From positions 1-64,000 of the forward strand of contig CAMCVV010000006.1 of the NCBI GenBank assembly GCA_945881905.1: 64,000 bases of DNA, given 5' to 3'. A program made the position numbers and the translations under genes. Source of the stretch: Paenibacillus alvei. GTDB taxonomy: Bacteria > Bacillota > Bacilli > Paenibacillales > NBRC-103111. This document shows, one piece after another, positions 1 to 64,000 of the stretch. The notes under the pieces were generated by a model that worked only from the letters and a program-made list of their open reading frames with translations, did no database searches and was not told the DNA's origin. How positions within the stretch are numbered: the first letter of the stretch is position 1; each line of letters opens with the position of its first letter.

Positions 1-578
1 GATCGTATACTTCAATAACCACTTGATCCTTCTTTCATGTGAGTTTTTAATGATGATCACTAAGGATATCTAATTTATAGTGTATCATGTCATTGTTTAT
101 TTTCCAACCACAGCTGATTTGTGATTTAGCTTATATTGGCTAATGATTGCCTAAAGAGGGATCTTATGATATGTGTATGTCCACCAGTTGGTGGATTGCA
201 GGTATTGGAGCTGTCAGTATGGCTGCAAGTTACTTCTATACGGGAGGCCCCTTACCTATTGCATATACTCCATCCAAACGAATACGATTGATGTTCTTGC
301 TATTATCCTTTCGATTCCATTCGCATGATTGATTGGTGCAATTTTACTTGCAAATAATATTCTCGAAACGCTAGATATCCCAGTAGTGCAACAACACCAT
401 GATAAGATCATTCTTTGCATTCAAAAGAGATATTGAACAATATGATATCTTGTTTTTGGACTGTCAGTAACTATGAATAACTTCATTGCCCGATGCATAC
501 ACTTATATAATAGGAATTTTCGGTAAAATCTGTTACGATATAGAGTAGCCTAATACGCGCGGAGGTTCAACGACGCAC
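1..578. other. Region without an intact gene
   Basis: Apart from the menA fragment at 189-379, no supported reading frame or RNA gene is seen. GGAGG at 561-565 is the ribosome binding site of the gene starting at 579. Confidence 0.5.
189..379 (+). pseudogene. menA: menA remnant (1,4-dihydroxy-2-naphthoate prenyltransferase)
   Basis: The reading beginning near 189 gives W-W-I-A-G-I-G-A-V-S-M-A-A followed by YFYTGGPLPIAYTP, the conserved membrane core of MenA, a UbiA-family enzyme of menaquinone synthesis. The match jumps to another frame near 290, reads DVLAIILSIPFA, meets an in-frame TGA at 326-328 and continues LIGAILLANNI, again MenA-like. So the fragment carries at least one frameshift and one stop and covers only the middle of a protein normally of about 300 residues. 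No intact start, substrate-binding aspartate motif or C-terminus can be assembled from the flanks. It cannot be functional as it stands; an intact menA presumably lies elsewhere (inference). Confidence 0.72.
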
Positions 579-2165
579 ATGCAAAAACTTCAAATTCCTA
601 AAAACCGCATGAATTACCTGATCAAACAAGTTCAAGACCATTATGACATTGTCGCACTTGAAGGTGGTTGGGAACACTACCATAAAGGAAAAGTCATGGA
701 AATCCGACTTGTAGAGATGGCTGTCTTGGCTCATATCAAAGGCGGTGGTAGCTTCGAAATCATGCTTGACTTGGAAACTTTCTCTCGCAGTTCCTGTTCT
801 TGTGAAGAAGGTGATTTTTGTATTCATGTAGCTTCTGTTTTTTTTCATTTATATGCCCCATTCGGGCGACCAGAGCTACTCCTGCAGCAACTCAAACAAG
901 TGATCTTTGTTCGTGACAAAACCTTGCGTCGTAATTCAAAATCCGCTGTAGCTAAAGCAGCCTATCCCTTAGGCGTCGAACCGCATATGTTGCCTGTGGA
1001 TTGGCATCGCTTCTTTGAAGCTAAATTCTATGGTTTTACGATTTCTCATCAGCACACCATAGAGATGTTTTATCAATCCGTATTGGAGACTTTACCTGAA
1101 TATGCTGCTTCATGGCCTACTCGATTACGTATGATTTACGAATTACATACGACTTTATTTGCTTTACGGAAAATCGAGCAGTTTTATATTGAAACCAAAA
1201 ATTCATATCTATCTTACTATCATGAAAATGCAACTAAAATCAGTGTAATTGCGTGTATAGATACCGTAACCACATGGGTGCAACAATGTGATCCTGCTAC
1301 TTTCTCTGAACAATCCTCACACTGGCAAGCAACCATAGAACTTATCGGTGAAATTTGTTTACTTGGTAAAGTAAGTCCTGTGGATTGGTTATCGATCTAT
1401 CGATCGATTTGGTGGTGTATGAAAGACCAACCATCTTGGATAGATATCGAATCCGCACGACTCGATACGCTCATAAACAAGAAGGAAGTTGCTCCACGAA
1501 TTAGCGATATACGGTTGATGGCTCGAGCGCATTTTGATATTCTTCTTGAACAGCGAGAACTAGCATTCCAACGTTTGAGCAAATTACATGCTTTACATGC
1601 ACCTGATTTTTATTTTTATTTACAAACCTATCAGCAGCTGAAGCGTTGGCAGGATTTATTGTTCTGGTTACGATGGATTTTCCCGATCATGACGAAAACG
1701 AACCATGATGATTTCCGAGCGTATTGTCAATATTGGTTAGATGTTACGCCTCATATGAATTCAGATCAGGAGTGGGTTGAAGTCATGAATGCTTTGCTCC
1801 CACGCTCTTATTATTACTATACGTCTTATTTGTTAAAAACAAAGCGTTACCCCCAATGGGTGGACCTGCAACTGTCTAATCGGATTTCGCCTCTGAATCT
1901 CTACACAGTTGAACTCCAAGCGATCGAGGAACATGATTGTAGCTTATTATTGCCTCTCTTTCACCAAGCTACAGAGAGAGCCATACTCGAGAAGAATCGC
2001 AATTCCTATAAGATTGCTACGCGAATGCTGAAAACATTGCAAGAATACTACATTAAACTTCGCCAAGAAGATTCGTGGGAACAATATATCTATCGATTAG
2101 CTGACAAGTTCTCTCGGCTTCGTGCATTTCAAGAAGAGTTAAAGAAAGGAAATTGGATTCGATGA
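579..2165 (+). CDS. SWIM zinc-finger domain protein
   Basis: A 528-residue protein with a SWIM zinc finger near the N-terminus: Cys73-x-Cys75-x5-Cys81-x-His83 within SCSCEEGDFCIH. SWIM fingers bind nucleic acid or proteins and often occur beside SNF2 ATPases in bacteria. The rest, rich in aromatic residues and helices, shows no other motif I recognise. GGAGG lies 13 bases before the ATG. The stop codon overlaps the ATG of the SNF2 helicase gene (ATGA at 2162-2165), so the two are translationally coupled and probably form one machine. The biological substrate is unknown; a role in DNA or RNA remodelling or transcription-coupled repair is inference. Confidence 0.85.
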   Translation: MQKLQIPKNRMNYLIKQVQDHYDIVALEGGWEHYHKGKVMEIRLVEMAVLAHIKGGGSFEIMLDLETFSRSSCSCEEGDFCIHVASVFFHLYAPFGRPELLLQQLKQVIFVRDKTLRRNSKSAVAKAAYPLGVEPHMLPVDWHRFFEAKFYGFTISHQHTIEMFYQSVLETLPEYAASWPTRLRMIYELHTTLFALRKIEQFYIETKNSYLSYYHENATKISVIACIDTVTTWVQQCDPATFSEQSSHWQATIELIGEICLLGKVSPVDWLSIYRSIWWCMKDQPSWIDIESARLDTLINKKEVAPRISDIRLMARAHFDILLEQRELAFQRLSKLHALHAPDFYFYLQTYQQLKRWQDLLFWLRWIFPIMTKTNHDDFRAYCQYWLDVTPHMNSDQEWVEVMNALLPRSYYYYTSYLLKTKRYPQWVDLQLSNRISPLNLYTVELQAIEEHDCSLLLPLFHQATERAILEKNRNSYKIATRMLKTLQEYYIKLRQEDSWEQYIYRLADKFSRLRAFQEELKKGNWIR

Positions 2166-5107
2166 GCGAAACCCAAGTACTAACAGTTCATGCAAGCACA
2201 ATGAACAATGGATCGATCTTCCTTTGGGGTACACGTTCAAACCAAGGAATATGGGATGTCTATGACCTCAAGAACATCTTATTTGCTTGGCATAAATCAT
2301 CTTTCTACGGAACTTTTATGGATAGCCTTGAATGGAATCAACGTGAAGGTATTGAACTGCACCCCATCGATGCACTGTATTATTTCAATGAACCTAAACC
2401 TATCCAGCACTTCAAGTTGCGCTGGTCAACATCGGTACAAGACTTAATGGTTCTTGCTCCTGCTGTAAAAGAGGCGTTAGACGCAGGGAATGTAATGCCT
2501 GACTATGCTAAATGGAAACTTGGTATATGGGGTTGGAAGCTTCAACTGCCCAAAGACATGCATTCGATAGAGACTCCTGCAATTTCAATGTGGATCGATG
2601 CGTTACTAATAAGCTGGGTGAATACGAATCCTGTAATGAAAGAAAATCTTCTCCGCTTACAGTCTTCTGTACCTCGTTTAACACAATCACCAGAAACTGC
2701 TCAGACATGGCTCGATGAAGAAGACTGGTTAATTTCTATTGGGTGGAACTATGATGCTACGCCAATGCGCACATGCTTGCGAATTATTGAACCCGAATAT
2801 GCAACGCATTGGCAAATCCATGTTGTTTTACAAGATCGTGCCAATCCTGAATTAACACGAACAATATATGCCGATGGCCAGCCTATGAATGGTGAAGAGG
2901 CACTGCCTGCGCATTGGCTACCAGAGTTACCTCACGTACAGCGGGATCTAGAGAGATGGCATCGACTCGTCCCTGCTTTATTCTCTGATCAAGAGCTCGT
3001 TGGGCAAAAACTAGATAACTTAGATATGGTTGACCTAGAGATTGGTGCTCAAGATAGGATGAACGCACACGAACATCAATTTACGCAAGTAGCCTTACGA
3101 ACTGAACTTGATGATACGCAAGCTTGGAGTTTTCTCTCTGAAGGTAGCAGCCGACTGATTGAAGCAGGTTATACTGTGTTTTTACCTGCTTGGTGGATGC
3201 GTATCCGAAAATCACAACCTCGCTTACGAGCAAAAGTCAGATCGTCGTCAGGTTCTATCCCTGAACCACTCTTCGGCTTACAACAACTCATAGAATTCGA
3301 TTGGCGATTAGCGATTGGTGATATTGAATTATCAGAAGAAGAATTCCGTCTGGTCCTTGAACAGAAGAAGAAGTTAATCCAGATCCGCGGGAACTGGATT
3401 CATCTCGATTCGCGTTGGGTTGCACAGATCGAACAGATCTTGAAAAAAGTGTCTCGGAAAAAAGGACTTACTTTCCGGGATTTATTAGAACTTCATTTCA
3501 CGAATCAATCCACAGAGGCTTCACTGCCTCAGCTTGATCATGAGCATATCTATGATGTACACATGGAAGTCGAGCTCAATCATCAATTACAACAGATGAT
3601 GGTACAACTTACACAACAATCTTCGTTCCCGACGATCCGCACTCCTTCATCCTTCCAAGGATCTCTGCGTCATTATCAAACAGAAGGCGCATCATGGCTT
3701 CTATTCTTGCGTCAATTCGGGCTTGGTGGATGTTTAGCAGATGATATGGGATTAGGTAAAACCATACAGTGGATTACCTATTTGATGATTCTCAAAGAAC
3801 AAGAACCTTTCTCCACACCATCATTATTGATCTGTCCCACTTCTGTTCTTGGCAATTGGCAGATGGAATTGAAGCGATTCGCACCTTCCCTCCGTATACA
3901 CTTACATTATGGTCCTCAGCGGTGGAAGGGTGCGTCCTTCGCACAAGATGTCTCCGCTTATGACCTTGTATTGACGTCGTATACGTTATCCCATCTCGAT
4001 ATCGACGAGTTGAAGTCGGTCCGTTGGAATTGTATTTGTTTGGACGAAGCACAGAACATTAAGAATGCCTATACCAAACAGTCCATAACGATTCGTGGCC
4101 TACAAGGCAATCACCGTATTGCGCTAACAGGAACACCTATCGAGAACAGACTAAGTGAATTGTGGTCTATTTTTGATTTCATTAACCCCAGTTATCTAGG
4201 AACATTGAGAGACTTCCATTCACGTTACATCGCAGCAATCGAAAAAGAGCGAAATCCTGAATCGATTGCAAAGGTGCAACGATTGATTCGCCCTTTCTTA
4301 CTACGCCGTTTAAAAAAAGACCCTGCTATTCAATTAGATCTTCCAGAGAAAAGCGAATCTAACCTCTATGTCTCTCTGACAGTTGAACAAGGAACGTTAT
4401 ATGAAAATTATATTCAAGAAATGTTCCAAAATGTTGATACACTCACAAGGATGGAACGCAGAGGACTGATTCTGAAAACACTTACGCAGCTCAAACAATT
4501 GTGCAATCATCCTGCGCTTGTGCTTAAAGAAGGACCCTCTGCAAAATGGAGGGATCGCTCAAATAAGTTGCATCGCTTACTCGAAATGGTGCAAGAACTG
4601 CATCAAGAAGGAGATAAGTGTTTGATATTTACGCAATTTGTAGAAACAGGACACCTTATCCAATCTGTACTCGAACGGGAATTGGACACTCCTGTACTTT
4701 TCCTCCATGGAGGAGTACCCAAACCTAAGCGCGATGAGATGATTGCTCACTTCCAGAATCCAGATCCCCTGCAACAAGATCGAAGCTCCATCTTCATTCT
4801 CTCTTTAAAAGCCGGTGGTGTCGGGTTAAACCTCACTGCGGCCAACCATGTCTTTCATTATGACCGCTGGTGGAATCCTGCTGTAGAGCAGCAAGCTACC
4901 GACCGAGTTCACCGTATCGGTCAAGAACGACATGTACATGTCTATAAGTTTGTCACTTTAGGTACACTTGAAGAGCGAATACATGAGATGATCGAGCGAA
5001 AACAAGGACTAAGTGATCAAATCGTAGGTGGCGGCGAGCATTGGATTACGGAGTTGTCCACGGATGAGTTACAGGAGATTTTTTCGTTACGCAAAGAGTG
5101 GGCTTAA
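2162..5107 (+). CDS. SNF2-family DEAD/DEAH helicase
   Basis: A superfamily 2 ATPase of the SNF2/Rad54 type, 981 residues. A long N-terminal half (SNF2-associated region) precedes the motor: Walker A in DDMGLGKTIQ near residue 525, Walker B DEAQ near 628, LTGTPIENRLSELW (motif III), then the second RecA lobe with LIFTQF, FLHGG, SLKAGGVGLNLTAAN and the arginine-finger motif QATDRVHRIGQ. Such proteins translocate on double-stranded DNA and remodel DNA-protein complexes. I place the start at ATG 2162 rather than TTG 2153, because GAAAGGA ends about 11 bases upstream of 2162 but only 2 bases before 2153. It is coupled to the SWIM gene and followed by a terminator hairpin at 5151. Confidence 0.95.
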   Translation: MSETQVLTVHASTMNNGSIFLWGTRSNQGIWDVYDLKNILFAWHKSSFYGTFMDSLEWNQREGIELHPIDALYYFNEPKPIQHFKLRWSTSVQDLMVLAPAVKEALDAGNVMPDYAKWKLGIWGWKLQLPKDMHSIETPAISMWIDALLISWVNTNPVMKENLLRLQSSVPRLTQSPETAQTWLDEEDWLISIGWNYDATPMRTCLRIIEPEYATHWQIHVVLQDRANPELTRTIYADGQPMNGEEALPAHWLPELPHVQRDLERWHRLVPALFSDQELVGQKLDNLDMVDLEIGAQDRMNAHEHQFTQVALRTELDDTQAWSFLSEGSSRLIEAGYTVFLPAWWMRIRKSQPRLRAKVRSSSGSIPEPLFGLQQLIEFDWRLAIGDIELSEEEFRLVLEQKKKLIQIRGNWIHLDSRWVAQIEQILKKVSRKKGLTFRDLLELHFTNQSTEASLPQLDHEHIYDVHMEVELNHQLQQMMVQLTQQSSFPTIRTPSSFQGSLRHYQTEGASWLLFLRQFGLGGCLADDMGLGKTIQWITYLMILKEQEPFSTPSLLICPTSVLGNWQMELKRFAPSLRIHLHYGPQRWKGASFAQDVSAYDLVLTSYTLSHLDIDELKSVRWNCICLDEAQNIKNAYTKQSITIRGLQGNHRIALTGTPIENRLSELWSIFDFINPSYLGTLRDFHSRYIAAIEKERNPESIAKVQRLIRPFLLRRLKKDPAIQLDLPEKSESNLYVSLTVEQGTLYENYIQEMFQNVDTLTRMERRGLILKTLTQLKQLCNHPALVLKEGPSAKWRDRSNKLHRLLEMVQELHQEGDKCLIFTQFVETGHLIQSVLERELDTPVLFLHGGVPKPKRDEMIAHFQNPDPLQQDRSSIFILSLKAGGVGLNLTAANHVFHYDRWWNPAVEQQATDRVHRIGQERHVHVYKFVTLGTLEERIHEMIERKQGLSDQIVGGGEHWITELSTDELQEIFSLRKEWA

Positions 5108-5150
5108 GTTAGATCATCCTAGTATGGGTCAATGGTTTTCCCAACCTGAA

Positions 5151-5188
5151 AGTATCTAAAGGTGTCTTTTTCTTTAGATGCTTTTTTT
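5151..5188 (+). terminator. Rho-independent terminator after SNF2 gene
   Basis: AGTATCTAAAG at 5151-5161 pairs with CTTTAGATGCT at 5172-5182 (one G-U pair) and a run of T follows. It ends the SWIM-SNF2 transcript. Confidence 0.85.
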
Positions 5189-5292
5189 ATTTTTATCAAA
5201 CATACATGATTTGATTATAAGTTAACATAATTCATGTATAATGAGGTTGCCACATTGTGGTCACATTTCTTCTCCATGAAAGGGTGTTTCTA

Positions 5293-6615
5293 TTGAATAC
5301 CACTTTATCTACTAGTGAAACGATGTTTGCAAGAAGAACCATGGCCTTGTTCCTTTCTTTGCCGATCTTTACATGGGCGATGTATGACTTCGCGAACACC
5401 ATATTCTCGTCTAATGTCATTACTGTATTTCTTCCCTTTTACATCAGTGAGAAATTGGGGAATAGTGAAGAAATGAATCAAATCGCAAGTACGTTTATCA
5501 CATATAGCGAAGCTTTAGCTAGTATATTCCTTGTTCTGTTCTCCCCTTTGTTTGGTGTTATGATAGATCGCACAGGGAAAAAGAAAGCGTACTTGGTTCC
5601 TTTTACACTTGTATGTGTTGCAGCAACATTGCTGATGGGTGTTTTTGCACTATGGCAAACCAATCATGAATGGTTGGGGCTTCAGCTTTCGTTAATTGGG
5701 GTGTTAGTGTCGTTTGTAATTGCGAAGTTTTTTTATAATTCTGGTTTGATTTTCTATGATGCGATGATCTCTGATTTAGGAAATGCTCGGGAAATACCTG
5801 TGATTTCTGGGTATGGTGTTGCACTGGGTTATGTCGGGACGCTTGTCGGTCTGATTGCTTTCTTGTTCGTTACCGATAATCACTTCGAATATACGTTCAT
5901 TCCTAGTGCGCTACTGTTCTTACTGTTCGCTTTACCAATGTTCTTTCTTTATAAAGAACAACCTGCTGCTCTGAACCAAGCGAAGAAATCATTTGTTAGT
6001 GGTTATCGAGAAATCTGGGCAACTTTCAAAGAAGCACGCAAATACCAAGGCATCCTATTGTTTTTGTTCGCCTACTTCTTCTTCAATGATGTGATTGCTA
6101 CAGCGATATCGGTCATGGCGATTTATGCAAGAACGGTTTTTGGATTTACAACAGGTCAATTCATTTTACTTTACTTGGTCTCGACTATCTCCGCGATTAT
6201 CGGCTCATTCGTATTTGGATACATCACTAGAAGTGTAGGTGCAAAATTAGCAGTTACCTTCGTATCCATCTTATTAATGATCGCTGTCATCATCGCTGCA
6301 ATCGCAACGGTACAACTATTTTTTTGGATCGCTGGTAGTTTATATGGAGTTGCCATGGGGGCGATGTGGGTAACATCGCGAACACTCATTGTAGAATTAA
6401 CACCTATAGAGAAAAGAGGGCAATTCTTCGGTCTGTTTGCTTTCTCAGGGAAAGTGTCCTCGATTATCGGTCCTTTAATCTATGGTACGATTACACTTCT
6501 CCTCGCAGAATCAGGAAATCTCGCGAGTCGTGTAGCACTCGGTTCTCTATTAATCCTCGTAGTGATTGGAATAATGATCCATGTGAGAGTGCCTTATCAG
6601 AAGATTACGAAGTAG
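5293..6615 (+). CDS. MFS transporter, UMF1 (YxiO/Atg22-like) family
   Basis: An integral membrane protein of 440 residues with about twelve hydrophobic segments. The N-terminal FTWAMYDFANTIFSSNVI is the signature of the UMF1 group (WxxYDFANxxF), and GVMIDRTGKKKAY fits the MFS loop 2-3 motif. The substrate is unknown; relatives are annotated as effluxers or amino-acid permeases without firm proof. I choose TTG 5293 because AAAGGGTG sits 8 bases upstream; an in-frame start at 5257 has no ribosome binding site and adds residues atypical of the family. It is monocistronic: a terminator precedes it and the next gene is convergent. Confidence 0.88.
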   Translation: MNTTLSTSETMFARRTMALFLSLPIFTWAMYDFANTIFSSNVITVFLPFYISEKLGNSEEMNQIASTFITYSEALASIFLVLFSPLFGVMIDRTGKKKAYLVPFTLVCVAATLLMGVFALWQTNHEWLGLQLSLIGVLVSFVIAKFFYNSGLIFYDAMISDLGNAREIPVISGYGVALGYVGTLVGLIAFLFVTDNHFEYTFIPSALLFLLFALPMFFLYKEQPAALNQAKKSFVSGYREIWATFKEARKYQGILLFLFAYFFFNDVIATAISVMAIYARTVFGFTTGQFILLYLVSTISAIIGSFVFGYITRSVGAKLAVTFVSILLMIAVIIAAIATVQLFFWIAGSLYGVAMGAMWVTSRTLIVELTPIEKRGQFFGLFAFSGKVSSIIGPLIYGTITLLLAESGNLASRVALGSLLILVVIGIMIHVRVPYQKITK

Positions 6616-6752
6616 CGTAGTACGAGGAATTCGCTCATCGTTCATCTTACATGTTGGTTGGTCATGTTGGAACATCATTCTCGTTCGATCGAAGCCGCTC
6701 ACACATCATGATGACCTGAAACGATACCACTTCTTCAACCAACACGTTGTGC

Positions 6753-7646
6753 TTATACACCAAGTACCCAACCCTCTAATTGAACACGTTGCTCTTCTTC
6801 TTCAGTTAGGAGAAGTCTATGTTTATCGAGATAAGTACCTAGATGCCCTGCTTCATCTTGCTCCATCGCCCATGTCGTACAAGCGATAGCATCTCCTTGA
6901 TCCGTACGTTTCTGCGTAGATTTACCTAAGTATAATGTCGCATATACCTCAATGAGCACATGATGCGCCTTGCTAGCGACGCTCCATCCATCATAAGGCC
7001 ATACATGAACGGGGATGTGTTCTGCTTCACAGGATGTTAACAACTCATACAGATGATATATGCCAAAGAGTGACTGCAAGCCAACCGATCCTGCTCCACC
7101 AAGTTGATAGATGTTCTTCAATGTCCGCATCCGCTCTTCAACTAAGCGTCGCTCATGCCATATGGTAGATGACACATGAGATATCGGGATGCCATATGTA
7201 AATTGTCGAGTAAGTGGAATGAAATTCGGTCCCCAGAATGGCCCTATAGCTAATCCATCTCGATCGACGAACCATTGATTGATAGCTGTTGCCCAAGCCC
7301 GAGGGTTAACGTCTTGATCTAGCGGTGTCAGTTTCGCTAGGTCATGGTGAAACCAAGATACCAATTCGCGCCAATGTCGCCACGGTTTAAGGTGAATCGC
7401 TTCATAGAATCCTTGAGGGAAACTGAAACAGTGGTCAAAGCCGAAGATGACTCGCTTACCCTCATTCGTGGCTTGGCGAAGTAACGCGTGAACAGCTTCT
7501 TGTAACGTCTGCCGTGTGAGTCCAGTAATCAGTTCACGCTGTAACTTCGTGCGATCATACACCGACCAAGCAATCGCTTTATGCTGTGTTGAAGCTTTGG
7601 CAGCTCCTGAATAATCTGCAAAAGCATAGATGTCGAATTCCAACAA
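6753..7646 (-). CDS. DUF429-like protein (predicted RNase H-fold)
   Basis: A 297-residue soluble protein beginning IYAFADYSGAAKAS. An acidic residue in the first strand followed by DYSGA, then VIFGFDHCFSFP and later HVWPYDGW, resembles DUF429/RNase H-like nuclease-fold proteins, in which spaced aspartates lie at strand ends. I do not recognise a specific function. Two consecutive TTG codons (7646 and 7643) could start translation, with AGGGGG 5 or 8 bases upstream. It lies 57 bases downstream of the sulfotransferase gene on the same strand and could be the last gene of the galactose transcript; nothing in the sequence ties it to sugar metabolism. Confidence 0.7.
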   Translation of the reverse strand: MLEFDIYAFADYSGAAKASTQHKAIAWSVYDRTKLQRELITGLTRQTLQEAVHALLRQATNEGKRVIFGFDHCFSFPQGFYEAIHLKPWRHWRELVSWFHHDLAKLTPLDQDVNPRAWATAINQWFVDRDGLAIGPFWGPNFIPLTRQFTYGIPISHVSSTIWHERRLVEERMRTLKNIYQLGGAGSVGLQSLFGIYHLYELLTSCEAEHIPVHVWPYDGWSVASKAHHVLIEVYATLYLGKSTQKRTDQGDAIACTTWAMEQDEAGHLGTYLDKHRLLLTEEEEQRVQLEGWVLGV

Positions 7647-7702
7647 AACGTCCCCCTCTCACGTTGCGTTGGTCGAACTTAACCACATTCATATCGTGCT
7701 TC

Positions 7703-8668
7703 TTACTTCCACCCATAGTCCGTTCCTAATAATTGATATAACCTTTCGTTATAAAGTTTGAAATATTCAGCCAGTTGCTGTCTTGTGGATGGGTCCATCT
7801 TGACGTAATCCCCACCAGCATTACGAGTTTTGAAATTCGTAGCTTCCCAATAAGGGATCTCTAGAAATCTACTAATCTCCATCATAGCCTCACGAGTGTG
7901 CGTGAAGAAATATTCGCTTTGCACGAACAAAAACTGCTCCCTCGGAAATAGTTGAAACCATCTTTCCAGTTGATCTATATATTTCCCTCTTGTTAAGTAA
8001 TTTAAATAGTGACCAAAAATATATTGGCTTTGAATCTCCCCTCCTATTTGATCAAGTTGGACCGGTGGTTCTTGTTCTAATTCGTACAGAAATGCCAGTG
8101 CTTCTTCAAAAGTACGTAGCTCCATATCCTTACCTCTTCTGCATTCATGCATATAATGAGAATAAGCTCGATCTGTTGGATTTCTCAATAGGACGATGAA
8201 CTTCATCTGAGGGTATTGTGCATATATTCTCGATGGAACTTGAGGATGCGCTATATATTGGGGGGTAGCATCAAAACATACCCGCTTGTGAGTCCGCGAG
8301 ACGAATGGGAAATGAGCGCGATACCAACTTGTCCCTAGCGAAAAGTTAGCGTTAAAATAATGTATTTCTTTTCTTATCGCTTTAGCCACAACTGGGTTTT
8401 GGTTAAGATAACTCGCAAGTGATGTTGTCCCCCCTTTTTGTGTGCCAATAACCATAAAAGAAGGATGTTCACGCAAAGCAGTAGTCCACTTTCGAAAAAT
8501 AAAACCTTTCTTGAATGAATAGAGCCCACTAAAATGAATAACCTTATTGTAGATTCGTTTCATCAGTTTCTTCGCCTGCATCGAAAACCTATGCGTGGAA
8601 GATGATTTCTTCACGTGAACTAAAGGCTTATTCTTAGCGCTATCTTGTTTATTGAAGTGATCCGTCAT
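7703..8668 (-). CDS. Sulfotransferase-domain protein
   Basis: A 321-residue PAPS-dependent sulfotransferase. The 5'-phosphosulfate loop is VIGTQKGGTTSLA near residue 75, with the invariant lysine, and the 3'-phosphate binding motif is LRNPTDRAYSHY near residue 165. The fold resembles heparan-sulfate N-sulfotransferases, which modify carbohydrates. There is no signal peptide or membrane segment; the N-terminal 60 residues are basic and divergent. I start at ATG 8668 because GGAAGGGAAGGGG lies just upstream, whereas a longer frame from 8734 has no binding site. It lies downstream of galT, so a sulfated galactose-containing surface glycan is a possible product (inference). Confidence 0.88.
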   Translation of the reverse strand: MTDHFNKQDSAKNKPLVHVKKSSSTHRFSMQAKKLMKRIYNKVIHFSGLYSFKKGFIFRKWTTALREHPSFMVIGTQKGGTTSLASYLNQNPVVAKAIRKEIHYFNANFSLGTSWYRAHFPFVSRTHKRVCFDATPQYIAHPQVPSRIYAQYPQMKFIVLLRNPTDRAYSHYMHECRRGKDMELRTFEEALAFLYELEQEPPVQLDQIGGEIQSQYIFGHYLNYLTRGKYIDQLERWFQLFPREQFLFVQSEYFFTHTREAMMEISRFLEIPYWEATNFKTRNAGGDYVKMDPSTRQQLAEYFKLYNERLYQLLGTDYGWK

Positions 8669-8776
8669 AACAATAACCCCTTCCCTTCCATGGTATCCCC
8701 AGAAATTGTTGACATATGTATGAATTTGATGCATTTGCTAACACTTCATCTACACCTTGTATCCATCCGGATCTAT

Positions 8777-10372
8777 TTATATTTCTGTGAAGCCCACGTG
8801 GCTCATGAATCGCCCAAAAGCTTCTTGACCTTGACTATTTCTAGCATATACCCCCGCATGATGTAAAACTTCTAAGAATTTGTTGCCGACTTCTACTCGC
8901 ATAGCTTCACGTGCTTGTTGCTCGGATAATCGTGTGCCATAGTTGCTCAACAATTCCTCAATCCATACAAGGTGTTTGTATAAGTGATGCTGAGGTTGTC
9001 CCCGAGGATTATTCCGCTCTATTGAAGTTACACCTGTGAGGAAACCAGCAATCTCTGCAAGTTCTTGTTGCAATCGACCGGGCAATACAGCAAGACCCAT
9101 GACTTCGATCAATCCAATGTTCTCTCTTTTGATATGGTGCAGATGTGCATGGGGGTGGAAGATTCCCTCGGGATGTTCTTCACTTGTGCGGCTATTGCGC
9201 AATACCAAGTCAAGTTCATACTCTCCTCTTCGATTATTCCGCCCAATCGGTGTAATCGTGTTATGAGGTATTGCTAGACCTGAAGGTGAACTCGTGTGAG
9301 CGAATATCCCTACTTCCGAATCACTATATGCTCTCCACATATCCAAGATTCGGTCTGCAAGCTGCGTTAACGCTATACGGTTATGACTTGTGAGTCGAAT
9401 GACGGACATCGGCCACTTGATGATACTTGCTCTGACTTGCGTGTATTCAGTATGTGTAAATGAGCGCTCGGCTACAGACATCTCCATCGGGAATCGGTGA
9501 TGCCCCCCTTGGAAATGATCATGATTCAATATCGAGCCTCCGACCACTGGTAGATCAGCATTCGATCCTACGAAGTAGTGTGGGATTTGGTCAATAACAT
9601 CGAGGATTCGCTCGAAAGTCTGTTTCGTTATTCTCATGGGTACATGCTCACCACTGAAAATAATACAGTGTTCAGGGTAATACACATAGGGGCTATATTG
9701 GAAATACCAGTCATCTCCATCTAGCTTCAATGGAATAACGCGCAAATTTTGCCGAGCAGGGTGATCGAGTCTACCTGAATAGCCAACATTCTCTATGCAT
9801 AATAGACAACGCGGGTATGTGCGCTGAGGTAATGACTGGAGTAAAGCAATTTCTTTGGGATCTTTCTCAGGTTTAGAAAGATTGATCGTGATTTCCAAAT
9901 CCCCGTATTCCGTAGCGCTTAACCATAATTCATTTTTTTGAATACGATTCATACGAATATAATTCACATCTATGCAGAGGCGATAGAAATAATCGGTGGC
10001 AGCTTGAATCGAATTCTGTGTGGCAATCTTCCAAAATCGGGAAATCACTTCAGATGACTTAGGCGTGAGTGTCCCCATGATCCGCGCATCGAGTAAGTCG
10101 CGATTCGTTGTTGTATTCTCAATGAGAATACCTGTAGCTGCTGCATGGTTGAGTAATATCTCTAGAAGTTCAACAGGTGAATCTAGAGTTTCATCAAGCA
10201 CGTTCCCTGAATAAGGTTCTTCTATTTGCAGCAAGTCTATCCATGTGTTGCGCATCAGCACTTCATCTGTTCGATCAATTAGCTGTGCTTTCCTCGCGAA
10301 TTGTAATAGTCTTTCGATTGTTCGTTGTACGAGTTCAAGCTGCACGTCGTTCGTATGTGTTTGATGATTCAT
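8777..10372 (-). CDS. galT: UDP-glucose-hexose-1-phosphate uridylyltransferase
   Basis: Firmicute-type GalT (531 residues), which swaps UMP between UDP-glucose and galactose-1-phosphate in the Leloir pathway. The active-site histidine region is ILNHDHFQGGHHRFPM, the form typical of the long Bacillus/Lactobacillus GalT class rather than the 350-residue E. coli class. Conserved CCLLCIENVGYSGRLDHPARQNLR-type sequence (seen as CIENVGYSGR and HPARQNLRV) supports this. AAGGAGG lies 12 bases before ATG 10372 and 6 bases before an in-frame TTG at 10378, so either start is possible. It is third in the operon galK-galE-galT. Confidence 0.95.
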   Translation of the reverse strand: MNHQTHTNDVQLELVQRTIERLLQFARKAQLIDRTDEVLMRNTWIDLLQIEEPYSGNVLDETLDSPVELLEILLNHAAATGILIENTTTNRDLLDARIMGTLTPKSSEVISRFWKIATQNSIQAATDYFYRLCIDVNYIRMNRIQKNELWLSATEYGDLEITINLSKPEKDPKEIALLQSLPQRTYPRCLLCIENVGYSGRLDHPARQNLRVIPLKLDGDDWYFQYSPYVYYPEHCIIFSGEHVPMRITKQTFERILDVIDQIPHYFVGSNADLPVVGGSILNHDHFQGGHHRFPMEMSVAERSFTHTEYTQVRASIIKWPMSVIRLTSHNRIALTQLADRILDMWRAYSDSEVGIFAHTSSPSGLAIPHNTITPIGRNNRRGEYELDLVLRNSRTSEEHPEGIFHPHAHLHHIKRENIGLIEVMGLAVLPGRLQQELAEIAGFLTGVTSIERNNPRGQPQHHLYKHLVWIEELLSNYGTRLSEQQAREAMRVEVGNKFLEVLHHAGVYARNSQGQEAFGRFMSHVGFTEI

Positions 10373-10403
10373 GAGCAAGCGTATCCTCCTTCAAATCACG
10401 AAT

Positions 10404-11393
10404 TCATGATTTTGCATAGCCTAGCGGGTATTGTTGATGCCAAGCCCAAGCACTCTCGATCATAACTTCCAATCGATTGCGCGTAGGCAACCAACCCAGC
10501 TCTTGGCGGATTTTGTCCGATGAAGCAACCAATACCGCGGGATCTCCAGCTCTACGCGCTTCAACTACAGCAGGAATCCGATGTCCTGTGACTTGGCGTG
10601 CTATTGCTATGACTTCGTTGACTGAGAATCCTTGGCCATTACCCAAATTATAGATCTGACTGTGAGCACCTTGACGCAAATGCTCTAGCGCTAAAAGGTG
10701 TGCATCTGCTAGGTCACTTACATGAATATAATCGCGGATACATGTTCCATCCGCCGTAGGGTAGTCGTCGCCAAATATCGAGATATGATCGCGTTGACCT
10801 AATGCAACTTGTAGAATTATCGGAATTAGATGGGATTCAGGTTGATGATCTTCACCAATCTTCCCACTCTCATGAGCACCTGCGGCATTGAAATATCGAA
10901 GCGATACAAATTTCGTGCCATGCGCCACATCAAACCAATGCATCAATTTCTCCATCGCTAACTTCGTTTCACCATATGTACTTGTAGGCTGCGTTCGATC
11001 TGTCTCGAGAATCGGGATTCGTTCAGGTTCACCATATGTCGCTGCTGTTGAAGAAAATACGATTTTGTTCACGCCTGCTTTTTGCATCGCTTCTAGTAAA
11101 CATAATGTACCATATAGATTGTTATGATAATAGTCTGCAGGCTTCTGCATGCTTTCTCCTACCAATGATTTAGCTGCAAAATGAATCACTGCTTCGATCT
11201 GGTGTTCCGCAAATAGACTTGCTACGAAGTCCTTATCTGTGATGTCACCCACACACAATTGGCCTCCGAGCAACGCTTGAGCATGACCTAGTTGAAGATG
11301 GTCTGCGATGACGACATCTTCACCCTTCGCTAATAAAGCAGCTACCGTATGCGATCCGATATATCCAGCACCACCTGTAACTAAGATTGCCAT
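10404..11393 (-). CDS. galE: UDP-glucose 4-epimerase
   Basis: A 329-residue extended short-chain dehydrogenase that interconverts UDP-galactose and UDP-glucose with bound NAD. It starts with the Rossmann motif TGGAGYIGSH, carries SSTAATYGEP before the catalytic tyrosine and the YxxxK pair in STYGETKLAMEK. Full length for the family. Its start lies inside the last codons of galK (13-base overlap), indicating translational coupling, and galT follows after about 30 bases. It supplies both the degradation pathway and UDP-galactose for glycan synthesis. Confidence 0.97.
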   Translation of the reverse strand: MAILVTGGAGYIGSHTVAALLAKGEDVVIADHLQLGHAQALLGGQLCVGDITDKDFVASLFAEHQIEAVIHFAAKSLVGESMQKPADYYHNNLYGTLCLLEAMQKAGVNKIVFSSTAATYGEPERIPILETDRTQPTSTYGETKLAMEKLMHWFDVAHGTKFVSLRYFNAAGAHESGKIGEDHQPESHLIPIILQVALGQRDHISIFGDDYPTADGTCIRDYIHVSDLADAHLLALEHLRQGAHSQIYNLGNGQGFSVNEVIAIARQVTGHRIPAVVEARRAGDPAVLVASSDKIRQELGWLPTRNRLEVMIESAWAWHQQYPLGYAKS

Positions 11394-12574
11394 CCGTATA
11401 TCCCCTCCATTTGTTTGACACCATCACCAATGTGACACACATAAAATTCTGGAATGAGTCCTGTTTGTGCAGTGTAGTTACGACCTACCTGCGCGATGAA
11501 TGACTCTACCTGATCTTGATGAACAAGCGATACCGTACATCCGCCGAATCCTGCACCTGTCATCCGCGAACCTATAACACCAGGTACTTCAAGTGCAGAG
11601 GCTACCATCGTATCGAGCTCTAATCCGGTAACTTCATATAGATCACGTAAAGAATTGTGAGAATCAACCATCAGCTTGCCAAAGGTTACCCAGTCCCCTG
11701 ATTTGAGGACTTTCACTGATTGTATGACGCGATCAATTTCTTCGATAACATGTTGAGCACGACGTCGAACAGTATCATCTGCAATCACGTGTTGATGTGC
11801 GCGAAATTGTTCAAGTGTAATCTGTCCCAATAACGTGATCTCCGGAAATTGAGCCTTTAAGTCGTTTACAGCTTGTTCACATTGACTTCTTCGTTCATTA
11901 TATGCTGAATCTAGTAATCCTCTTCGTTTATTCGTATTGCCTATAATTAATGTATACTCTCTATTATGAAATGGAACGTATTGGAACTCTAATGTGTCAC
12001 ACATTAGAAACATCGCATGATCTTGCTTGCCGTGAGCTACAGCAAATTGATCCATAATCCCACAATTCACACCCATGTACGCATTCTCTGTCTTTTGTGT
12101 AAGCAGAGCAAGCTGAATTCGATCGATTTCATAGTTCTCTAGACTCATCAATGCGTAAGCCGTTACGACTTCAATAGATGCTGATGAAGAGAGACCCGCT
12201 CCATTCGGTATTTCTCCGTGAAATAAGAGATCGTATCCATGGGTTAATGGAAACCCTTGCATCTCGAGGTGCACCACTATACCTTTTGGATAGTTCATCC
12301 AGTCATGTGATTTCTTATAGGCTAGCTTATTCACAGCGATGTGCTGATGTAATTCGAAATTCGTCGATGCTAGTCCTAAGTTAAAGTCTTGACGCGGACG
12401 TATCAATAACGTTGTGCCTAATGTTAGTGCAGCAGGAAACACATAACCTCCATTATAATCGGTGTGTTCACCGATGAGATTTACTCGTCCGGGAGCATGA
12501 AATACAGAGATATGTGCTTCAGAGTTTCCATATAACTGATGAAATTTCGATAGAAGCTGATCGTGAGCAACCAC
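11381..12574 (-). CDS. galK: Galactokinase
   Basis: GHMP-family kinase of 397 residues that phosphorylates galactose at C1. The galactokinase signature GRVNLIGEHTDYNGG is near residue 30, the ATP-binding motif GAGLSSSASIEV near residue 130, and the third motif MTGAGFGGCTVSL near the C-terminus. The start is GTG at 12574, with AAAAGGTGG 7 bases upstream. It is the first gene of galK-galE-galT and is divergent from an AraC-type regulator; a palindrome at 12676-12693 and a weak promoter lie between them. Confidence 0.97.
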   Translation of the reverse strand: MVAHDQLLSKFHQLYGNSEAHISVFHAPGRVNLIGEHTDYNGGYVFPAALTLGTTLLIRPRQDFNLGLASTNFELHQHIAVNKLAYKKSHDWMNYPKGIVVHLEMQGFPLTHGYDLLFHGEIPNGAGLSSSASIEVVTAYALMSLENYEIDRIQLALLTQKTENAYMGVNCGIMDQFAVAHGKQDHAMFLMCDTLEFQYVPFHNREYTLIIGNTNKRRGLLDSAYNERRSQCEQAVNDLKAQFPEITLLGQITLEQFRAHQHVIADDTVRRRAQHVIEEIDRVIQSVKVLKSGDWVTFGKLMVDSHNSLRDLYEVTGLELDTMVASALEVPGVIGSRMTGAGFGGCTVSLVHQDQVESFIAQVGRNYTAQTGLIPEFYVCHIGDGVKQMEGIYGWQS

Positions 12575-12630
12575 ATATGCACCACCTTTTCCTGGGTTTT
12601 TAGAGAAATATATTCTGACTTGATAGATTA

Positions 12631-12659
12631 AGTATACCTAAACAACACGCATAAGACTA
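12631..12659 (-). promoter_or_regulatory. Putative galK promoter
   Basis: On the minus strand TATACT (12636-12631) is a good -10 box. At 17 bases the -35 position reads TAGTCT (12659-12654), far from consensus, as expected for an activator-dependent promoter. Confidence 0.45.
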
Positions 12660-12675
12660 TGGAATGATGTTAGCT

Positions 12676-12693
12676 TCACATGGAAAAATGTGA
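12676..12693. promoter_or_regulatory. Inverted repeat between galK and araC-like gene
   Basis: TCACAT-N6-ATGTGA is a perfect 6+6 palindrome. Its centre is about 60 bases upstream of the inferred galK transcription start, a typical activator position. It is a candidate site for the divergent AraC-family regulator (inference). Confidence 0.5.
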
Positions 12694-12794
12694 CTTGTCG
12701 TTCATTCAAATAGGTGTGATATGCTATATGTATAAATAAGTTCTAAATCCATCACACGTTCACCCATTCGTTGTTGAAGAAAGCGAGCCTATCG

Positions 12795-13648
12795 ATGATC
12801 ACAACAGATAGTTATTCAGTAAATAGCCAGACATCCCCACAACTTACCCCAGGAATGTTCGTTCTATTCTCTGGCGAAAGTCAAACCAAACCCCTTCACA
12901 AGCTTGGCCCCAAAGTATACGATTACTACTTGATCCATTATGTGATATCCGGTAAGGGTCGATTCCATTGTCGAGGTTGTGATATTCCTCTTAGCACAGG
13001 TGATAGCTTCTTGATTGAACCTGAGCAACTCGTAAGTTATATTTCTGACGAGAAAGACCCTTGGCATTACCGATGGATTGCATTCAGTGGACCACACTAG
13101 CAGAGCTCGTTAGTAATCTGGGTCTATCCGTAAATCGTCCTGTGATTCATACGTCTTCTCGGCGAGATATCGCTTTGAACTATCGTAGAATCCAACAATC
13201 TCTTCAAACCAAGTCGGTGAGCATGGGCTTACAAACTAGCGGTTATCTGTATTTGCTTCTCGCTGCATACCTTGAAGGAGTATCTCCTTCCTATCAACAA
13301 AAAACAGAATCTTCCTCCACACAAGCCAACATAGTCCAGCAAGCAATCCATTATCTCACGACACAATATGCAGAACCTATAACGATCGAAGGTATGTCCG
13401 AAAGTCTAGGATACAACCGCGCTTATTTGTCTCGGTTATTCAAGCAGTATTCTCAATTTACTCCCGCAACATTTCTATTGAGATTCAGAGTTGATAAAGC
13501 ACGTCAATTATTACGTGAACGATCTGAACTTTCGATCGAACATATCGCATCATCTGTAGGTTTCCAGGATCCTTTGTACTTCACTAAACAATTTCGCCGA
13601 TTCTATCATCTTACTCCATCTGAGTACCGCTCGCTGCATCTATCATAA
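12795..13648 (+). pseudogene. AraC-family regulator of the gal operon, frameshifted
   Basis: The N-terminal frame (12795-13100) encodes an AraC cupin-type sensing domain ending WHYRWIAFSGPH and a TAG at 13098-13100. The protein then continues in another frame from about 13097 as LAELVSNLGLSVNRP and runs to the two helix-turn-helix motifs of AraC (AEPITIEGMSESLGYNRAYLSRLF and HIASSVGFQDPLYFTKQFRR, shown here in part). A single-base deletion near 13095-13099 explains it. The start ATG 12795 is preferred over TTG 12771, although its binding site is weak. Divergent placement from galK implies control of galactose genes. It is either a true pseudogene or a sequencing error; the rest looks intact. 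Confidence 0.85.
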
Positions 13649-13650
13649 AA

Positions 13651-13679
13651 AAACTCCAACAATAATCCTGTTGGAGTTT
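13651..13679. terminator. Bidirectional terminator hairpin
   Basis: AAACTCCAACA (13651-13661) pairs perfectly with TGTTGGAGTTT (13669-13679), with A-run before and short T-run after. It separates the AraC gene from the convergent SLH locus. Confidence 0.85.
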
Positions 13680-13728
13680 ACCACATCTTATTTCACTACT
13701 AGCTGTTGCTTCGTCAATGTTCAATGCA

Positions 13729-14220
13729 TTACTTTTGATGAATGAATCGAAGAACTGCAGTTGCTGCTTGTGCGCGACTTACTGGTTAATACGGATTAAA
13801 CTTCTCTTGTTGAAATGACATAATACCTAAGCCCGTTACGATTGCGACATCTCAGAGATTTCGAGTTTGACCCACATCTATCCAATTCTGATTGAAGACT
13901 CCAGGATATGAAGTTTGCTTATGATATTCTAGCGCTTTGACGAATAAATACGCCAAATGCTCACGTGTCAAGATCTGTTCTGCTTCTACCTCTCGGCCTT
14001 CCGATATCAAGCCTAATTCTATAGCTTTTTCGATATAGGGTTCAAGAAGTCGCATGCCATCGTCGTTAGAGGAGTCCCCTAGTGCACTCCAATTCGCTTC
14101 AAAATCTTGCCCATGATTCATTAAAATCACCAGCATTTTCAGAAATTCACCGAATGTGATGGCTTGATCTGGAAATACACGCTGATCTTTACTTGTAAAA
14201 ACCTGATGAGACATCATGAT
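13729..14220 (-). pseudogene. SLH-domain tail of the YcdB/YcdC protein, cut off by stops
   Basis: Reading on from the stop of the YcdB/YcdC gene in the same frame gives the remainder of S-layer homology domains. The frame shows DQAITFGEFLKMLVIL, then EQILTREHLAYLFVKAL, then GLGIMSFQQEKFNPY and PVSRAQAATAVLRF, ending at TAA 13729-13731. Three in-frame stops interrupt it: TAA at 14221-14223, TGA at 13852-13854 and TAA at 13786-13788. No frameshift is needed. A 121-residue piece (13852-14217) has a start codon but no convincing ribosome binding site. SLH domains anchor proteins to pyruvylated wall polymer, so the anchor is lost. Confidence 0.85.
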
Positions 14221-16008
14221 TTACATTTGTTTTTGTGCCCAGTGTCCTTGGAGATCGATGACTTCCTCAGGGACATTGTATTCACTGCCTGTAGAAATTT
14301 TTCGCCATTTCCCATTGGTCGCATCTAAGAACAAGGTTTCTCTTATGTGATTAGGTTCCCATTGATAGACTAGTTTTGCAATCACTTTACGATTAGATAG
14401 ATTACCTTCGCTTCTGGTTTCTTGGTGCAGTTGAAGATAAGAGACCACATATTTCAAGGTAACGTTAACGTTGTCCAATAATAGCTGTTTTGCTTGTTCA
14501 GCTTTAATCAACTTAGGCAGGATCACTGGTAATTGAGAATCAGATAAATTCACACTAAACCTGTCAACTTTACCTGTAGCTTTATCGATGTACACATAGA
14601 TATAATCTTCTTGTACTGTCACGCCTTGAATCTGCCTTTTGAAATAAATCATCCATATTGGACTAGATGGGCCTTTCATTAGTTCAAACCTAGTCGATTC
14701 TATGGGTTCCACAACTAATTCATGTGTAAGATGGGGAAGCTGTTGTTTAACGAACTCAATTGCTGTTTGTTGTGCTTGCTCAAACTTCAATGTAACTTCT
14801 TTTTTTGAGTTAGACTCCTCTTGATATAAGTGGGAAAAGCCTCTGATTATCTCTGTTCGAGCATCGAATAACACTAATATGGAATCATCTATTTCTTCTC
14901 CTGAAGAATTTTTTTTGTTTTGCGGGTTAATCCATTTCAATTCCCAGATTGCTGATGAATTCTCCTTGTCAGCCCCTTCATAATTCGCATATTCTAGGAC
15001 GTAGTTATCTGGAATGATAACCTTAGACTTTACCTTATTGATGACTTGACTCTGGGTGATGAGCTCCTTATTGTATGTTAGATTCGATAAAGGTTTATCC
15101 GTCAAGGTTTTCTCAGTTGCGAATAGGTTTGATGTCTGTCGATCTACATGATGGTATTGATCTAGACGATGGCCTGTCTTGGCTTCGATGGCAAAAGAAT
15201 CGAATGAATACTGAATATAGGGAACCATGGTTGTTCGTTCATACATAGGCTTTTGAAATGTAAGTACAAGCTTCATCTGTTCTTTCAGTTTCTTGATCGC
15301 TTCATCTTTACTCATGATTGATGTAAGAGGTTCAAATTTGACTTGATCTGACCATATTTGATGATATGTCATGATTTGGCCTCGGCTATTCATCACAATG
15401 CTAATCCCATTTTGCGGAAACCGCACTCCGTTGATCATGCGATCATACTCCAAGTTATAAGTGAAATCGGGCTCTAATGGTGATGGATAAATTCGTTTGT
15501 GTGCATGTAGAGCGATAGACTCCAAGTGTGGGTTTTTGATTTTTTTTAACCATTTCCATGCGATTTGTTTCATCGCTTCTTCGTCAATGCGAGAAGGATC
15601 CATAGATTTCTCTAGATTTACGAAATAATTGGTAGCGTAGTAAGCGATTACTCCTCTTTGGCTATCTACGGAAATCGTTATATAATATCCAGGAAGCATG
15701 AGATAGTCGATAGTCCATTGTGGCCCATCGAACGAATTCATTGACTCAGTTTCTAATTTGGCTTCAAAAAAAATAAATCCTTTGGGGATTTCAATTGCTG
15801 ATGTAGCGATTGCGATTGCTTCCTCTTGGCTAATCTGGGTAACTAGTGATATCCCTTTATTCTTCTCCTGGGTTTCTACTGTAACGGCAGCTTGTGTGCC
15901 ATTTGATGAATCTGCAATGTTAACGATATTCGCGCTGACAATTGATGAAAAACTAAATAGAAGTATAACCCCCATCGTTATACTTCGGATACTGATTAAC
16001 TTTGACAA
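14221..16008 (-). CDS. Secreted YcdB/YcdC-domain protein, truncated before SLH anchor
   Basis: A 595-residue exported protein with an N-terminal signal peptide (hydrophobic residues about 10-27, ending SSIVSANI). Two or more PepSY-like YcdB/YcdC repeats follow, recognisable by GYYITISVDSQRGVIAYY, ITKEEAIKKL-type helices and VTVQEDYIYVYIDKATGKVD-like strands. The protein ends in LQGHWAQKQM, the first residues of an SLH domain, at a premature TAA. In relatives this architecture continues into SLH domains. The start is TTG 16008 with AAGGAGG 8 bases upstream. The product would probably be secreted into the medium rather than wall-bound. Its function is unknown; PepSY-like domains are often linked to protease inhibition. 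Confidence 0.8.
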   Translation of the reverse strand: MSKLISIRSITMGVILLFSFSSIVSANIVNIADSSNGTQAAVTVETQEKNKGISLVTQISQEEAIAIATSAIEIPKGFIFFEAKLETESMNSFDGPQWTIDYLMLPGYYITISVDSQRGVIAYYATNYFVNLEKSMDPSRIDEEAMKQIAWKWLKKIKNPHLESIALHAHKRIYPSPLEPDFTYNLEYDRMINGVRFPQNGISIVMNSRGQIMTYHQIWSDQVKFEPLTSIMSKDEAIKKLKEQMKLVLTFQKPMYERTTMVPYIQYSFDSFAIEAKTGHRLDQYHHVDRQTSNLFATEKTLTDKPLSNLTYNKELITQSQVINKVKSKVIIPDNYVLEYANYEGADKENSSAIWELKWINPQNKKNSSGEEIDDSILVLFDARTEIIRGFSHLYQEESNSKKEVTLKFEQAQQTAIEFVKQQLPHLTHELVVEPIESTRFELMKGPSSPIWMIYFKRQIQGVTVQEDYIYVYIDKATGKVDRFSVNLSDSQLPVILPKLIKAEQAKQLLLDNVNVTLKYVVSYLQLHQETRSEGNLSNRKVIAKLVYQWEPNHIRETLFLDATNGKWRKISTGSEYNVPEEVIDLQGHWAQKQM

Positions 16009-16116
16009 TGTAATTTCCTCCTTGTAGTTAACCTCTTGATGTCTTGTACGTAAAACGATGTAGCATATTATTCATTGTCGTCTGCTATTTTGAAATAATG
16101 CATGATCGGATGAAAT

Positions 16117-16818
16117 CTAGAACGCATTGTCATCTAACGAACTTAGTAATACTTCAAGTTCAGTCTCAGTCAAATTTCTCCACGCACCTAATTGAATTTG
16201 CTGCAATCGAATGTTCATGATTCGGATTCTTTGCAATCGGACGACTTCGTATCCTAGCGCATTACACATTCTTCTGATTTGACGATTAAGACCTTGTGTA
16301 AGCGTAATGCTACATACATGCTCTTGACTTTGGCTTACGACACATGGTTTAGTGATTGTGTCTAGAATTTCGACACCTGATTCCATCGCACGAAGAAACA
16401 TAGGCGTGATGGGTTTGTTTACAGTTACGATATACTCTTTCTCATGATTATTTTCTGTTCGTAAAATTCGATTGACGATATCTCCATCATTGGTAAGCAG
16501 GATAAGTCCTTCCGAATCCTTATCTAGTCGTCCAATAGGAAATATTCGTTCACGATGCCCTACGAAATCTATAATATTTCCCAGGACATGTTTCTCTGTC
16601 GTTGAAGTAATTCCCTTAGGTTTATTCAAAGCAATGTATACATGCTTACTCGGTTCACCAATCAAACGACCATCAACAAGGACTTCGTCACCTTCTTGAA
16701 CTATACTACCCAACTCTGCCATCTGCCCATTAATCGTAACACGATTCTCTTTAATCCATTGATCTGCTTGGCGTCTAGAACACATCCCGGTTTCACTCAT
16801 ATATTTATTGATTCTCAT
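16117..16818 (-). CDS. rluF: 23S rRNA pseudouridine synthase, RluF/RsuA family
   Basis: A 233-residue enzyme with an N-terminal S4 RNA-binding domain ([21 protein letters not shown]) and the catalytic motif [20 protein letters not shown] containing the active-site aspartate. [17 protein letters not shown] is the conserved C-terminal motif. The family converts uridine to pseudouridine in rRNA; sequence resembles RluF (U2604 of 23S), but the exact target is inference. ATG 16818 is preferred over GTG 16839, as GAGGAG lies 11 bases upstream. It is divergent from the NAD(P)-binding protein gene. Confidence 0.9.
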
Positions 16819-16937
16819 AACAAGATAATCTCCTCGCACTTATACTGAAAGCACCTTCATCATACAAGAATAATTGAATGAAACAAAGGTCAATACACAA
16901 AATCATTTCAGTAATATTCCAAGGAAAGGAGTACCAG

Positions 16938-17558
16938 ATGAGAATTTTACTTCTTGGCGCAACCGGTAGAGTCGGATCGAAGATCATGGAACACGCATTA
17001 ATAGATGGTCACTATGTCCATGTATTGGTAAGGAATCCAGATAAATTATTGGTCAAATCCGATCTACTGACGATATCTGTGGGTGACGCACGATCCCTGA
17101 CTGATTTGCAATTTGCTGCGCGCGAAACGGATGTCGTAATCAGCTGTCTTAGCACAGATGGTGCAAATGTTTTGTCAACAAGTGTGCCTTTAATCATCGA
17201 AGTAATGAACAATCAACACATTCGTCGAATCATCGTTGTCAGCACAGCAGGCATATTACAAAGTAGAGCATCATCCCAACTTCTTCGTTACGAAACTTCT
17301 GAATCGAGACACTCATCGATTCGAGCAGTTACCGAGCATCGGAGAGTTTGGGAAGCGCTTAGGATGTCTGATCTCGAATGGACACTTGTATGTCCTACGT
17401 ATTTACCTCAAGGTCCACGTGTCGGAACCTATCGCACTGAAGTCAATTATTTGCCTATAGAAGGAACGTCGATTTCAGTAGGAGATACCGCGTATTTTAC
17501 TTACCAGCAGTTATTTACAGACCTATACACACACCAGAGAGTAGGTATTGCATATTAG
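16938..17558 (+). CDS. NAD(P)H-binding protein (NmrA/SDR-a5-like)
   Basis: A 206-residue Rossmann protein starting MRILLLGATGRVGSKI, a GxxGxxG dinucleotide motif, followed by LVRNPDKL and VVISCLST. It belongs to the atypical short-chain dehydrogenases (NmrA-like, biliverdin/flavin reductase-like). There is no YxxxK catalytic pair in the usual place, so a redox-sensing or reductase role on an unknown substrate is possible. AAAGGAG lies 8 bases before ATG 16938; a frame opening at 16878 lacks such a site. It stands alone. Confidence 0.85.
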   Translation: MRILLLGATGRVGSKIMEHALIDGHYVHVLVRNPDKLLVKSDLLTISVGDARSLTDLQFAARETDVVISCLSTDGANVLSTSVPLIIEVMNNQHIRRIIVVSTAGILQSRASSQLLRYETSESRHSSIRAVTEHRRVWEALRMSDLEWTLVCPTYLPQGPRVGTYRTEVNYLPIEGTSISVGDTAYFTYQQLFTDLYTHQRVGIAY

Positions 17559-17715
17559 ACATAATCCGATGATACGTTCGTGCAATTGGCGATGGTGCTA
17601 AACTGATATGCCTCAAGAGGAGTTATGGTTGATCATCATATCCTTCACCTCGATTACCATTTTATGTTATATTTAACAAATAAAGTGTATCACGCTTTCT
17701 CTGCACCGTCTATAT

Positions 17716-18021
17716 TTATCGTTGATTTCCCCTTAGTATACGATAATTGTACCAGCAAATCAGGACCCCCATAATTCGGAAAACATATCCGATAAGTGGA
17801 ATGAAGCTCAAGAATGCAAGTGCTATGTTCGCGATCGTATATACCAACGTGCGGCTACTCGTTATCCATGCACAAATGAAACTAACACATGCAAGAGGAA
17901 TAACCCAATTGCTTGACCATAAGTAACCAAATGGGATTAGACCAACCCCATATCCAATCGCTATCAGAACTTCAGATATCCGTTGAACCATCATTCCTAT
18001 CTTTCTTGCTTCTGATGTCAT
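17716..18021 (-). CDS. Small integral membrane protein, unknown function
   Basis: A 101-residue hydrophobic protein with three to four membrane segments (roughly residues 17-35, 37-53, 57-75 and 74-92) and a basic C-terminus NYRILRGNQR. No motif was recognised. It lies alone between two plus-strand genes. Length, composition and codon use look like a real gene, but the ribosome binding site is not strong. Confidence 0.55.
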   Translation of the reverse strand: MTSEARKIGMMVQRISEVLIAIGYGVGLIPFGYLWSSNWVIPLACVSFICAWITSSRTLVYTIANIALAFLSFIPLIGYVFRIMGVLICWYNYRILRGNQR

Positions 18022-18194
18022 GATTTACTCTTTTCTATGTTTATTTTCTTTTCCTCACATACATTGCTTTACTTATCATTTAATTATATTTCAATTTTCC
18101 GCTTGATGCTACGGACTATATCCCTTATTCTTAGTGTAATCCATCTTTACATCTATCGCTTAAACCGATACACCGATGAATAGGAGTGATCTCG

Positions 18195-18965
18195 ATGAAT
18201 ATCCAAGTGTATCCACCAGAACAACAAGGCGTAGGGTCTTTTGATCATGGGAAATTCAAAGAACAGCGACCCATTGGGTTTTCAGGAGACCGCTCTGCGA
18301 TTGACCGTCTAGGACCATTATTCTATTGGGCTTGGGGAAGAGCAGAAGATATCGCAGAAATCGGTATGCATCCTCATCAAGCATTTGAAATCATGACCTA
18401 TGTGCTTAAAGGAGTTGTCGAACACCAAGATTCCCTCGGTAGCCAACAAACGGTAACTGCAGGTGGAGCTCAAGTCATGCAAGCAGGCTCGGGTATATAC
18501 CATGGAGAAGCTTTTCGCGAAGTAGGCTCTGAAGGCTTACAGATTTGGTTCGAGCCTCATCTACAAGAAGCCATTACTCAACCACCTACTTATCATCAAT
18601 ATAATCATGATCAGTTTCCTATTGTTGAACACCATGGGGTCATCCAGAAAACAATTATTGGTCTAGCTTCACCGATTCACATTCGCACCGAAACTCAAGT
18701 CCTAGATCTAACCATTACGCCCGAATCGACATACACCTACCCGCTGCCTGCAGGTCGTATCTTAGCGTATCTTACCATTGAAGGCGTCGGGAATTTATCG
18801 GATGGCACACCTACTGATCCGATCCCATTTCAATATCGAGATTTCGTAGTCATTCGCTCCGAGCACGATCAAGTGATGACCGTGCAAGCAAACCCTGGTA
18901 GGAATCTTCGAATCATCACTATCGAAGTGCCTGCTCACGTGAACTATCCGTTATACCAGAAATAA
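18195..18965 (+). CDS. Pirin family protein
   Basis: A bicupin protein of 256 residues. The metal-binding N-terminal cupin shows GMHPHQAFEIMTYVLKG and, further on, a histidine and glutamate in GIYHGEAF, the ligand set of pirins with quercetinase-like activity (YhhW/YhaK group). The second cupin lacks metal ligands, as usual. I start at ATG 18195 with TAGGAG 9 bases upstream rather than at GTG 18186. It is monocistronic. Physiological role in bacteria is unsettled (redox or metabolic regulation). Confidence 0.92.
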   Translation: MNIQVYPPEQQGVGSFDHGKFKEQRPIGFSGDRSAIDRLGPLFYWAWGRAEDIAEIGMHPHQAFEIMTYVLKGVVEHQDSLGSQQTVTAGGAQVMQAGSGIYHGEAFREVGSEGLQIWFEPHLQEAITQPPTYHQYNHDQFPIVEHHGVIQKTIIGLASPIHIRTETQVLDLTITPESTYTYPLPAGRILAYLTIEGVGNLSDGTPTDPIPFQYRDFVVIRSEHDQVMTVQANPGRNLRIITIEVPAHVNYPLYQK

Positions 18966-19047
18966 TAATTGTCTTTGTTTACAACATATTTTGGAACATA
19001 TATCGATTAATAGCGACACAGTAATTCTATAATATTGGAGGGACAAC

Positions 19048-20007
19048 ATGGCTTTAATCAAAAATTTTACTGCTGGTGAAGAAATATCCACTTACCTCTT
19101 GATCAAAAGCTCAGAAATCAAACAAACGAGAGGAACTCCACCCAAAGATTATTTGGATATTATATTAGCTGATCAAAGTGGTGAAATTAGTGCCAAACTA
19201 TGGGATGCTTCTTCGGTGGACAAAGAATCTTTTACTGCTTTGCAGGTTGCTCATGTAAAAGGAATTGTTCAGCCTTACAAAGAAAAGCTGCAATTCAAAA
19301 TCGATCACATTCGTAAAGTCACTAAAGAAGAAGGCGTATCCATCGCGCAGTTCATTCGTAGTGCACCGATTCCCCCGGAACAATTAATGCAAATCATCCA
19401 ACATGCAGCTTCGTCTATTCAAGAACCGATGTTTCATCAAATCGTCAAATTCTGCATGGATAAAACCGCTGATAAACTTTCGTCTCATCCTGCTGCCAAA
19501 ACAATTCATCATGCATTCTATGGTGGCCTCGCTTATCATATTGTACGAATGTTAGAGGTCGCTGAATTCCTCGTCAAACAAAGACCATTCTTACACGCTG
19601 ATTTACTGATAGCAGGTATTATTCTCCATGATATCGCTAAAACAGAAGAATTGGATGCTTCGCAAGGTGTGGTCAACGATTATAGTATCACAGGGAAGTT
19701 ACTCGGCCATATCTCTATAGCCTCGAATTGGATCGTAGAAGCTGCCGTTTCCTTCGGATTCTCTTTCTCTGATGAACGTATTATTGCTTTACAGCATATG
19801 ATTCTGGCCCATCATAATAAAGGTGAGTATGGAAGTCCTGTACAGCCCCAATTACCTGAAGCGGTAGCATTGCACTATATTGATTTGATTGATTCTCGCA
19901 TGCAAGCTGTAGAGGATGCGATGGATTCATTATCTCCTCAATCGAATTGGACGCCTCAAGTCAGAGCAGCTGAAAATATGTCCATGTATAAAATGAAATG
20001 GACTTAA
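19048..20007 (+). CDS. yhaM: 3'-5' exoribonuclease YhaM
   Basis: A 319-residue nuclease with an N-terminal OB-fold (residues about 1-90, with IILADQSGEISAKLW) and an HD domain: HHAFYGGLAYHIVRM, GIILHDIAKTEEL near residue 193, and MILAHHNKGEYGSP. This is the architecture of YhaM, a Mn-dependent exonuclease in Bacilli that trims RNA 3' ends. Length matches B. subtilis YhaM (about 314). GGAGGG precedes the ATG. A strong hairpin terminator follows at 20014. Confidence 0.95.
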   Translation: MALIKNFTAGEEISTYLLIKSSEIKQTRGTPPKDYLDIILADQSGEISAKLWDASSVDKESFTALQVAHVKGIVQPYKEKLQFKIDHIRKVTKEEGVSIAQFIRSAPIPPEQLMQIIQHAASSIQEPMFHQIVKFCMDKTADKLSSHPAAKTIHHAFYGGLAYHIVRMLEVAEFLVKQRPFLHADLLIAGIILHDIAKTEELDASQGVVNDYSITGKLLGHISIASNWIVEAAVSFGFSFSDERIIALQHMILAHHNKGEYGSPVQPQLPEAVALHYIDLIDSRMQAVEDAMDSLSPQSNWTPQVRAAENMSMYKMKWT

Positions 20008-20013
20008 ATAACC

Positions 20014-20054
20014 CAGAAGCGGCAGTTCCTTTAAGGAACCATCGCTTCTGTTTT
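20014..20054 (+). terminator. Terminator after yhaM
   Basis: CAGAAGCG (20014-20021) pairs with CGCTTCTG (20043-20050), enclosing a second GTTCCTTTAAGGAAC hairpin, followed by TTTT. Confidence 0.85.
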
Positions 20055-20106
20055 GATGTGACTATGTTCGATCGTATTATCATGGTATGTCATTACGCCG
20101 GAACGA

Positions 20107-21759
20107 TTAACCTTCGTAAGAACTTTTCAATGAAACAATGCGATTAAATACTAATTTGGCGTCGGTCGTATATCGAGGATCGACATTAAAATAACCATGT
20201 CGAAATAGTTGGAATTTATCGTGCGGTTGAGCTACTCTCATGTTATCTTCTACATATCCAGACACTATTTCCATGGAATGCGGATTCAGATGGTCCATAA
20301 ATGACCCTCCTTCTTCGATATCTCCATCTAATATAAGTGGCTCGTATAACCGAAATTCGGCGGAGAGTCCTTGTGACGCTTCGACCCAATGGATGGTGCC
20401 TTTTACCTTACGACCTGTAAATCCGCTACCGCTTTTCGTCTCAGGGTCATACGTGCACCGGATTTCCACTACTTCTCCCGCTTCATTCTTAACTACTTCT
20501 TGACATGTAATGAAATACGCATTTTTTAATCGCACTTCATTGCCCGGGAATAGACGGAAATACTTCGCAGTAGGCGTCTCCATAAAATCATCTTGTTCAA
20601 TATAGATTTCTCGCGAGAACGGAATTTGTCGCTTCCCCATTTCTGGGTTTTCCACGTTATTTTCCGCATCAAGCATCTCTATGACACCTTCTGGGTAATT
20701 CGTAATGATAACTTTTAGCGGTTGCAATACAGCCATCGTTCGCAATGCTTTTAACTTCAAGTCTTCTCGAATGAAATGCTCCAAAAATTTGGAATCTACT
20801 TTACTGTTACTTTTGGCTACACCTATCTCTCGGGCAAATGTCCGTATGGATTCAGCTGTGTATCCTCTTCGTCGCAAACCACTGATTGTAGGCATCCGCG
20901 GGTCGTCCCAGCCATCAACAGCTTGCTCATCTACAAGTTGTTTTAGCAATCTCTTACTCATGACTGTATTCGTTAATTGAAGGCGAGCAAATTCATACTG
21001 TCTAGGTACGTTAGGCATGTCACATTCCTTAATTACCCAGTCATAGAATGGTCTCTGGTCTTCAAACTCCAATGTGCAAATCGAATGGGTGACCCCTTCG
21101 ATCGCATCCTCTAATGGATGAGCAAAAGCATACATCGGATAGATGCACCATCGATCCCCTGTGTGATGGTGAGTTGCATGAATCACTCTATACATAACAG
21201 GGTCTCTCAGATTCACATTAGGTGAGCTCATATCGATCTTGGCTCGCAGAACACGTTGCCCATCTTGATATTCTCCTTGTTGCATTCGTCTAAATAAATC
21301 TTCGTTCTCTGCAATCGCGCGATGACGATAGGGACTTTCTTGACCAGGTTCAGTTAACGTACCGCGTGTTAATCTTATCTGATCTGCTGTTTGATCATCG
21401 ATATATGCCAGGCCTTTGCGAATCAACAAGATCGCTCGTTGGAACATTTCATCAAAATAATCCGAAGCATAAAACAAACCATCCCAAGAGAAGCCTAGCC
21501 AAGCAACATCTTCTTTGATCGATGCTACATATTCCTCATCTTCTTTGGCAGGATTCGTGTCATCAAACCGCAAATTCGTCAAACCATGAAACTCGTCAGC
21601 TAACTCAAAATTCAAGCAAATAGATTTGGCATGTCCGATATGGAGATATCCATTGGGTTCAGGTGGGAAACGTGTAACCACCTGTGACACTTTGCCTGTT
21701 TGTAGATCATCGATGAGAATGTTTCGAATGAAATGAGAAGATATTTTCTTATTTTCCAT
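20107..21759 (-). CDS. glnS: Glutaminyl-tRNA synthetase
   Basis: A class I aminoacyl-tRNA synthetase, 550 residues, close to the E. coli GlnRS length. It has [17 protein letters not shown] (HIGH motif), [11 protein letters not shown] (KMSKR-like) and the GlnRS-specific two-barrel C-terminal domain ending in [10 protein letters not shown]. It charges tRNA-Gln directly. Most Bacillales instead use non-discriminating GluRS plus GatCAB, so the gene is notable and probably of old lateral origin (inference). ATG 21759 is chosen with GGAGAGG upstream; the longer frame to 21837 is unlike GlnRS. Confidence 0.95.
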
Positions 21760-21878
21760 GGGTCTCTGCCTCTCCATTGAATTCCATATACTTATTATAA
21801 TTTTATCTGCTTGCAAAATAAACCCCTGATCCATCAAATCGAATGCAAGTAGGATTCCTCAATTACCTGAATTTTACG

Positions 21879-23093
21879 CTATGAAGAATAATGAATTAAT
21901 TCCCTAGAAGCTCTCATGACCGTATATCGATCCCGTAAGAGATAGGCATGCTGCAAGCTGTCCTGCAATAGTCCTGAATCTATGCCCAATTCTTCTGGTG
22001 TAGTTGGACCCCCTACAATGCGAAGCCACGTGCGAATTTGATCAGATGTAGGGATTTGTGCAATCCATGATTTCATTTCCAATTTATATTCTTGAATACG
22101 TTGAATATAGATAAGATCTTTCTCATTTTGAGCTTTTACTTTTGACCAATGATCTGCATCCATCAACTCATGATAGACACGAGAGATTTCTGCAGTTGCT
22201 ACACCGACTTTGGCACCATGCAGCAATTGTCTATTCCCCTTCTTCACATAGATGGTTTCCCAATAATGGGAGAGATGATGCTCTGCACCTGATGCAGGAT
22301 GCGATTGACCCAAGAGTAACATGGCAAGTCCCGAATCAATTAATGCATAGATCAGATGTTCAATGCCATCGCGATCTCCATGAGCTATAGATGTAATATT
22401 ATCTATACATGTTCGTAATGCTGCTTGCGTAATCTGCGCTGCTGCTTCACAATAAGGCTCATCAGCAATCAGATGAGAAAATTTCCAATCCACCAATGAA
22501 GTGTATTTCCCTATCATATCGCCAAAACCTGATGCAATCAAACTTTTCGGGGCTTTAGTGAGAATTGTTAGATCTGCAAAAATAGCTATCGGAGCAACAG
22601 CTGAGATTGTTTTCTTCACACCATTGATCATCAATGGTGCCCCTAAAGAAGTAAAGCCATCTACAGAAGGTGCTGTAGGTATGGAAATAAACGGTTTGTT
22701 GATTTTACTTGCGATGAAACGAACGATATCATGAAGTGTTCCTGAACCAACGGCAAGTAGACAGTCTGTAGATAATGTCGGTATTTCCAGAATCACTTGG
22801 ACGACTGACCTCTCATCCGCGATGACGTCTCCTTGATCATTGGGTCTGACGATGATTACATGAGAAGATAACCCTTCTTGATTGATAAGTTCACATAACA
22901 TGTTCCCTGCGATAGCGTACGTGGAGGAATCGCAGATCACCGTCAATTCTTTAAACGATTTGGAATTGAGATATGGTATCAATTGTTCCATTGCATTCGT
23001 TTGTACACATATTTGCTCAATACGGATAGGATTGTGATTTAGACACGAACAACGACTTACTTTCTTTGCTACTTGTTCTAGAACTTCTCGCAT
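21879..23093 (-). CDS. egsA: sn-Glycerol-1-phosphate dehydrogenase (EgsA/AraM)
   Basis: A 404-residue iron-type alcohol dehydrogenase-like enzyme that reduces DHAP to glycerol-1-phosphate. The NAD motif LAVGSGTLHDIVRF and ISIPTAPSVDGFTSLGAPL are typical of this family, as are metal ligands in GFGDMIGKYT(S) and HPASGAEHHLSHYW. In B. subtilis the product feeds PcrB to make heptaprenylglyceryl phosphate. The start ATG 23093 has AAGGGGAG 8 bases upstream. It lies upstream of glnS on the same strand, 119 bases apart, with no obvious functional link. Confidence 0.92.
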   Translation of the reverse strand: MREVLEQVAKKVSRCSCLNHNPIRIEQICVQTNAMEQLIPYLNSKSFKELTVICDSSTYAIAGNMLCELINQEGLSSHVIIVRPNDQGDVIADERSVVQVILEIPTLSTDCLLAVGSGTLHDIVRFIASKINKPFISIPTAPSVDGFTSLGAPLMINGVKKTISAVAPIAIFADLTILTKAPKSLIASGFGDMIGKYTSLVDWKFSHLIADEPYCEAAAQITQAALRTCIDNITSIAHGDRDGIEHLIYALIDSGLAMLLLGQSHPASGAEHHLSHYWETIYVKKGNRQLLHGAKVGVATAEISRVYHELMDADHWSKVKAQNEKDLIYIQRIQEYKLEMKSWIAQIPTSDQIRTWLRIVGGPTTPEELGIDSGLLQDSLQHAYLLRDRYTVMRASRELIHYSS

Positions 23094-23195
23094 TTCATTT
23101 CTCCCCTTAACATTCTGAAATCTTCCATATATCATACATGCTAAACGTCAAATATTGTATACTAGAATTAAAATGTCGTAAGGTTGTGAACGTAC

Positions 23196-24275
23196 ATGGA
23201 TAGTGAATCATTACAATTATTTAAAACGCTAACCGAGTTTCCTGCAGCTCCAGGCTTCGAAAGGGACCTCCGTGATTATGTTCGCTCCGAAATGCAGTTG
23301 TGGACAGATGAAATCATCCAAGACCGCTTAGGAAGTATTTTTGCTGTCCTGCGAGGAAATGAGCAGGGTCCTCGCATCATGGTTTCGGGTCATCTCGATG
23401 AAGTGGGATTCCTCGTCAATGGGATCACTGAGCAAGGACTGATTCGATTCCAAGCTTTGGGTGGATGGTTTAGTCAAGTGTTATTAGCGCAACGTGTACA
23501 TATTATCACGGATCGTGGACCGATAATTGGCGTCATTGGATCTACACCTCCTCATTTGCTTGATGAATCCCAGCGCTCCAAGCCCGTTGAAATCAAACAA
23601 ATGACGATTGATATCGGTGCAGATGATTATGAAGAAGCTATCCAAATTGGCATACAAATTGGGCAACAGATTGTCCCGATCTGTCCGTTCACACCTTTAG
23701 CAAATCCTAAGAAGATCCTCGCCAAAGCATGGGATAATCGCTATGGAGTAGGGCTTGCTATCGAGCTCGTCAAAGAATTGAAAACACATCACCCTGTACA
23801 TCCGAACATCGTGTACGCTGGAGCAACTGTTCAAGAAGAAGTGGGTCTGCGTGGAGCTCGTACAGCAGCAAACCTCATTAATCCCGATCTCTTTTATGCT
23901 TTAGATGCAAGCCCAGCCAATGATACAAGTGGTGATCGACACGCATTCGGTCGAATAGGTCAAGGAGCTTTGCTGCGAATCTATGATCCAAGCATGATCA
24001 CTCATCGCGGGATGATCGAATTTATTCTAGATATGGCAAGCACCTACCACATTCCTTACCAGACTTTCATTTCTACTGGTGGAACGGATGCAAGCGCTGT
24101 TCATTTACATCACATAGGGGTTCCTTCTGCTGTCATCGGGGTATGTGCGCGATACATCCATTCATCTAGCTCCATCTTGCATATCGATGATTATGCATCA
24201 GCCAAAGAGCTATTATTGAAATTAGTGCTTCATAGCGACAAATCGACTTTGGCAACGATTATTTCCCGCTCATAA
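23196..24275 (+). CDS. M42 family metallopeptidase (YsdC-like aminopeptidase/cellulase M)
   Basis: A 359-residue dinuclear zinc peptidase. Metal and catalytic residues are visible in [12 protein letters not shown] (His and Asp), [13 protein letters not shown] (bridging Asp), [13 protein letters not shown] (Glu-Glu) and [10 protein letters not shown], with the last ligand in [13 protein letters not shown]. Such enzymes form large tetrahedral assemblies that degrade short peptides. The start ATG 23196 has AAGGTTGTG upstream. It directly precedes the two-component operon, but the repeats at 24279 suggest a separate promoter. Confidence 0.93.
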
Positions 24276-24278
24276 GTT

Positions 24279-24311
24279 TTCAGCTAATACTCAGCTTATC
24301 TTCAGAGTAGA
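24279..24311 (+). promoter_or_regulatory. Three 11-bp direct repeats upstream of the two-component operon
   Basis: TTCAGCTAATA (24279-24289), CTCAGCTTATC (24290-24300) and TTCAGAGTAGA (24301-24311) follow one another in exact 11-base phase. Tandem 11-bp repeats are typical OmpR/PhoP-family response regulator sites. A possible -10, TATTCT at 24327-24332, lies so that the third repeat covers the -35 position, as in activated promoters. Autoregulation is inference. Confidence 0.6.
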
Positions 24312-24381
24312 TTAAGTTCCATCACGTATTCTAAAGAAAATGGGTATTGGTATAAGTCAGATCTCGAAGAGAAGGTAGAAC

Positions 24382-25071
24382 ATGTCCCTCATCAATCAAG
24401 ATGTCAAGATTTTACTCGTAGATGATGAACCTACAATAACCGAATTCCTTGAATTAGGTCTGAAGAACGAGGGATTCACAATTAAAATTGCTCACAACGG
24501 TATGGAAGCCATCACCATTGCGAAGGAATTTCAACCCCACGTTGTGATCCTTGATGTTATGATGCCCGGTTTAGATGGCTTCGAAGTATGTAACATGCTC
24601 AAGAAGCTTGAATTCCCATCTGCTATCATTATGCTTACAGCAAAAGAAGATATTGATGACCGCGTCAAAGGTCTAACCTTAGGTGCTGATGATTATATGG
24701 CAAAACCATTTAGCTTCAAAGAACTGCTGGCTCGCATTCAAGCAAGACTTCGAAATCAATTCCCAACAATGCGTAATGTATTCGTGAAAAGACCGTTTCG
24801 TCTCAATCATAGCCGAAAAGAAATTAAGTTCAACGATCGAGTGTTAGAACTCTCCTTGACTGAATATGAATTGCTAACATATCTCGTGATCAATCATGGT
24901 CTGGTCTTAAGCAAATCGATGATCTTGGACAAGGTATGGGGCTATGATTTTTTTGGAGATGATAACATCGTGGAAGTGTATATCCGTTCTTTACGCGAGA
25001 AATTAAATGACCAAGATCGCACACTCATTCGAACACTTCGTGGTTCAGGATATCGGTTGGATCTCCTATGA
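24382..25071 (+). CDS. OmpR-family response regulator
   Basis: A 229-residue regulator with a receiver domain (LLVDDEPTITEF; phospho-acceptor Asp58 in VVILDVMMPG; conserved Lys in YMAKPFSFKEL) and a C-terminal winged helix ending RTLRGSGYRLDLL. It overlaps the histidine kinase gene by four bases (ATGA at 25068). The signal and targets are unknown. The tandem repeats just upstream suggest it controls its own operon. Confidence 0.95.
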   Translation: MSLINQDVKILLVDDEPTITEFLELGLKNEGFTIKIAHNGMEAITIAKEFQPHVVILDVMMPGLDGFEVCNMLKKLEFPSAIIMLTAKEDIDDRVKGLTLGADDYMAKPFSFKELLARIQARLRNQFPTMRNVFVKRPFRLNHSRKEIKFNDRVLELSLTEYELLTYLVINHGLVLSKSMILDKVWGYDFFGDDNIVEVYIRSLREKLNDQDRTLIRTLRGSGYRLDLL

Positions 25072-26558
25072 AAATCATAAACGCGTTATTGCATGTGTTT
25101 CAACCAAAGTCTCTAAGGTTTCAATTGCTTACTCGAACCATGGTTATCCTGGCCTTGTTGCTATTGTTGATCGGTATTGTTCAGTTTGTCGTACTTCAAC
25201 AATTCTTATATCGCAGTCAAGTAAGTAGCTTAGAAAGTCGCATCAAAGCATTACCTCTACGAGCATGGGAAGGGATCATTCGGGATCGCGAACCAAATAG
25301 AGATTTCCGTGGCGCCCTCAATGCATTTCAGGAGCGAGGCATCAGCATTTCTTATATTAATCAGTCAGGTAATCTGAAATCTATCATGACTCCCTTGTCT
25401 ACACAAACGGAAGTGCCATCTGTATGGAATGTTCCGCAATTAAGTCAATCTGAATACCTCAAGGAACTTGACCGAGTAAGGAAATCAAGAGATTATCAGA
25501 TAGTGCGAGATCGTAATCATCATAAACAAATCTTAATCCTCTATCCCCTCAGACCAAAGAACAATCAAGCGGGAATGATTCAAGTCACTTACGACACCCA
25601 ACCAATCGATGATATGTTAATGCGTGCTTTATGGACGTATCTCCTTGGAGCACTGATTGCACTGATAGCCGGAGCTTTCACCTATCTCTCAACGATTCGT
25701 CGCACGTTAGTACCGCTATCACGAATCATCGATAATGTGAAGTTAATCAATGCAGGTAACCTCAATCATCGAATCCCCGAACAACTCGGACAAGGAGAGA
25801 TGCTCAAGCTCGCTTCATCATTCAATGCCATGTTAGAGCGAATCGAGGATTCCTTCGCCTCTGAGAAAGAAGCGAAAGAAAGCATGCGTCGCTTTATCGC
25901 TGATGCTTCTCATGAACTGCGTACGCCACTCACTTCCATACATGGGTTTCTCGAGGTGCTTCTGCGAGGTGCTGCGAAGCAACCCGAGCAATTAGAACAG
26001 TCACTCCGAAGTATGTATCGGGAATCAGACAGAATCAACAAGCTTGTTCATGATTTATTATTGCTTTCCAAATTTGATCGTAAACCCACTCTACATAGAG
26101 TTCGCGGTACATTAGGAAACATTGTAGAAGAAATCGAATCTCAGCTTCGGTTGATTGCTGGCGAGAGAGAAGTATATGTGCATGTCGTTCGTGATGAAGA
26201 AGTCGATCTCGATTCCGATCGAATCAAACAAGTGATCTTGAATCTATTTCAAAATGCCGTGCAACACACAGATCCCCAACGAGGCATTATTCATATAACC
26301 ATCGACGGTGACACCACCTTTGCGCAATTCAGTATTTCAGATAATGGACAAGGTATCCATGCAGAACACTTGCCCCATATATTTGAGAGATTTTACAGAG
26401 AAGAATCCTCGCGAACTCGAAAGACAGGAGGAGCCGGTCTTGGATTATCTATCGTCAGCTCGATTATAGAACTCCATCAAGGTGATATCGAAGTGACGAG
26501 TCAAGTGAACGTCGGTTCTACATTTACTGTGAAATTACCAATTCGTTCAAATGATTGA
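25068..26558 (+). CDS. Sensor histidine kinase
   Basis: A membrane kinase of 496 residues. TM1 is at about residues 20-42, an extracytoplasmic sensor of about 140 residues follows, TM2 at about 187-207, then HAMP (TLVPLSRIIDNVKLI), the H-box [16 protein letters not shown] with phospho-His near 281, N-box LNLFQNAVQHTDP, and G-boxes in SDNGQGI and TGGAGLGLSIV. Organisation resembles YkoH/ArlS-type kinases. Ligand unknown. It is co-translated with the regulator upstream. Confidence 0.95.
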   Translation: MKIINALLHVFQPKSLRFQLLTRTMVILALLLLLIGIVQFVVLQQFLYRSQVSSLESRIKALPLRAWEGIIRDREPNRDFRGALNAFQERGISISYINQSGNLKSIMTPLSTQTEVPSVWNVPQLSQSEYLKELDRVRKSRDYQIVRDRNHHKQILILYPLRPKNNQAGMIQVTYDTQPIDDMLMRALWTYLLGALIALIAGAFTYLSTIRRTLVPLSRIIDNVKLINAGNLNHRIPEQLGQGEMLKLASSFNAMLERIEDSFASEKEAKESMRRFIADASHELRTPLTSIHGFLEVLLRGAAKQPEQLEQSLRSMYRESDRINKLVHDLLLLSKFDRKPTLHRVRGTLGNIVEEIESQLRLIAGEREVYVHVVRDEEVDLDSDRIKQVILNLFQNAVQHTDPQRGIIHITIDGDTTFAQFSISDNGQGIHAEHLPHIFERFYREESSRTRKTGGAGLGLSIVSSIIELHQGDIEVTSQVNVGSTFTVKLPIRSND

Positions 26559-26600
26559 GTGCGATTCGATATGGTTCGATTGATTAACTTTCAACTTGAT

Positions 26601-27190
26601 TTAGGGAATAATGCGGTAACCATCATATGGACTTATGTATGAAATTATATGTATTTCGATGAAGCAACTCGACAGTAAAGGAATTGTAGTTATCATCTTT
26701 CTAGCTTCTAGATAGAATTTCCCCCTTGTATTTATCTTGCTCAAGATATTTTCATACAATATCACAGCTTTCGGTCGAAGATTATTCATGGGGTCGCCTT
26801 GGATTGTACCGGCTTTCACATTTAGTTCTGCATCCGCAAGTGCCCACGTGCTCACAGTTGATTTATCTTTGTACGTGTCGATTGTTCCCGGCTTCCCTGT
26901 TACTTGTGATTTGTAGTCATTATATGACATCGCTCGTGCGAGGATAACCATTGCTTCTTCTCTTGTAATATTTTGATTAGGTTTGAAGCAATCATCCTCA
27001 TATCCCATAATCAAATTGTGTGTGTTCGCTATTTGAATGCAGCTCGCGTACCAATCACTGTTTTGTATGTCTTTGTATGTTGAGCTTCCTTTTACTAATT
27101 TCAATCCTAATCCTCTAATGATCATTGTCGCGAATTCTGCTCGCGTCACGGGTCGGTCTGCTTCGAATCGATCTATTCCTACGTCTTCTT
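26601..27190 (-). pseudogene. SLH-domain protein remnant
   Basis: The frame from about 27190 reads VGIDRFEADRPVTRAEFATMI, then an SLH repeat with YKDIQNSDWYASCIQIA and ITREEAMVILARAM, and a third beginning WALADAELNVKAG and GDPMNNLRPKA. Upstream of 27190 the frame is closed by adjacent TAA codons, so no signal peptide or protein body remains. Near 26780 the last repeat loses its normal ITRAEAA motif and becomes non-homologous, indicating a further frameshift or recombination. AAAGGAGG on the minus strand near 27270 is followed by no usable start. What is left is a decayed three-SLH anchor. Confidence 0.8.
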
Positions 27191-27647
27191 ATTAACTTAG
27201 TGCAATGAAGAGCTTATGTCTGAAATTAAGCGTGTTCAGTAATTTAGCTCTGGATTCGTAGTTGGATTACCTCCTTTCTTCTAAATAGCCACTTTTCATT
27301 TCCTTAGCCTTAAAATACACAAAGAAAAAAACCCATAAGTTTCAAAGACTTTCTTAGTCCGTTACTTTTGTTGTCTGTGTATAATAAAAGTTAATAACAC
27401 GTTAATTGTAGTGACTATCGTTTCTACTCTGCATCATTACTTCAATGCACATAATATGGATATCAAGATGCATTTAAAATTATTATTCGACATGATTCAA
27501 TTTTTTTGTGAGTATAATGAATTATTCATCACTCTAATCAGGTAATAAAAAATCGAATCCTTAGATATTAAGCTAATATAATAAGTAATAATTGTTAATA
27601 TATGTATTTAAAAAGTTTTGCTCCCCTTCATATATTTCCTTAAATTA
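27191..27647. other. AT-rich intergenic region
   Basis: About 460 bases with no supported gene or RNA. It holds an orphan ribosome binding site (minus strand, near 27270) for the broken SLH gene and otherwise AT-rich DNA leading to the msrAB promoter. Confidence 0.5.
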
Positions 27648-27656
27648 TGTTATAAT
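27648..27656 (+). promoter_or_regulatory. Extended -10 promoter of msrAB
   Basis: TGTTATAAT is a consensus -10 with the TGn extension. The -35 position is poor, as allowed for extended -10 promoters. The start codon follows 33 bases later. Confidence 0.55.
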
Positions 27657-27688
27657 TGTTATGCAAGAATATAAGGTGGTGAGAACTA

Positions 27689-28828
27689 TTGAACCGGTAT
27701 ACGAAACAATTCCTAGTCTTATGTCTTATTGCAGCTATAATTGGACTTGCGGTGTATGTGACTAACGTATGGTCCACAGAAGATACAACTCCACTATCTA
27801 CTAATCCATCTATATCCTCAACATCTACAATATCTCATAATCTTGAAACCGCTACATTTGCTGGAGGTTGTTTCTGGTGTATGGAGCCTCCATTTGAGAA
27901 GCTTTCCGGTGTAGTTTCTGTCATATCCGGTTATACCGGTGGACCTGAAATTAATCCCACCTACGAACAAGTGTCTGCAGGAATCACGGGTCATTATGAA
28001 TCTGTTCAAGTGTTGTTCGATCCGTTACTTGTTACCTATGAAGATTTACTACAAGTCTTTTGGAGGCAAATAGATCCGACAGATGGAGAAGGACAGTTCG
28101 TTGACAGAGGAACCCAGTATCTATCTGCTATCTTCTATCACAACGACGAACAGAAGCGATTAGCTGAAGAATCTATTTCCCAATTAACAGCTTCACGTCG
28201 ATTCAAGCAACCCCTCGTCACAGAGATTAAACCAGCAATGACTTATTATGTCGCAGAAGAATATCATCAAGACTACTACACCAAAAACCCCATTCGATAT
28301 AACTACTATAGAAATGGTTCAGGACGAGACCAATTCCTCGAAGAAGTCTGGGGTGATGATCTTGAATATACGGTGCTAACTACCTTACCTAGTTATGAAT
28401 TAGAAGACAAAGCTCTGAAACTTCAATCTCTTACTCCATTGCAGTATGCAGTCACACAAGAAGATGACACAGAGAGCCCCTATAATAATGAATATTGGGA
28501 CTTGAAAGACGCAGGAATTTATGTAGATATCGTATCTGGCGAACCTCTATTCAGTTCATTGGATAAATACGATTCTAACACAGGCTGGCCTAGCTTCACT
28601 AAACCTTTAGAACTAGGTTATATCGTTTCTCGAGAGGATAATAGTATCTTTGGGACTCGCGTTGAAGTTCGAAGTAAGTATGGGGATTCACATTTGGGCC
28701 ATGTGTTTGAAGATGGACCTGCACCGACGGGTTTAAGGTATTGTATGAATTCAGCTTCCTTATTATTTATCCCTGTCTCAGAATTAGAAGAACGTGGATA
28801 TAAGAGATTCACATCATTATTCAATTAG
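27689..28828 (+). CDS. msrAB: Membrane-anchored methionine sulfoxide reductase MsrA-MsrB fusion
   Basis: A 379-residue fusion. An N-terminal hydrophobic segment (residues about 8-26) anchors or exports it. The MsrA domain has the catalytic [13 protein letters not shown] (Cys61) and reduces the S-epimer; the MsrB domain has [11 protein letters not shown] and the catalytic RYCMNSASL (Cys near 352) and reduces the R-epimer. MsrB lacks the zinc CxxC pairs. A serine/threonine-rich linker separates anchor and catalytic part. The start is TTG 27689 with AAGGTGGTGAG upstream. An extracytoplasmic repair enzyme for oxidised surface proteins, needing an external electron donor not present here. Confidence 0.95.
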
Positions 28829-28888
28829 TTTATCGCATCTCTGTTAATCCATGGTAATTAAATTTTATAACGTATAGGTGATCTACTG

Positions 28889-29419
28889 ATGATGAAAAAT
28901 CCGTTTACTATGTTTTTGGAAGCCCAATCTGCTCTTCAGCAACAAGAATTTCAAGCTCAAATGAATCAAGAAGGATTTTCGAGCTTTTACAAATTTCTTG
29001 ATAGTTTCTCTGCCTTACTCCGTTCATTCAGTGATCCAGAAAGTGCTGATGTTCACGTGCTCTTACAGCAAGCAAGGCGACTCTTTCCCTTGCCAGGTCA
29101 ATTCAGTCCATCATGGGAACGTATTTGGATCGAATACGATGAAATTTATTTGGGCAAATGTCGAGTTTTGAGTAAGATTCGAAGTGAAGACCGCGATGGT
29201 GAATGGCAAATCATCATGGATAACCCATACACTTCTCAAGAAGTTGTGTGCTATCCCGGTTTGGGATTTATTGAAGCATCCTACTTGTATGCATATTTCT
29301 CTCCTCAGATGGAGAAGAACGAATACATTCGATTGCAAAAAGTACATACGCTCATTATGGATCAACACTCAAGCTTGTCCACTGAAACGGAGTTGTCTCC
29401 AAGAATAGATTGGGATTGA
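28889..29419 (+). CDS. Hypothetical protein, 176 residues
   Basis: A soluble acidic protein of 176 residues with no motif I recognise. It begins NPFTMFLEAQSALQQQEFQ and contains an aromatic-rich central part (WERIWIEYDEIYLGK). AGGTGAT lies upstream of two adjacent ATG codons. Its 3' end overlaps the convergent M23 peptidase gene by 65 bases (29355-29419). Codon usage is like the neighbours, so it is probably real. Confidence 0.6.
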   Translation: MMKNPFTMFLEAQSALQQQEFQAQMNQEGFSSFYKFLDSFSALLRSFSDPESADVHVLLQQARRLFPLPGQFSPSWERIWIEYDEIYLGKCRVLSKIRSEDRDGEWQIIMDNPYTSQEVVCYPGLGFIEASYLYAYFSPQMEKNEYIRLQKVHTLIMDQHSSLSTETELSPRIDWD

Positions 29420-30542
29420 CAGGAGTATTATGTGCCCAGAAGGTAAAGTGCAAATGAGGTCCAGTAGAAAAGCCTGTCGTGCCTACATAGCCAATGATGT
29501 CACCTCGCTTAACTGTGTCACCTGTTTTGACAATCACTTTGGACATATGTGCATACTGTGAAAATAAGTGCATGCCGTGATCGATATATATCGACTCACC
29601 TGTTAAGTATAGCGTGTCCGCTAAAGCAACTATTCCATCGTTGGTTGCTTTGATAGGTGTGCCTTCGGGCGCAGCGATATCGAGAGCCCGGTGGCTACTA
29701 GAGAATTTATTGTTAACATACCGCATATAGCCGAATGGTGTCGTGAGTCTTCCTTCCAAAGGAATCGTAAATACAGAAGAAAATAAAAACGTAGAAGCCG
29801 AACTAGAGCGCGCTTTGTTAATTTTGGCTTGATCTGATTCGATTCGAACTGTATTTTGTTGCATAGTCTCCATTTGCTCAGTGACTTGAATGAATTGAGT
29901 TTTGAATTCTTTGGGAACAATCGTCAGCATGAGTTCTCCGATGGTATATACGCCGGGTTCTATTGAAATGGGTATCGGCACATACGTATAATAGCCTTGT
30001 CCGAATTTTTGCAACGTGTATTTTCGAGCTTGCCACTCTATGGTTATCGGTTGTTGATGTCGAACAAGTAATACATCGCCTGGAGCAACCGTATTGGGAA
30101 TAAGCGTCATTCTCGCTTGAATAACTTCGATTGCAGTCGCATGATCCAGATAGTAGTTTTCTTCCTCGTTGAGACTTTTTTTCTCAACTTCAACAAAAGT
30201 CATATCTTGGCTTTGTTGAAGCTTAAGATCTTTACTCTCAGGTGACTTCTGTGGCATCTTCGAAGCAGGATTAGTGTATTGAGGTTCATTATTCGACGCA
30301 GCTGTGCTTTCTTCTACACCTTTATTGCTTCCGTCAATAACTGCAGTCTCTATCGGGTGGTATACTGATATATGGGAATTCATTTCCGTGTTTGGTGCTA
30401 AGACTGGTGCTAGATTGAACATCAGACTCGTGCCCATCACCAAAACTGCCAAAACTGTAAGAATCATGAACTTCCATATCTGCTTACTCTTATGAGTCCG
30501 TCTATCCGTTAATTGGTGGTTTACCTCATCCGAATTTGACAT
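29355..30542 (-). CDS. Membrane-anchored M23 peptidase (LytM-like)
   Basis: A 395-residue protein with one N-terminal membrane segment (about residues 25-45), a low-complexity spacer, a beta-rich domain (VAPGDVLLVRHQQPITIEW) and a C-terminal M23 metallopeptidase. Zinc ligands are in SSSHRALDIAAP (His and Asp) and GPHLHFTFW (HxH). It would cleave peptidoglycan cross-bridges on the outer face of the membrane. The VAPGD region recalls ligand domains seen in Gram-positive M23 proteins. ATG 30542 has GGGAGG 8 bases upstream. The gene overlaps its convergent neighbour at the 3' end. Confidence 0.9.
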   Translation of the reverse strand: MSNSDEVNHQLTDRRTHKSKQIWKFMILTVLAVLVMGTSLMFNLAPVLAPNTEMNSHISVYHPIETAVIDGSNKGVEESTAASNNEPQYTNPASKMPQKSPESKDLKLQQSQDMTFVEVEKKSLNEEENYYLDHATAIEVIQARMTLIPNTVAPGDVLLVRHQQPITIEWQARKYTLQKFGQGYYTYVPIPISIEPGVYTIGELMLTIVPKEFKTQFIQVTEQMETMQQNTVRIESDQAKINKARSSSASTFLFSSVFTIPLEGRLTTPFGYMRYVNNKFSSSHRALDIAAPEGTPIKATNDGIVALADTLYLTGESIYIDHGMHLFSQYAHMSKVIVKTGDTVKRGDIIGYVGTTGFSTGPHLHFTFWAHNTPVNPNLFLETTPFQWTSLSVDP

Positions 30543-30585
30543 CGTCACAACCTCCCGCTCCATCTATTTCATGTACATCAATTTA

Positions 30586-32010
30586 TCACCCATATAGCCA
30601 TTTGAGAACCCGTCTCAATATAGAGTAGGTTTGCTTTCCATACGGAAACCAGTGGGGTTGCCGAGGAAAGAATCCTCGGTCTATCATGATTGATTTCGTC
30701 GAACAGAATGTATACAGTCCCTCTGCCCCATGGTAGCGACCAAATCCGCTTCCCTTCACTCCTCCAAATGGTAAATGCATATTCCCTATATTCAGAATCA
30801 CATCGTTAATGTAGATATTCCCTACATCTAGTTGTTCAGCGATTCGTTTTGCTTTTGACATGTTTTTTGTGAAAATATAAGCATTTAATCCAAGTGGACT
30901 TTCATTGATACGATTCACAACATCCACTTCATCTTCGAAAGACATGACACTTAACACAGGGCCGAATATTTCATGCTTGATCACAACCATGTCTTCCGAC
31001 ACTTGTGAGATGATTGTAGGTGGGAAAAAAGGAGGCATTGCATCTGGTTGTAGACCGCCAGTGTGCACTATGGCTCCGTGGCTTACAGCATCTTCAAGCA
31101 TCGCTTTCACTTTGTACCATCCCGCTTCTGTCGTCATACCACCGAGATCGTCTTCATTCGATAGTCCTTGTTGAAGTGATTGCGTTAATTCGGTAATCCT
31201 TAACAAGAATAGTTCATACAATCTTTGATGAACGTATACGCGTTCTACGCTAATACATACTTGACCACTATGCATGAATGCTCCCCATACAGCGGCTCGA
31301 GCTGCACGTTCAAGATGTGCATCATGGCACACTATCATAGCATCATTTCCACCTAATTCCAAATCACATGGAATCATATGACGCGCAGCGCGTTCATACA
31401 CTTTTTTTCCGGCTACGCCTCCACCTGTAAAAAACACTTTATCTGGACCGGCATCAATGACCGCTTCGCCTAATCTTCCATCTCCATGAACGAATTGTAT
31501 CAAATCCGGTGGCAATCCACTTTCATTCATCCACTTTTCTAATTCATGGTTAATTTTGGGTGTATATTCAGATGCTTTCAATACAACAGCATTTCCTGCG
31601 ATTAGCGCACTGATTGCTGGCACCATGCTCAATTGCATCGGGAAGTTCCAAGGTGAAATGATTGCAATGACCCCTAGTGGTTCATATCGCACATAAGATC
31701 GCTGCCCCATGAATTGCAAGGGTGTCGGCATCCGTCTAGGACGAAGCATTTGTCTTGCTTGTTTTTCATAGAATCGGCATGCGTTAGCTGTGAATAGTAA
31801 TTCAGTGGTTAAAACGTCTACAGGTGTTTTTTTCGTTTCCTCAACGAATAGCTTGACCCATTGTGCTTGGTTTTCGATTAGATTCTTCCTTAATTGTTTG
31901 ATGACTTGGAGACGATGTTCTATTCTAGTTTCGCGCCAAACTTTCTGTGCTTGGCGTCCTCTTAACATCATTTCTTGCATCTCCCTCAGTTGCATCACAT
32001 GCTGCTCCAT
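30586..32010 (-). CDS. Aldehyde dehydrogenase (class 3-like; candidate carotenoid aldehyde oxidase)
   Basis: A 474-residue NAD(P)-dependent enzyme, the short form lacking the N-terminal extension and similar to ALDH3/YwdH. Visible motifs are ISPWNFPMQLSM, FFTGGGVAGKKVYE, the glutamate in CDLELGGNDAMIV and the catalytic cysteine in HSGQVCISVERVYV. Length is usual for the class. AAGGGTG lies 7 bases before ATG 32010. It is divergent from an ICMT-like methyltransferase and a CrtN/CrtP-type oxidase; in C30 carotenoid pathways an ALDH (AldH) oxidises the terminal aldehyde to a carboxylate, so that role is plausible. Confidence 0.9.
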   Translation of the reverse strand: MEQHVMQLREMQEMMLRGRQAQKVWRETRIEHRLQVIKQLRKNLIENQAQWVKLFVEETKKTPVDVLTTELLFTANACRFYEKQARQMLRPRRMPTPLQFMGQRSYVRYEPLGVIAIISPWNFPMQLSMVPAISALIAGNAVVLKASEYTPKINHELEKWMNESGLPPDLIQFVHGDGRLGEAVIDAGPDKVFFTGGGVAGKKVYERAARHMIPCDLELGGNDAMIVCHDAHLERAARAAVWGAFMHSGQVCISVERVYVHQRLYELFLLRITELTQSLQQGLSNEDDLGGMTTEAGWYKVKAMLEDAVSHGAIVHTGGLQPDAMPPFFPPTIISQVSEDMVVIKHEIFGPVLSVMSFEDEVDVVNRINESPLGLNAYIFTKNMSKAKRIAEQLDVGNIYINDVILNIGNMHLPFGGVKGSGFGRYHGAEGLYTFCSTKSIMIDRGFFPRQPHWFPYGKQTYSILRRVLKWLYG

Positions 32011-32158
32011 AACTGATCACCCTTTATATTTTATAGTGGGAATATTTCATTATACATGGTAACATAATCATATATTTATCATACACCAGATCTAAAAGAG
32101 TGTCTTTACGTTTCATCGAATGTCGTGTTTGTTGTATTTTTGCGTGGAAGGAGGGCAT

Positions 32159-32716
32159 ATGCACATTTTTGTTTTTTTTGTGATTACCGGCCTGTGGATG
32201 TTAGAATTTATATATCGTCAACAGAAGAATCAACAGAGTCCAGTCGCTACGAAACCTCTTGAAACCTACACCTTATCATCTATATTCGTTTCTGTCGTAT
32301 GTACAATTATCGTTACGTTAACTGCAAGAGAATTGCATATTGCGCAGTTACCTGAATTCACTATATGGATTGGCCTGTTGGTGTATGCAATTGGTGTATC
32401 GCTCAGATGGTGGGGAATTCTGCTGCTAGGTACATATTTCTCAAGGCACATCGTGGTGAATTCGACCATGCAATTGGTTTCAACAGGACCCTATCGTGTT
32501 CTCCGACACCCTTTATACAGTGGTCTATTGTTATGTGCACTTGGAATTCCTATCGCTTTGGGCACATGGTTAGGATTACTCCCTGGTCTTGTGTTGGTCG
32601 TTCCTATCTTATTATATAGAATCAAGATAGAAGAACGTCATATGTTGCAAGTTTTGGGGATAACCTATGAGCAATGGAGTAAACAACGATGGAGACTTTT
32701 CCCTTACGTGTACTAG
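32159..32716 (+). CDS. Isoprenylcysteine carboxyl methyltransferase (ICMT) family membrane protein
   Basis: A 185-residue membrane protein with four to five hydrophobic segments. The C-terminal ICMT core shows GPYRVLRHPLYSGLLL, the conserved RHPxY motif that binds SAM, and KIEERHMLQVLG with the catalytic glutamate. The family methylates carboxylates of isoprenoid-bearing substrates. ATG 32159 follows AAGGAGG by only four to five bases; an upstream ATG at 32120 has no binding site. The next gene, a carotenoid oxidase, starts 25 bases downstream with its own site, so they form an operon. Methylation of a carotenoid carboxylate is a testable inference. Confidence 0.88.
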   Translation: MHIFVFFVITGLWMLEFIYRQQKNQQSPVATKPLETYTLSSIFVSVVCTIIVTLTARELHIAQLPEFTIWIGLLVYAIGVSLRWWGILLLGTYFSRHIVVNSTMQLVSTGPYRVLRHPLYSGLLLCALGIPIALGTWLGLLPGLVLVVPILLYRIKIEERHMLQVLGITYEQWSKQRWRLFPYVY

Positions 32717-32741
32717 TCTTGAAAATAAAAGGAGGCCTATG

Positions 32742-34244
32742 ATGCCAAAAAATGTTGCAATTGTTGGTGGGGGTTTAGCAGGATTATCTGCAGCGATTCG
32801 TTTAAGTGTAGATGGTCACAAGGTTACTGTTTTTGAGAAAAATGAAAGAGCAGGTGGGAAGCTCAATCAACGAGTTGGTCAAGGATTCACATTTGATACT
32901 GGCCCTTCTATTCTAACTATGCCTTGGGTACTCGAACAATTATTTGCGTCTGCAGACAAGAAACTTGAGGATTACATATCAATTATTCGTGTAGAGCCCC
33001 AATGGCGTACGTTTTTTGAAGATGGTGTTCAGATCGATGTGAGTGCTGACTTGCCGACGATGATCAATCAGATGAGTAAAGTTTCACACCATGATGCAAC
33101 TGAGTTGTTCAATTACCTCAACTATTCCGCAAAACAATACGAATTATGTATGAAAAGTTTCTACTCCCATAGTCTTGCAGGGCTGACGGATCTAAGAAGT
33201 CATCATTCTCTAGGCGAACTGTTTTCCATGGATCCCTTGAAAACGATGAATCAAGCGACGAAGCGTTATTTCAAGGACCCACACATCCAACAATTGTTCG
33301 ATTTCTTGGTGATGTATGTAGGATCTTCTCCTTATCATTCTCCTGCAATATTATCTCAACTCGCTCATGTTCAACTCGGATTAGGGATTTATTATGTACA
33401 AGGAGGTATGTATAACATCGCTCGCGGTATGTTGAAACTTCTGGATGAACTCGGAGCTATAGTGAAGACGAATTCCCAAGTGGCTCGAATAGAAACTGCA
33501 CATGGTTCGGCAACTGGTGTAGTGCTAACATCGGGCGAGCGATTCGCTGCAGATGTTGTGGTCTCTAACTTAGAAGCAATTCCAGCCTATCAATCTGTGC
33601 TTGACCATCACCCTCAAGCAAAAGCTGAAGTGACTAAATTAGAGAAATTCATCCCTACGGTCTCGGGTCTTGTTCTCTTATTAGGTGTTGATCGCGTGTA
33701 TGATAATTTAGCTCATCACAATTTCTTCTTTTCCAAGAACCCTGAATTAGAGTTTAGTCAGATTTTCGATCAAGGTATACCTGCAGATGACCCTACCGTA
33801 TATGTCGGTATTTCTTCAAGATCTGATGACTCACAATCACCTCCTGGTTGCGATAATTTCTTCGTCTTGACACATGTTCCACCACTTAAAGCAGGGGAGT
33901 CTTGGGAACAGCATCGCACGCGTTATCGTGAAATTGTTCTCGATAAGCTCGAACGGATGGGTGCACACGAGCTACGTAAGCATATTGTATTTGAGTATCA
34001 ATTCATACCCGATGATATTCAATCTTTATATGGCTCTAATGGTGGATCGATATATGGTGTAGCTGCAGATAAGAAAACAAACGGTGGATTCAAAATACCT
34101 AGCCGAAGTAATGTCTTGTCTAATCTATACTTTGTCGGCGGTTCGACACATCCTGGAGGCGGTGTCCCGATGGTCACACTATCTGGTCAATTGACAGCAG
34201 ACTTGATTAAGAAAGACTTAGCCCAATTAGGCGTATCACGCTAA
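32742..34244 (+). CDS. CrtI/CrtN/CrtP-type carotenoid desaturase or oxidase
   Basis: A 500-residue FAD-dependent phytoene desaturase-family protein. The dinucleotide fold IVGGGLAGLSAAIRLS is followed by FEKNERAGGKL and FDTGPSILTMP, and the C-terminal FAD motif is YFVGGSTHPGGGVPMV. NFFFSKNPELEF and similar sequence suit Firmicute CrtN (diapophytoene desaturase) and CrtP/CrtNb (terminal methyl oxidase); the paralogues cannot be separated by eye. ATG 32742 is 6 bases from GGAGG and preferred over the adjacent ATG 32739. No crtM or second crtN lies here. A strong terminator follows. Confidence 0.9.
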   Translation: MPKNVAIVGGGLAGLSAAIRLSVDGHKVTVFEKNERAGGKLNQRVGQGFTFDTGPSILTMPWVLEQLFASADKKLEDYISIIRVEPQWRTFFEDGVQIDVSADLPTMINQMSKVSHHDATELFNYLNYSAKQYELCMKSFYSHSLAGLTDLRSHHSLGELFSMDPLKTMNQATKRYFKDPHIQQLFDFLVMYVGSSPYHSPAILSQLAHVQLGLGIYYVQGGMYNIARGMLKLLDELGAIVKTNSQVARIETAHGSATGVVLTSGERFAADVVVSNLEAIPAYQSVLDHHPQAKAEVTKLEKFIPTVSGLVLLLGVDRVYDNLAHHNFFFSKNPELEFSQIFDQGIPADDPTVYVGISSRSDDSQSPPGCDNFFVLTHVPPLKAGESWEQHRTRYREIVLDKLERMGAHELRKHIVFEYQFIPDDIQSLYGSNGGSIYGVAADKKTNGGFKIPSRSNVLSNLYFVGGSTHPGGGVPMVTLSGQLTADLIKKDLAQLGVSR

Positions 34245-34250
34245 TCAGCA

Positions 34251-34289
34251 AACCCCCTCTATCGAGAACGATAGTGGGGGTTCTTTTTT
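34251..34289 (+). terminator. Terminator after crt gene
   Basis: AACCCCCTCTATCG (34251-34264) pairs with CGATAGTGGGGGTT (34269-34282) across an AGAA loop with one mismatch, then CTTTTTT. Confidence 0.92.
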
Positions 34290-34350
34290 GTCATTTATCG
34301 CACATAACTAACTACATGTTCACGACGCGCACGCCTATTCTCGCAATCGC

Positions 34351-35742
34351 TTATTTGTAAAATTCTTCGAGATGAATAAGAATTTGTTGATAATCATGAT
34401 CCACAACCTTCATGTGTTGCTGCTTACCAAATAAAGATTGGATCTCCATCGGAAAGTTCTGTGTGATGTTCAATCGTTCGATCGACTCATTGAATTTCGC
34501 TGGATGTGCTGTTCCAATGGATATACAGATTTCATCAGAATGACTTAATGCTTGACCCGCGGCTACTCCACAAGCTGTATGTGGGTCAAGTAAATATCCA
34601 TGTGTACGGTACACATAATCTATAGTTGAGAGACATTTCTCACCAAAAACCGCATAGCCTTGCAATTCCGATTTTACGACTTGTCGTTGATCTTCGCTAA
34701 TCGTAATGTAACCCTTCTCTTTGAAATCCTTCATGAAAGATACAACATCTTGAGGTTTCTCATTACATAGATAATACAAATATCTTTCGAAATTACTAGC
34801 GATTTGAATATCCATCGAAGGACTGTAGGTGCTTCGGAATTCCCCTGTCTCATAAATTCCTTCACGAATAAATTTCTCTAAGATATTATTTTCATTGGTT
34901 GCCAATATCAGCTTATGAATCGGTAATCCCATCTTTTTGGCTAGCATTCCTGCGAACACATTTCCGAAGTTCCCCGTGGGAACACTGAAATTAATTTTTT
35001 TATTTTGACCTTGCTCTATTACGCGGAAATACGCATAAAAATAATATACGCTTTGCGCAAGAATACGAATAAAATTGATCGAATTGATTGCTCTGAGATG
35101 ATACTTTTCTTTCAGTTCCAAGTCGCCAAACATTTCTTTGATTACACGCTGGCAATCATCAAAATTTCCTTTGACTGCTAGATTAAGTACATTCTGATCA
35201 TTAACCGTTGTCATTTGTAATTCTTGCACTTTACTTACTTTTTCATGTGGATGAAGTATACAGATTCGAATTCCTTCTTTTCCACTTATTCCAGCAATAG
35301 CCGCTGCACCTGTGTCTCCTGAGGTAGCACCGAGAATGTGAATCACTTTATTTCGCTTCTTCGCAACGTATGAATAGAGTTCCCCCATGAATTGCAGTGC
35401 CAAATCCTTAAATGCAAAAGTAGGCCCGTGGAACAACTCTAACATATATACGTTCGGATTAAGCTCATAAACGGGAGTAATCTCTGAATGTCGGAAACTC
35501 GAGTAGCTCTGATGAATAATGTTCTTAAGATCTTGATCTGGAATTTCATTGTTGTTATACAGCGATACGATTTTGAACATTAATTCTGGATACGTCAATG
35601 ACTGCCACTCTTTCAGATCCTCTGAAGAAATGTGTGGAATTACACTTGGAATGAGCAGTCCACCATCCTCTGCAAGACCCATTAGTAATGCGTCGATCAA
35701 GCTACATTTCTCTATTTGTCCTCGTGTACTGATAAAGTTCAT
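34351..35742 (-). CDS. thrC: Threonine synthase
   Basis: A PLP-dependent fold-type II enzyme of 463 residues converting O-phosphohomoserine to threonine. The PLP lysine is near residue 112 in GPTFAFKDLALQF; ATSGDTGAAAIAG and NFGNVFAGMLAKK are the phosphate-binding loops. The N-terminal extension FISTRGQ and the length match the longer E. coli/yeast-like class rather than the 350-residue Bacillus ThrC. Start at 35742 with AGGGG upstream at a somewhat long distance. It stands apart from hom and thrB, with no T-box or other leader recognised upstream. Confidence 0.93.
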   Translation of the reverse strand: MNFISTRGQIEKCSLIDALLMGLAEDGGLLIPSVIPHISSEDLKEWQSLTYPELMFKIVSLYNNNEIPDQDLKNIIHQSYSSFRHSEITPVYELNPNVYMLELFHGPTFAFKDLALQFMGELYSYVAKKRNKVIHILGATSGDTGAAAIAGISGKEGIRICILHPHEKVSKVQELQMTTVNDQNVLNLAVKGNFDDCQRVIKEMFGDLELKEKYHLRAINSINFIRILAQSVYYFYAYFRVIEQGQNKKINFSVPTGNFGNVFAGMLAKKMGLPIHKLILATNENNILEKFIREGIYETGEFRSTYSPSMDIQIASNFERYLYYLCNEKPQDVVSFMKDFKEKGYITISEDQRQVVKSELQGYAVFGEKCLSTIDYVYRTHGYLLDPHTACGVAAGQALSHSDEICISIGTAHPAKFNESIERLNITQNFPMEIQSLFGKQQHMKVVDHDYQQILIHLEEFYK

Positions 35743-35932
35743 TTTATTATTGGACCCCTAACTGAATAGTAATACGTATATTATACCAGATACGTAAACA
35801 AATAATTAAAATACATTTACATCCTACTATGTTATTTTTTATGATTCTTGCAAATTTAATCCTATTATATGTATAATATTACAGAAGTCTGATAAGTATA
35901 ATTAAATACTACTCCAAAGTGAGGTTTAACAT

Positions 35933-36460
35933 TTGAAAGCTTTCGCACGAAAACTTCGCTTTTTTTTGATTCGATTATTACGCCAGAAGCATGGCGCACA
36001 CAAGATTTCACTTGGTTTTGTTGTTGGTTTCTATCCTTGCTGGTTCCCAACTTTATTTGTAGGTCCGATTATATCTGTAGGTTTAACGAAGTTTGTCAAA
36101 GGTAATTTAACATCAGCCATCTTCGCTGCATCTCTAGGTTCTTTCTTGTGGCCATTTCTTTTTTACTTCAATTACATCATTGGCACTTCATTGAACAAGC
36201 TGTATGTGAATCTTCGAACTAGTACGTCAACAAGCACATCATTAAATATGGAGGCATTGGATCAATGGGATCCTGATTACATTCATATATCAGAACAAAT
36301 CGGGTTCTGGAGTCGCCTTGGATCTGATTTTTTATTGGGTTTTTTTGTGAACAGCACGTTTTTCACGATCATCGGTTATTTTGCCATTCGTTTTATGATT
36401 ATTCATTATCGCTTATCGATGTTGCGCATGATTAGAACAAATGCAAAGAACAACATGTAA
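35933..36460 (+). CDS. DUF2062 membrane protein
   Basis: A 175-residue protein with a basic N-terminus (FARKLRFFLIRLLRQKHGAHKISLG), then membrane segments around residues 27-48, 60-85 and 130-155. The KISLGFVVGFYPCWFPTLFVGPI stretch (partly quoted) is characteristic of DUF2062. Function unknown. The start is TTG 35933 with GTGAGG 8 bases upstream. It is monocistronic. Confidence 0.82.
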   Translation: MKAFARKLRFFLIRLLRQKHGAHKISLGFVVGFYPCWFPTLFVGPIISVGLTKFVKGNLTSAIFAASLGSFLWPFLFYFNYIIGTSLNKLYVNLRTSTSTSTSLNMEALDQWDPDYIHISEQIGFWSRLGSDFLLGFFVNSTFFTIIGYFAIRFMIIHYRLSMLRMIRTNAKNNM

Positions 36461-36496
36461 GATGGTTCGAATAGTTATCTATTTGCAAGATCAACC

Positions 36497-36817
36497 TCAT
36501 ACGTGATCTTCAATCAACAAATCATACGACCATTTGAGCATTCCACCTTGCATATTGGTTGCTTGATATCCAACCTGAGTTAAGTATTCGCACGCTCGAC
36601 CGCTACGACCACCACTTCTGCACACTAAAACAATCTCTTTGCTTTTATCAAATTCTCCGAGTCGATCAGGAATCTCTGAAAGTCTGATATGATGGGCTTC
36701 TCGAATATGCCCTGTTACCCACTCATCGTCTTCTCTAACGTCAATAATTTGTATGTCTTCATTATTTTTGATGCGTGTGTAAATTTCCTCCGTTGTCTGC
36801 TCTTTGTAATCTGTCAT
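36497..36817 (-). CDS. Rhodanese-domain sulfurtransferase
   Basis: A single-domain rhodanese of 106 residues that carries sulfane sulfur as a cysteine persulfide. It has IIDVREDDEW and the active-site loop VCRSGGRSG with Cys66. AAGGAGG precedes the ATG by 7 bases. The promoter (TTGACA-N17-TAAATT) is followed at the transcription start by a perfect palindrome of the CsoR/CstR type, implying repression relieved by persulfide or copper. The YtxJ gene lies upstream on the same strand, but the palindrome and promoter between them indicate separate transcription. Confidence 0.93.
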   Translation of the reverse strand: MTDYKEQTTEEIYTRIKNNEDIQIIDVREDDEWVTGHIREAHHIRLSEIPDRLGEFDKSKEIVLVCRSGGRSGRACEYLTQVGYQATNMQGGMLKWSYDLLIEDHV

Positions 36818-36859
36818 TTTTGTTCCTCCTTATACCTTGTATGTACTTTTTTAACTCTG

Positions 36860-36885
36860 TATACATACCCTATAGGGTATGTATA
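36860..36885. promoter_or_regulatory. Perfect 26-bp palindrome, CsoR/CstR-like operator
   Basis: The core ATACCCTATAGGGTAT is the canonical CsoR-family half-site arrangement, extended symmetrically by five bases on both sides. It covers the inferred transcription start of the rhodanese gene, so a bound repressor would block initiation. In Staphylococcus aureus, CstR uses such sites to control rhodanese-like genes (established). No csoR/cstR gene is in this window. Confidence 0.75.
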
Positions 36886-36886
36886 A

Positions 36887-36915
36887 AATTTATGAGATAC
36901 GTTGTAATTTGTCAA
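36887..36915 (-). promoter_or_regulatory. Rhodanese promoter
   Basis: Minus strand TTGACA (36915-36910), 17-base spacer, TAAATT (36892-36887). The start point falls inside the palindrome. Confidence 0.7.
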
Positions 36916-36958
36916 TATCTCCAAATGGATAATTTCATTATTCGCATAGCCTCTTGAT

Positions 36959-37309
36959 TCATATTCGCGAATTCACTTCATGTTCAATTCGTTCGTAGGT
37001 AATGTCCCAATGGGTCACTTGCCATACTACTTGTTGGTTGTGCATTATCATGATTTGTGGGGATTGATGGATAATACCCGTTGATTCAGTAATTTGGTTC
37101 GAGACCAGTCGTGATTCAATCACTTTGACCAGATACATATCTATAGTGCGTTTTGGTTTTCGTGTGAAGATGATAAATTCGCCTAGCGCTGCTGCACTTA
37201 TCGGACAAGCCGTACTGTGTTTCAATAGAAGTAATGGTCTGTGTATGGATTTCGTCCAAGCAGAATACCACTCTGCCACATGTATTATTTCGGTATAACG
37301 CAATTTCAC
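36959..37309 (-). CDS. ytxJ: Bacillithiol system redox-active protein YtxJ (monothiol bacilliredoxin)
   Basis: A 116-residue thioredoxin-fold protein. LLLLKHSTACPISAAALGEF contains the TCPIS-type motif of YtxJ/BrxC (here TACPIS, Cys35), a monothiol bacilliredoxin that removes bacillithiol from proteins. TGIIHQSPQIMIM holds the cis-proline region. The start is GTG 37309 with GGAG 7 bases upstream. It implies that the organism makes bacillithiol. Its neighbour is the rhodanese gene, giving a small thiol-homeostasis locus. Confidence 0.9.
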   Translation of the reverse strand: MKLRYTEIIHVAEWYSAWTKSIHRPLLLLKHSTACPISAAALGEFIIFTRKPKRTIDMYLVKVIESRLVSNQITESTGIIHQSPQIMIMHNQQVVWQVTHWDITYERIEHEVNSRI

Positions 37310-37353
37310 TTGACCGCTCCTGCAATTTTATTTTCTTTTATTTTAACATATAT

Positions 37354-37668
37354 TTACGGTAAGCTACATATCCTCATTTCGCGAATATGTGCTTTAGTTG
37401 ATTGTGTTCCTAAACTGTAAATCAGTTGGTATATCTGTATCAGATTTGCATCATAATCATCATTTACTTCATCATGGTGATAAGGAATTCCTGGTGTTAC
37501 ACCACGGAGCAATGATTGTTCATCGACATCATTCAGATCTTCAAAGAGTTCGACTAATTGCTCCATTTCTTCAGCGGACGCTATGATATCGAATTCATAT
37601 GCCGCATCACCTTGATGATCCATAATCGTCCTTGCTTGAACAGAAATATAGTATTTTGTTTTTTCCAT
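37354..37668 (-). CDS. Hypothetical protein, 104 residues
   Basis: A small acidic soluble protein (KYYISVQARTIMDHQGDAAYEFD at the start, shown in full only to the first motif; acidic patch EEMEQLVELFEDLNDVDEQS). No family recognised. ATG 37668 follows GGGGG by about 8 bases, preferred over GTG 37674. It is 12 bases downstream of a small membrane protein gene on the same strand, so the two are co-transcribed. Confidence 0.65.
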   Translation of the reverse strand: MEKTKYYISVQARTIMDHQGDAAYEFDIIASAEEMEQLVELFEDLNDVDEQSLLRGVTPGIPYHHDEVNDDYDANLIQIYQLIYSLGTQSTKAHIREMRICSLP

Positions 37669-37680
37669 GTGCACACCCCC

Positions 37681-37893
37681 TTATTTAAGTATATTAAACA
37701 AAACAACAACGAGAAAAGTGAGCGGGATAAGCAAATAAATCAATAACATCGGATTGGCAATAAGTTGATGTTTTGCAGTCGCCGGATGTAATGTTTTGTC
37801 TAGTTCTTTGTGTTGCTGTCTTCTCATGATCAAAACTGAATAAACCGTCCCTACGATCATGCATATTGTTACCAAGATATATATACTCCACAT
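37681..37893 (-). CDS. Small two-pass membrane protein
   Basis: A 70-residue protein with membrane segments at residues about 3-22 and 48-68, joined by a basic loop RRQQHKELDKTLH. Function unknown. The start ATG 37893 has AAAGGAG 11 bases upstream; a GTG four codons earlier abuts that site. It forms a two-gene operon with the 104-residue protein downstream. Confidence 0.6.
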   Translation of the reverse strand: MWSIYILVTICMIVGTVYSVLIMRRQQHKELDKTLHPATAKHQLIANPMLLIYLLIPLTFLVVVLFNILK

Positions 37894-38002
37894 CCTTGTA
37901 TCCACTCCTTTGCTTGCGTTATCACTATATTTCCCTAGGTAATACAAGCCTATGTACTCGAAGTGTCATGCAACAATCAGTATTATTTTCCTTCTCGTAT
38001 AC

Positions 38003-38054
38003 AAAAAACCTACAGTAAGCATTGCATCGGCAATTGCTTCTATAGGTTTTTGTG
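38003..38054. terminator. Bidirectional terminator hairpin
   Basis: AAAACCTACAGTAAGCA pairs imperfectly with TGCTTCTATAGGTTTT; flanking A- and T-runs permit use on both strands, mainly after the 38097-38837 gene. Confidence 0.7.
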
Positions 38055-38096
38055 TTTTTTTATTTAACAGATTACTTCAATTCATACACTAAGTGA

Positions 38097-38837
38097 TTAT
38101 CGTTTTTGTTTTTGCTGATGATTAACAATTTCCGTTACTTTTTGGGAAATTCCCGCTTTGCGTTCATCATAATGTGTCTTGGTGATTGTACCATCTGCTA
38201 ATTTTTGATCTAACTGTTTCTGGATTTGAGTCTGAACTTGGTCGATAACTTTTTGAACATCTACTTTTTGGGTAGAAGCTAGATCAGCAAGTGAACTACC
38301 ACTCCTGAGCGCTTCTTTTAATTCAGTTTCAGTCGCATACCCTAAGAGATTTGCAACAGGGGCAAGTTCGAACTGAGGACCTTTATGCATTCCGTGCTTT
38401 CCTGCTTGTTTACCTGGACCCATTCCGTGAGGACCTTTTCGATCTCCCATTTTACCGAGATTTGTAGAATCAATGACTTGATCTACATTTGTTGTGAATT
38501 CTTTTCTCTGGTTCTCCATCTCAGTATTTGCTTGTTTGGTTAATTCTGTCTTCAACGCGTCTCGGGTTATTCCTTGTGCTGCAGCTACCTGTGCTAATGT
38601 CTGTCCACTGGATAGTTTCTCTTGCAAAGCGGCTTTATCTAATTTCAATAAAGTTTGAAGTCCTTCGCTGAATTGTCCTATCCATTTTAATGGATGTTTG
38701 ATTTGTTGTAGTGTGCCTGTTTCAGCACTGCTCGTCACATTAGCATATACATTCTCGGTAGAGACATATGCGCCACCTCCGATAAGTGTAAGCATAACTG
38801 CGCCGATGACAATGGGTTTAATCAACGTTTTTTTCAT
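38097..38837 (-). CDS. Exported DUF2680-like protein with His/Met-rich centre
   Basis: A 246-residue secreted protein with a signal peptide (residues about 5-28). Two copies of a helical unit occur: LLKLDKAALQEKLSSGQTLA with VAAAQGI, and LLGYATETELKEALRSGSSLA with LASTQKV. Between them lies a glycine, histidine, methionine and lysine-rich stretch (GPHGMGPGKQAGKHGMHKGP), and the C-terminus QKLADGTITKTHYDERKAG resembles DUF2680. Function unknown; HGM repeats suggest metal binding (inference). ATG 38837 has GAGAGG 8 bases upstream. It is monocistronic with a terminator downstream. Confidence 0.75.
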   Translation of the reverse strand: MKKTLIKPIVIGAVMLTLIGGGAYVSTENVYANVTSSAETGTLQQIKHPLKWIGQFSEGLQTLLKLDKAALQEKLSSGQTLAQVAAAQGITRDALKTELTKQANTEMENQRKEFTTNVDQVIDSTNLGKMGDRKGPHGMGPGKQAGKHGMHKGPQFELAPVANLLGYATETELKEALRSGSSLADLASTQKVDVQKVIDQVQTQIQKQLDQKLADGTITKTHYDERKAGISQKVTEIVNHQQKQKR

Positions 38838-39049
38838 TTCATCTTCCTCTCTTTTCAATTAAATTTAACTTACAAGATCATCATACCTGGTTGAACTGAA
38901 AACTTAATGAGGAATAACTGAATGTTTGCTGAATGTTTGATCCGATCGAATCTATATGTAAAGTTGACATCACGTTAAGGAGTAGGTTAGCATTAGTTCA
39001 TATATTTAAAATAGAACGTTATTTCTAGTTTCTAGTGCCAATTGAATAG

Positions 39050-39665
39050 ATAGGATGGTTACCACTTCAGCTAAAGAGAAAGTATGGTTGAATATATGTC
39101 GCTGAAAATGAAAATTGCGAAGAACGCAAAAAAATATGTTCACCACAAATGGTATATCTTTTTTTCTAGTGCAATCGTGTGTGCAGATTTTTTTGTACCC
39201 TTATTTCCGAGTACGACATTCGTCATTGCCTCAAGTATGCTAAAGCCAAAAAAATGGCTGACCATTGGTGTGTCCTATGCATTAGCAACAGCATTGGGTG
39301 GAATGGTATTTATTTCCCTTGTTCAATCATTAAGTGAAACGGTACTCACTTATTTCATTCCGAGTCTAACCGATGTGAATAGTTTCTCGAAGATTAAAGT
39401 TTTTATACAGAACTATGGTGTATATGGATTGTTTCTATTAGCTTGTACCCCTTTGCCCATTCGAACAGTATCCATTATAACTGCAATACTCGGTGGATCG
39501 ATACTCCATATTACCCTAGCTATATTAGCTGGCAGATTGTTGATATATATCGCTTTATCTTTTGCTTCAAGTCGCTTCCCTGCATGGTTACTCAACAGGC
39601 CTGCTGTTCGTCGTTCCCCTTTTTTAATCGAAGTATTCAAGCAGCCCGCTGAGTAACCATCCTAT
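39050..39665. repeat. 13-bp inverted repeats flanking the VTT gene
   Basis: ATAGGATGGTTAC (39050-39062) is the exact reverse complement of GTAACCATCCTAT (39653-39665). The right copy includes the stop codon of the gene between. No target duplication or transposase is seen. Confidence 0.5.
39084..39656 (+). CDS. VTT/SNARE-associated (DedA-like, YqaA-type) membrane protein
   Basis: A 190-residue protein with about five membrane segments. GVYGLFLLACTPLPIRTVSI with ILGGSILHITLAILAGRL corresponds to the VTT core of YqaA/DedA-like proteins, implicated in lipid scrambling and membrane homeostasis. The C-terminus is basic. AAGAGAAAG precedes ATG 39084; later in-frame ATGs at residues 5 and 9 are possible. 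It is bracketed by a perfect 13-bp inverted repeat and stands alone. Confidence 0.78.
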   Translation: MVEYMSLKMKIAKNAKKYVHHKWYIFFSSAIVCADFFVPLFPSTTFVIASSMLKPKKWLTIGVSYALATALGGMVFISLVQSLSETVLTYFIPSLTDVNSFSKIKVFIQNYGVYGLFLLACTPLPIRTVSIITAILGGSILHITLAILAGRLLIYIALSFASSRFPAWLLNRPAVRRSPFLIEVFKQPAE

Positions 39666-39674
39666 TCCTTCCCC

Positions 39675-40916
39675 TTATACCAAAAAAAGATTATTCATCA
39701 GACCACTACCTTGTGTATTTGTATATGTTCCTAAGTTGATCGCCTCTGCTTGCAACCTCAGTTTCACTTGTTTTGAGGAAAGAGTAGGTTCTTTCTGAAG
39801 AATTTGGGCAATCGCACCAGCAACGATTGGTGTGGACATACTCGTACCTGACATCCTCATATACCATTTGCCTACATGTTGCTTTTTCTTTTTTTTAGCT
39901 AAATAGGATTGTGGTGCAACTAATGAAGTAATATTCGTACCCGGTGCTACAAGATCTGGTTTACTTAGTCCATCATTTGTAGGTCCTCGCGATGAATATT
40001 TCGCAACTTTGTTTTTTGATGCATCAACTTGATTTCGATCATTCGTGGATCCTACTGTGATTGATTCAGGACTTATGCCTGGTGTCTCTATGGTTTTAGA
40101 TCGAGGACCCGAGTTCCCTGCAGATGTAACGACGATAATTCCTGCTCTCGTGGCTTGACGTATGGCAAGACATACTGGATCTTGGCGATAAGTTAATTCA
40201 GCTTTCCCACCAAGTGATAGCGATAGGATTCGAATGCGATATTTCTCCTTGTTTTGAATACACCATTGAATGCCGCGAATGATTGTTGAATCATACCCTT
40301 TTCCTTTTTTATCTAATACCTTCACCCCGATGATATGTGCATCAGGTGCAGGAGCGATGTACTTGCCTTTTGACATGAATCCATTACCCGCTGCATCGCC
40401 AGCACAGTGAGTACCATGACCATTGTCGTCATATGGTTTTTTTTTAAAGTTAACATAATCTTTGAAGGCTCTGATACGATTATTCGGCTTGATTAAATCC
40501 GGATGCGCATATACACCTGTGTCGAGCACTGCAATCCCTATGTTCTTCCCCGTCCATCCGCTTTGTTGAGCACTTGTAGCACCGATTGTGGGTGTAGCAA
40601 ACCTTAGGTGTGTTTGTTTTTTACGATCCGTCAAGATCTTTCGTACTGCTCCGCATTGACACAACCTCGCCAAGGATGAGAAAGGTATTTGTGTATGAAT
40701 TGCGCGAATGACATGTAGTTTCTTGTAACTTGTCATACGTCTCTTACCCATGTGCCGATCAAGCTTGATCATCATTCGGTTGCATGGTTTGGCGTTTAAT
40801 AGAACAATTACTTTAACGCCTTGAAGCGAATGGATTTGTTTTTGAGCGTTTAGTTTCTTTTGTAGATGCGAGTCCAATTTACGAAGTACATATGGTGAAT
40901 TCTTAGCCTTTCGCAT
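39675..40916 (-). CDS. aprX: Subtilisin-family serine protease, AprX-like
   Basis: An S8 peptidase of 413 residues without a signal peptide. The catalytic triad is visible: Asp in IAVLDTGVYAHPDL, His in DNGHGTHCAGDAAG and Ser in MSGTSMSTPIVAGA, with the oxyanion Asn in TSAGNSGP. A basic N-terminal prodomain of about 130 residues precedes the catalytic domain, as in B. subtilis AprX, a cytoplasmic protease. ATG 40916 is 8 bases from GAGG. It is monocistronic and convergent with the VTT gene. Confidence 0.9.
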   Translation of the reverse strand: MRKAKNSPYVLRKLDSHLQKKLNAQKQIHSLQGVKVIVLLNAKPCNRMMIKLDRHMGKRRMTSYKKLHVIRAIHTQIPFSSLARLCQCGAVRKILTDRKKQTHLRFATPTIGATSAQQSGWTGKNIGIAVLDTGVYAHPDLIKPNNRIRAFKDYVNFKKKPYDDNGHGTHCAGDAAGNGFMSKGKYIAPAPDAHIIGVKVLDKKGKGYDSTIIRGIQWCIQNKEKYRIRILSLSLGGKAELTYRQDPVCLAIRQATRAGIIVVTSAGNSGPRSKTIETPGISPESITVGSTNDRNQVDASKNKVAKYSSRGPTNDGLSKPDLVAPGTNITSLVAPQSYLAKKKKKQHVGKWYMRMSGTSMSTPIVAGAIAQILQKEPTLSSKQVKLRLQAEAINLGTYTNTQGSGLMNNLFLV

Positions 40917-41148
40917 GTGCATCACCTCGACATAACATACGACTATAGATCCTCATATGCGTGTACATATAAGCCCATTGTGGAAGAATACCGATTGACC
41001 ATGTATACACGCGTGATCGTTATGATCATTTTCCAAATACATCTTCAAATCGTAAGAAAACACAGTATTGCATAAGTTACACCATGGTGACTTCCATTAC
41101 ACCATAGTAAACTATGAACATGGATTACAGTTGAAGGGGGATATCGAA

Positions 41149-41280
41149 ATGGATAATTCTTATATGCGTCTCATCATGAATCGCCTTGATCACAAAGTCT
41201 CACGTACTCCTATGCATTCGAGTTTCCAATATATCAGACAATGTATGCTATCCAATTGGAACGCCCTTCGTATGACTTAA
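41149..41280 (+). CDS. Putative 43-residue protein
   Basis: A short frame starting MDNSYMRLIMNRLDHKV and ending NWNALRMT, preceded by a strong site AAGGGGG 10 bases before the ATG. It is basic and has no motif I recognise. The good ribosome binding site is the only support, so it may or may not be translated. Confidence 0.35.
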   Translation: MDNSYMRLIMNRLDHKVSRTPMHSSFQYIRQCMLSNWNALRMT

Positions 41281-41396
41281 ATAATATATCTACAACCATT
41301 ACACAAAGTATTTATACTGATCCTATTATGAGATATAGTAATTGTACAGATAGTTTCAATAATTAGAAAATATAGTATAACTTTGTAGGTTTCAAG

Positions 41397-41883
41397 ATGA
41401 AATTAAAATGGTTTGCTATCCTGTTAGCAATTGTGTTAATGGTTGTTCCTGTAACAACCGCATCGTCAGCAGAGACGGATATCGTAGATACGGCAATTGC
41501 TGCTGGTTCTTTCACTACACTTGTAGCAGCTGTTCAGAAAGCAGGACTTGTCGAGTATTCTTTTGTATCATGTGGTTCAAGTAAAAGTTTTGTCTACTGA
41601 TTTAAAGAGTGGCATGGAAGCTACTACATTAAATGGCAAGAACGTTAAGATCATGCTTCCTACAGCTACAGTCAACGGTGCAAGCATTGTAACTGCTGAC
41701 ATCGAAACAACTAATGGTGTCATCCATGTTATCGATGCGGTTCTATTGCCACCTGCTGATGCAAATCCGAAAACTGGTTATACTTCCAGTTCTATCTACA
41801 TGTTATTCGCTAGCCTTTCTGCTTTGGGTCTTACATCTTATTTCATGATATCTCGCAGAAAAAAAGCTGAAGGTATCTCATAA
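41397..41883 (+). pseudogene. Fasciclin-domain surface protein with NPKTG sorting signal, internally deleted
   Basis: The first frame encodes a signal peptide (LLAIVLMVVPVTTASSAE) and the start of a fasciclin domain, [20 protein letters not shown] and QKAGLVE. It then runs out of frame to TGA/TAC-type stop at about 41598-41600. The second frame, from about 41540, resumes at [19 protein letters not shown] and completes the fasciclin fold, followed by PKTG in [10 protein letters not shown], a hydrophobic segment and RRKK, a sortase-type sorting signal. About 35-40 residues of the domain between are absent, so an internal deletion causes the frameshift. It is a former wall-anchored adhesion protein. 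Confidence 0.82.
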
Positions 41884-41929
41884 TCCTATTCTTCATTGAG
41901 TGAGAGATCATACCGATATTCCTAATAAA

Positions 41930-41979
41930 AGAAGACAAAAGAAAAGAGAACAACGTTGCTCTCTTTTCTTTTGTCTTCT
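41930..41979. terminator. Long perfect hairpin after the fasciclin locus
   Basis: A 20-bp arm (41930-41949, beginning AGAAGACAAAAG) is the exact complement of 41960-41979, with a 10-base loop ACAACGTTGC. The arms are purine-rich and pyrimidine-rich. It lies where a terminator is expected but lacks a clean terminal T-run on the plus strand. Confidence 0.65.
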
Positions 41980-42089
41980 TCGCTCTTCGGATCTACCTAA
42001 GAAAGGACTGCCCTCAAAAAAGCGAACTCCTTCTCTCCATCGTTAAATCAATCAATTAACTTAAAATTAGCAATCATCCTTTCTCTGTT

Positions 42090-42269
42090 ATGTTATCTTT
42101 ATCTGCAGATAACTTGCCGGCCTTAATTGAAGCGCGTATGGCTCTCGAGCTAGGACTTGTTACCTTCGCTGCAGAGAAGATATCAGATGAACAATTAACT
42201 GAATTACCTATTGTGCTTCAATTAAACAGCCTAATTGGTATCTCTTTACCGCTATTTCCTAGGAAATAA
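42090..42269 (+). pseudogene. Fragment of a GntR-family (FCD-domain) regulator
   Basis: The frame reads LIEARMALELGLVTFAAEKI followed by SDEQLTELPIVLQLN, matching the start of the FCD ligand-binding domain of FadR/LldR-type GntR regulators (LLEARxxLE...AAxxAxxE). It ends at TAA after 59 codons and lacks the N-terminal winged helix and the rest of FCD. No ribosome binding site is seen. It is best taken as a gene relic. Confidence 0.6.
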
Positions 42270-42451
42270 TCACGTTTCGAATGATGCTGCTTTTCACTAT
42301 GTCTCTATCGTATTCGATAAACTACGCATATGTATTCTTGCCCATATATTATTTCATTACATCTAGATCACTGCTCTATATGTGTGTCATAATAATAAGA
42401 GTTGTCGAATATAGGACAACTTCCAAATCATCTTTACAAAGGAGAAAATGA

Positions 42452-43372
42452 ATGATGAGAACGATGAAGCTTGGTACTAGTTCATTAGAAGTACCCGTGA
42501 TTGCAGTTGGTTGTATGCGTATGGATTCACTAGGCAAAACCGAGGCACATCATTTTATTCAAACTGCAATAGAACATGGTGCACATTTCTTCGAACATGC
42601 TGATATTTATGGAGGTGGAAAATGCGAGGAACTATTTGCGGAAGCCATCCATATGAACGCGAATGTTCGAGATAAAGTCATCCTGCAATCCAAGTGCGGC
42701 ATTCGTAAGGGCATGTTCGACTTCTCCAAAGAGCATATATTAACTTCGGTGGACGGAATATTGAAGCGGCTGAGAACCGATTATTTGGATGTTCTTCTTC
42801 TTCACCGACCAGATACATTGGTAGAACCAGAAGAAGTAGCGGAAGCTTTCGATCTTCTTGAACGTTCAGGAAAAGTTCGCCATTTCGGTATATCCAATCA
42901 GAATCCCATGCAGATTGAATTGCTGAAGAAGTCGGTGAAACAGCCGCTTATTGCCAACCAACTGCAATTAAGTATTACCAACGCTAACATGATCTCTCAA
43001 GGATTTAATGTAAACATGGAAAATACTCACGCGGTTAACCGTGACGGTAGTGTGCTGGATTATTGCAGACTGAACGATATCACCATTCAGCCTTGGTCAC
43101 CTTTCCAATATGGATTCTTCGAAGGCGTATTCCTCGGTAACGATCATTTCTCAAAACTAAATACAAAAATCAAAGAAATCGCGGACACCTATCACGTGAG
43201 TAGTACGACGATCGTCATCGCATGGCTTTTGCGTCATCCTGCACATATGCAACCTGTCATTGGTACGATGAATATTGAGCGGTTAATCGATTGTTGTAAA
43301 GGAAGCGATGTTCATCTGACTCGTGAAGAATGGTATGGTATCTTACTTGCCGCAGGGAATGTACTTCCCTAA
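42452..43372 (+). CDS. Aldo/keto reductase (YdhF-like)
   Basis: A 306-residue NADPH-dependent oxidoreductase of the AKR TIM-barrel family. The catalytic tetrad is visible as Asp and Tyr in FFEHADIYGGGK, Lys in ILQSKCGIR, and His in DVLLLHRPD. RHFGISNQNPMQI and the C-terminal HPAHMQPVIGTMNIERL form the cofactor site. The group resembles E. coli YdhF. AAAGGAG is 8 bases before the ATG. It is monocistronic; the substrate is unknown. Confidence 0.92.
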   Translation: MMRTMKLGTSSLEVPVIAVGCMRMDSLGKTEAHHFIQTAIEHGAHFFEHADIYGGGKCEELFAEAIHMNANVRDKVILQSKCGIRKGMFDFSKEHILTSVDGILKRLRTDYLDVLLLHRPDTLVEPEEVAEAFDLLERSGKVRHFGISNQNPMQIELLKKSVKQPLIANQLQLSITNANMISQGFNVNMENTHAVNRDGSVLDYCRLNDITIQPWSPFQYGFFEGVFLGNDHFSKLNTKIKEIADTYHVSSTTIVIAWLLRHPAHMQPVIGTMNIERLIDCCKGSDVHLTREEWYGILLAAGNVLP

Positions 43373-43458
43373 GACTCGGTTCATAGCGATGTGTACATTC
43401 AAATAAGGTAGGATTAGATTCTGCTTTCGTTCTGAGCGATCTTCTCCTATACCCTTAT

Positions 43459-44901
43459 TTATTTTGCTTGTTCTACCTTTAGTAACTTACCCTTAATCGT
43501 TGTATGCTGCATCACTTCTAACACCAACGGACCCTTCCCATTTAATATTTCAATATACGTAACATGATCGTGAATCGTAATAATACCAATATCCTCTGCT
43601 GTGATACCATCTAATCTAGCGAGTGTCCCTACGAAATCTATTGCCCTCAATTTTTTTTTCTTCCCACCATTAAAATAGAGCTTCATAATTTCTTGATTTA
43701 ACTGTTCATTCTTCTCTCCTTTGGCTACGGGCTTTACGTTTGTTTTCTTTGCAAATGCTAATTTTCTGTTCTCAACTGCTTCTCGAGAAGGAGCAGCTGC
43801 TTTGGGGATGGTGAATCCAATGAATTGTTCTATGTCCATCAACCATTTCTGTTCATACGGGGTGACGAATGTGATGGCTTTCCCTCTTCGACCAGCTCGC
43901 CCTGTTCTCCCCGTGCGGTGAACATAACCTTCTTTTTCCATAGGTATGTCGTAATTAACCACATGCGTAATATGTTCAACATCGATTCCTCTTGCTGCTA
44001 CATCTGTAGCAACTAGATATCGAAACTGTGCTCTTTTGAAAGCTGACATCACTTCGAAACGTTCTTCTTGCTCCATGCCTCCGTGGATCTTATCACAACG
44101 ATATGAGAGATCGGCAAGCTGTCTGTATAATACGTTCACCTTCTCTTGCGTTCGACAGAAGATTAAGCAACTATCTGGGTTTTCTACAATGGTTACATCT
44201 TGAAGTAAAGAGAACTTATCCGCTTCTAAGACTTCATATAGCGAATGATCAATTTTTTCAGTCGTTATCCCTGTAGACTTCACTTCGATATGAACGGGAT
44301 TCTTCATGAATGTACGGCAAAGATTTTCCACATCTTTCGGCAAGGTAGCTGAAAATAACATCGTCATTTTGTTTGTAGGTAGTTTTTGGATTATTGCTTG
44401 TACTTGTTCGATAAACCCCATATTCAACATTTCATCCGCTTCATCGATTACTAAATACTTTATGTGTCCTAATTCGATTGTACCTCGTTCGATGTGGTCA
44501 AGCATTCGTCCAGGTGTTCCCACGACAACATGTGTTTTTTGCTTTAATTCAGCTGTTTGTATCACGAAAGGGGACTTCCCATAGAGCGCCACTACCTTCA
44601 CTCGTTTGAATCGCCCAATATTCGCAATATCTTCCTTCACTTGAATCGCTAGCTCTCGGGTAGGCGTCAACACAAGTGCTTGCGGTTTGTTTGCTGTCCA
44701 GTCGATCATCTCACAGATGGGAATTCCGAAAGATGCCGTCTTGCCACTTCCGGTTTGTGATTTCACGATAAGGTCTTTCTTATTTAAGGCATTCGGTATG
44801 ACTTCATGCTGAACTTCAGTTGGAACCATATAATGTAAGCTCTCTATGGCTTTAAGGATATCTTCACTTATTGAATACGCTGCAAAATGTGTGCCTTCCA
44901 T
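43459..44901 (-). CDS. dbpA: DEAD-box RNA helicase DbpA
   Basis: A 480-residue SF2 RNA helicase. Motifs in order: Q-motif [12 protein letters not shown], Walker [41 protein letters not shown], then [10 protein letters not shown] and [15 protein letters not shown]. The C-terminal domain after about residue 400 ([22 protein letters not shown]) matches the DbpA/YxiN RNA-binding domain that recognises hairpin 92 of 23S rRNA, so it acts in 50S assembly. GGAG and GAGG precede the ATG. Confidence 0.95.
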
Positions 44902-45315
44902 ATTCCTCTACTCCTTCTGAATCACATTATTCTTGATCAAACCAAATATGTGAAGTAGTCCAGCATTGATTTCACGCGATGGATCTAACTCATCCTCACT
45001 TATGATCCGTCTCAGCATATCATTCTCTAGGCGAAACCTCAATGCTGATCCAATACGTGTACAGCCACTATATAGAAGAGAAGCAAGACTTCCATCCAAG
45101 TAGCGACCGTATTACTCGTTAAGGCAAGCCCGAATGCGGATTTCTTGAATACTCCTAACATCATAAGATTCTTAGTTGAGTCTAGTGAATCATGAATATA
45201 TCCCGAAGTGGAATGCTTGATTTTTACGTGTTATCACTTATCTTTCTGAGCCCATTTGATGTGTCATCATCTGAGCTCTACCTTTCGTATTTCCTATTCA
45301 TACTGCACTTTCAGG
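44902..45315. other. Intergenic region without a supported gene
   Basis: About 410 bases. Two short minus-strand frames, 44908-45099 and 45039-45161 (the latter with a hydrophobic VATWMEVLLLFYIVAV stretch), lack ribosome binding sites and do not resemble a family I know; they may be relics of a membrane protein gene. Confidence 0.45.
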
Positions 45316-45359
45316 CAAAAAAATAACCGCGCATCAGTGTATACATCAATCCTGCGCGA
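45316..45359 (-). terminator. Terminator of the nitroreductase gene
   Basis: On the minus strand CGCGCA (45358-45353) pairs with TGCGCG (45333-45328), followed by a TATTTTTTT run (to 45316). Confidence 0.75.
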
Positions 45360-45397
45360 TCTCATATATGTATTCCAAACGGATCCTTTCCTTTCTT

Positions 45398-46024
45398 TTA
45401 CTCAAATTTATTCCAAACAATCACATCATCAACGTCAAAACGCGAGCTCTTATACCCCGGCTTCAGCGACTTCCCAAGCGCAATCAGCATCACAGGCGTG
45501 TACCGGCTTGGAATATCAAACTTCTCCACGAATGCAGCAAAATTTACCCCGCGCATCGGGCACGTATCATAGCCCATTGCACGTGCAGTCAGCATCAACT
45601 GCATAGAGGCGAGTGAAGCATTCAAAAATGCTTCGTCACGTGCTATTTGCGGATTGACATAGGCTCTGTTAATCTGATTGACTAACTGGCTCTTGATCTC
45701 GGACGTGATCCGCCCCTGAGCAACTGCTTCACTGTAAATGAGCTCAGCATTGCCGTTCGCTTCGAGATCGCCCAACACTGCAATAACGACAGATGCCTCG
45801 ACCACTTGCTTCTGGCCATATGCAATCGGCAGAAGCTGTTCTTTTTGCGCCTGTTCATCGAACACGAGAAACTTCCACTGTTGCAAATTCCACGACGACG
45901 GCGCTTGTTGTGTCACCGTCAGTAGTTGCCTGATTTCATCCTTGCTTATTTGATGTGAGGCATCATACGCCTTCACCGAGCGGCGCGAGGATACCACATC
46001 AAAAAAATTCAATTGATTCGACAT
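45398..46024 (-). CDS. Nitroreductase family FMN oxidoreductase
   Basis: A 208-residue FMN enzyme. SSRRSVKAYDASHQIS near the N-terminus and TQQAPSSWNLQQWKFLVF form the FMN-binding residues, and ARAMGYDTCPMRGV with a C-terminal MLIALGKSLKPGYKSSRF matches the family. It reduces quinones, nitro compounds or flavin. AGGAGG is 7 bases from ATG 46024. Its base composition is visibly richer in G and C than neighbouring genes, a hint of lateral transfer. It lies downstream of the HxlR regulator on the same strand, with a 17-base palindrome at 46081 in between. Confidence 0.92.
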   Translation of the reverse strand: MSNQLNFFDVVSSRRSVKAYDASHQISKDEIRQLLTVTQQAPSSWNLQQWKFLVFDEQAQKEQLLPIAYGQKQVVEASVVIAVLGDLEANGNAELIYSEAVAQGRITSEIKSQLVNQINRAYVNPQIARDEAFLNASLASMQLMLTARAMGYDTCPMRGVNFAAFVEKFDIPSRYTPVMLIALGKSLKPGYKSSRFDVDDVIVWNKFE

Positions 46025-46080
46025 ATTCAAACCTCCTAATTGATACGCTATCATTTACGCGGGAAAATTCGTCGTTTTGG

Positions 46081-46097
46081 TGAATTTCATAAATTCA
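46081..46097. promoter_or_regulatory. 17-base palindrome upstream of the nitroreductase gene
   Basis: TGAATTTCATAAATTCA is a perfect palindrome around one central base, 57 bases before the nitroreductase start. It may be an operator; its sequence differs from the putative HxlR site at 46739. Confidence 0.4.
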
Positions 46098-46286
46098 TGC
46101 CTTCATTCTTTAATGTTGAATTTCAAAGTCATTCATCTATTCTCTTGAATCATTAAATTCCGCACTGAATACATTCAAATATGGAATGATCTTGATCAAT
46201 TATGATAATGCCTGTGCATGGATAGCAGCTCACGGACGAAGAGTGAAGTCATCTTATTATGACCTAAATCACGATCGTGCGAGCTT

Positions 46287-46640
46287 CTATTTCTTTGTAG
46301 TCACATTCACTTCAAGATCGGTTTCTTCAGGCAATTCAACCCACTGATAGGCCCAACCCGCAATCTCATGTAAAACAGGACCCAACGAATACCCTTTCCC
46401 TGTCAGTTCGTACTCTACGCGAACTGGCACCTCCGCAAAAATAGTTCGCTTTACGATCCCTTCGCGTTCCAACATTTTTAATCGCTCAGATAATAACCTT
46501 CCACTAATTTGACAGGATTGCTCCAAAGTTACAAACCGCACTGGACCTTTCATTAAATAGTAAACAATCATCAGAATCCACTTCATCCCTAATAATTCAG
46601 AGGCACTTTCAATTCTGTCGCACATTTTTTCTTGTTGCAT
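46287..46640 (-). CDS. HxlR-family transcriptional regulator
   Basis: A winged-helix regulator of 117 residues with one cysteine near the N-terminus (KMCDRIESASELLGMKW), the position of the redox-sensing cysteine in YodB/CatR-type HxlR proteins. FVTLEQSCQISGRLLSERLKML is the recognition region and VRVEYELTGKGYSL the wing. ATG 46640 has GAGG 8 bases upstream. Promoter TTTGCA-N17-TATAAT precedes it. It is upstream of a nitroreductase and divergent from a CDGSH mini-gene, fitting control of a quinone/electrophile response (inference). Confidence 0.92.
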   Translation of the reverse strand: MQQEKMCDRIESASELLGMKWILMIVYYLMKGPVRFVTLEQSCQISGRLLSERLKMLEREGIVKRTIFAEVPVRVEYELTGKGYSLGPVLHEIAGWAYQWVELPEETDLEVNVTTKK

Positions 46641-46662
46641 AGCCATCACCTCACTTACATTC

Positions 46663-46691
46663 ATTATATGCCAAATTATGAAACGTGCAAA
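46663..46691 (-). promoter_or_regulatory. hxlR-like gene promoter
   Basis: Minus strand TATAAT (46668-46663) with TTTGCA about 17 bases upstream. Confidence 0.55.
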
Positions 46692-46698
46692 ATAAAAG

Positions 46699-46727
46699 TT
46701 GACAATTCGATCTAATTCATTTACTTT
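46699..46727 (+). promoter_or_regulatory. Promoter of the CDGSH gene
   Basis: TTGACA (46699-46704), a 17-base spacer, then TACTTT (46722-46727). The -10 is weak, and the repeats at 46721-46751 overlap it. Confidence 0.5.
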
Positions 46728-46751
46728 TATTATATTACTTACTTTTAGTAA
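46721..46751. promoter_or_regulatory. Putative HxlR operator
   Basis: TTACTTTTATTA (46721-46732) and the perfect palindrome TTACTTTTAGTAA (46739-46751) lie 18 bases apart, covering the -10 and transcription start of the CDGSH promoter. TTACT/AGTAA half-sites are common for HxlR-family regulators. Binding is inference. Confidence 0.5.
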
Positions 46752-46792
46752 TCTACTTTATTTAGATTTTTTCTCAAAAGGAGGGTTTGAAG

Positions 46793-46873
46793 ATGGCCCA
46801 ATGTCAATGTGGCAACACACAAAACGCAGAAGGAAATTGCGATGGATCTCACAATAACATCAAATCCAAGTAA
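46793..46873 (+). CDS. Minimal CDGSH iron-sulfur protein, 26 residues
   Basis: A tiny frame, MAQCQCGNTQNAEGN followed by CDGSHNNIKSK. The spacing Cys4-x-Cys6-x9-Cys16-Asp-Gly-Ser-His20 is the 3Cys-1His ligand set of CDGSH [2Fe-2S] domains. AAGGAGG stands 8-9 bases before the ATG, a promoter precedes and a hairpin terminator follows, so it looks like a genuine single-gene transcript. CDGSH proteins are normally 60-100 residues; this has only the cluster-binding loop and lacks the beta-strands before it. It is divergent from an HxlR regulator. Redox or Fe-S transfer role is inferred. Confidence 0.75.
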   Translation: MAQCQCGNTQNAEGNCDGSHNNIKSK

Positions 46874-46881
46874 GTCATTCG

Positions 46882-46920
46882 GAACTTCCGAGTCATGACG
46901 TTTGTGATTCGGAGTTCTTT
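46882..46920 (+). terminator. Terminator after the CDGSH gene
   Basis: GAACTTCCGAGTCA (46882-46895) pairs with TGATTCGGAGTTC (46905-46917) with one bulge and a G-U pair, then TTTG. Confidence 0.65.
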
Positions 46921-46946
46921 GTATTATGGGGATGTGTATCCATGGT

Positions 46947-48008
46947 TCAAGAAGCAATGATATTGGCCGCGACCTTATAGGCAGCGAATATGGCTCCATC
47001 CATATATCCCGGGTGAAGCGTAGCTGTTTCTGATCCTGAAATCAATAATTTATCGTCTAAGAACGCCTTTTGAAACCCGAGATGACCATTATTCTGATGC
47101 GCTGTTACATCATGCTCATATGGGAAAAAAGTCAACGGATCGACACGCCACATTTTTTCGTGATATGCAACTAGATGTTTAGCCTCTGCTCCGAAGTATG
47201 CAGTTAGCTGGGCAATCACTTTTTCTTTTCGTTCATCTTTTGGAAGTGTATAGGTACCGACATTCAAAAAACCTTTCAAAGCATAACCCTTATGATCAAA
47301 CGTACTGTGGTCATACATTTCTTGAACAATACTTGAATGACTAAATAACGCACCAGAAAAGTGATTTTCTCTCCAAAAAGGGGTTTTATATTCAACGGCA
47401 ATTTTTATTGATTCTCCCATCCAAGTGTGCGTTCTCTTAGCTAACTGCAAGAAAGATTCGGGAAGACTCGGTTCGAAGTTAATCGTCTGAACAAGCAAAT
47501 GTGGAGGCAATGTGGTGACTACTTTGTCAGCGAAATAAATGCCCCCCTTCGAATCTCTAACCTCTACTTGATTGTTATGCACATGAATAGCGGTCACTTG
47601 CTTATGTGTGATGATTCGTTGGCTTCCAATAATAGCAGCTAATTTATCGATTAATGTGATCGTTCCACCTGCGATGCGGTAAGAGGACTCTTCATATTCT
47701 GATATTTGAAATGTTTGAAGAGGAACCCCAGACATCATTTCCATCAATGATATGCCTTGTGTGTATTGTTCAAAATAGTTTAGTCCGAGTTCATTAATGA
47801 GCTCAAAAACAAGCTGGTGTTGCCTGCTAAACCAAGTGGCACCCATTTCCATTGTTACCGATGTAGCTCCCGTGATCGTTTCAATGCGACCACCCATTCG
47901 AGCATTCGCTTCTAAGACAATACATTCAATGCCTTTTTTTTGAAGCAAGTAGGCCGTCACTAAACCAGAAAGACCTGCCCCGATAATGATCACTTTGATT
48001 TTTTTCAT
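46947..48008 (-). CDS. Flavin-dependent amine oxidase family protein
   Basis: A 353-residue FAD protein of the monoamine oxidase fold. The N-terminal dinucleotide motif is IIIGAGLSGLVTAYLLQ, then LEANARMGGRI with the second glycine motif, and the C-terminal FAD motif is SGSETATLHPGYMDGA. It is somewhat shorter than typical MAO proteins (about 430), with a smaller substrate domain. ATG 48008 has GGAG 6 bases upstream. Convergent with the CDGSH gene and next to the rlmH end of the conserved block. Substrate unknown. Confidence 0.88.
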   Translation of the reverse strand: MKKIKVIIIGAGLSGLVTAYLLQKKGIECIVLEANARMGGRIETITGATSVTMEMGATWFSRQHQLVFELINELGLNYFEQYTQGISLMEMMSGVPLQTFQISEYEESSYRIAGGTITLIDKLAAIIGSQRIITHKQVTAIHVHNNQVEVRDSKGGIYFADKVVTTLPPHLLVQTINFEPSLPESFLQLAKRTHTWMGESIKIAVEYKTPFWRENHFSGALFSHSSIVQEMYDHSTFDHKGYALKGFLNVGTYTLPKDERKEKVIAQLTAYFGAEAKHLVAYHEKMWRVDPLTFFPYEHDVTAHQNNGHLGFQKAFLDDKLLISGSETATLHPGYMDGAIFAAYKVAANIIAS

Positions 48009-48156
48009 TTTGTGCTCCAATTCAGCAATTTAGGATGCTGTTCCTATTATTCTTGATTCTTCATTTGTACCCGCTGAACTCCTACTTCCATGTCCATAGC
48101 GCACCCAATCGATATTCGATTTGTGTCCCAGAGTGTATAATATGAGAAATTTCACT

Positions 48157-48639
48157 TCATTTGTGATAGGTTTCCCCACGATTAATTTTAAAAGCGCGAT
48201 AGATTTGCTCAATCAACACCAATCTCATTAACTGATGCGGGTAAGTCATTCGCCCGAATGAAAGTTGCTTATCTGCACGTTGAAGAACTTCATCTGATAG
48301 CCCAATCGATCCCCCAATAATAAATGCAACCTCACTTCGACCGTATACTGCTAATTCGTTAAGTTGTCGAGCGAATTGCTCGCTACTTAAGGTCTGACCA
48401 TGAATCGCAAGTGCAATGACGTATACGCCCTCTTGCAGTTGTGAAAGTACACGCTCTCCTTCCTTTCGCTGTATCTGTTTTTCAATTGCTGGGCTCATCT
48501 TATCTGGCGCTCGTTCTTCTGCAACTTCGATGACGCTTATTTTTCCATAGCCATTCAAACGTTTCACATATTCTGAAATTCCTCGCTCTAGATAATCCTC
48601 TTTCAATTTTCCAACAGCTATTAAAGATATATGCATCAT
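48157..48639 (-). CDS. rlmH: 23S rRNA (pseudouridine1915-N3)-methyltransferase RlmH
   Basis: A SPOUT methyltransferase of 160 residues that methylates pseudouridine 1915 in 23S rRNA on assembled ribosomes. [18 protein letters not shown] forms the trefoil knot and the C-terminal [18 protein letters not shown] and YHK end is invariant. GGAGG is 7-10 bases before two adjacent ATG codons. It closes the walR-htrA block, as in other Bacilli. Confidence 0.97.
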
Positions 48640-48690
48640 CTCACTACCTCCACTACATATTCATCTTTTGACATGCAGTATCGATTATGG

Positions 48691-49911
48691 TTACTGTCTT
48701 TCCCCCAACTTCATCACCAAGGTCTTCTTCTTGCCATCCCGATAATAAGTCACCTCGAGCTCATCCCCGATAGATTTTTGATTAAATACATATTTCCTGA
48801 GTTCGAGTAAGCTTAGAATTTCCTCATCATCTAACCTCACAATGACATCCCGCGCTCTCAATCCTGCTTTTAAGGATTCACCTGTTGCTTCTATGATGAC
48901 TACTCCTGAAGTTACATCTTTGGGGAGTCTTAACAGGTCAAGTTGATTATTCATTGATTGTAGATCCACTGATATAATTCCCATCATCGCTCGCTTTACT
49001 TTTCCAAATGCTATCAAATGTTCAACAACTGGTTTGACATCATTAATCGGTATGGCAAACCCTAGTCCTTCAACACCAGTATTTGAAATTTTTGAGCTGT
49101 TGATCCCGATGACCTCCCCTTGTAGATTAACAAGTGGACCCCCACTATTGCCTTGATTAATCGCTGCATCCGTCTGAATCACATTCATTTCCCAATCATA
49201 TTCACCATTTCGTGATAACGACATAGGAATCGCTCGATCTAACGATGAGATAATCCCTTTGGTCACAGTTGGTGAAAACCCCAATCCTAGCGGATTTCCC
49301 AAAGCTATTACTGTTTCACCCATCTCTAGAGATTCTGAATCGCCAAACATAGAAAACGATTTAATGTTTTCTGTTTCGATTTCAAGTACTGCCAAGTCAG
49401 TCATCGAATCATTACCTACTAATCGAGCTTTATACGTTTCCCCTAAATAAGTCACAACTTCAAAAGTAGTACCTCCTTCTACCACATGACTATTCGTTAC
49501 AATTTTTAATTTATTTCGCTCATTCTCAAAAATAACACCTGAGCCTATCCCGTAACCGCCTTGAGAAGTTCTACCTTCCCCACTGTAGGAAAGAACACTC
49601 ACTACAGAAGGCGTAATCAATTCTATCGCACTCACAACACTATTACTCATGATTTCATCTGATTGCTGTATTTTAATCGATTTTTCGTTGAGATCTTTTG
49701 CATTAACTGATTGCTGTTGACCCTCCTCATTAAACCATGCCGCTAAGAATAGAAAGATGATTAATAACCCCACCAAGTATGCGAGAGGGGACAATATCTG
49801 TATCATTTGTTTACCTGCATTTGTATTTACACTTTGATCTAATTTTTCACTAGATGAACGCCCATGCTTCGAATGCTTCTTAGAATAAAAATCATCTTCA
49901 AACCAACTCAT
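48691..49911 (-). CDS. htrA: HtrA/DegP-type membrane-anchored serine protease
   Basis: An S1C protease of 406 residues: cytoplasmic N-terminus, one membrane segment (residues about 40-62), protease domain and one PDZ domain. Catalytic residues are His in TNSHVVEGG, Asp in SMTDLAVLEI and Ser in NQGNSGGPLVN. The PDZ domain begins near TSGVVIIEATGESLKAG. It degrades misfolded proteins at the outer face of the membrane. ATG 49911 is preferred over ATG 49917 on spacing to AAAGG. It follows walJ within the WalRK operon region. Confidence 0.95.
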   Translation of the reverse strand: MSWFEDDFYSKKHSKHGRSSSEKLDQSVNTNAGKQMIQILSPLAYLVGLLIIFLFLAAWFNEEGQQQSVNAKDLNEKSIKIQQSDEIMSNSVVSAIELITPSVVSVLSYSGEGRTSQGGYGIGSGVIFENERNKLKIVTNSHVVEGGTTFEVVTYLGETYKARLVGNDSMTDLAVLEIETENIKSFSMFGDSESLEMGETVIALGNPLGLGFSPTVTKGIISSLDRAIPMSLSRNGEYDWEMNVIQTDAAINQGNSGGPLVNLQGEVIGINSSKISNTGVEGLGFAIPINDVKPVVEHLIAFGKVKRAMMGIISVDLQSMNNQLDLLRLPKDVTSGVVIIEATGESLKAGLRARDVIVRLDDEEILSLLELRKYVFNQKSIGDELEVTYYRDGKKKTLVMKLGERQ

Positions 49912-49940
49912 ATGCATACGTCCTTTCTCTTATACACTAT

Positions 49941-50759
49941 CTATCTCTTCAACTCTTCGTCCACTCGCTGAAGATCATCCCATTCTGTTGGACGATTATA
50001 ATATGTATCCATAAGTCTTACATGACAGTCCTTTAATGATACACCATGCTCTTTAAGCACATCATGTATCGTTAATCGTGCTATATCGATTTGATTGTGG
50101 TTTTGACTAATATGACCCATGTACACAGATGTCGTTTTTCCTGACAGAACATCAGCCAATCCTTCTGCAGCTGATTCATTAGATAGATGACCTTTGTCTC
50201 CAAGTATTCGCTGTTTGATGTGCCATGGATATCTTCCCATTCTAACCATTTCTACATCATGATTCGTCTCTAGCACAATAACTTCTGAATCCACAATTTT
50301 TTCTTTAACTTTTGTACTTAAATAACCCAAATCGGTGACGAGAGAAAGCTTTAACTCTTGATCGTAAAAGCAATATCCTACAGGATCTTGAGCATCATGA
50401 GAAACACCAAACGATTCTACTCTCAAGCTTCCAAAATCCTTAATCGAGTCTGTTTCCATAATCTTTTTGTTTTTATCATCTATTTCTCCGATTTTGGTAT
50501 GTAACACTTCCCACGTTTTCTCATTTGCGTAGATGGGTACATCATACTTTCGAACAAATGCCCCTAATCCTTTGATATGATCGATATGTTCATGCGTAAT
50601 CAATATTCCATCAAGCTGATTACCTGAGATACCCCTCTCATTGAGTAACTGATCCATTCTTTTGACACCAAACCCCACATCTACTAAGAGTGTAACATCA
50701 TGATTATTTACAATTGTAGCATTTCCTGTTGATCCACTAGATAAATTAGTAAATCTCAT
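49941..50759 (-). CDS. walJ: WalJ/YycJ metallo-beta-lactamase-fold protein
   Basis: A 272-residue MBL-fold hydrolase. Metal ligands are visible in ILITHEHIDHIKGLG (HxHxDH), in the histidine of SFGVSHDAQDPVGY and in MGHISQNHN. In Bacilli it belongs to the walRKHIJ operon and links cell division with DNA replication; it has 5'-3' exonuclease-like features. The binding site GGTGAG precedes the ATG. Confidence 0.95.
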   Translation of the reverse strand: MRFTNLSSGSTGNATIVNNHDVTLLVDVGFGVKRMDQLLNERGISGNQLDGILITHEHIDHIKGLGAFVRKYDVPIYANEKTWEVLHTKIGEIDDKNKKIMETDSIKDFGSLRVESFGVSHDAQDPVGYCFYDQELKLSLVTDLGYLSTKVKEKIVDSEVIVLETNHDVEMVRMGRYPWHIKQRILGDKGHLSNESAAEGLADVLSGKTTSVYMGHISQNHNQIDIARLTIHDVLKEHGVSLKDCHVRLMDTYYNRPTEWDDLQRVDEELKR

Positions 50760-50817
50760 GTTGTTCTCACCTTCTATTCCTGTATTTTGTCATCCTATTG
50801 ATTTACTTGTGTCAGGT

Positions 50818-51558
50818 TTATTTCTCATCTTGTTGTACAAATTCGATCGACCCATTGAACGCTTGAATATAGTACATATCCCCGCCATTTAACACTACAC
50901 GCCAAGATGGTAACATAAATTGGGTTTGGGAATCATATATTTGTCCATGATACCCTAATTTAATATCATTGATCACTGCGCCTTCTTCAAGATAGTTTTC
51001 TACTAAATTCCTCACTGCTACAGATGCAGGTATCACTTTTTGTTTCTGATTGGTTTCATTTGCTATTACTTCTACATAAGACTGGACATAAGTAGTAATT
51101 AAACCATCCTCTTCAAAAAGACTCGTATTCACATCAAACATCGGATATTGTTCATGTAATTGATTGAAAATAAATGTTACCCCTTTACTTGTTACTGAAT
51201 CTAACCGATACGAATCGAAATGCGGGATATTGATTTGTGCTTGTATGTTCTTATCTGCCATTTTACTTAAGATACTAATCATTGTTGTTGGGGTTTTGAT
51301 TGTGAATGCTTTCGTAGAAGTCACAGTTTCTTGATATTTCACTGTAATTTCACTGAGCTCAGGTATATCTTTCGGTAATTCATTCACGATCGTAATTTTT
51401 TTTAACCACATAATGCGATTTAATTCTTCCATCATCATACTCTCATCCGTTGCGAATTCTTTTGTTTTAGAATCGGTTGACCACAGTTGATATCCGAGAA
51501 TAGCATTTAATAACAAAAATGAAACAATCAAAATCGATTTTGCTCTATCCCAGTCCAA
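50818..51558 (-). CDS. yycI: Two-component regulatory protein YycI (WalI)
   Basis: A 246-residue single-pass membrane protein (segment about residues 7-24, SILIVSFLLLNAILGYQLW) with an extracytoplasmic domain. Together with YycH it binds the WalK membrane segments and modulates its kinase. The start is TTG 51558 with GGAAGGGGGG just upstream; the DWDRAK beginning is typical of YycI. Confidence 0.93.
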   Translation of the reverse strand: MDWDRAKSILIVSFLLLNAILGYQLWSTDSKTKEFATDESMMMEELNRIMWLKKITIVNELPKDIPELSEITVKYQETVTSTKAFTIKTPTTMISILSKMADKNIQAQINIPHFDSYRLDSVTSKGVTFIFNQLHEQYPMFDVNTSLFEEDGLITTYVQSYVEVIANETNQKQKVIPASVAVRNLVENYLEEGAVINDIKLGYHGQIYDSQTQFMLPSWRVVLNGGDMYYIQAFNGSIEFVQQDEK

Positions 51559-51623
51559 AATGACCCCCCCTTCCATAGACGTGTACCCGAACATCTACAA
51601 AGTAACACAGAACATATTTTCCA

Positions 51624-52907
51624 TTATATAACATCGATAGTTCCATCACGTAATTCAACTGCCCACACAGGATACAATGTGATTTGCGTTTCGGATACAA
51701 CAGATGTATATATAGGATATATCATAACGATCAGTTCGGCTTTAGGATAATATTTCAATACTTCTTCAATTTCATTTGCACTGATTAACAATTCTTCACC
51801 GACTGTTCTAACTACAGAATCAGGTATGAGAAGTGAACGTTCATAATTGGTTACTATCCCATCTTCGACAAATACATTGATCTTACCGAATTTTTGTTTT
51901 TGTATGTCCACTACAGGATATGAACCATAAAACATTTGAAAGAAAAATTTTTCCTTCTTCAGACGTTGACGTTGTGTATTCATCGCCATGATATATGACG
52001 CATCCCAGCCACCATGTTCATTGATGAATTTTACTGAAGCAATCATTTGATCTTTTATTCCATCTAAGGTCGTATTAGTTGCAATCGGATTCGTATAAGT
52101 AAACAATTTATCTTCTTGTGTGATCCGAAAACCGCGTTTCCCATCCGTATAAATCTCGGAGCCATCACGTTCTTTTATATTACGAGTTATCCCAGGATCT
52201 ACAAATAATATACCTTTTAATTGCTCTACGGAGTATTCTGTATATTCATATGCATATACAGATGAAACTACCGGTAGAGTAGGCAACAGAATATCATTTT
52301 GAAAATAACGATAAGGTTTAGAAATATCCCCAAATGCTATGAAATTCTCAACATCTTTCGTAGTGAAATCCGCTTTACTCACTTCATAAATAATATTAGA
52401 TGTATCTGTGAAAAAGAGTGCTCGAATTTCTTCGCTTTCTTGAATTTTCATAATCCAAATGCGCGTAATCGTATCATTATCAATTGAATCTTCGTACCGT
52501 ATTCGGAAAATATTTTGTAATAGTTTCAAAGGTAATCCTTGTCGAAATACAAGCTCTATCCCTTCGTAGTTATGCTGAGCTTGCTCCAAATCAACATTTA
52601 ATTGGTATGAAGTTAACGAACTCAACCCGTCAAAAGATCTTTGCTTAATCGTATCTAATAATGATTCATAGTCATTCGTATTGGGATAAAGAACAGAATG
52701 AAGTTCATTCCCATGATGTACAACAATCTGATCAGGAAATATTAATTCCTTAATCTCAACTTGCTTTCCTAACATTTCCGGCTGAATATATTCGTTGGTT
52801 GAAATCTGTTCAAGTTTTGGATAGCTGTACGCTAGTTTATAACTTTGAAACAAACTTGCTGCCACTAGAGTAATCAATAATATTGTTTTCATTTTGTCCA
52901 TGGTCAT
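51624..52907 (-). CDS. yycH: Two-component regulatory protein YycH (WalH)
   Basis: A 427-residue protein with an N-terminal membrane helix (residues about 7-25) and a large extracytoplasmic part carrying two related alpha/beta domains. YycH with YycI controls WalK. It overlaps walK by four bases (ATGA), and yycI follows after 65 bases. Sequence conservation is low, so position and architecture carry much of the assignment. Confidence 0.92.
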
Positions 52908-54742
52908 GATTCACTTCCTATCTCATGAATGGGAAGTGTAAATGAAACTTTTGTGCCTTTCCCAAACTCAGATTCCAATTGAATGTTTCCCCCATGCGCT
53001 TTAATAATTTCCTTGGCAATTGATAAACCTAAACCTGTTCCTCCCATGTTTCGCGACCTCGCTTTATCGACTCGATAAAATCGTTCAAATATTCGAGATA
53101 AATCTTTTTTCGGAATCCCCATTCCATTATCTTCCAAAATAATTTCTATCATTTCTTTATTAAGTTGATTAGCGATTATACGAATTACGCCTTCGTCCGG
53201 GGTGTATTTGATCGAATTAGAGATTAGGTTATCCAAAACTTGATCGATCTTATCTCGATCCAAATCTAGCCTGATTATTTTTGATGTAATCAACGTTTCT
53301 AGTTGTATATTCCTTTGTTTTAATTGAAACGAGAAACGATCAGCGACTTCTTCTAACATATCAATTAGATTTGTTTCCCTTTTACTAATGAAGGATTGTT
53401 TTGAATCTAATCGGGATAGTTGAAGTAAATCAGTTACTAATCTGATCATGCGTTCCGTTTCACTTTTTGCTACTTTTACAAAGCGATCTGCAATCGCAGG
53501 TTGATATAAGACACCATCGTCTAAAGCTTCTAAGTAACTTTTTAGTGTAGTAAGCGGAGTTCGAAGTTCATGTGATACATTAGCGACAAACTCACGCCGC
53601 GAGTACTCTAGCTTTTGTTGTTCAGTTACATCTTGCAATACAGCAATCCAACCTGTCACACCATAACCACGACGGTGTAACGAGGTGAATGTCACTTTAA
53701 CAGAAATTGTTTCTTCATCTGAATGCTCGATTTCTAAGAAGGTAACATAATTCCCCTTTAGCGAATTTTCATTAATTTGTTTCATGGGGATTTTTAGTAG
53801 TTGATAGATATCTTGATGATTACTTATACTTTCTTCTACTTGTAAAATCTGTGCAGCTCTTCGATTAATCACGATCACTATACCACGTTCGTCAGATGCT
53901 ATGATGCCGTCATTCATATTCGTGAGAACTGATGCTAGTTTCTCACGTTCTTCTTCGTTCATCGTCAGTGCTTCCTTTAATCGATTAGTCATAAAATTAA
54001 ACGTATGTCCTAATTGTCCGATTTCGTCTTTTCCATGTATTTTCACCACTTGATCATAGTTACCCTCTGCTACTGCAGTGACTTGTTTAGTAATCTCTTT
54101 AATGGGTCTCGTGATCGTATTAGACAGAACTGCACCAAGAACTGCTGTAAATAGAAGTGCAATTAATGTTCCGGATAATAGGATTTGATTAATACTGTTC
54201 ATGGTGTTGTACAGTTCTTCCATCGACGCAACAATATACACTACACCGAGAACACGGATTCCACTACCAACAGGTTTAGCTATGACTAGTTTTCTGTAGC
54301 CATCCACATCAGTAAACATTCTTTCACTATCTCTGATTCCTTGTAACGCTCGAGCAACTTCAGTTTGAGTGTTTTTCTGGCCAATAATTTCTTGGTGTAG
54401 AGGGGAGGACGTACTCATTACGATACCATTTGCATCAATAATCTGAATTTCAGCATTGCTTATCGCTATGAGGTTATTCACTATATCATTTAATTCCGTA
54501 TTTGTTTTATTTTCATTCATGTTTAACCCTTGTTCAGATACATTAGCCAATAAATATGATTCTACAAATCCAGCAAGGAGAGTAGCTTGTTTATTTCTTG
54601 AATCTATGAAATCATTTTTGAAATATGTTTCTAAAGTTCGATTAAAATATATGCCTATAAGTTGCATAGCAATCAGAATAAGCAAAACATAAATAATGAT
54701 CAGCTTCGCCTGTATCGATTGAAAAAAGCGAATGCTCCTCAA
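52904..54742 (-). CDS. walK: Cell-wall sensor histidine kinase WalK
   Basis: A 612-residue kinase: TM1 (about 12-32), extracytoplasmic PAS-like domain, TM2 (about 183-203), HAMP ([14 protein letters not shown]), cytoplasmic PAS, H-box [20 protein letters not shown] with phospho-His near 395, N-box [13 protein letters not shown], and [13 protein letters not shown]. The start is TTG 54742, whose binding site GGAGGG lies within the last codons of walR, so translation is coupled. With WalR it controls autolysins and wall turnover and is essential in most Bacilli. Confidence 0.97.
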
Positions 54743-54743
54743 A

Positions 54744-55457
54744 CTAGATCCCTCCTGGTCTTACACTGATTAACATATATCCTAGACCTCTTCGCGTTAT
54801 GATATATTCCGGGTGACTCGGATCTTTCTCGATTTTTTCGCGAAGACGACGTATCGTCACATCAACTGTTCTTACATCTCCAAAATAATCATATCCCCAC
54901 ACGGCTAGCAACAGATGCTCTCGTGTCATGACTTTACCTGAATTTTTAACAAAATACTGGACAAGCTCAAACTCTCGATGAGTTAGATCGACTTGCTCTC
55001 CATCTTTGTACACCAAGTACATATCTGAATCGACGACTAGGCCTTGAATTTTCAAACGGTCTGGTCCAGTATCTGTACCGTGCATAGACAATTTTTTTTG
55101 CCTGCGTAACTGTGCCTTCACTCTCGCTAATAGTTCTCTAGTGCCAAATGGTTTTGTCACGTAATCATCAGCGCCAAGTTCAAGACCTAGAACCTTATCG
55201 AGCTCAGTATCTTTTGCTGTTAACATAATAATCGGTGTGTTGAGCTTAGCACGTATTTCCCTACACACATCTGTACCATCTTTGATAGGTAGCATCAAAT
55301 CAAGTAAAATCAAATCTGGTTTCTCAGAAAAAGCCAGCTCAACTGCCATAGCACCATCGTAGGCACACACGACTTGATACCCTTCTTTTTCAAGGTTAAA
55401 TTTCAATATGTCTGCGATCGGTTGCTCATCATCAACAACCAATATTTTGCCATACAT
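54744..55457 (-). CDS. walR: Cell-wall response regulator WalR
   Basis: A 237-residue OmpR-family regulator. The receiver has [12 protein letters not shown], phospho-acceptor Asp53 in [13 protein letters not shown] and Lys in [15 protein letters not shown]; the winged helix ends [11 protein letters not shown]. Nearly identical motif order to B. subtilis YycF. It is the first gene of walR-walK-yycH-yycI-walJ. Confidence 0.98.
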
Positions 55458-55571
55458 CTACATCACCGCCAATTTGTTCGTCACTGGTATCTTACTATTT
55501 TACATGATTTCATTGAAATAAAAAATGTTCTACCTTTTGATGTTATGGGTAGAACATGCATATTGATTGTT

Positions 55572-57062
55572 TTATCGATTTAAGAATTTTATAGGATTTA
55601 GAGAATTACCATTTTCCAAAATTTCGAAATGCAAGTGAACGCCAGTGGAGTGTCCTGTTGATCCCATAATACCAATTTTTTCGCCTTTTTCTACAATTGT
55701 TCCTTTAGATATTAACACTTGGCTTAAGTGGCCGTATAGAGTCTTAAATCCATTCATATGATCTATAATGATGTAATTGCCATATCCTTGGTTGCTATAT
55801 CCCGCTTCTTCAACTTTCCCATTGTCTGAAGCAATGATATTGCTTTTCCCTGTAATATCAATGCCTTTATGCAGAGTACCCCATCTCATCCCATAAGCAC
55901 TTGTGATTCTCGGGGATAGCACTGGCCATTTGAAATTTCCGCTTCCTTGTCCAACCACGACCCGTGTACCTCTATATGATTTAGCTATCACTGGTGGTTC
56001 GATGATTTCCTCTGAGAGTACTGTTTCTTCAACTACGATACCATTAACTTTCGTAATCTCATATAACACATCTTTCAGTCCATTTTTACCTGGTGATATG
56101 ACTTCTAGTAAACCATTACGCAAACTATTGTTTTGTATATATTCTATCTGATAACGAATCTCTTCTTTTTTATCTATGTGGTATAAGGTTTTGACAGAAA
56201 TAGTAGGTTGAAGAACCGTAATGTCTAGCACATCTCCAATCTGTAACTTGTCGCTTTTCAACCATTGATTGTTAAGATATAAAAACTCTGTTGTAAGCTT
56301 GAATTTATCTGCAATACATGACAAGCAATCTCCTTGCACCACAGTATATTTAGCGGGTTCTACATTTCCTGTTTGTAAACGCTCTATCACGACTTGTGAT
56401 TCTTCGACCGCTTCTGGATTTACACTTACCTCATTTATTTCAATATCTTCAACAAAGTAACTGTCCGTTAAATATTGTTCACTTTCATTTAATTCGTAAT
56501 AAGGTTCATCTGATAATGCTGCTAGTCTGCTATCTGCTTTGACCTGTGTTGTAAATGGTTGTTTGATTTGCTCAAGTATGATATTTGCTGTTTGCTGATC
56601 CCGGACCGTAGCTACTAATTTTCCATTTACTTTCAATTCAACACCTATTGATTTCGCAACGATCATCTTATCTAATTGCGCTAAAACGGCTCTATCATCA
56701 GTCTGCACATTGAACAATTTCTCATGGATTAACTCGATCACGTCTGTTTCCACAATCATTCTTACATTTGGATTATTTTGATCCACTTCTATTTTTTTAT
56801 TCACCTTAAATTGTTCAATGATTTCTTTATTAGACACAATACCTATAACTTGATCCTCAACTTTTACGTGATACACATCTTTTACACTGTTTTTTACATA
56901 TTGATTACCGCCGAAGATCATACATCCAATTAACGTCAGTGTACATATGGAATACATTCGTTTCATGTACAAGTTATTCTTTATTTGTTCTATTGTTTTC
57001 CTGTTTAATCTATATTTTATATATATATCTTCAATTCGATGTTTGATTCGAGAGAACGTCAT
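55572..57062 (-). CDS. LysM-G5-M23 cell-wall peptidase
   Basis: A 496-residue protein. After a membrane segment (about residues 36-52) come a linker, a LysM module (YTVVQGDCLSCIADKF to LQIGDVLDITVLQP), a G5 domain (VKTLYHIDKKEEIRYQIEYI and VTKVNG-like strands) and a C-terminal M23 domain with His and Asp in LHKGIDITGK and the HLHFEI pair. It binds and cleaves peptidoglycan. Lying just upstream of walR, it is a likely target of that system. AAGGGG precedes the ATG. A promoter is seen at 57145-57174. Confidence 0.93.
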   Translation of the reverse strand: MTFSRIKHRIEDIYIKYRLNRKTIEQIKNNLYMKRMYSICTLTLIGCMIFGGNQYVKNSVKDVYHVKVEDQVIGIVSNKEIIEQFKVNKKIEVDQNNPNVRMIVETDVIELIHEKLFNVQTDDRAVLAQLDKMIVAKSIGVELKVNGKLVATVRDQQTANIILEQIKQPFTTQVKADSRLAALSDEPYYELNESEQYLTDSYFVEDIEINEVSVNPEAVEESQVVIERLQTGNVEPAKYTVVQGDCLSCIADKFKLTTEFLYLNNQWLKSDKLQIGDVLDITVLQPTISVKTLYHIDKKEEIRYQIEYIQNNSLRNGLLEVISPGKNGLKDVLYEITKVNGIVVEETVLSEEIIEPPVIAKSYRGTRVVVGQGSGNFKWPVLSPRITSAYGMRWGTLHKGIDITGKSNIIASDNGKVEEAGYSNQGYGNYIIIDHMNGFKTLYGHLSQVLISKGTIVEKGEKIGIMGSTGHSTGVHLHFEILENGNSLNPIKFLNR

Positions 57063-57144
57063 GAATTTCCCCTTTAAACTTTTTTTAAAAAAATTTAAAT
57101 CATTCCATATTTACAGGTGGTTACACTTACTTGTTAGTTTTTAA

Positions 57145-57174
57145 ATTTTACCACACTTCTAGCACCTAAAGCAA
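57145..57174 (-). promoter_or_regulatory. Putative promoter of the LysM-G5-M23 gene
   Basis: Minus strand TTGCTT (57174-57169), 18-base spacer, TAAAAT (57150-57145). Confidence 0.5.
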
Positions 57175-57260
57175 TTCATTACTTCATTCTGATAATAATA
57201 CCATGCCTTATTTCACTCTTGAAGATGTGTGATTTGCTGTTATTTCATTTTTTTCGAACA

Positions 57261-57299
57261 AGAAACCCCTTTATCGAATGCCTCGACAAAAGGGTTTCT
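57261..57299. terminator. Hairpin downstream of purA
   Basis: AGAAACCCCTTTATCGA (57261-57277) pairs with TCGACAAAAGGGTTTCT (57283-57299) with minor mismatches. The T-run on the minus strand is short, so termination may be incomplete. Confidence 0.65.
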
Positions 57300-57339
57300 C
57301 AATGGAATTTGATTGATAGAATTCTTGTTGTTTCAAGCG

Positions 57340-58626
57340 TTAGTTATATATGGGTATTAATAAATTCGTTTGTTCACGATTACGACCCACAGAAAATATC
57401 GCTATCGGAATTTGAGTGAGTTCAGATATGCGATTAAGATAATTTCTCGCATTTTCCGGTAGTTCTTCTAGCGTCTTGCATTGAGTTACATCTTCGGACC
57501 ACCCTGGTAATTCTTCATAAACAGCTTCACACTCAGCCAACACTTTTAAACTTGCTGGGTAATGGTCTATCAATTGATTTCGATACACATAACCTGTGCA
57601 TATTTTAACTGTTTCTATCCCTGTTAAAACATCAATAGAATTCAGTGAAAGTCCCGTAATACTGCTTACTCTTCTAGCATGACGCACAACTACACTATCA
57701 AACCACCCTACTCTTCGTGGGCGTCCAGTCACCGTTCCATATTCAAAACCCTTTTCTCGAATACTATCACCTAAGTGATTATTCAATTCCGTAGGAAATG
57801 GTCCATCTCCTACTCGAGTCGTGTACGCTTTCGCTACCCCGATCACAGTTTGAATTTTTGTTGGTCCGACTCCAGAGCCAATACACACTCCTCCTGCAGT
57901 AGGATTAGAGGAAGTCACAAACGGATAGGTCCCTTGGTCAATGTCTAGCATCACCCCTTGAGCACCTTCAAAGAGCACTCTCTTCCCATCATCAATCGCA
58001 TGGTTCAAAATGACAGATGTATCCGTCACGTATGGGCGTAACCTTTCTGCGTATTCAAGATATTCATCTAGAATAGACTCTACATCTAACCCCTTGCTTC
58101 CATATATTTGTTCAATTACATTATTTTTATGTTTTATTATATTTCTTAGTTTACTTGAAAATTCTTCTTTATCCATTAAGTCTACAATACGAATGCCATT
58201 CCGAGCAACTTTATCCATGTAGCAAGGGCCGATTCCTTTTTGAGTTGTCCCTATTTTATCATTTCCCTTTTGCTGTTCTTCCAGATAATCTAACAATAAA
58301 TGATAGGGCATGATGACATGTGCACGATCACTTATTTTCAAATTTGTTGTTGTAAATCCATTGCTATGAACGTAATCGATTTCTTCAATTAGCGCTTTAG
58401 GATTAATAACCATACCATTGCCTATTACGCATAGTTTATCCGTATAAAAAATACCTGAAGGAATCATAGTGAGTTTATACTTATGCCCACTTATCAATAT
58501 CGTATGCCCTGCATTGTTTCCTCCTTGATAACGAGCAACAACATCTGCAGACTCTGCTAAGAAATCTGTTATTTTACCTTTACCTTCATCTCCCCATTGT
58601 GTTCCCACAACAACAACTGTTGACAT
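57340..58626 (-). CDS. purA: Adenylosuccinate synthetase
   Basis: A 428-residue enzyme that joins IMP and aspartate with GTP in AMP synthesis. It starts [20 protein letters not shown], with the GTP loop, then NNAGHT and [15 protein letters not shown], and [15 protein letters not shown] near the end, all family signatures. ATG 58626 has GGGGG 8 bases upstream; a longer frame to 58665 adds residues unlike PurA. The promoter and a PurR operator lie upstream, so it is transcribed separately from dnaB. Confidence 0.98.
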
Positions 58627-58686
58627 ACATATAGCCCCCAAAAGGTACGAAACCTGAATTTTCAATGCTACTATTTTGACTCACTT

Positions 58687-58715
58687 ATTCTATCAATTCA
58701 ATAATCTTGTGTCAA
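58687..58715 (-). promoter_or_regulatory. purA promoter
   Basis: Minus strand TTGACA (58715-58710), exact 17-base spacer, TAGAAT (58692-58687). Confidence 0.75.
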
Positions 58716-58717
58716 TG

Positions 58718-58761
58718 AATAACGAACATTATGGAAATCATACGTGTATTTGTTCGGTATC
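58718..58761. promoter_or_regulatory. PurR operator (two inverted PurBoxes)
   Basis: AATAACGAACATT (58718-58730) and, inverted, TTTGTTCGGTATC (58749-58761) fit the PurBox AWWWCCGAACWWT with one to two mismatches each and about 18 bases between. Spacing and inversion are as in B. subtilis PurR sites. The pair abuts the -35 box of purA. Confidence 0.72.
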
Positions 58762-58770
58762 CCGATGTAA

Positions 58771-60135
58771 TTATGAATAAGGTTTTGCTCCTTGTACTTG
58801 TTGTGATCGATCGATATTCACGAATTTATTAAAACTTTTAAGAAATGCTAACTCAACCGTACCCACAGGGCCATTCCTTTGTTTGGCAATAATAATTTCA
58901 ACTATATTTTTCTTTTCTGTTTCTTTATCATAGTAATCATCACGATATAGGAAAGCTACAATGTCAGCATCTTGTTCAATTGAACCGGATTCTCTTAAAT
59001 CAGACATCAGCGGTCTTTTATCTTGTCGTTGCTCCACGCCTCTACTCAGCTGAGAAAGCGCGATAACGGGCACATTTAATTCTCGGGCTATTTGTTTCAA
59101 TGTTCGTGATATTTCAGATACTTCTTGTTGTCGATTATCACCTCTAGACTTCGAATGTATGAGTTGGAGATAATCAATAATAACCATACCTAAGCCTTTT
59201 TCTTGTTTTAGACGTCGACATTTCGCTCTTATTTCAGAAACATGAATAGCGGGGGAATCGTCTATGTAGATGTTTGCTTCAGACAAAGCTCCGATCGCCA
59301 TAGTGAGCTTCTCCCAGTCATCACTTTCAAGATATCCTGTTCTCATTCTTGTTGCATCTACATTTGCTTCTGCACATATCATCCGTTGAACGAGTTGCGA
59401 TGCACCCATTTCAAGTGAAAAGATAGCGACTGTCTCCTTCGTTCTTACTCCAATATTCTGTGCTATATTTAAAGCGAAAGCTGTCTTTCCCACAGATGGA
59501 CGCGCCGCAACAATGATCAAATCAGAACGTTGGAATCCAGATGTGATTTTGTCTAAATCTATAAAGCCAGAAGGAATACCTGTAGCGCCACCTTTATTCG
59601 AATACAAAAATTCTACTCGCTCAAACACTTCCATAAGAACTTCTCTAATGGGAATAAAGCCTGTAGATGAACGTTGTTGAGAAATTTCAAGTATGCGCTG
59701 CTCTGCTTCGTTTAATAAGTCATTTACATCTTCTGAACTTGCATATCCATTTGAAACAATTTGTGTTGCTGTGCGAATGAGTCTTCTCAGAATCGATTTT
59801 TCCTCAACGATGGTTGCATAGTATTCGATATTCGCAGACGTCGGCACTGCATTAACAAGTTGGGATAGATAGCTGACCCCTCCAACATCTTCTAATTGCT
59901 GTTTATCTTGCAATTTTGCAACGAGTGTGATCAAATCAATCGGATCGTTTTCTTGAGATAGTTCCATCATAGATTCAAAAATACGTTGGTGCGATGGACG
60001 ATAAAAATCATCACTCGTCACGAATTCCATTGCTGTCACTAACGTCTCATGATTTAGTAAAATTGCTCCTAGAACAGCTTGTTCAGCTTCAATATTTTGT
60101 GGGGGTACACGATCAAAAAATATTTCCCCAGTCAT
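58771..60135 (-). CDS. dnaB: Replicative DNA helicase DnaB (DnaC in Bacillus)
   Basis: A hexameric RecA-type helicase of 454 residues. The N-terminal domain (PPQNIEAEQAVLGAILL) precedes the ATPase with Walker A ARPSVGKTAFALNI, Walker B MVIIDYLQLI and the HSKSRGDNRQQEVSEISR loop. It unwinds DNA at the replication fork. ATG 60135 is about 9 bases from AAAGGAT, preferred over GTG 60144. It follows rplI closely. Confidence 0.98.
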   Translation of the reverse strand: MTGEIFFDRVPPQNIEAEQAVLGAILLNHETLVTAMEFVTSDDFYRPSHQRIFESMMELSQENDPIDLITLVAKLQDKQQLEDVGGVSYLSQLVNAVPTSANIEYYATIVEEKSILRRLIRTATQIVSNGYASSEDVNDLLNEAEQRILEISQQRSSTGFIPIREVLMEVFERVEFLYSNKGGATGIPSGFIDLDKITSGFQRSDLIIVAARPSVGKTAFALNIAQNIGVRTKETVAIFSLEMGASQLVQRMICAEANVDATRMRTGYLESDDWEKLTMAIGALSEANIYIDDSPAIHVSEIRAKCRRLKQEKGLGMVIIDYLQLIHSKSRGDNRQQEVSEISRTLKQIARELNVPVIALSQLSRGVEQRQDKRPLMSDLRESGSIEQDADIVAFLYRDDYYDKETEKKNIVEIIIAKQRNGPVGTVELAFLKSFNKFVNIDRSQQVQGAKPYS

Positions 60136-60168
60136 AACACCCACATCCTTTTTTCGAGTACGTTGTGT

Positions 60169-60615
60169 TTATTTCTCGTCTATGATGTTTACCATCAATG
60201 TTGCGATTACGTCACTATGAAGTTTTACTTTAACTTCTGTTATTCCTAAAATACGAATGGGTTCATCTAAAAGCAATTTGCGTTTATCTAGCGCTATACC
60301 CAATGTTTCTAGATGTTCCACAATTTGTTTGTTAGTGATTGCACCAAATAATCTGCCGCTTTCCCCTGCTTTTGCTTTTATCGTGACTTGTGATGCTTTC
60401 AATTTACTTGCTAGTTTTTCTGCTTCTTCACGAACTAGATCCTTTTTCCGCTGTTCAGACATCTTTTGCTGTTCGATTTGACTCACAGTTCCTTGCGTAG
60501 CGAGCTTTGCATAGCCTCGAGCAATCAAAAAATTATTCGCATAACCATCTGATACTTCTTTTATATCACCTTTTTTCCCTTGACCTTTTAAATCTTTCAG
60601 AAATACAATCCTCAT
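60169..60615 (-). CDS. rplI: Ribosomal protein bL9
   Basis: The 148-residue L9: N-terminal KDLKGQGKKGDIKEVSDGYA and NFLIARGYA bind 23S rRNA, a long central helix follows, and the C-terminal domain has KAGESGRLFGAITNKQI. It overlaps gdpP by four bases (ATGA), so the two are coupled. Confidence 0.98.
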   Translation of the reverse strand: MRIVFLKDLKGQGKKGDIKEVSDGYANNFLIARGYAKLATQGTVSQIEQQKMSEQRKKDLVREEAEKLASKLKASQVTIKAKAGESGRLFGAITNKQIVEHLETLGIALDKRKLLLDEPIRILGITEVKVKLHSDVIATLMVNIIDEK

Positions 60616-62573
60616 TCAAATAACCCCTCCTGCTCCTCGATTTCTTGAAGTACCATCATTAATTTCTTAGTTGCTTCTTCGATAGAACATTGCAATTGAG
60701 TAGCTGCATTCGTAAGATGCCCTCCCCCACCTAATCGTTCCATGATCAATTGAACATTGATTTGTCCTACGGACCTCGCGCTAATACTAATGAAATTGTC
60801 TTTTCTTTCACTAATTACAAATGACGCCTTAATATGAGTTAAGTTTAGTAATGTATCTGCAATTTGAGCTATTGTCAATTGTGAATACTTCTGGTTTGGT
60901 TGAGCAACAACAAGAGCAATATGATCATATATGATCTTGGTGTGTTTTACGATTTCTGCTTTCTCTATATATGATTCAAGATCTTCTTTCAACATTTCTT
61001 GTATGAGTCCTGTATCTGCTCCATGTCGACGTAAAAACGAAGCTGCCTCAAATGTCCTCGCACCTGTCTGCACACTGAAACTTTTCGTATCTATAATAAT
61101 CCCTGCTAAGAGTGCAGTTGATTCGATCATATTTAACTCTACTCTATCATGAATATATTGTAGCAATTCAGTCACCAATTCACTCGTTGAAGAAGCGTAT
61201 GGTTCTATGTAGACTAGCGTTGCATCACTAATGAAGTCTTCACTTTTACGATGATGGTCTATTACTACAATACGACTTGTAAGTTTCAGTAGATTAGGTT
61301 CAACCACCATTGATGCTTTATGAGTATCTACTACGATGACCAATGAACGCGTAGTTACGATTTGCTCTGCTTGTGCTGGTGTAATTAAACTTTTTTGAAT
61401 TCTATTGTCGTTATTTACGTGTTTCATTAGCTTTTCAATGGATGGGTTTATTCCTTCGATTACGATATTCACTTCTTTTTCAGATAAACTTACAGCTTTC
61501 CAAAGACCTATCGCTGCTCCTAATGAATCCATATCAGGTACGAGATGTCCCATGATCATCACATGATCACTTTCTTTGATTAAATCTCGGAGAGCATGCG
61601 CAATTACTCTTGCCCTGACTCTCGTTCTTTTTTCAGTTGCATTTGAACGACCCCCATAAAAGTTTAACTTGGGACCTGTTTTTACTGTTACTTGATCACC
61701 ACCTCGCCCCAATGACATATCTAAGCTCATTTGCGACATCTGCCCTAGTTCAACCCATCCTTCGAAGTGTGTAGCAAATCCCATGCTTAAGGTCAAGGGG
61801 ATTTTGTTTTGAATAGTCAGTTCTCTCACTTCATCCAAAATTTCAAATCGTGTTTGTTCTAATTGTCTTAAGGTTTTATATGGGCACAGAATCAAGTATT
61901 TGTCTGATGATGTTCTTCTGAGTAGAAGTTGATTTTTTTGAGCCCATTCAGTAATTTCTGCAGTAACTTTCGCAAGTAATTGATTCCTCATTTGATCATC
62001 AATACCTTGTGTTGCTTCATCAATATTATCAAGCATTAAAATACCTATAGTTGGTCTTTCATCCTCATATTTATGTAGTAAATTTTTGAATTCAGTGATT
62101 TCGCTAAAATAAATGATTCGTTCTTCTGGTTTTATCCATACTTGGTATGTTTGCTTATCTATTGTGATTTCAAGCTTATCCATTTTTTCATTATTATTTT
62201 TCAATCCTGGGATAACATCTGTAAGTAATTCGCCTATGACAGTTTCCATATTTAACATTTTAGATATATAAGGATTACCCCACTCAATCTTTTGTTCTTC
62301 GTTAAATAAAATAATGCCAATAGGTAATACATCTACTACTTCATTGCCTGCTCTTTTCACTCGATAAGAAATCGATTCGATATAAGCACGCAAATCTTTT
62401 CGAAATCTAATTTCTGCAAGTATAATCAATATGAGAGATAGACCGCTAAGAACCATACATATCGTTCCTAGCATTAATTGGTACGCCAGTAAAGTTGAAG
62501 ACATCATCAACAACAGAACCATGATTACAATTATATGTAATCCATGCCATCGCTTAAACACATATTTCGGCAT
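60612..62573 (-). CDS. gdpP: c-di-AMP phosphodiesterase GdpP
   Basis: A 653-residue membrane protein: two membrane segments (about residues 12-52), a PAS-like domain, a degenerate GGDEF domain without the catalytic motif, then DHH (IVVIDHHRKSEDF near residue 440; DMDSLGAAIG) and DHHA1 with GGGGHLTNAATQ. It hydrolyses c-di-AMP and so affects potassium balance, wall stress and beta-lactam resistance. AGGAG is 9 bases before the ATG. It lies between yybS and rplI, as in B. subtilis. Confidence 0.97.
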   Translation of the reverse strand: MPKYVFKRWHGLHIIVIMVLLLMMSSTLLAYQLMLGTICMVLSGLSLILIILAEIRFRKDLRAYIESISYRVKRAGNEVVDVLPIGIILFNEEQKIEWGNPYISKMLNMETVIGELLTDVIPGLKNNNEKMDKLEITIDKQTYQVWIKPEERIIYFSEITEFKNLLHKYEDERPTIGILMLDNIDEATQGIDDQMRNQLLAKVTAEITEWAQKNQLLLRRTSSDKYLILCPYKTLRQLEQTRFEILDEVRELTIQNKIPLTLSMGFATHFEGWVELGQMSQMSLDMSLGRGGDQVTVKTGPKLNFYGGRSNATEKRTRVRARVIAHALRDLIKESDHVMIMGHLVPDMDSLGAAIGLWKAVSLSEKEVNIVIEGINPSIEKLMKHVNNDNRIQKSLITPAQAEQIVTTRSLVIVVDTHKASMVVEPNLLKLTSRIVVIDHHRKSEDFISDATLVYIEPYASSTSELVTELLQYIHDRVELNMIESTALLAGIIIDTKSFSVQTGARTFEAASFLRRHGADTGLIQEMLKEDLESYIEKAEIVKHTKIIYDHIALVVAQPNQKYSQLTIAQIADTLLNLTHIKASFVISERKDNFISISARSVGQINVQLIMERLGGGGHLTNAATQLQCSIEEATKKLMMVLQEIEEQEGLFE

Positions 62574-62585
62574 GCAGTTGTACTC

Positions 62586-63506
62586 CTAATCTAATAATTT
62601 TTTTTTCAATTTATCACGAACAGGAAACGAAATATCGATTATACCCATTAAACTAAAAATTGTATTTAGGATTGGAAGGAAACATAATACAATCACTAGG
62701 ATAGGAACTATACTTTTCCATTTTTTTAGGTTTGCAACAAAAAACGTAAATGATATCGCTTGGACTGTAAAGGCAATCGTTAGTATAGATAGTAAATTAA
62801 ATATAACCGCCGAGAAAGAAGATTGTACATTTATAGGTGTAATTAGATTTACCACCAACGCAATCACATATAGCCATACAATAAATTTCGGAAGCATCCA
62901 TTCGCGGATCGGTGATAGCCCAGGTATATTTTCTCCCAGTTTATTCAAAATTTTTCGGCTTATCAAATAACCAACAAAAGCCAGAGCCAACGAAAACACG
63001 ATGATATAGAAAGGGATTAGACTAATGATATTTTGGATTAATAATTCCTTTGACCCATTAGGTATGATTAAATTTACGATCTGAGGCGTCAATTCAAAAT
63101 AACTATTCAGATATTGTTTGAAGCTCTCAATAGGATTCAATCCCCTAAAATAGGCTACTAGTAGAATAAATAAAGATTGTGCTATGAATATCATGGTTCC
63201 TGATGAAATTACTTGACTTGCTGGTGCATTTTTAATAAAACTTCGTCCCATGACTATTGCGGATGGAACAAAAAATAATGAAACAATCATGATATACAAG
63301 CTTGCAGCTGGATACAATATAAAAATGATCAATTGACTAGCTACAAAGGATATACAATAAAATTTCAAGTTCGTTCTTACAATTAATATAATCATGGGTA
63401 TAGCGATGATTGCGAAAGTTAATCCAAATAATGGAGTTAGCAGGGATAAAAATAAAATGATCATGACGATGCACGTAATTACCCATTCCCATTTGAATTT
63501 TATCAA
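62586..63506 (-). CDS. yybS: YybS family membrane protein (DUF2232)
   Basis: A 306-residue protein with about eight hydrophobic segments, typical of DUF2232. It may be an S-component-like or membrane-homeostasis protein; its function is not established. The start is TTG 63506 with GAGGTG 7 bases upstream. It is 12 bases from gdpP and follows rpsR after a terminator. Confidence 0.9.
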   Translation of the reverse strand: MIKFKWEWVITCIVMIILFLSLLTPLFGLTFAIIAIPMIILIVRTNLKFYCISFVASQLIIFILYPAASLYIMIVSLFFVPSAIVMGRSFIKNAPASQVISSGTMIFIAQSLFILLVAYFRGLNPIESFKQYLNSYFELTPQIVNLIIPNGSKELLIQNIISLIPFYIIVFSLALAFVGYLISRKILNKLGENIPGLSPIREWMLPKFIVWLYVIALVVNLITPINVQSSFSAVIFNLLSILTIAFTVQAISFTFFVANLKKWKSIVPILVIVLCFLPILNTIFSLMGIIDISFPVRDKLKKKLLD

Positions 63507-63614
63507 TGGAATTCACCTCTTGTTTCGTGGTTGTATTGAATTTTGGGAAATGTGTACAGATGAATTGCATATAAATTATATCATATATCTTGATGTGTAC
63601 GTGTTATAAATTAG

Positions 63615-63645
63615 GAATAAAAAACAGACCGGATAATCGATCTGT
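63615..63645 (-). terminator. Terminator after rpsR
   Basis: Minus strand ACAGATCG (63645-63638) pairs with CGGTCTGT (63631-63624), followed by TTTTTTATT. It ends the rpsF-ssb-rpsR transcript. Confidence 0.85.
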
Positions 63646-63674
63646 GAGCAGGTTATGCATAAAGTTATTAAATA

Positions 63675-63959
63675 TTAATCTGTCGTATACGGTAATAACG
63701 CAATTACTCTTGAGCGTTTTATTGCAGTAGTAAGTGCGCGTTGGTATTTAGCTGATGTTCCTGTTACACGACGCGGTAGTATTTTACCGCGATCACTGAC
63801 GAATTTCTTCAGTGTTTCTGTATCTTTATAGTCAATATGTTTGATCTTGTTTACAGTAAAGTAACACACTTTCTTTCTCTTGCCGCCTTTTCCGCCTTTT
63901 CGAGGTGGGAATTTTCGGTCAGCTCGATCATCGCTGTCTTGTTTTGGTTTATAACTCAT
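63675..63959 (-). CDS. rpsR: Ribosomal protein bS18
   Basis: A 94-residue S18 with a basic N-terminal extension ([19 protein letters not shown]) and the conserved core [17 protein letters not shown] and [13 protein letters not shown]. It binds S6 on the 30S platform. It lies directly downstream of ssb in the usual rpsF-ssb-rpsR order. AAAGGA precedes the ATG. Confidence 0.98.
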
Positions 63960-63978
63960 ATAACTCAGTCCTTTCTAT

Positions 63979-64000
63979 CTAGAATGGTAGGTCGTCATCT
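63979..64000 (-). CDS. ssb: Single-stranded DNA-binding protein, C-terminal tip (partial)
   Basis: Only the last codons are inside the window. They read DDDLPF and a TAG stop, the invariant acidic tail of bacterial SSB that binds partner proteins. Position just before rpsR supports it. Confidence 0.85.

Follow-up and report, generated by a model that had tools for sequence, protein, structure and literature searches.

The locus analysed here raises the question of whether an open reading frame of only 26 codons, which carries the ligand residues of CDGSH iron-sulfur proteins and lies divergent from the gene of an HxlR-type regulator, encodes a complete small protein and, if it does, what this protein might do in the cell. 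The frame (mini-CDGSH gene hereafter) is found in a window of 64,000 nucleotides from Paenibacillus alvei, and an earlier note on this stretch had proposed it to be a free-standing cluster loop with its own ribosome-binding site, promoter and terminator. The features of the locus are collected in Table 1.

Table 1. Position and basis of the features around the mini-CDGSH gene (window coordinates)
Feature	Position	Strand	Basis
Nitroreductase-family flavoenzyme (PF00881)	45398..46024	-	Pfam; homologues elsewhere with the same operator type
HxlR (MarR/DUF24) regulator, divergent from the mini-CDGSH gene	46287..46664	-	PF01638, E = 3.6e-25; N-terminal Cys
Imperfect second operator half-copy TTTACTTTTATTAT	46720..46733	.	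Weak on its own
Palindrome TTACTTACTTTTAGTAA, putative HxlR operator	46735..46751	.	At the site of the relatives' CTTTAC-N4-GTAAGT
Shine-Dalgarno AAGGAGG	46778..46784	+	Window sequence; core kept in short orthologues
Mini-CDGSH peptide gene, 26 codons, MAQCQCGNTQNAEGNCDGSHNNIKSK	46793..46873 (ATG at 46793, stop ends 46873)	+	Frame, orthologues, codon selection
Hairpin terminator 3' of the mini-CDGSH gene	46881..46918	+	Stem and fold energy

The 26-codon frame and its conservation

Re-examination of the window reproduced exactly the coordinates of the frame and its residues C4, C6, C16, D17, G18, S19 and H20, and the AAGGAGG site stands where it had been claimed. The terminator was also recovered, with its stem at 46886-46914 in the window scan and a fold of 46875-46930 of -19.5 kcal/mol (z = -3.7). 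As regards the promoter, support in the window is weak, a sigma-70 scan having found none on the + strand, and orthologues have TTTACA-17-TATAAT upstream of the gene. A search of positions 45000-48500 against Rfam gave no match.

Relatives were collected by searching DNA for an ATG with CxCGx8CDG[S/T]H close to it, a procedure that misses forms with other N-termini or loops. Among the 105 genomes of the window's family, the motif with nine residues between the second and third cysteines (x9) occurs in 29 (28 besides the window's own), in every case as a free-standing frame of 25-26 codons; the form with eight residues (x8), free-standing and with a start codon at the equivalent place, was found in none of these 105 genomes, and the reversed-pattern controls gave 0 matches. 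The source genome measures 2.4 Mb with 99.6% completeness, and the other family genomes searched are mostly of 4-10 Mb. A wide scan of 84,980 species genomes with the pattern ATG-two codons-CxCG-x8-CDG[ST]H yielded 56 loci, distributed among Paenibacillus, Brevibacillus, Alkalihalobacillus, Bacillales MAGs, Nanopelagicales and one Cryomorphaceae MAG, and the same pattern matched 40 contigs of IMG/VR (L200-L239). The Nanopelagicales form, for example in Candidatus Planktophila, has 49 amino acids and is also present in several MAGs labelled otherwise. In a class sample of Bacteroidota the motif was present in 1 of 295 genomes, this being the query genome itself, and no match was obtained among plasmids when the peptide of the window was used as tblastn query. 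The free-standing CDGSH peptide is more general than first noted.

The mean pS and pN values were 0.70 and 0.12 for the 39 distinct short coding sequences of Bacilli, 0.44 and 0.04 for the actinobacterial sequences, and 0.49 and 0.13 for the short phage forms, part of the low pN being a consequence of the search itself, in which seven residues are fixed. Positions outside the pattern still vary mainly at third bases, and of 40 distinct short coding sequences all but one (39) have the Shine-Dalgarno core (GGAGG or AGGAG) ahead of their start codon. These patterns argue for strong purifying selection (about pS 0.7, pN 0.1) and indicate that the mini-CDGSH peptide is the product of a real gene, selectively conserved across three bacterial phyla and uncultivated phages, as the proposal of a conserved free-standing loop had implied. 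Neither of the two grounds for doubt named in the earlier note stood up to this comparison: frame and ribosome-binding site are both conserved in relatives, and a truncated or frameshifted longer gene is ruled out by a stop-to-stop frame of 35 codons, which leaves no longer frame of which the peptide could be the tail, together with the equal length of the orthologues. That the frame is a remnant or a chance occurrence with no functional gene, as its very small size and its score against the Pfam zf-CDGSH model (PF09360; 14.7 bits for a gathering cut-off of 29.5) might lead one to believe, is extremely improbable, given that conserved length, a Shine-Dalgarno site and selection on codons are seen in sequences from three phyla and from phages, and that the reversed-pattern controls were empty.

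The loop compared with known CDGSH domains

The consensus of all seven known CDGSH types reads CxC-x2-(S/T)-x3-P-hydrophobic-CDG(S/T/A)H, with a spacing of x8 (PMC3174974), and the mini-CDGSH loop follows the formula CxCGxTx4GxCDG[S/T]H. The ligands claimed for the peptide stand in the CDGSH order, but their spacing, CxC-x9-C, is not the known CxC-x8-C, a difference that the earlier note had missed along with the replacement of the conserved proline. The order of three cysteines and one histidine and the CDG[S/T]H end, shared with the CISD/NEET domains (types 1-7, PF09360), are common to the 57 distinct sequences collected and are fixed by the search pattern. Outside the pattern, a threonine at position 9 is invariant (57 of 57) and a glycine at position 14 is present in 47 of 57, position 3 being mostly K or Q. 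Since T9 lies three residues past the second cysteine, the position taken by S or T in every known CDGSH motif, it can be regarded as an independent sign of structural kinship.

Against this likeness, G14 and N15 stand where the known motif has its proline and hydrophobic residue, and the mini-CDGSH peptides have neither this proline nor the hydrophobic anchors of CISD/NEET proteins. Only three residues precede C4, leaving no room for the N-terminal strand or for the P motif of the beta-sandwich dimer, and no residues are available for the two strands common to all solved CDGSH structures. The peptides are mostly of 22-49 amino acids and, unlike CISD/NEET domains, score under the PF09360 cut-off. 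AlphaFold models of the 36- and 49-residue forms were of low confidence (mean pLDDT 68), and Foldseek with the 36-residue model found no match. Judged by sequence, the mini-CDGSH peptide resembles a CDGSH site by its ligands yet fails several features of membership. The family has probably been overlooked in genomes because it matches nothing in NCBIfam, has no confident match in PHROGs and falls below the Pfam cut-off.

Gene neighbourhoods and putative operators

The divergent gene was confirmed to encode an HxlR protein (Table 1) with the conserved N-terminal cysteine typical of redox-sensing members, and is one of only two HxlR genes in the source genome. Its translation likely starts downstream of 46664, at an internal ATG (MAMQQEK...) after a GAGGTGAT site, because the first ATG lies within reach of a -10-like TATAAT that overlaps it. 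We considered HxlR as a universal partner of the peptide and rejected this idea, as HxlR adjoins the window copy only among the 29 family copies. The hint was nevertheless fruitful, for the neighbourhoods across lineages point to quinone and catechol stress. By Pfam assignment, HxlR is divergent from a DoxX and mini-CDGSH pair in L066 and from a nitroreductase and mini-CDGSH pair in L088; L043 has DoxX, pirin, MarR, the peptide gene and an azoreductase-like flavoprotein; L034 and L035 have a LigB dioxygenase, DoxX and the peptide gene; and L036 and L094 have MarR and the peptide gene. In L082 the peptide gene accompanies a MarR gene and a two-domain protein of the dioxygenase superfamily, whose score does not reach the cut-off set for catechol 2,3-dioxygenase models. 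L043 and L082 belong to one Bacillales MAG, which holds two different mini-CDGSH copies. In the Cryomorphaceae MAG (L089, Bacteroidota) the mini-CDGSH sequence is the N-terminal part of a protein of 215 amino acids that continues into a YceI domain, and this fusion gene is divergent from HxlR with TTACTTTCTAGTAA between them. A nitroreductase-family gene lies downstream in 10 Paenibacillus loci, and six Nanopelagicales loci have DoxX/MauE-like membrane proteins within 1 kb (Pfam scores below cut-off).

The adjacent regulator is an HxlR protein in the window, L066, L088 and L089 and a MarR protein in L036, L043 and L082; many copies have none, and the copies of Brevibacillus and many of those of Paenibacillus and Nanopelagicales are without these neighbours altogether. 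Any such neighbour protein occurs within 1.3 kb of 0.8% of random positions (800 kb from two genomes of the window's family), a background that overstates the contrast because the query proteins were chosen after the neighbours had been seen. Bacterial mini-CDGSH genes often have as neighbours genes for the defence against quinones and catechols, and context in several lineages gives a quinone- or catechol-stress setting good support. In Bacillus subtilis, YodB and CatR of the HxlR family (DUF24) and the MarR-type MhqR control the defence against quinones through azoreductases, nitroreductases and ring-cleavage dioxygenases (PMC6798810), and CatD and MhqP are DoxX proteins (PMC7189620); the gene families and regulator types of catDE and the YodB-CatR-MhqR regulon are the same as those around mini-CDGSH. 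No CDGSH peptide was found described for this regulon in the literature searched, and full-text literature joining CDGSH to DoxX, HxlR or small-protein terms held nothing on this family.

The promoters of the gene carry palindromes that we predict to be operators of such regulators. In Paenibacillus copies a palindrome CTTTAC-N4-GTAAGT lies over the -35 box, and its putative counterpart in the window, TTACTTACTTTTAGTAA, has its only exact match in the source genome there; a scan of that genome for the operator with 3 mismatches gave no more matches than the reversed control. CTTTAC-N4-GTAAGT is found in five places in five whole genomes: three are at the mini-CDGSH gene, and another precedes the gene of a homologue of the window's nitroreductase. 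Six nitroreductase loci bear it or its CTTAAC variant, and a scan for a looser form gave a single match in 800 kb. Most Paenibacillus copies also have a Fur-like box (14-18 of 19 positions) about 45 bases upstream of the palindrome, present whichever direction the upstream gene points; the window copy is without it. Comparison with the MhqR operator (PMC6798810) revealed MhqR-like boxes, 14 of 18, at L036 and L082. The predicted arrangement in Paenibacillus recalls that of B. subtilis catDE, which is under Fur, CatR and YodB (PMC6212828), that is under Fur and HxlR-type control.

The viral copies have a different setting. Their peptides have 22-30 or 50-64 amino acids, the shortest being MAQCVCGKTKDENGNCDGSHNS, and lie mostly in holin/endolysin cassettes: 34 of 40 loci are near a 3TM holin (PF11351), an M15 peptidase (PF08291) or a putative membrane protein of 94 amino acids, and the ATG of the peptide often overlaps the holin stop codon. 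A search by tblastn with two phage forms among 50,697 phage records found no relatives. A link of the viral mini-CDGSH to lysis is conceivable and would not follow from a role in quinone stress.

Proposed function and rival explanations

With slightly better than even confidence, we consider that the mini-CDGSH peptide is best explained as a complete CDGSH-type loop protein, likely with a [2Fe-2S] cluster, that acts as a redox relay in quinone and catechol stress. The frame encodes a small protein that is complete in itself and would consist from end to end of a CDGSH-type metal-binding loop with lengthened spacing, the cluster being most likely held by C4, C6, C16 and H20, and perhaps bound only once the peptide has joined a partner or formed an oligomer. 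The peptide of Bacillota would belong to the response to quinones, catechols and electrophiles, its expression being released by repressors of the HxlR type (YodB/CatR-like) or the MhqR type, plus Fur in Paenibacillus, along with nitroreductases, azoreductase, DoxX proteins and ring-cleaving dioxygenases. Its most likely biochemical role would be that of a small redox relay, with reduced flavoenzymes as electron donors and quinones or an oxidised iron dioxygenase as acceptors; it might also protect or reactivate iron dioxygenases. Such a role has precedents in mitoNEET, which accepts electrons from FMNH2 and donates them to ubiquinone (PMC9490426), and in plant-type ferredoxins that reactivate catechol 2,3-dioxygenase (PMC2590616). 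The XylT/Fdx-type ferredoxins would be the analogue, as small [2Fe-2S] partners encoded with an extradiol dioxygenase (PMC2590616); they differ in their plant-type ferredoxin fold, with 134 amino acids in that operon, and in a sequence unrelated to mini-CDGSH. Cluster, regulation and redox role are all inferred here from sequence and context.

The iron-sulfur identity is plausible: the conserved ligands and T9 suggest a CDGSH-type site, most likely [2Fe-2S], and against it speak a loop longer by one residue and the loss of the proline and hydrophobic anchors present in every solved CDGSH site. The different spacing, together with three cysteines and one histidine among only 26 residues that lack a hydrophobic core, the additional Cys of the 56-residue phage forms and an induction context of thiol-reactive electrophiles, would suit a peptide that binds zinc or iron or buffers thiols, in the manner of metallothionein or as a sacrificial nucleophile for quinones. 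We regard this as unlikely, since a thiol trap would have no need of T9, D17, G18 and H20, which are invariant or nearly so (the last three being fixed by the pattern), and since the order CxC...CDG[S/T]H is that of CDGSH proteins. A function in quinone stress does not explain the presence of the phage copies in lysis cassettes. As a further alternative, the peptide might regulate or assist a small partner in the membrane or on DNA (DoxX, HxlR or a phage holin) and use its metal to sense redox state or iron instead of carrying electrons. Recurrent adjacency to DoxX and phage start codons that overlap the stop of the 3TM holin or just precede the M15 peptidase gene are in agreement with such a function, which we nonetheless judge rather improbable because the neighbours differ by lineage and no shared partner covers all copies.

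Returning to the loop protein with a redox role, the wider proposition that natural CDGSH peptides of 22-49 residues, with a spacing of their own, bind [2Fe-2S] without the known fold, serve quinone and catechol detoxification and have been taken by marine phages into lysis cassettes is more tentative, and we give it somewhat less than even credence. If 22-26 residues suffice to hold a CDGSH cluster in the living cell, the site could do without the known beta-sandwich, which would bear on the minimum size and origin of iron-sulfur proteins, and mini-CDGSH may be among the smallest natural ones. The role of bacterial CDGSH proteins is a long-standing question, and the neighbourhoods make it directly testable by pointing to stress from quinones and catechols and to defined partners among flavoenzymes, DoxX proteins and dioxygenases.

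The source genome also encodes a full-length CDGSH protein with the same ligand motif, which scores above the PF09360 cut-off. Also above this cut-off is a protein of about 200 residues (L103/L002, G000:C13:824-883), assigned by eye as YdeI/OmdA-like, which carries at its C-terminus a bare CDGSH loop, CTCGLSAKMPSCDGSH, with the x8 spacing.
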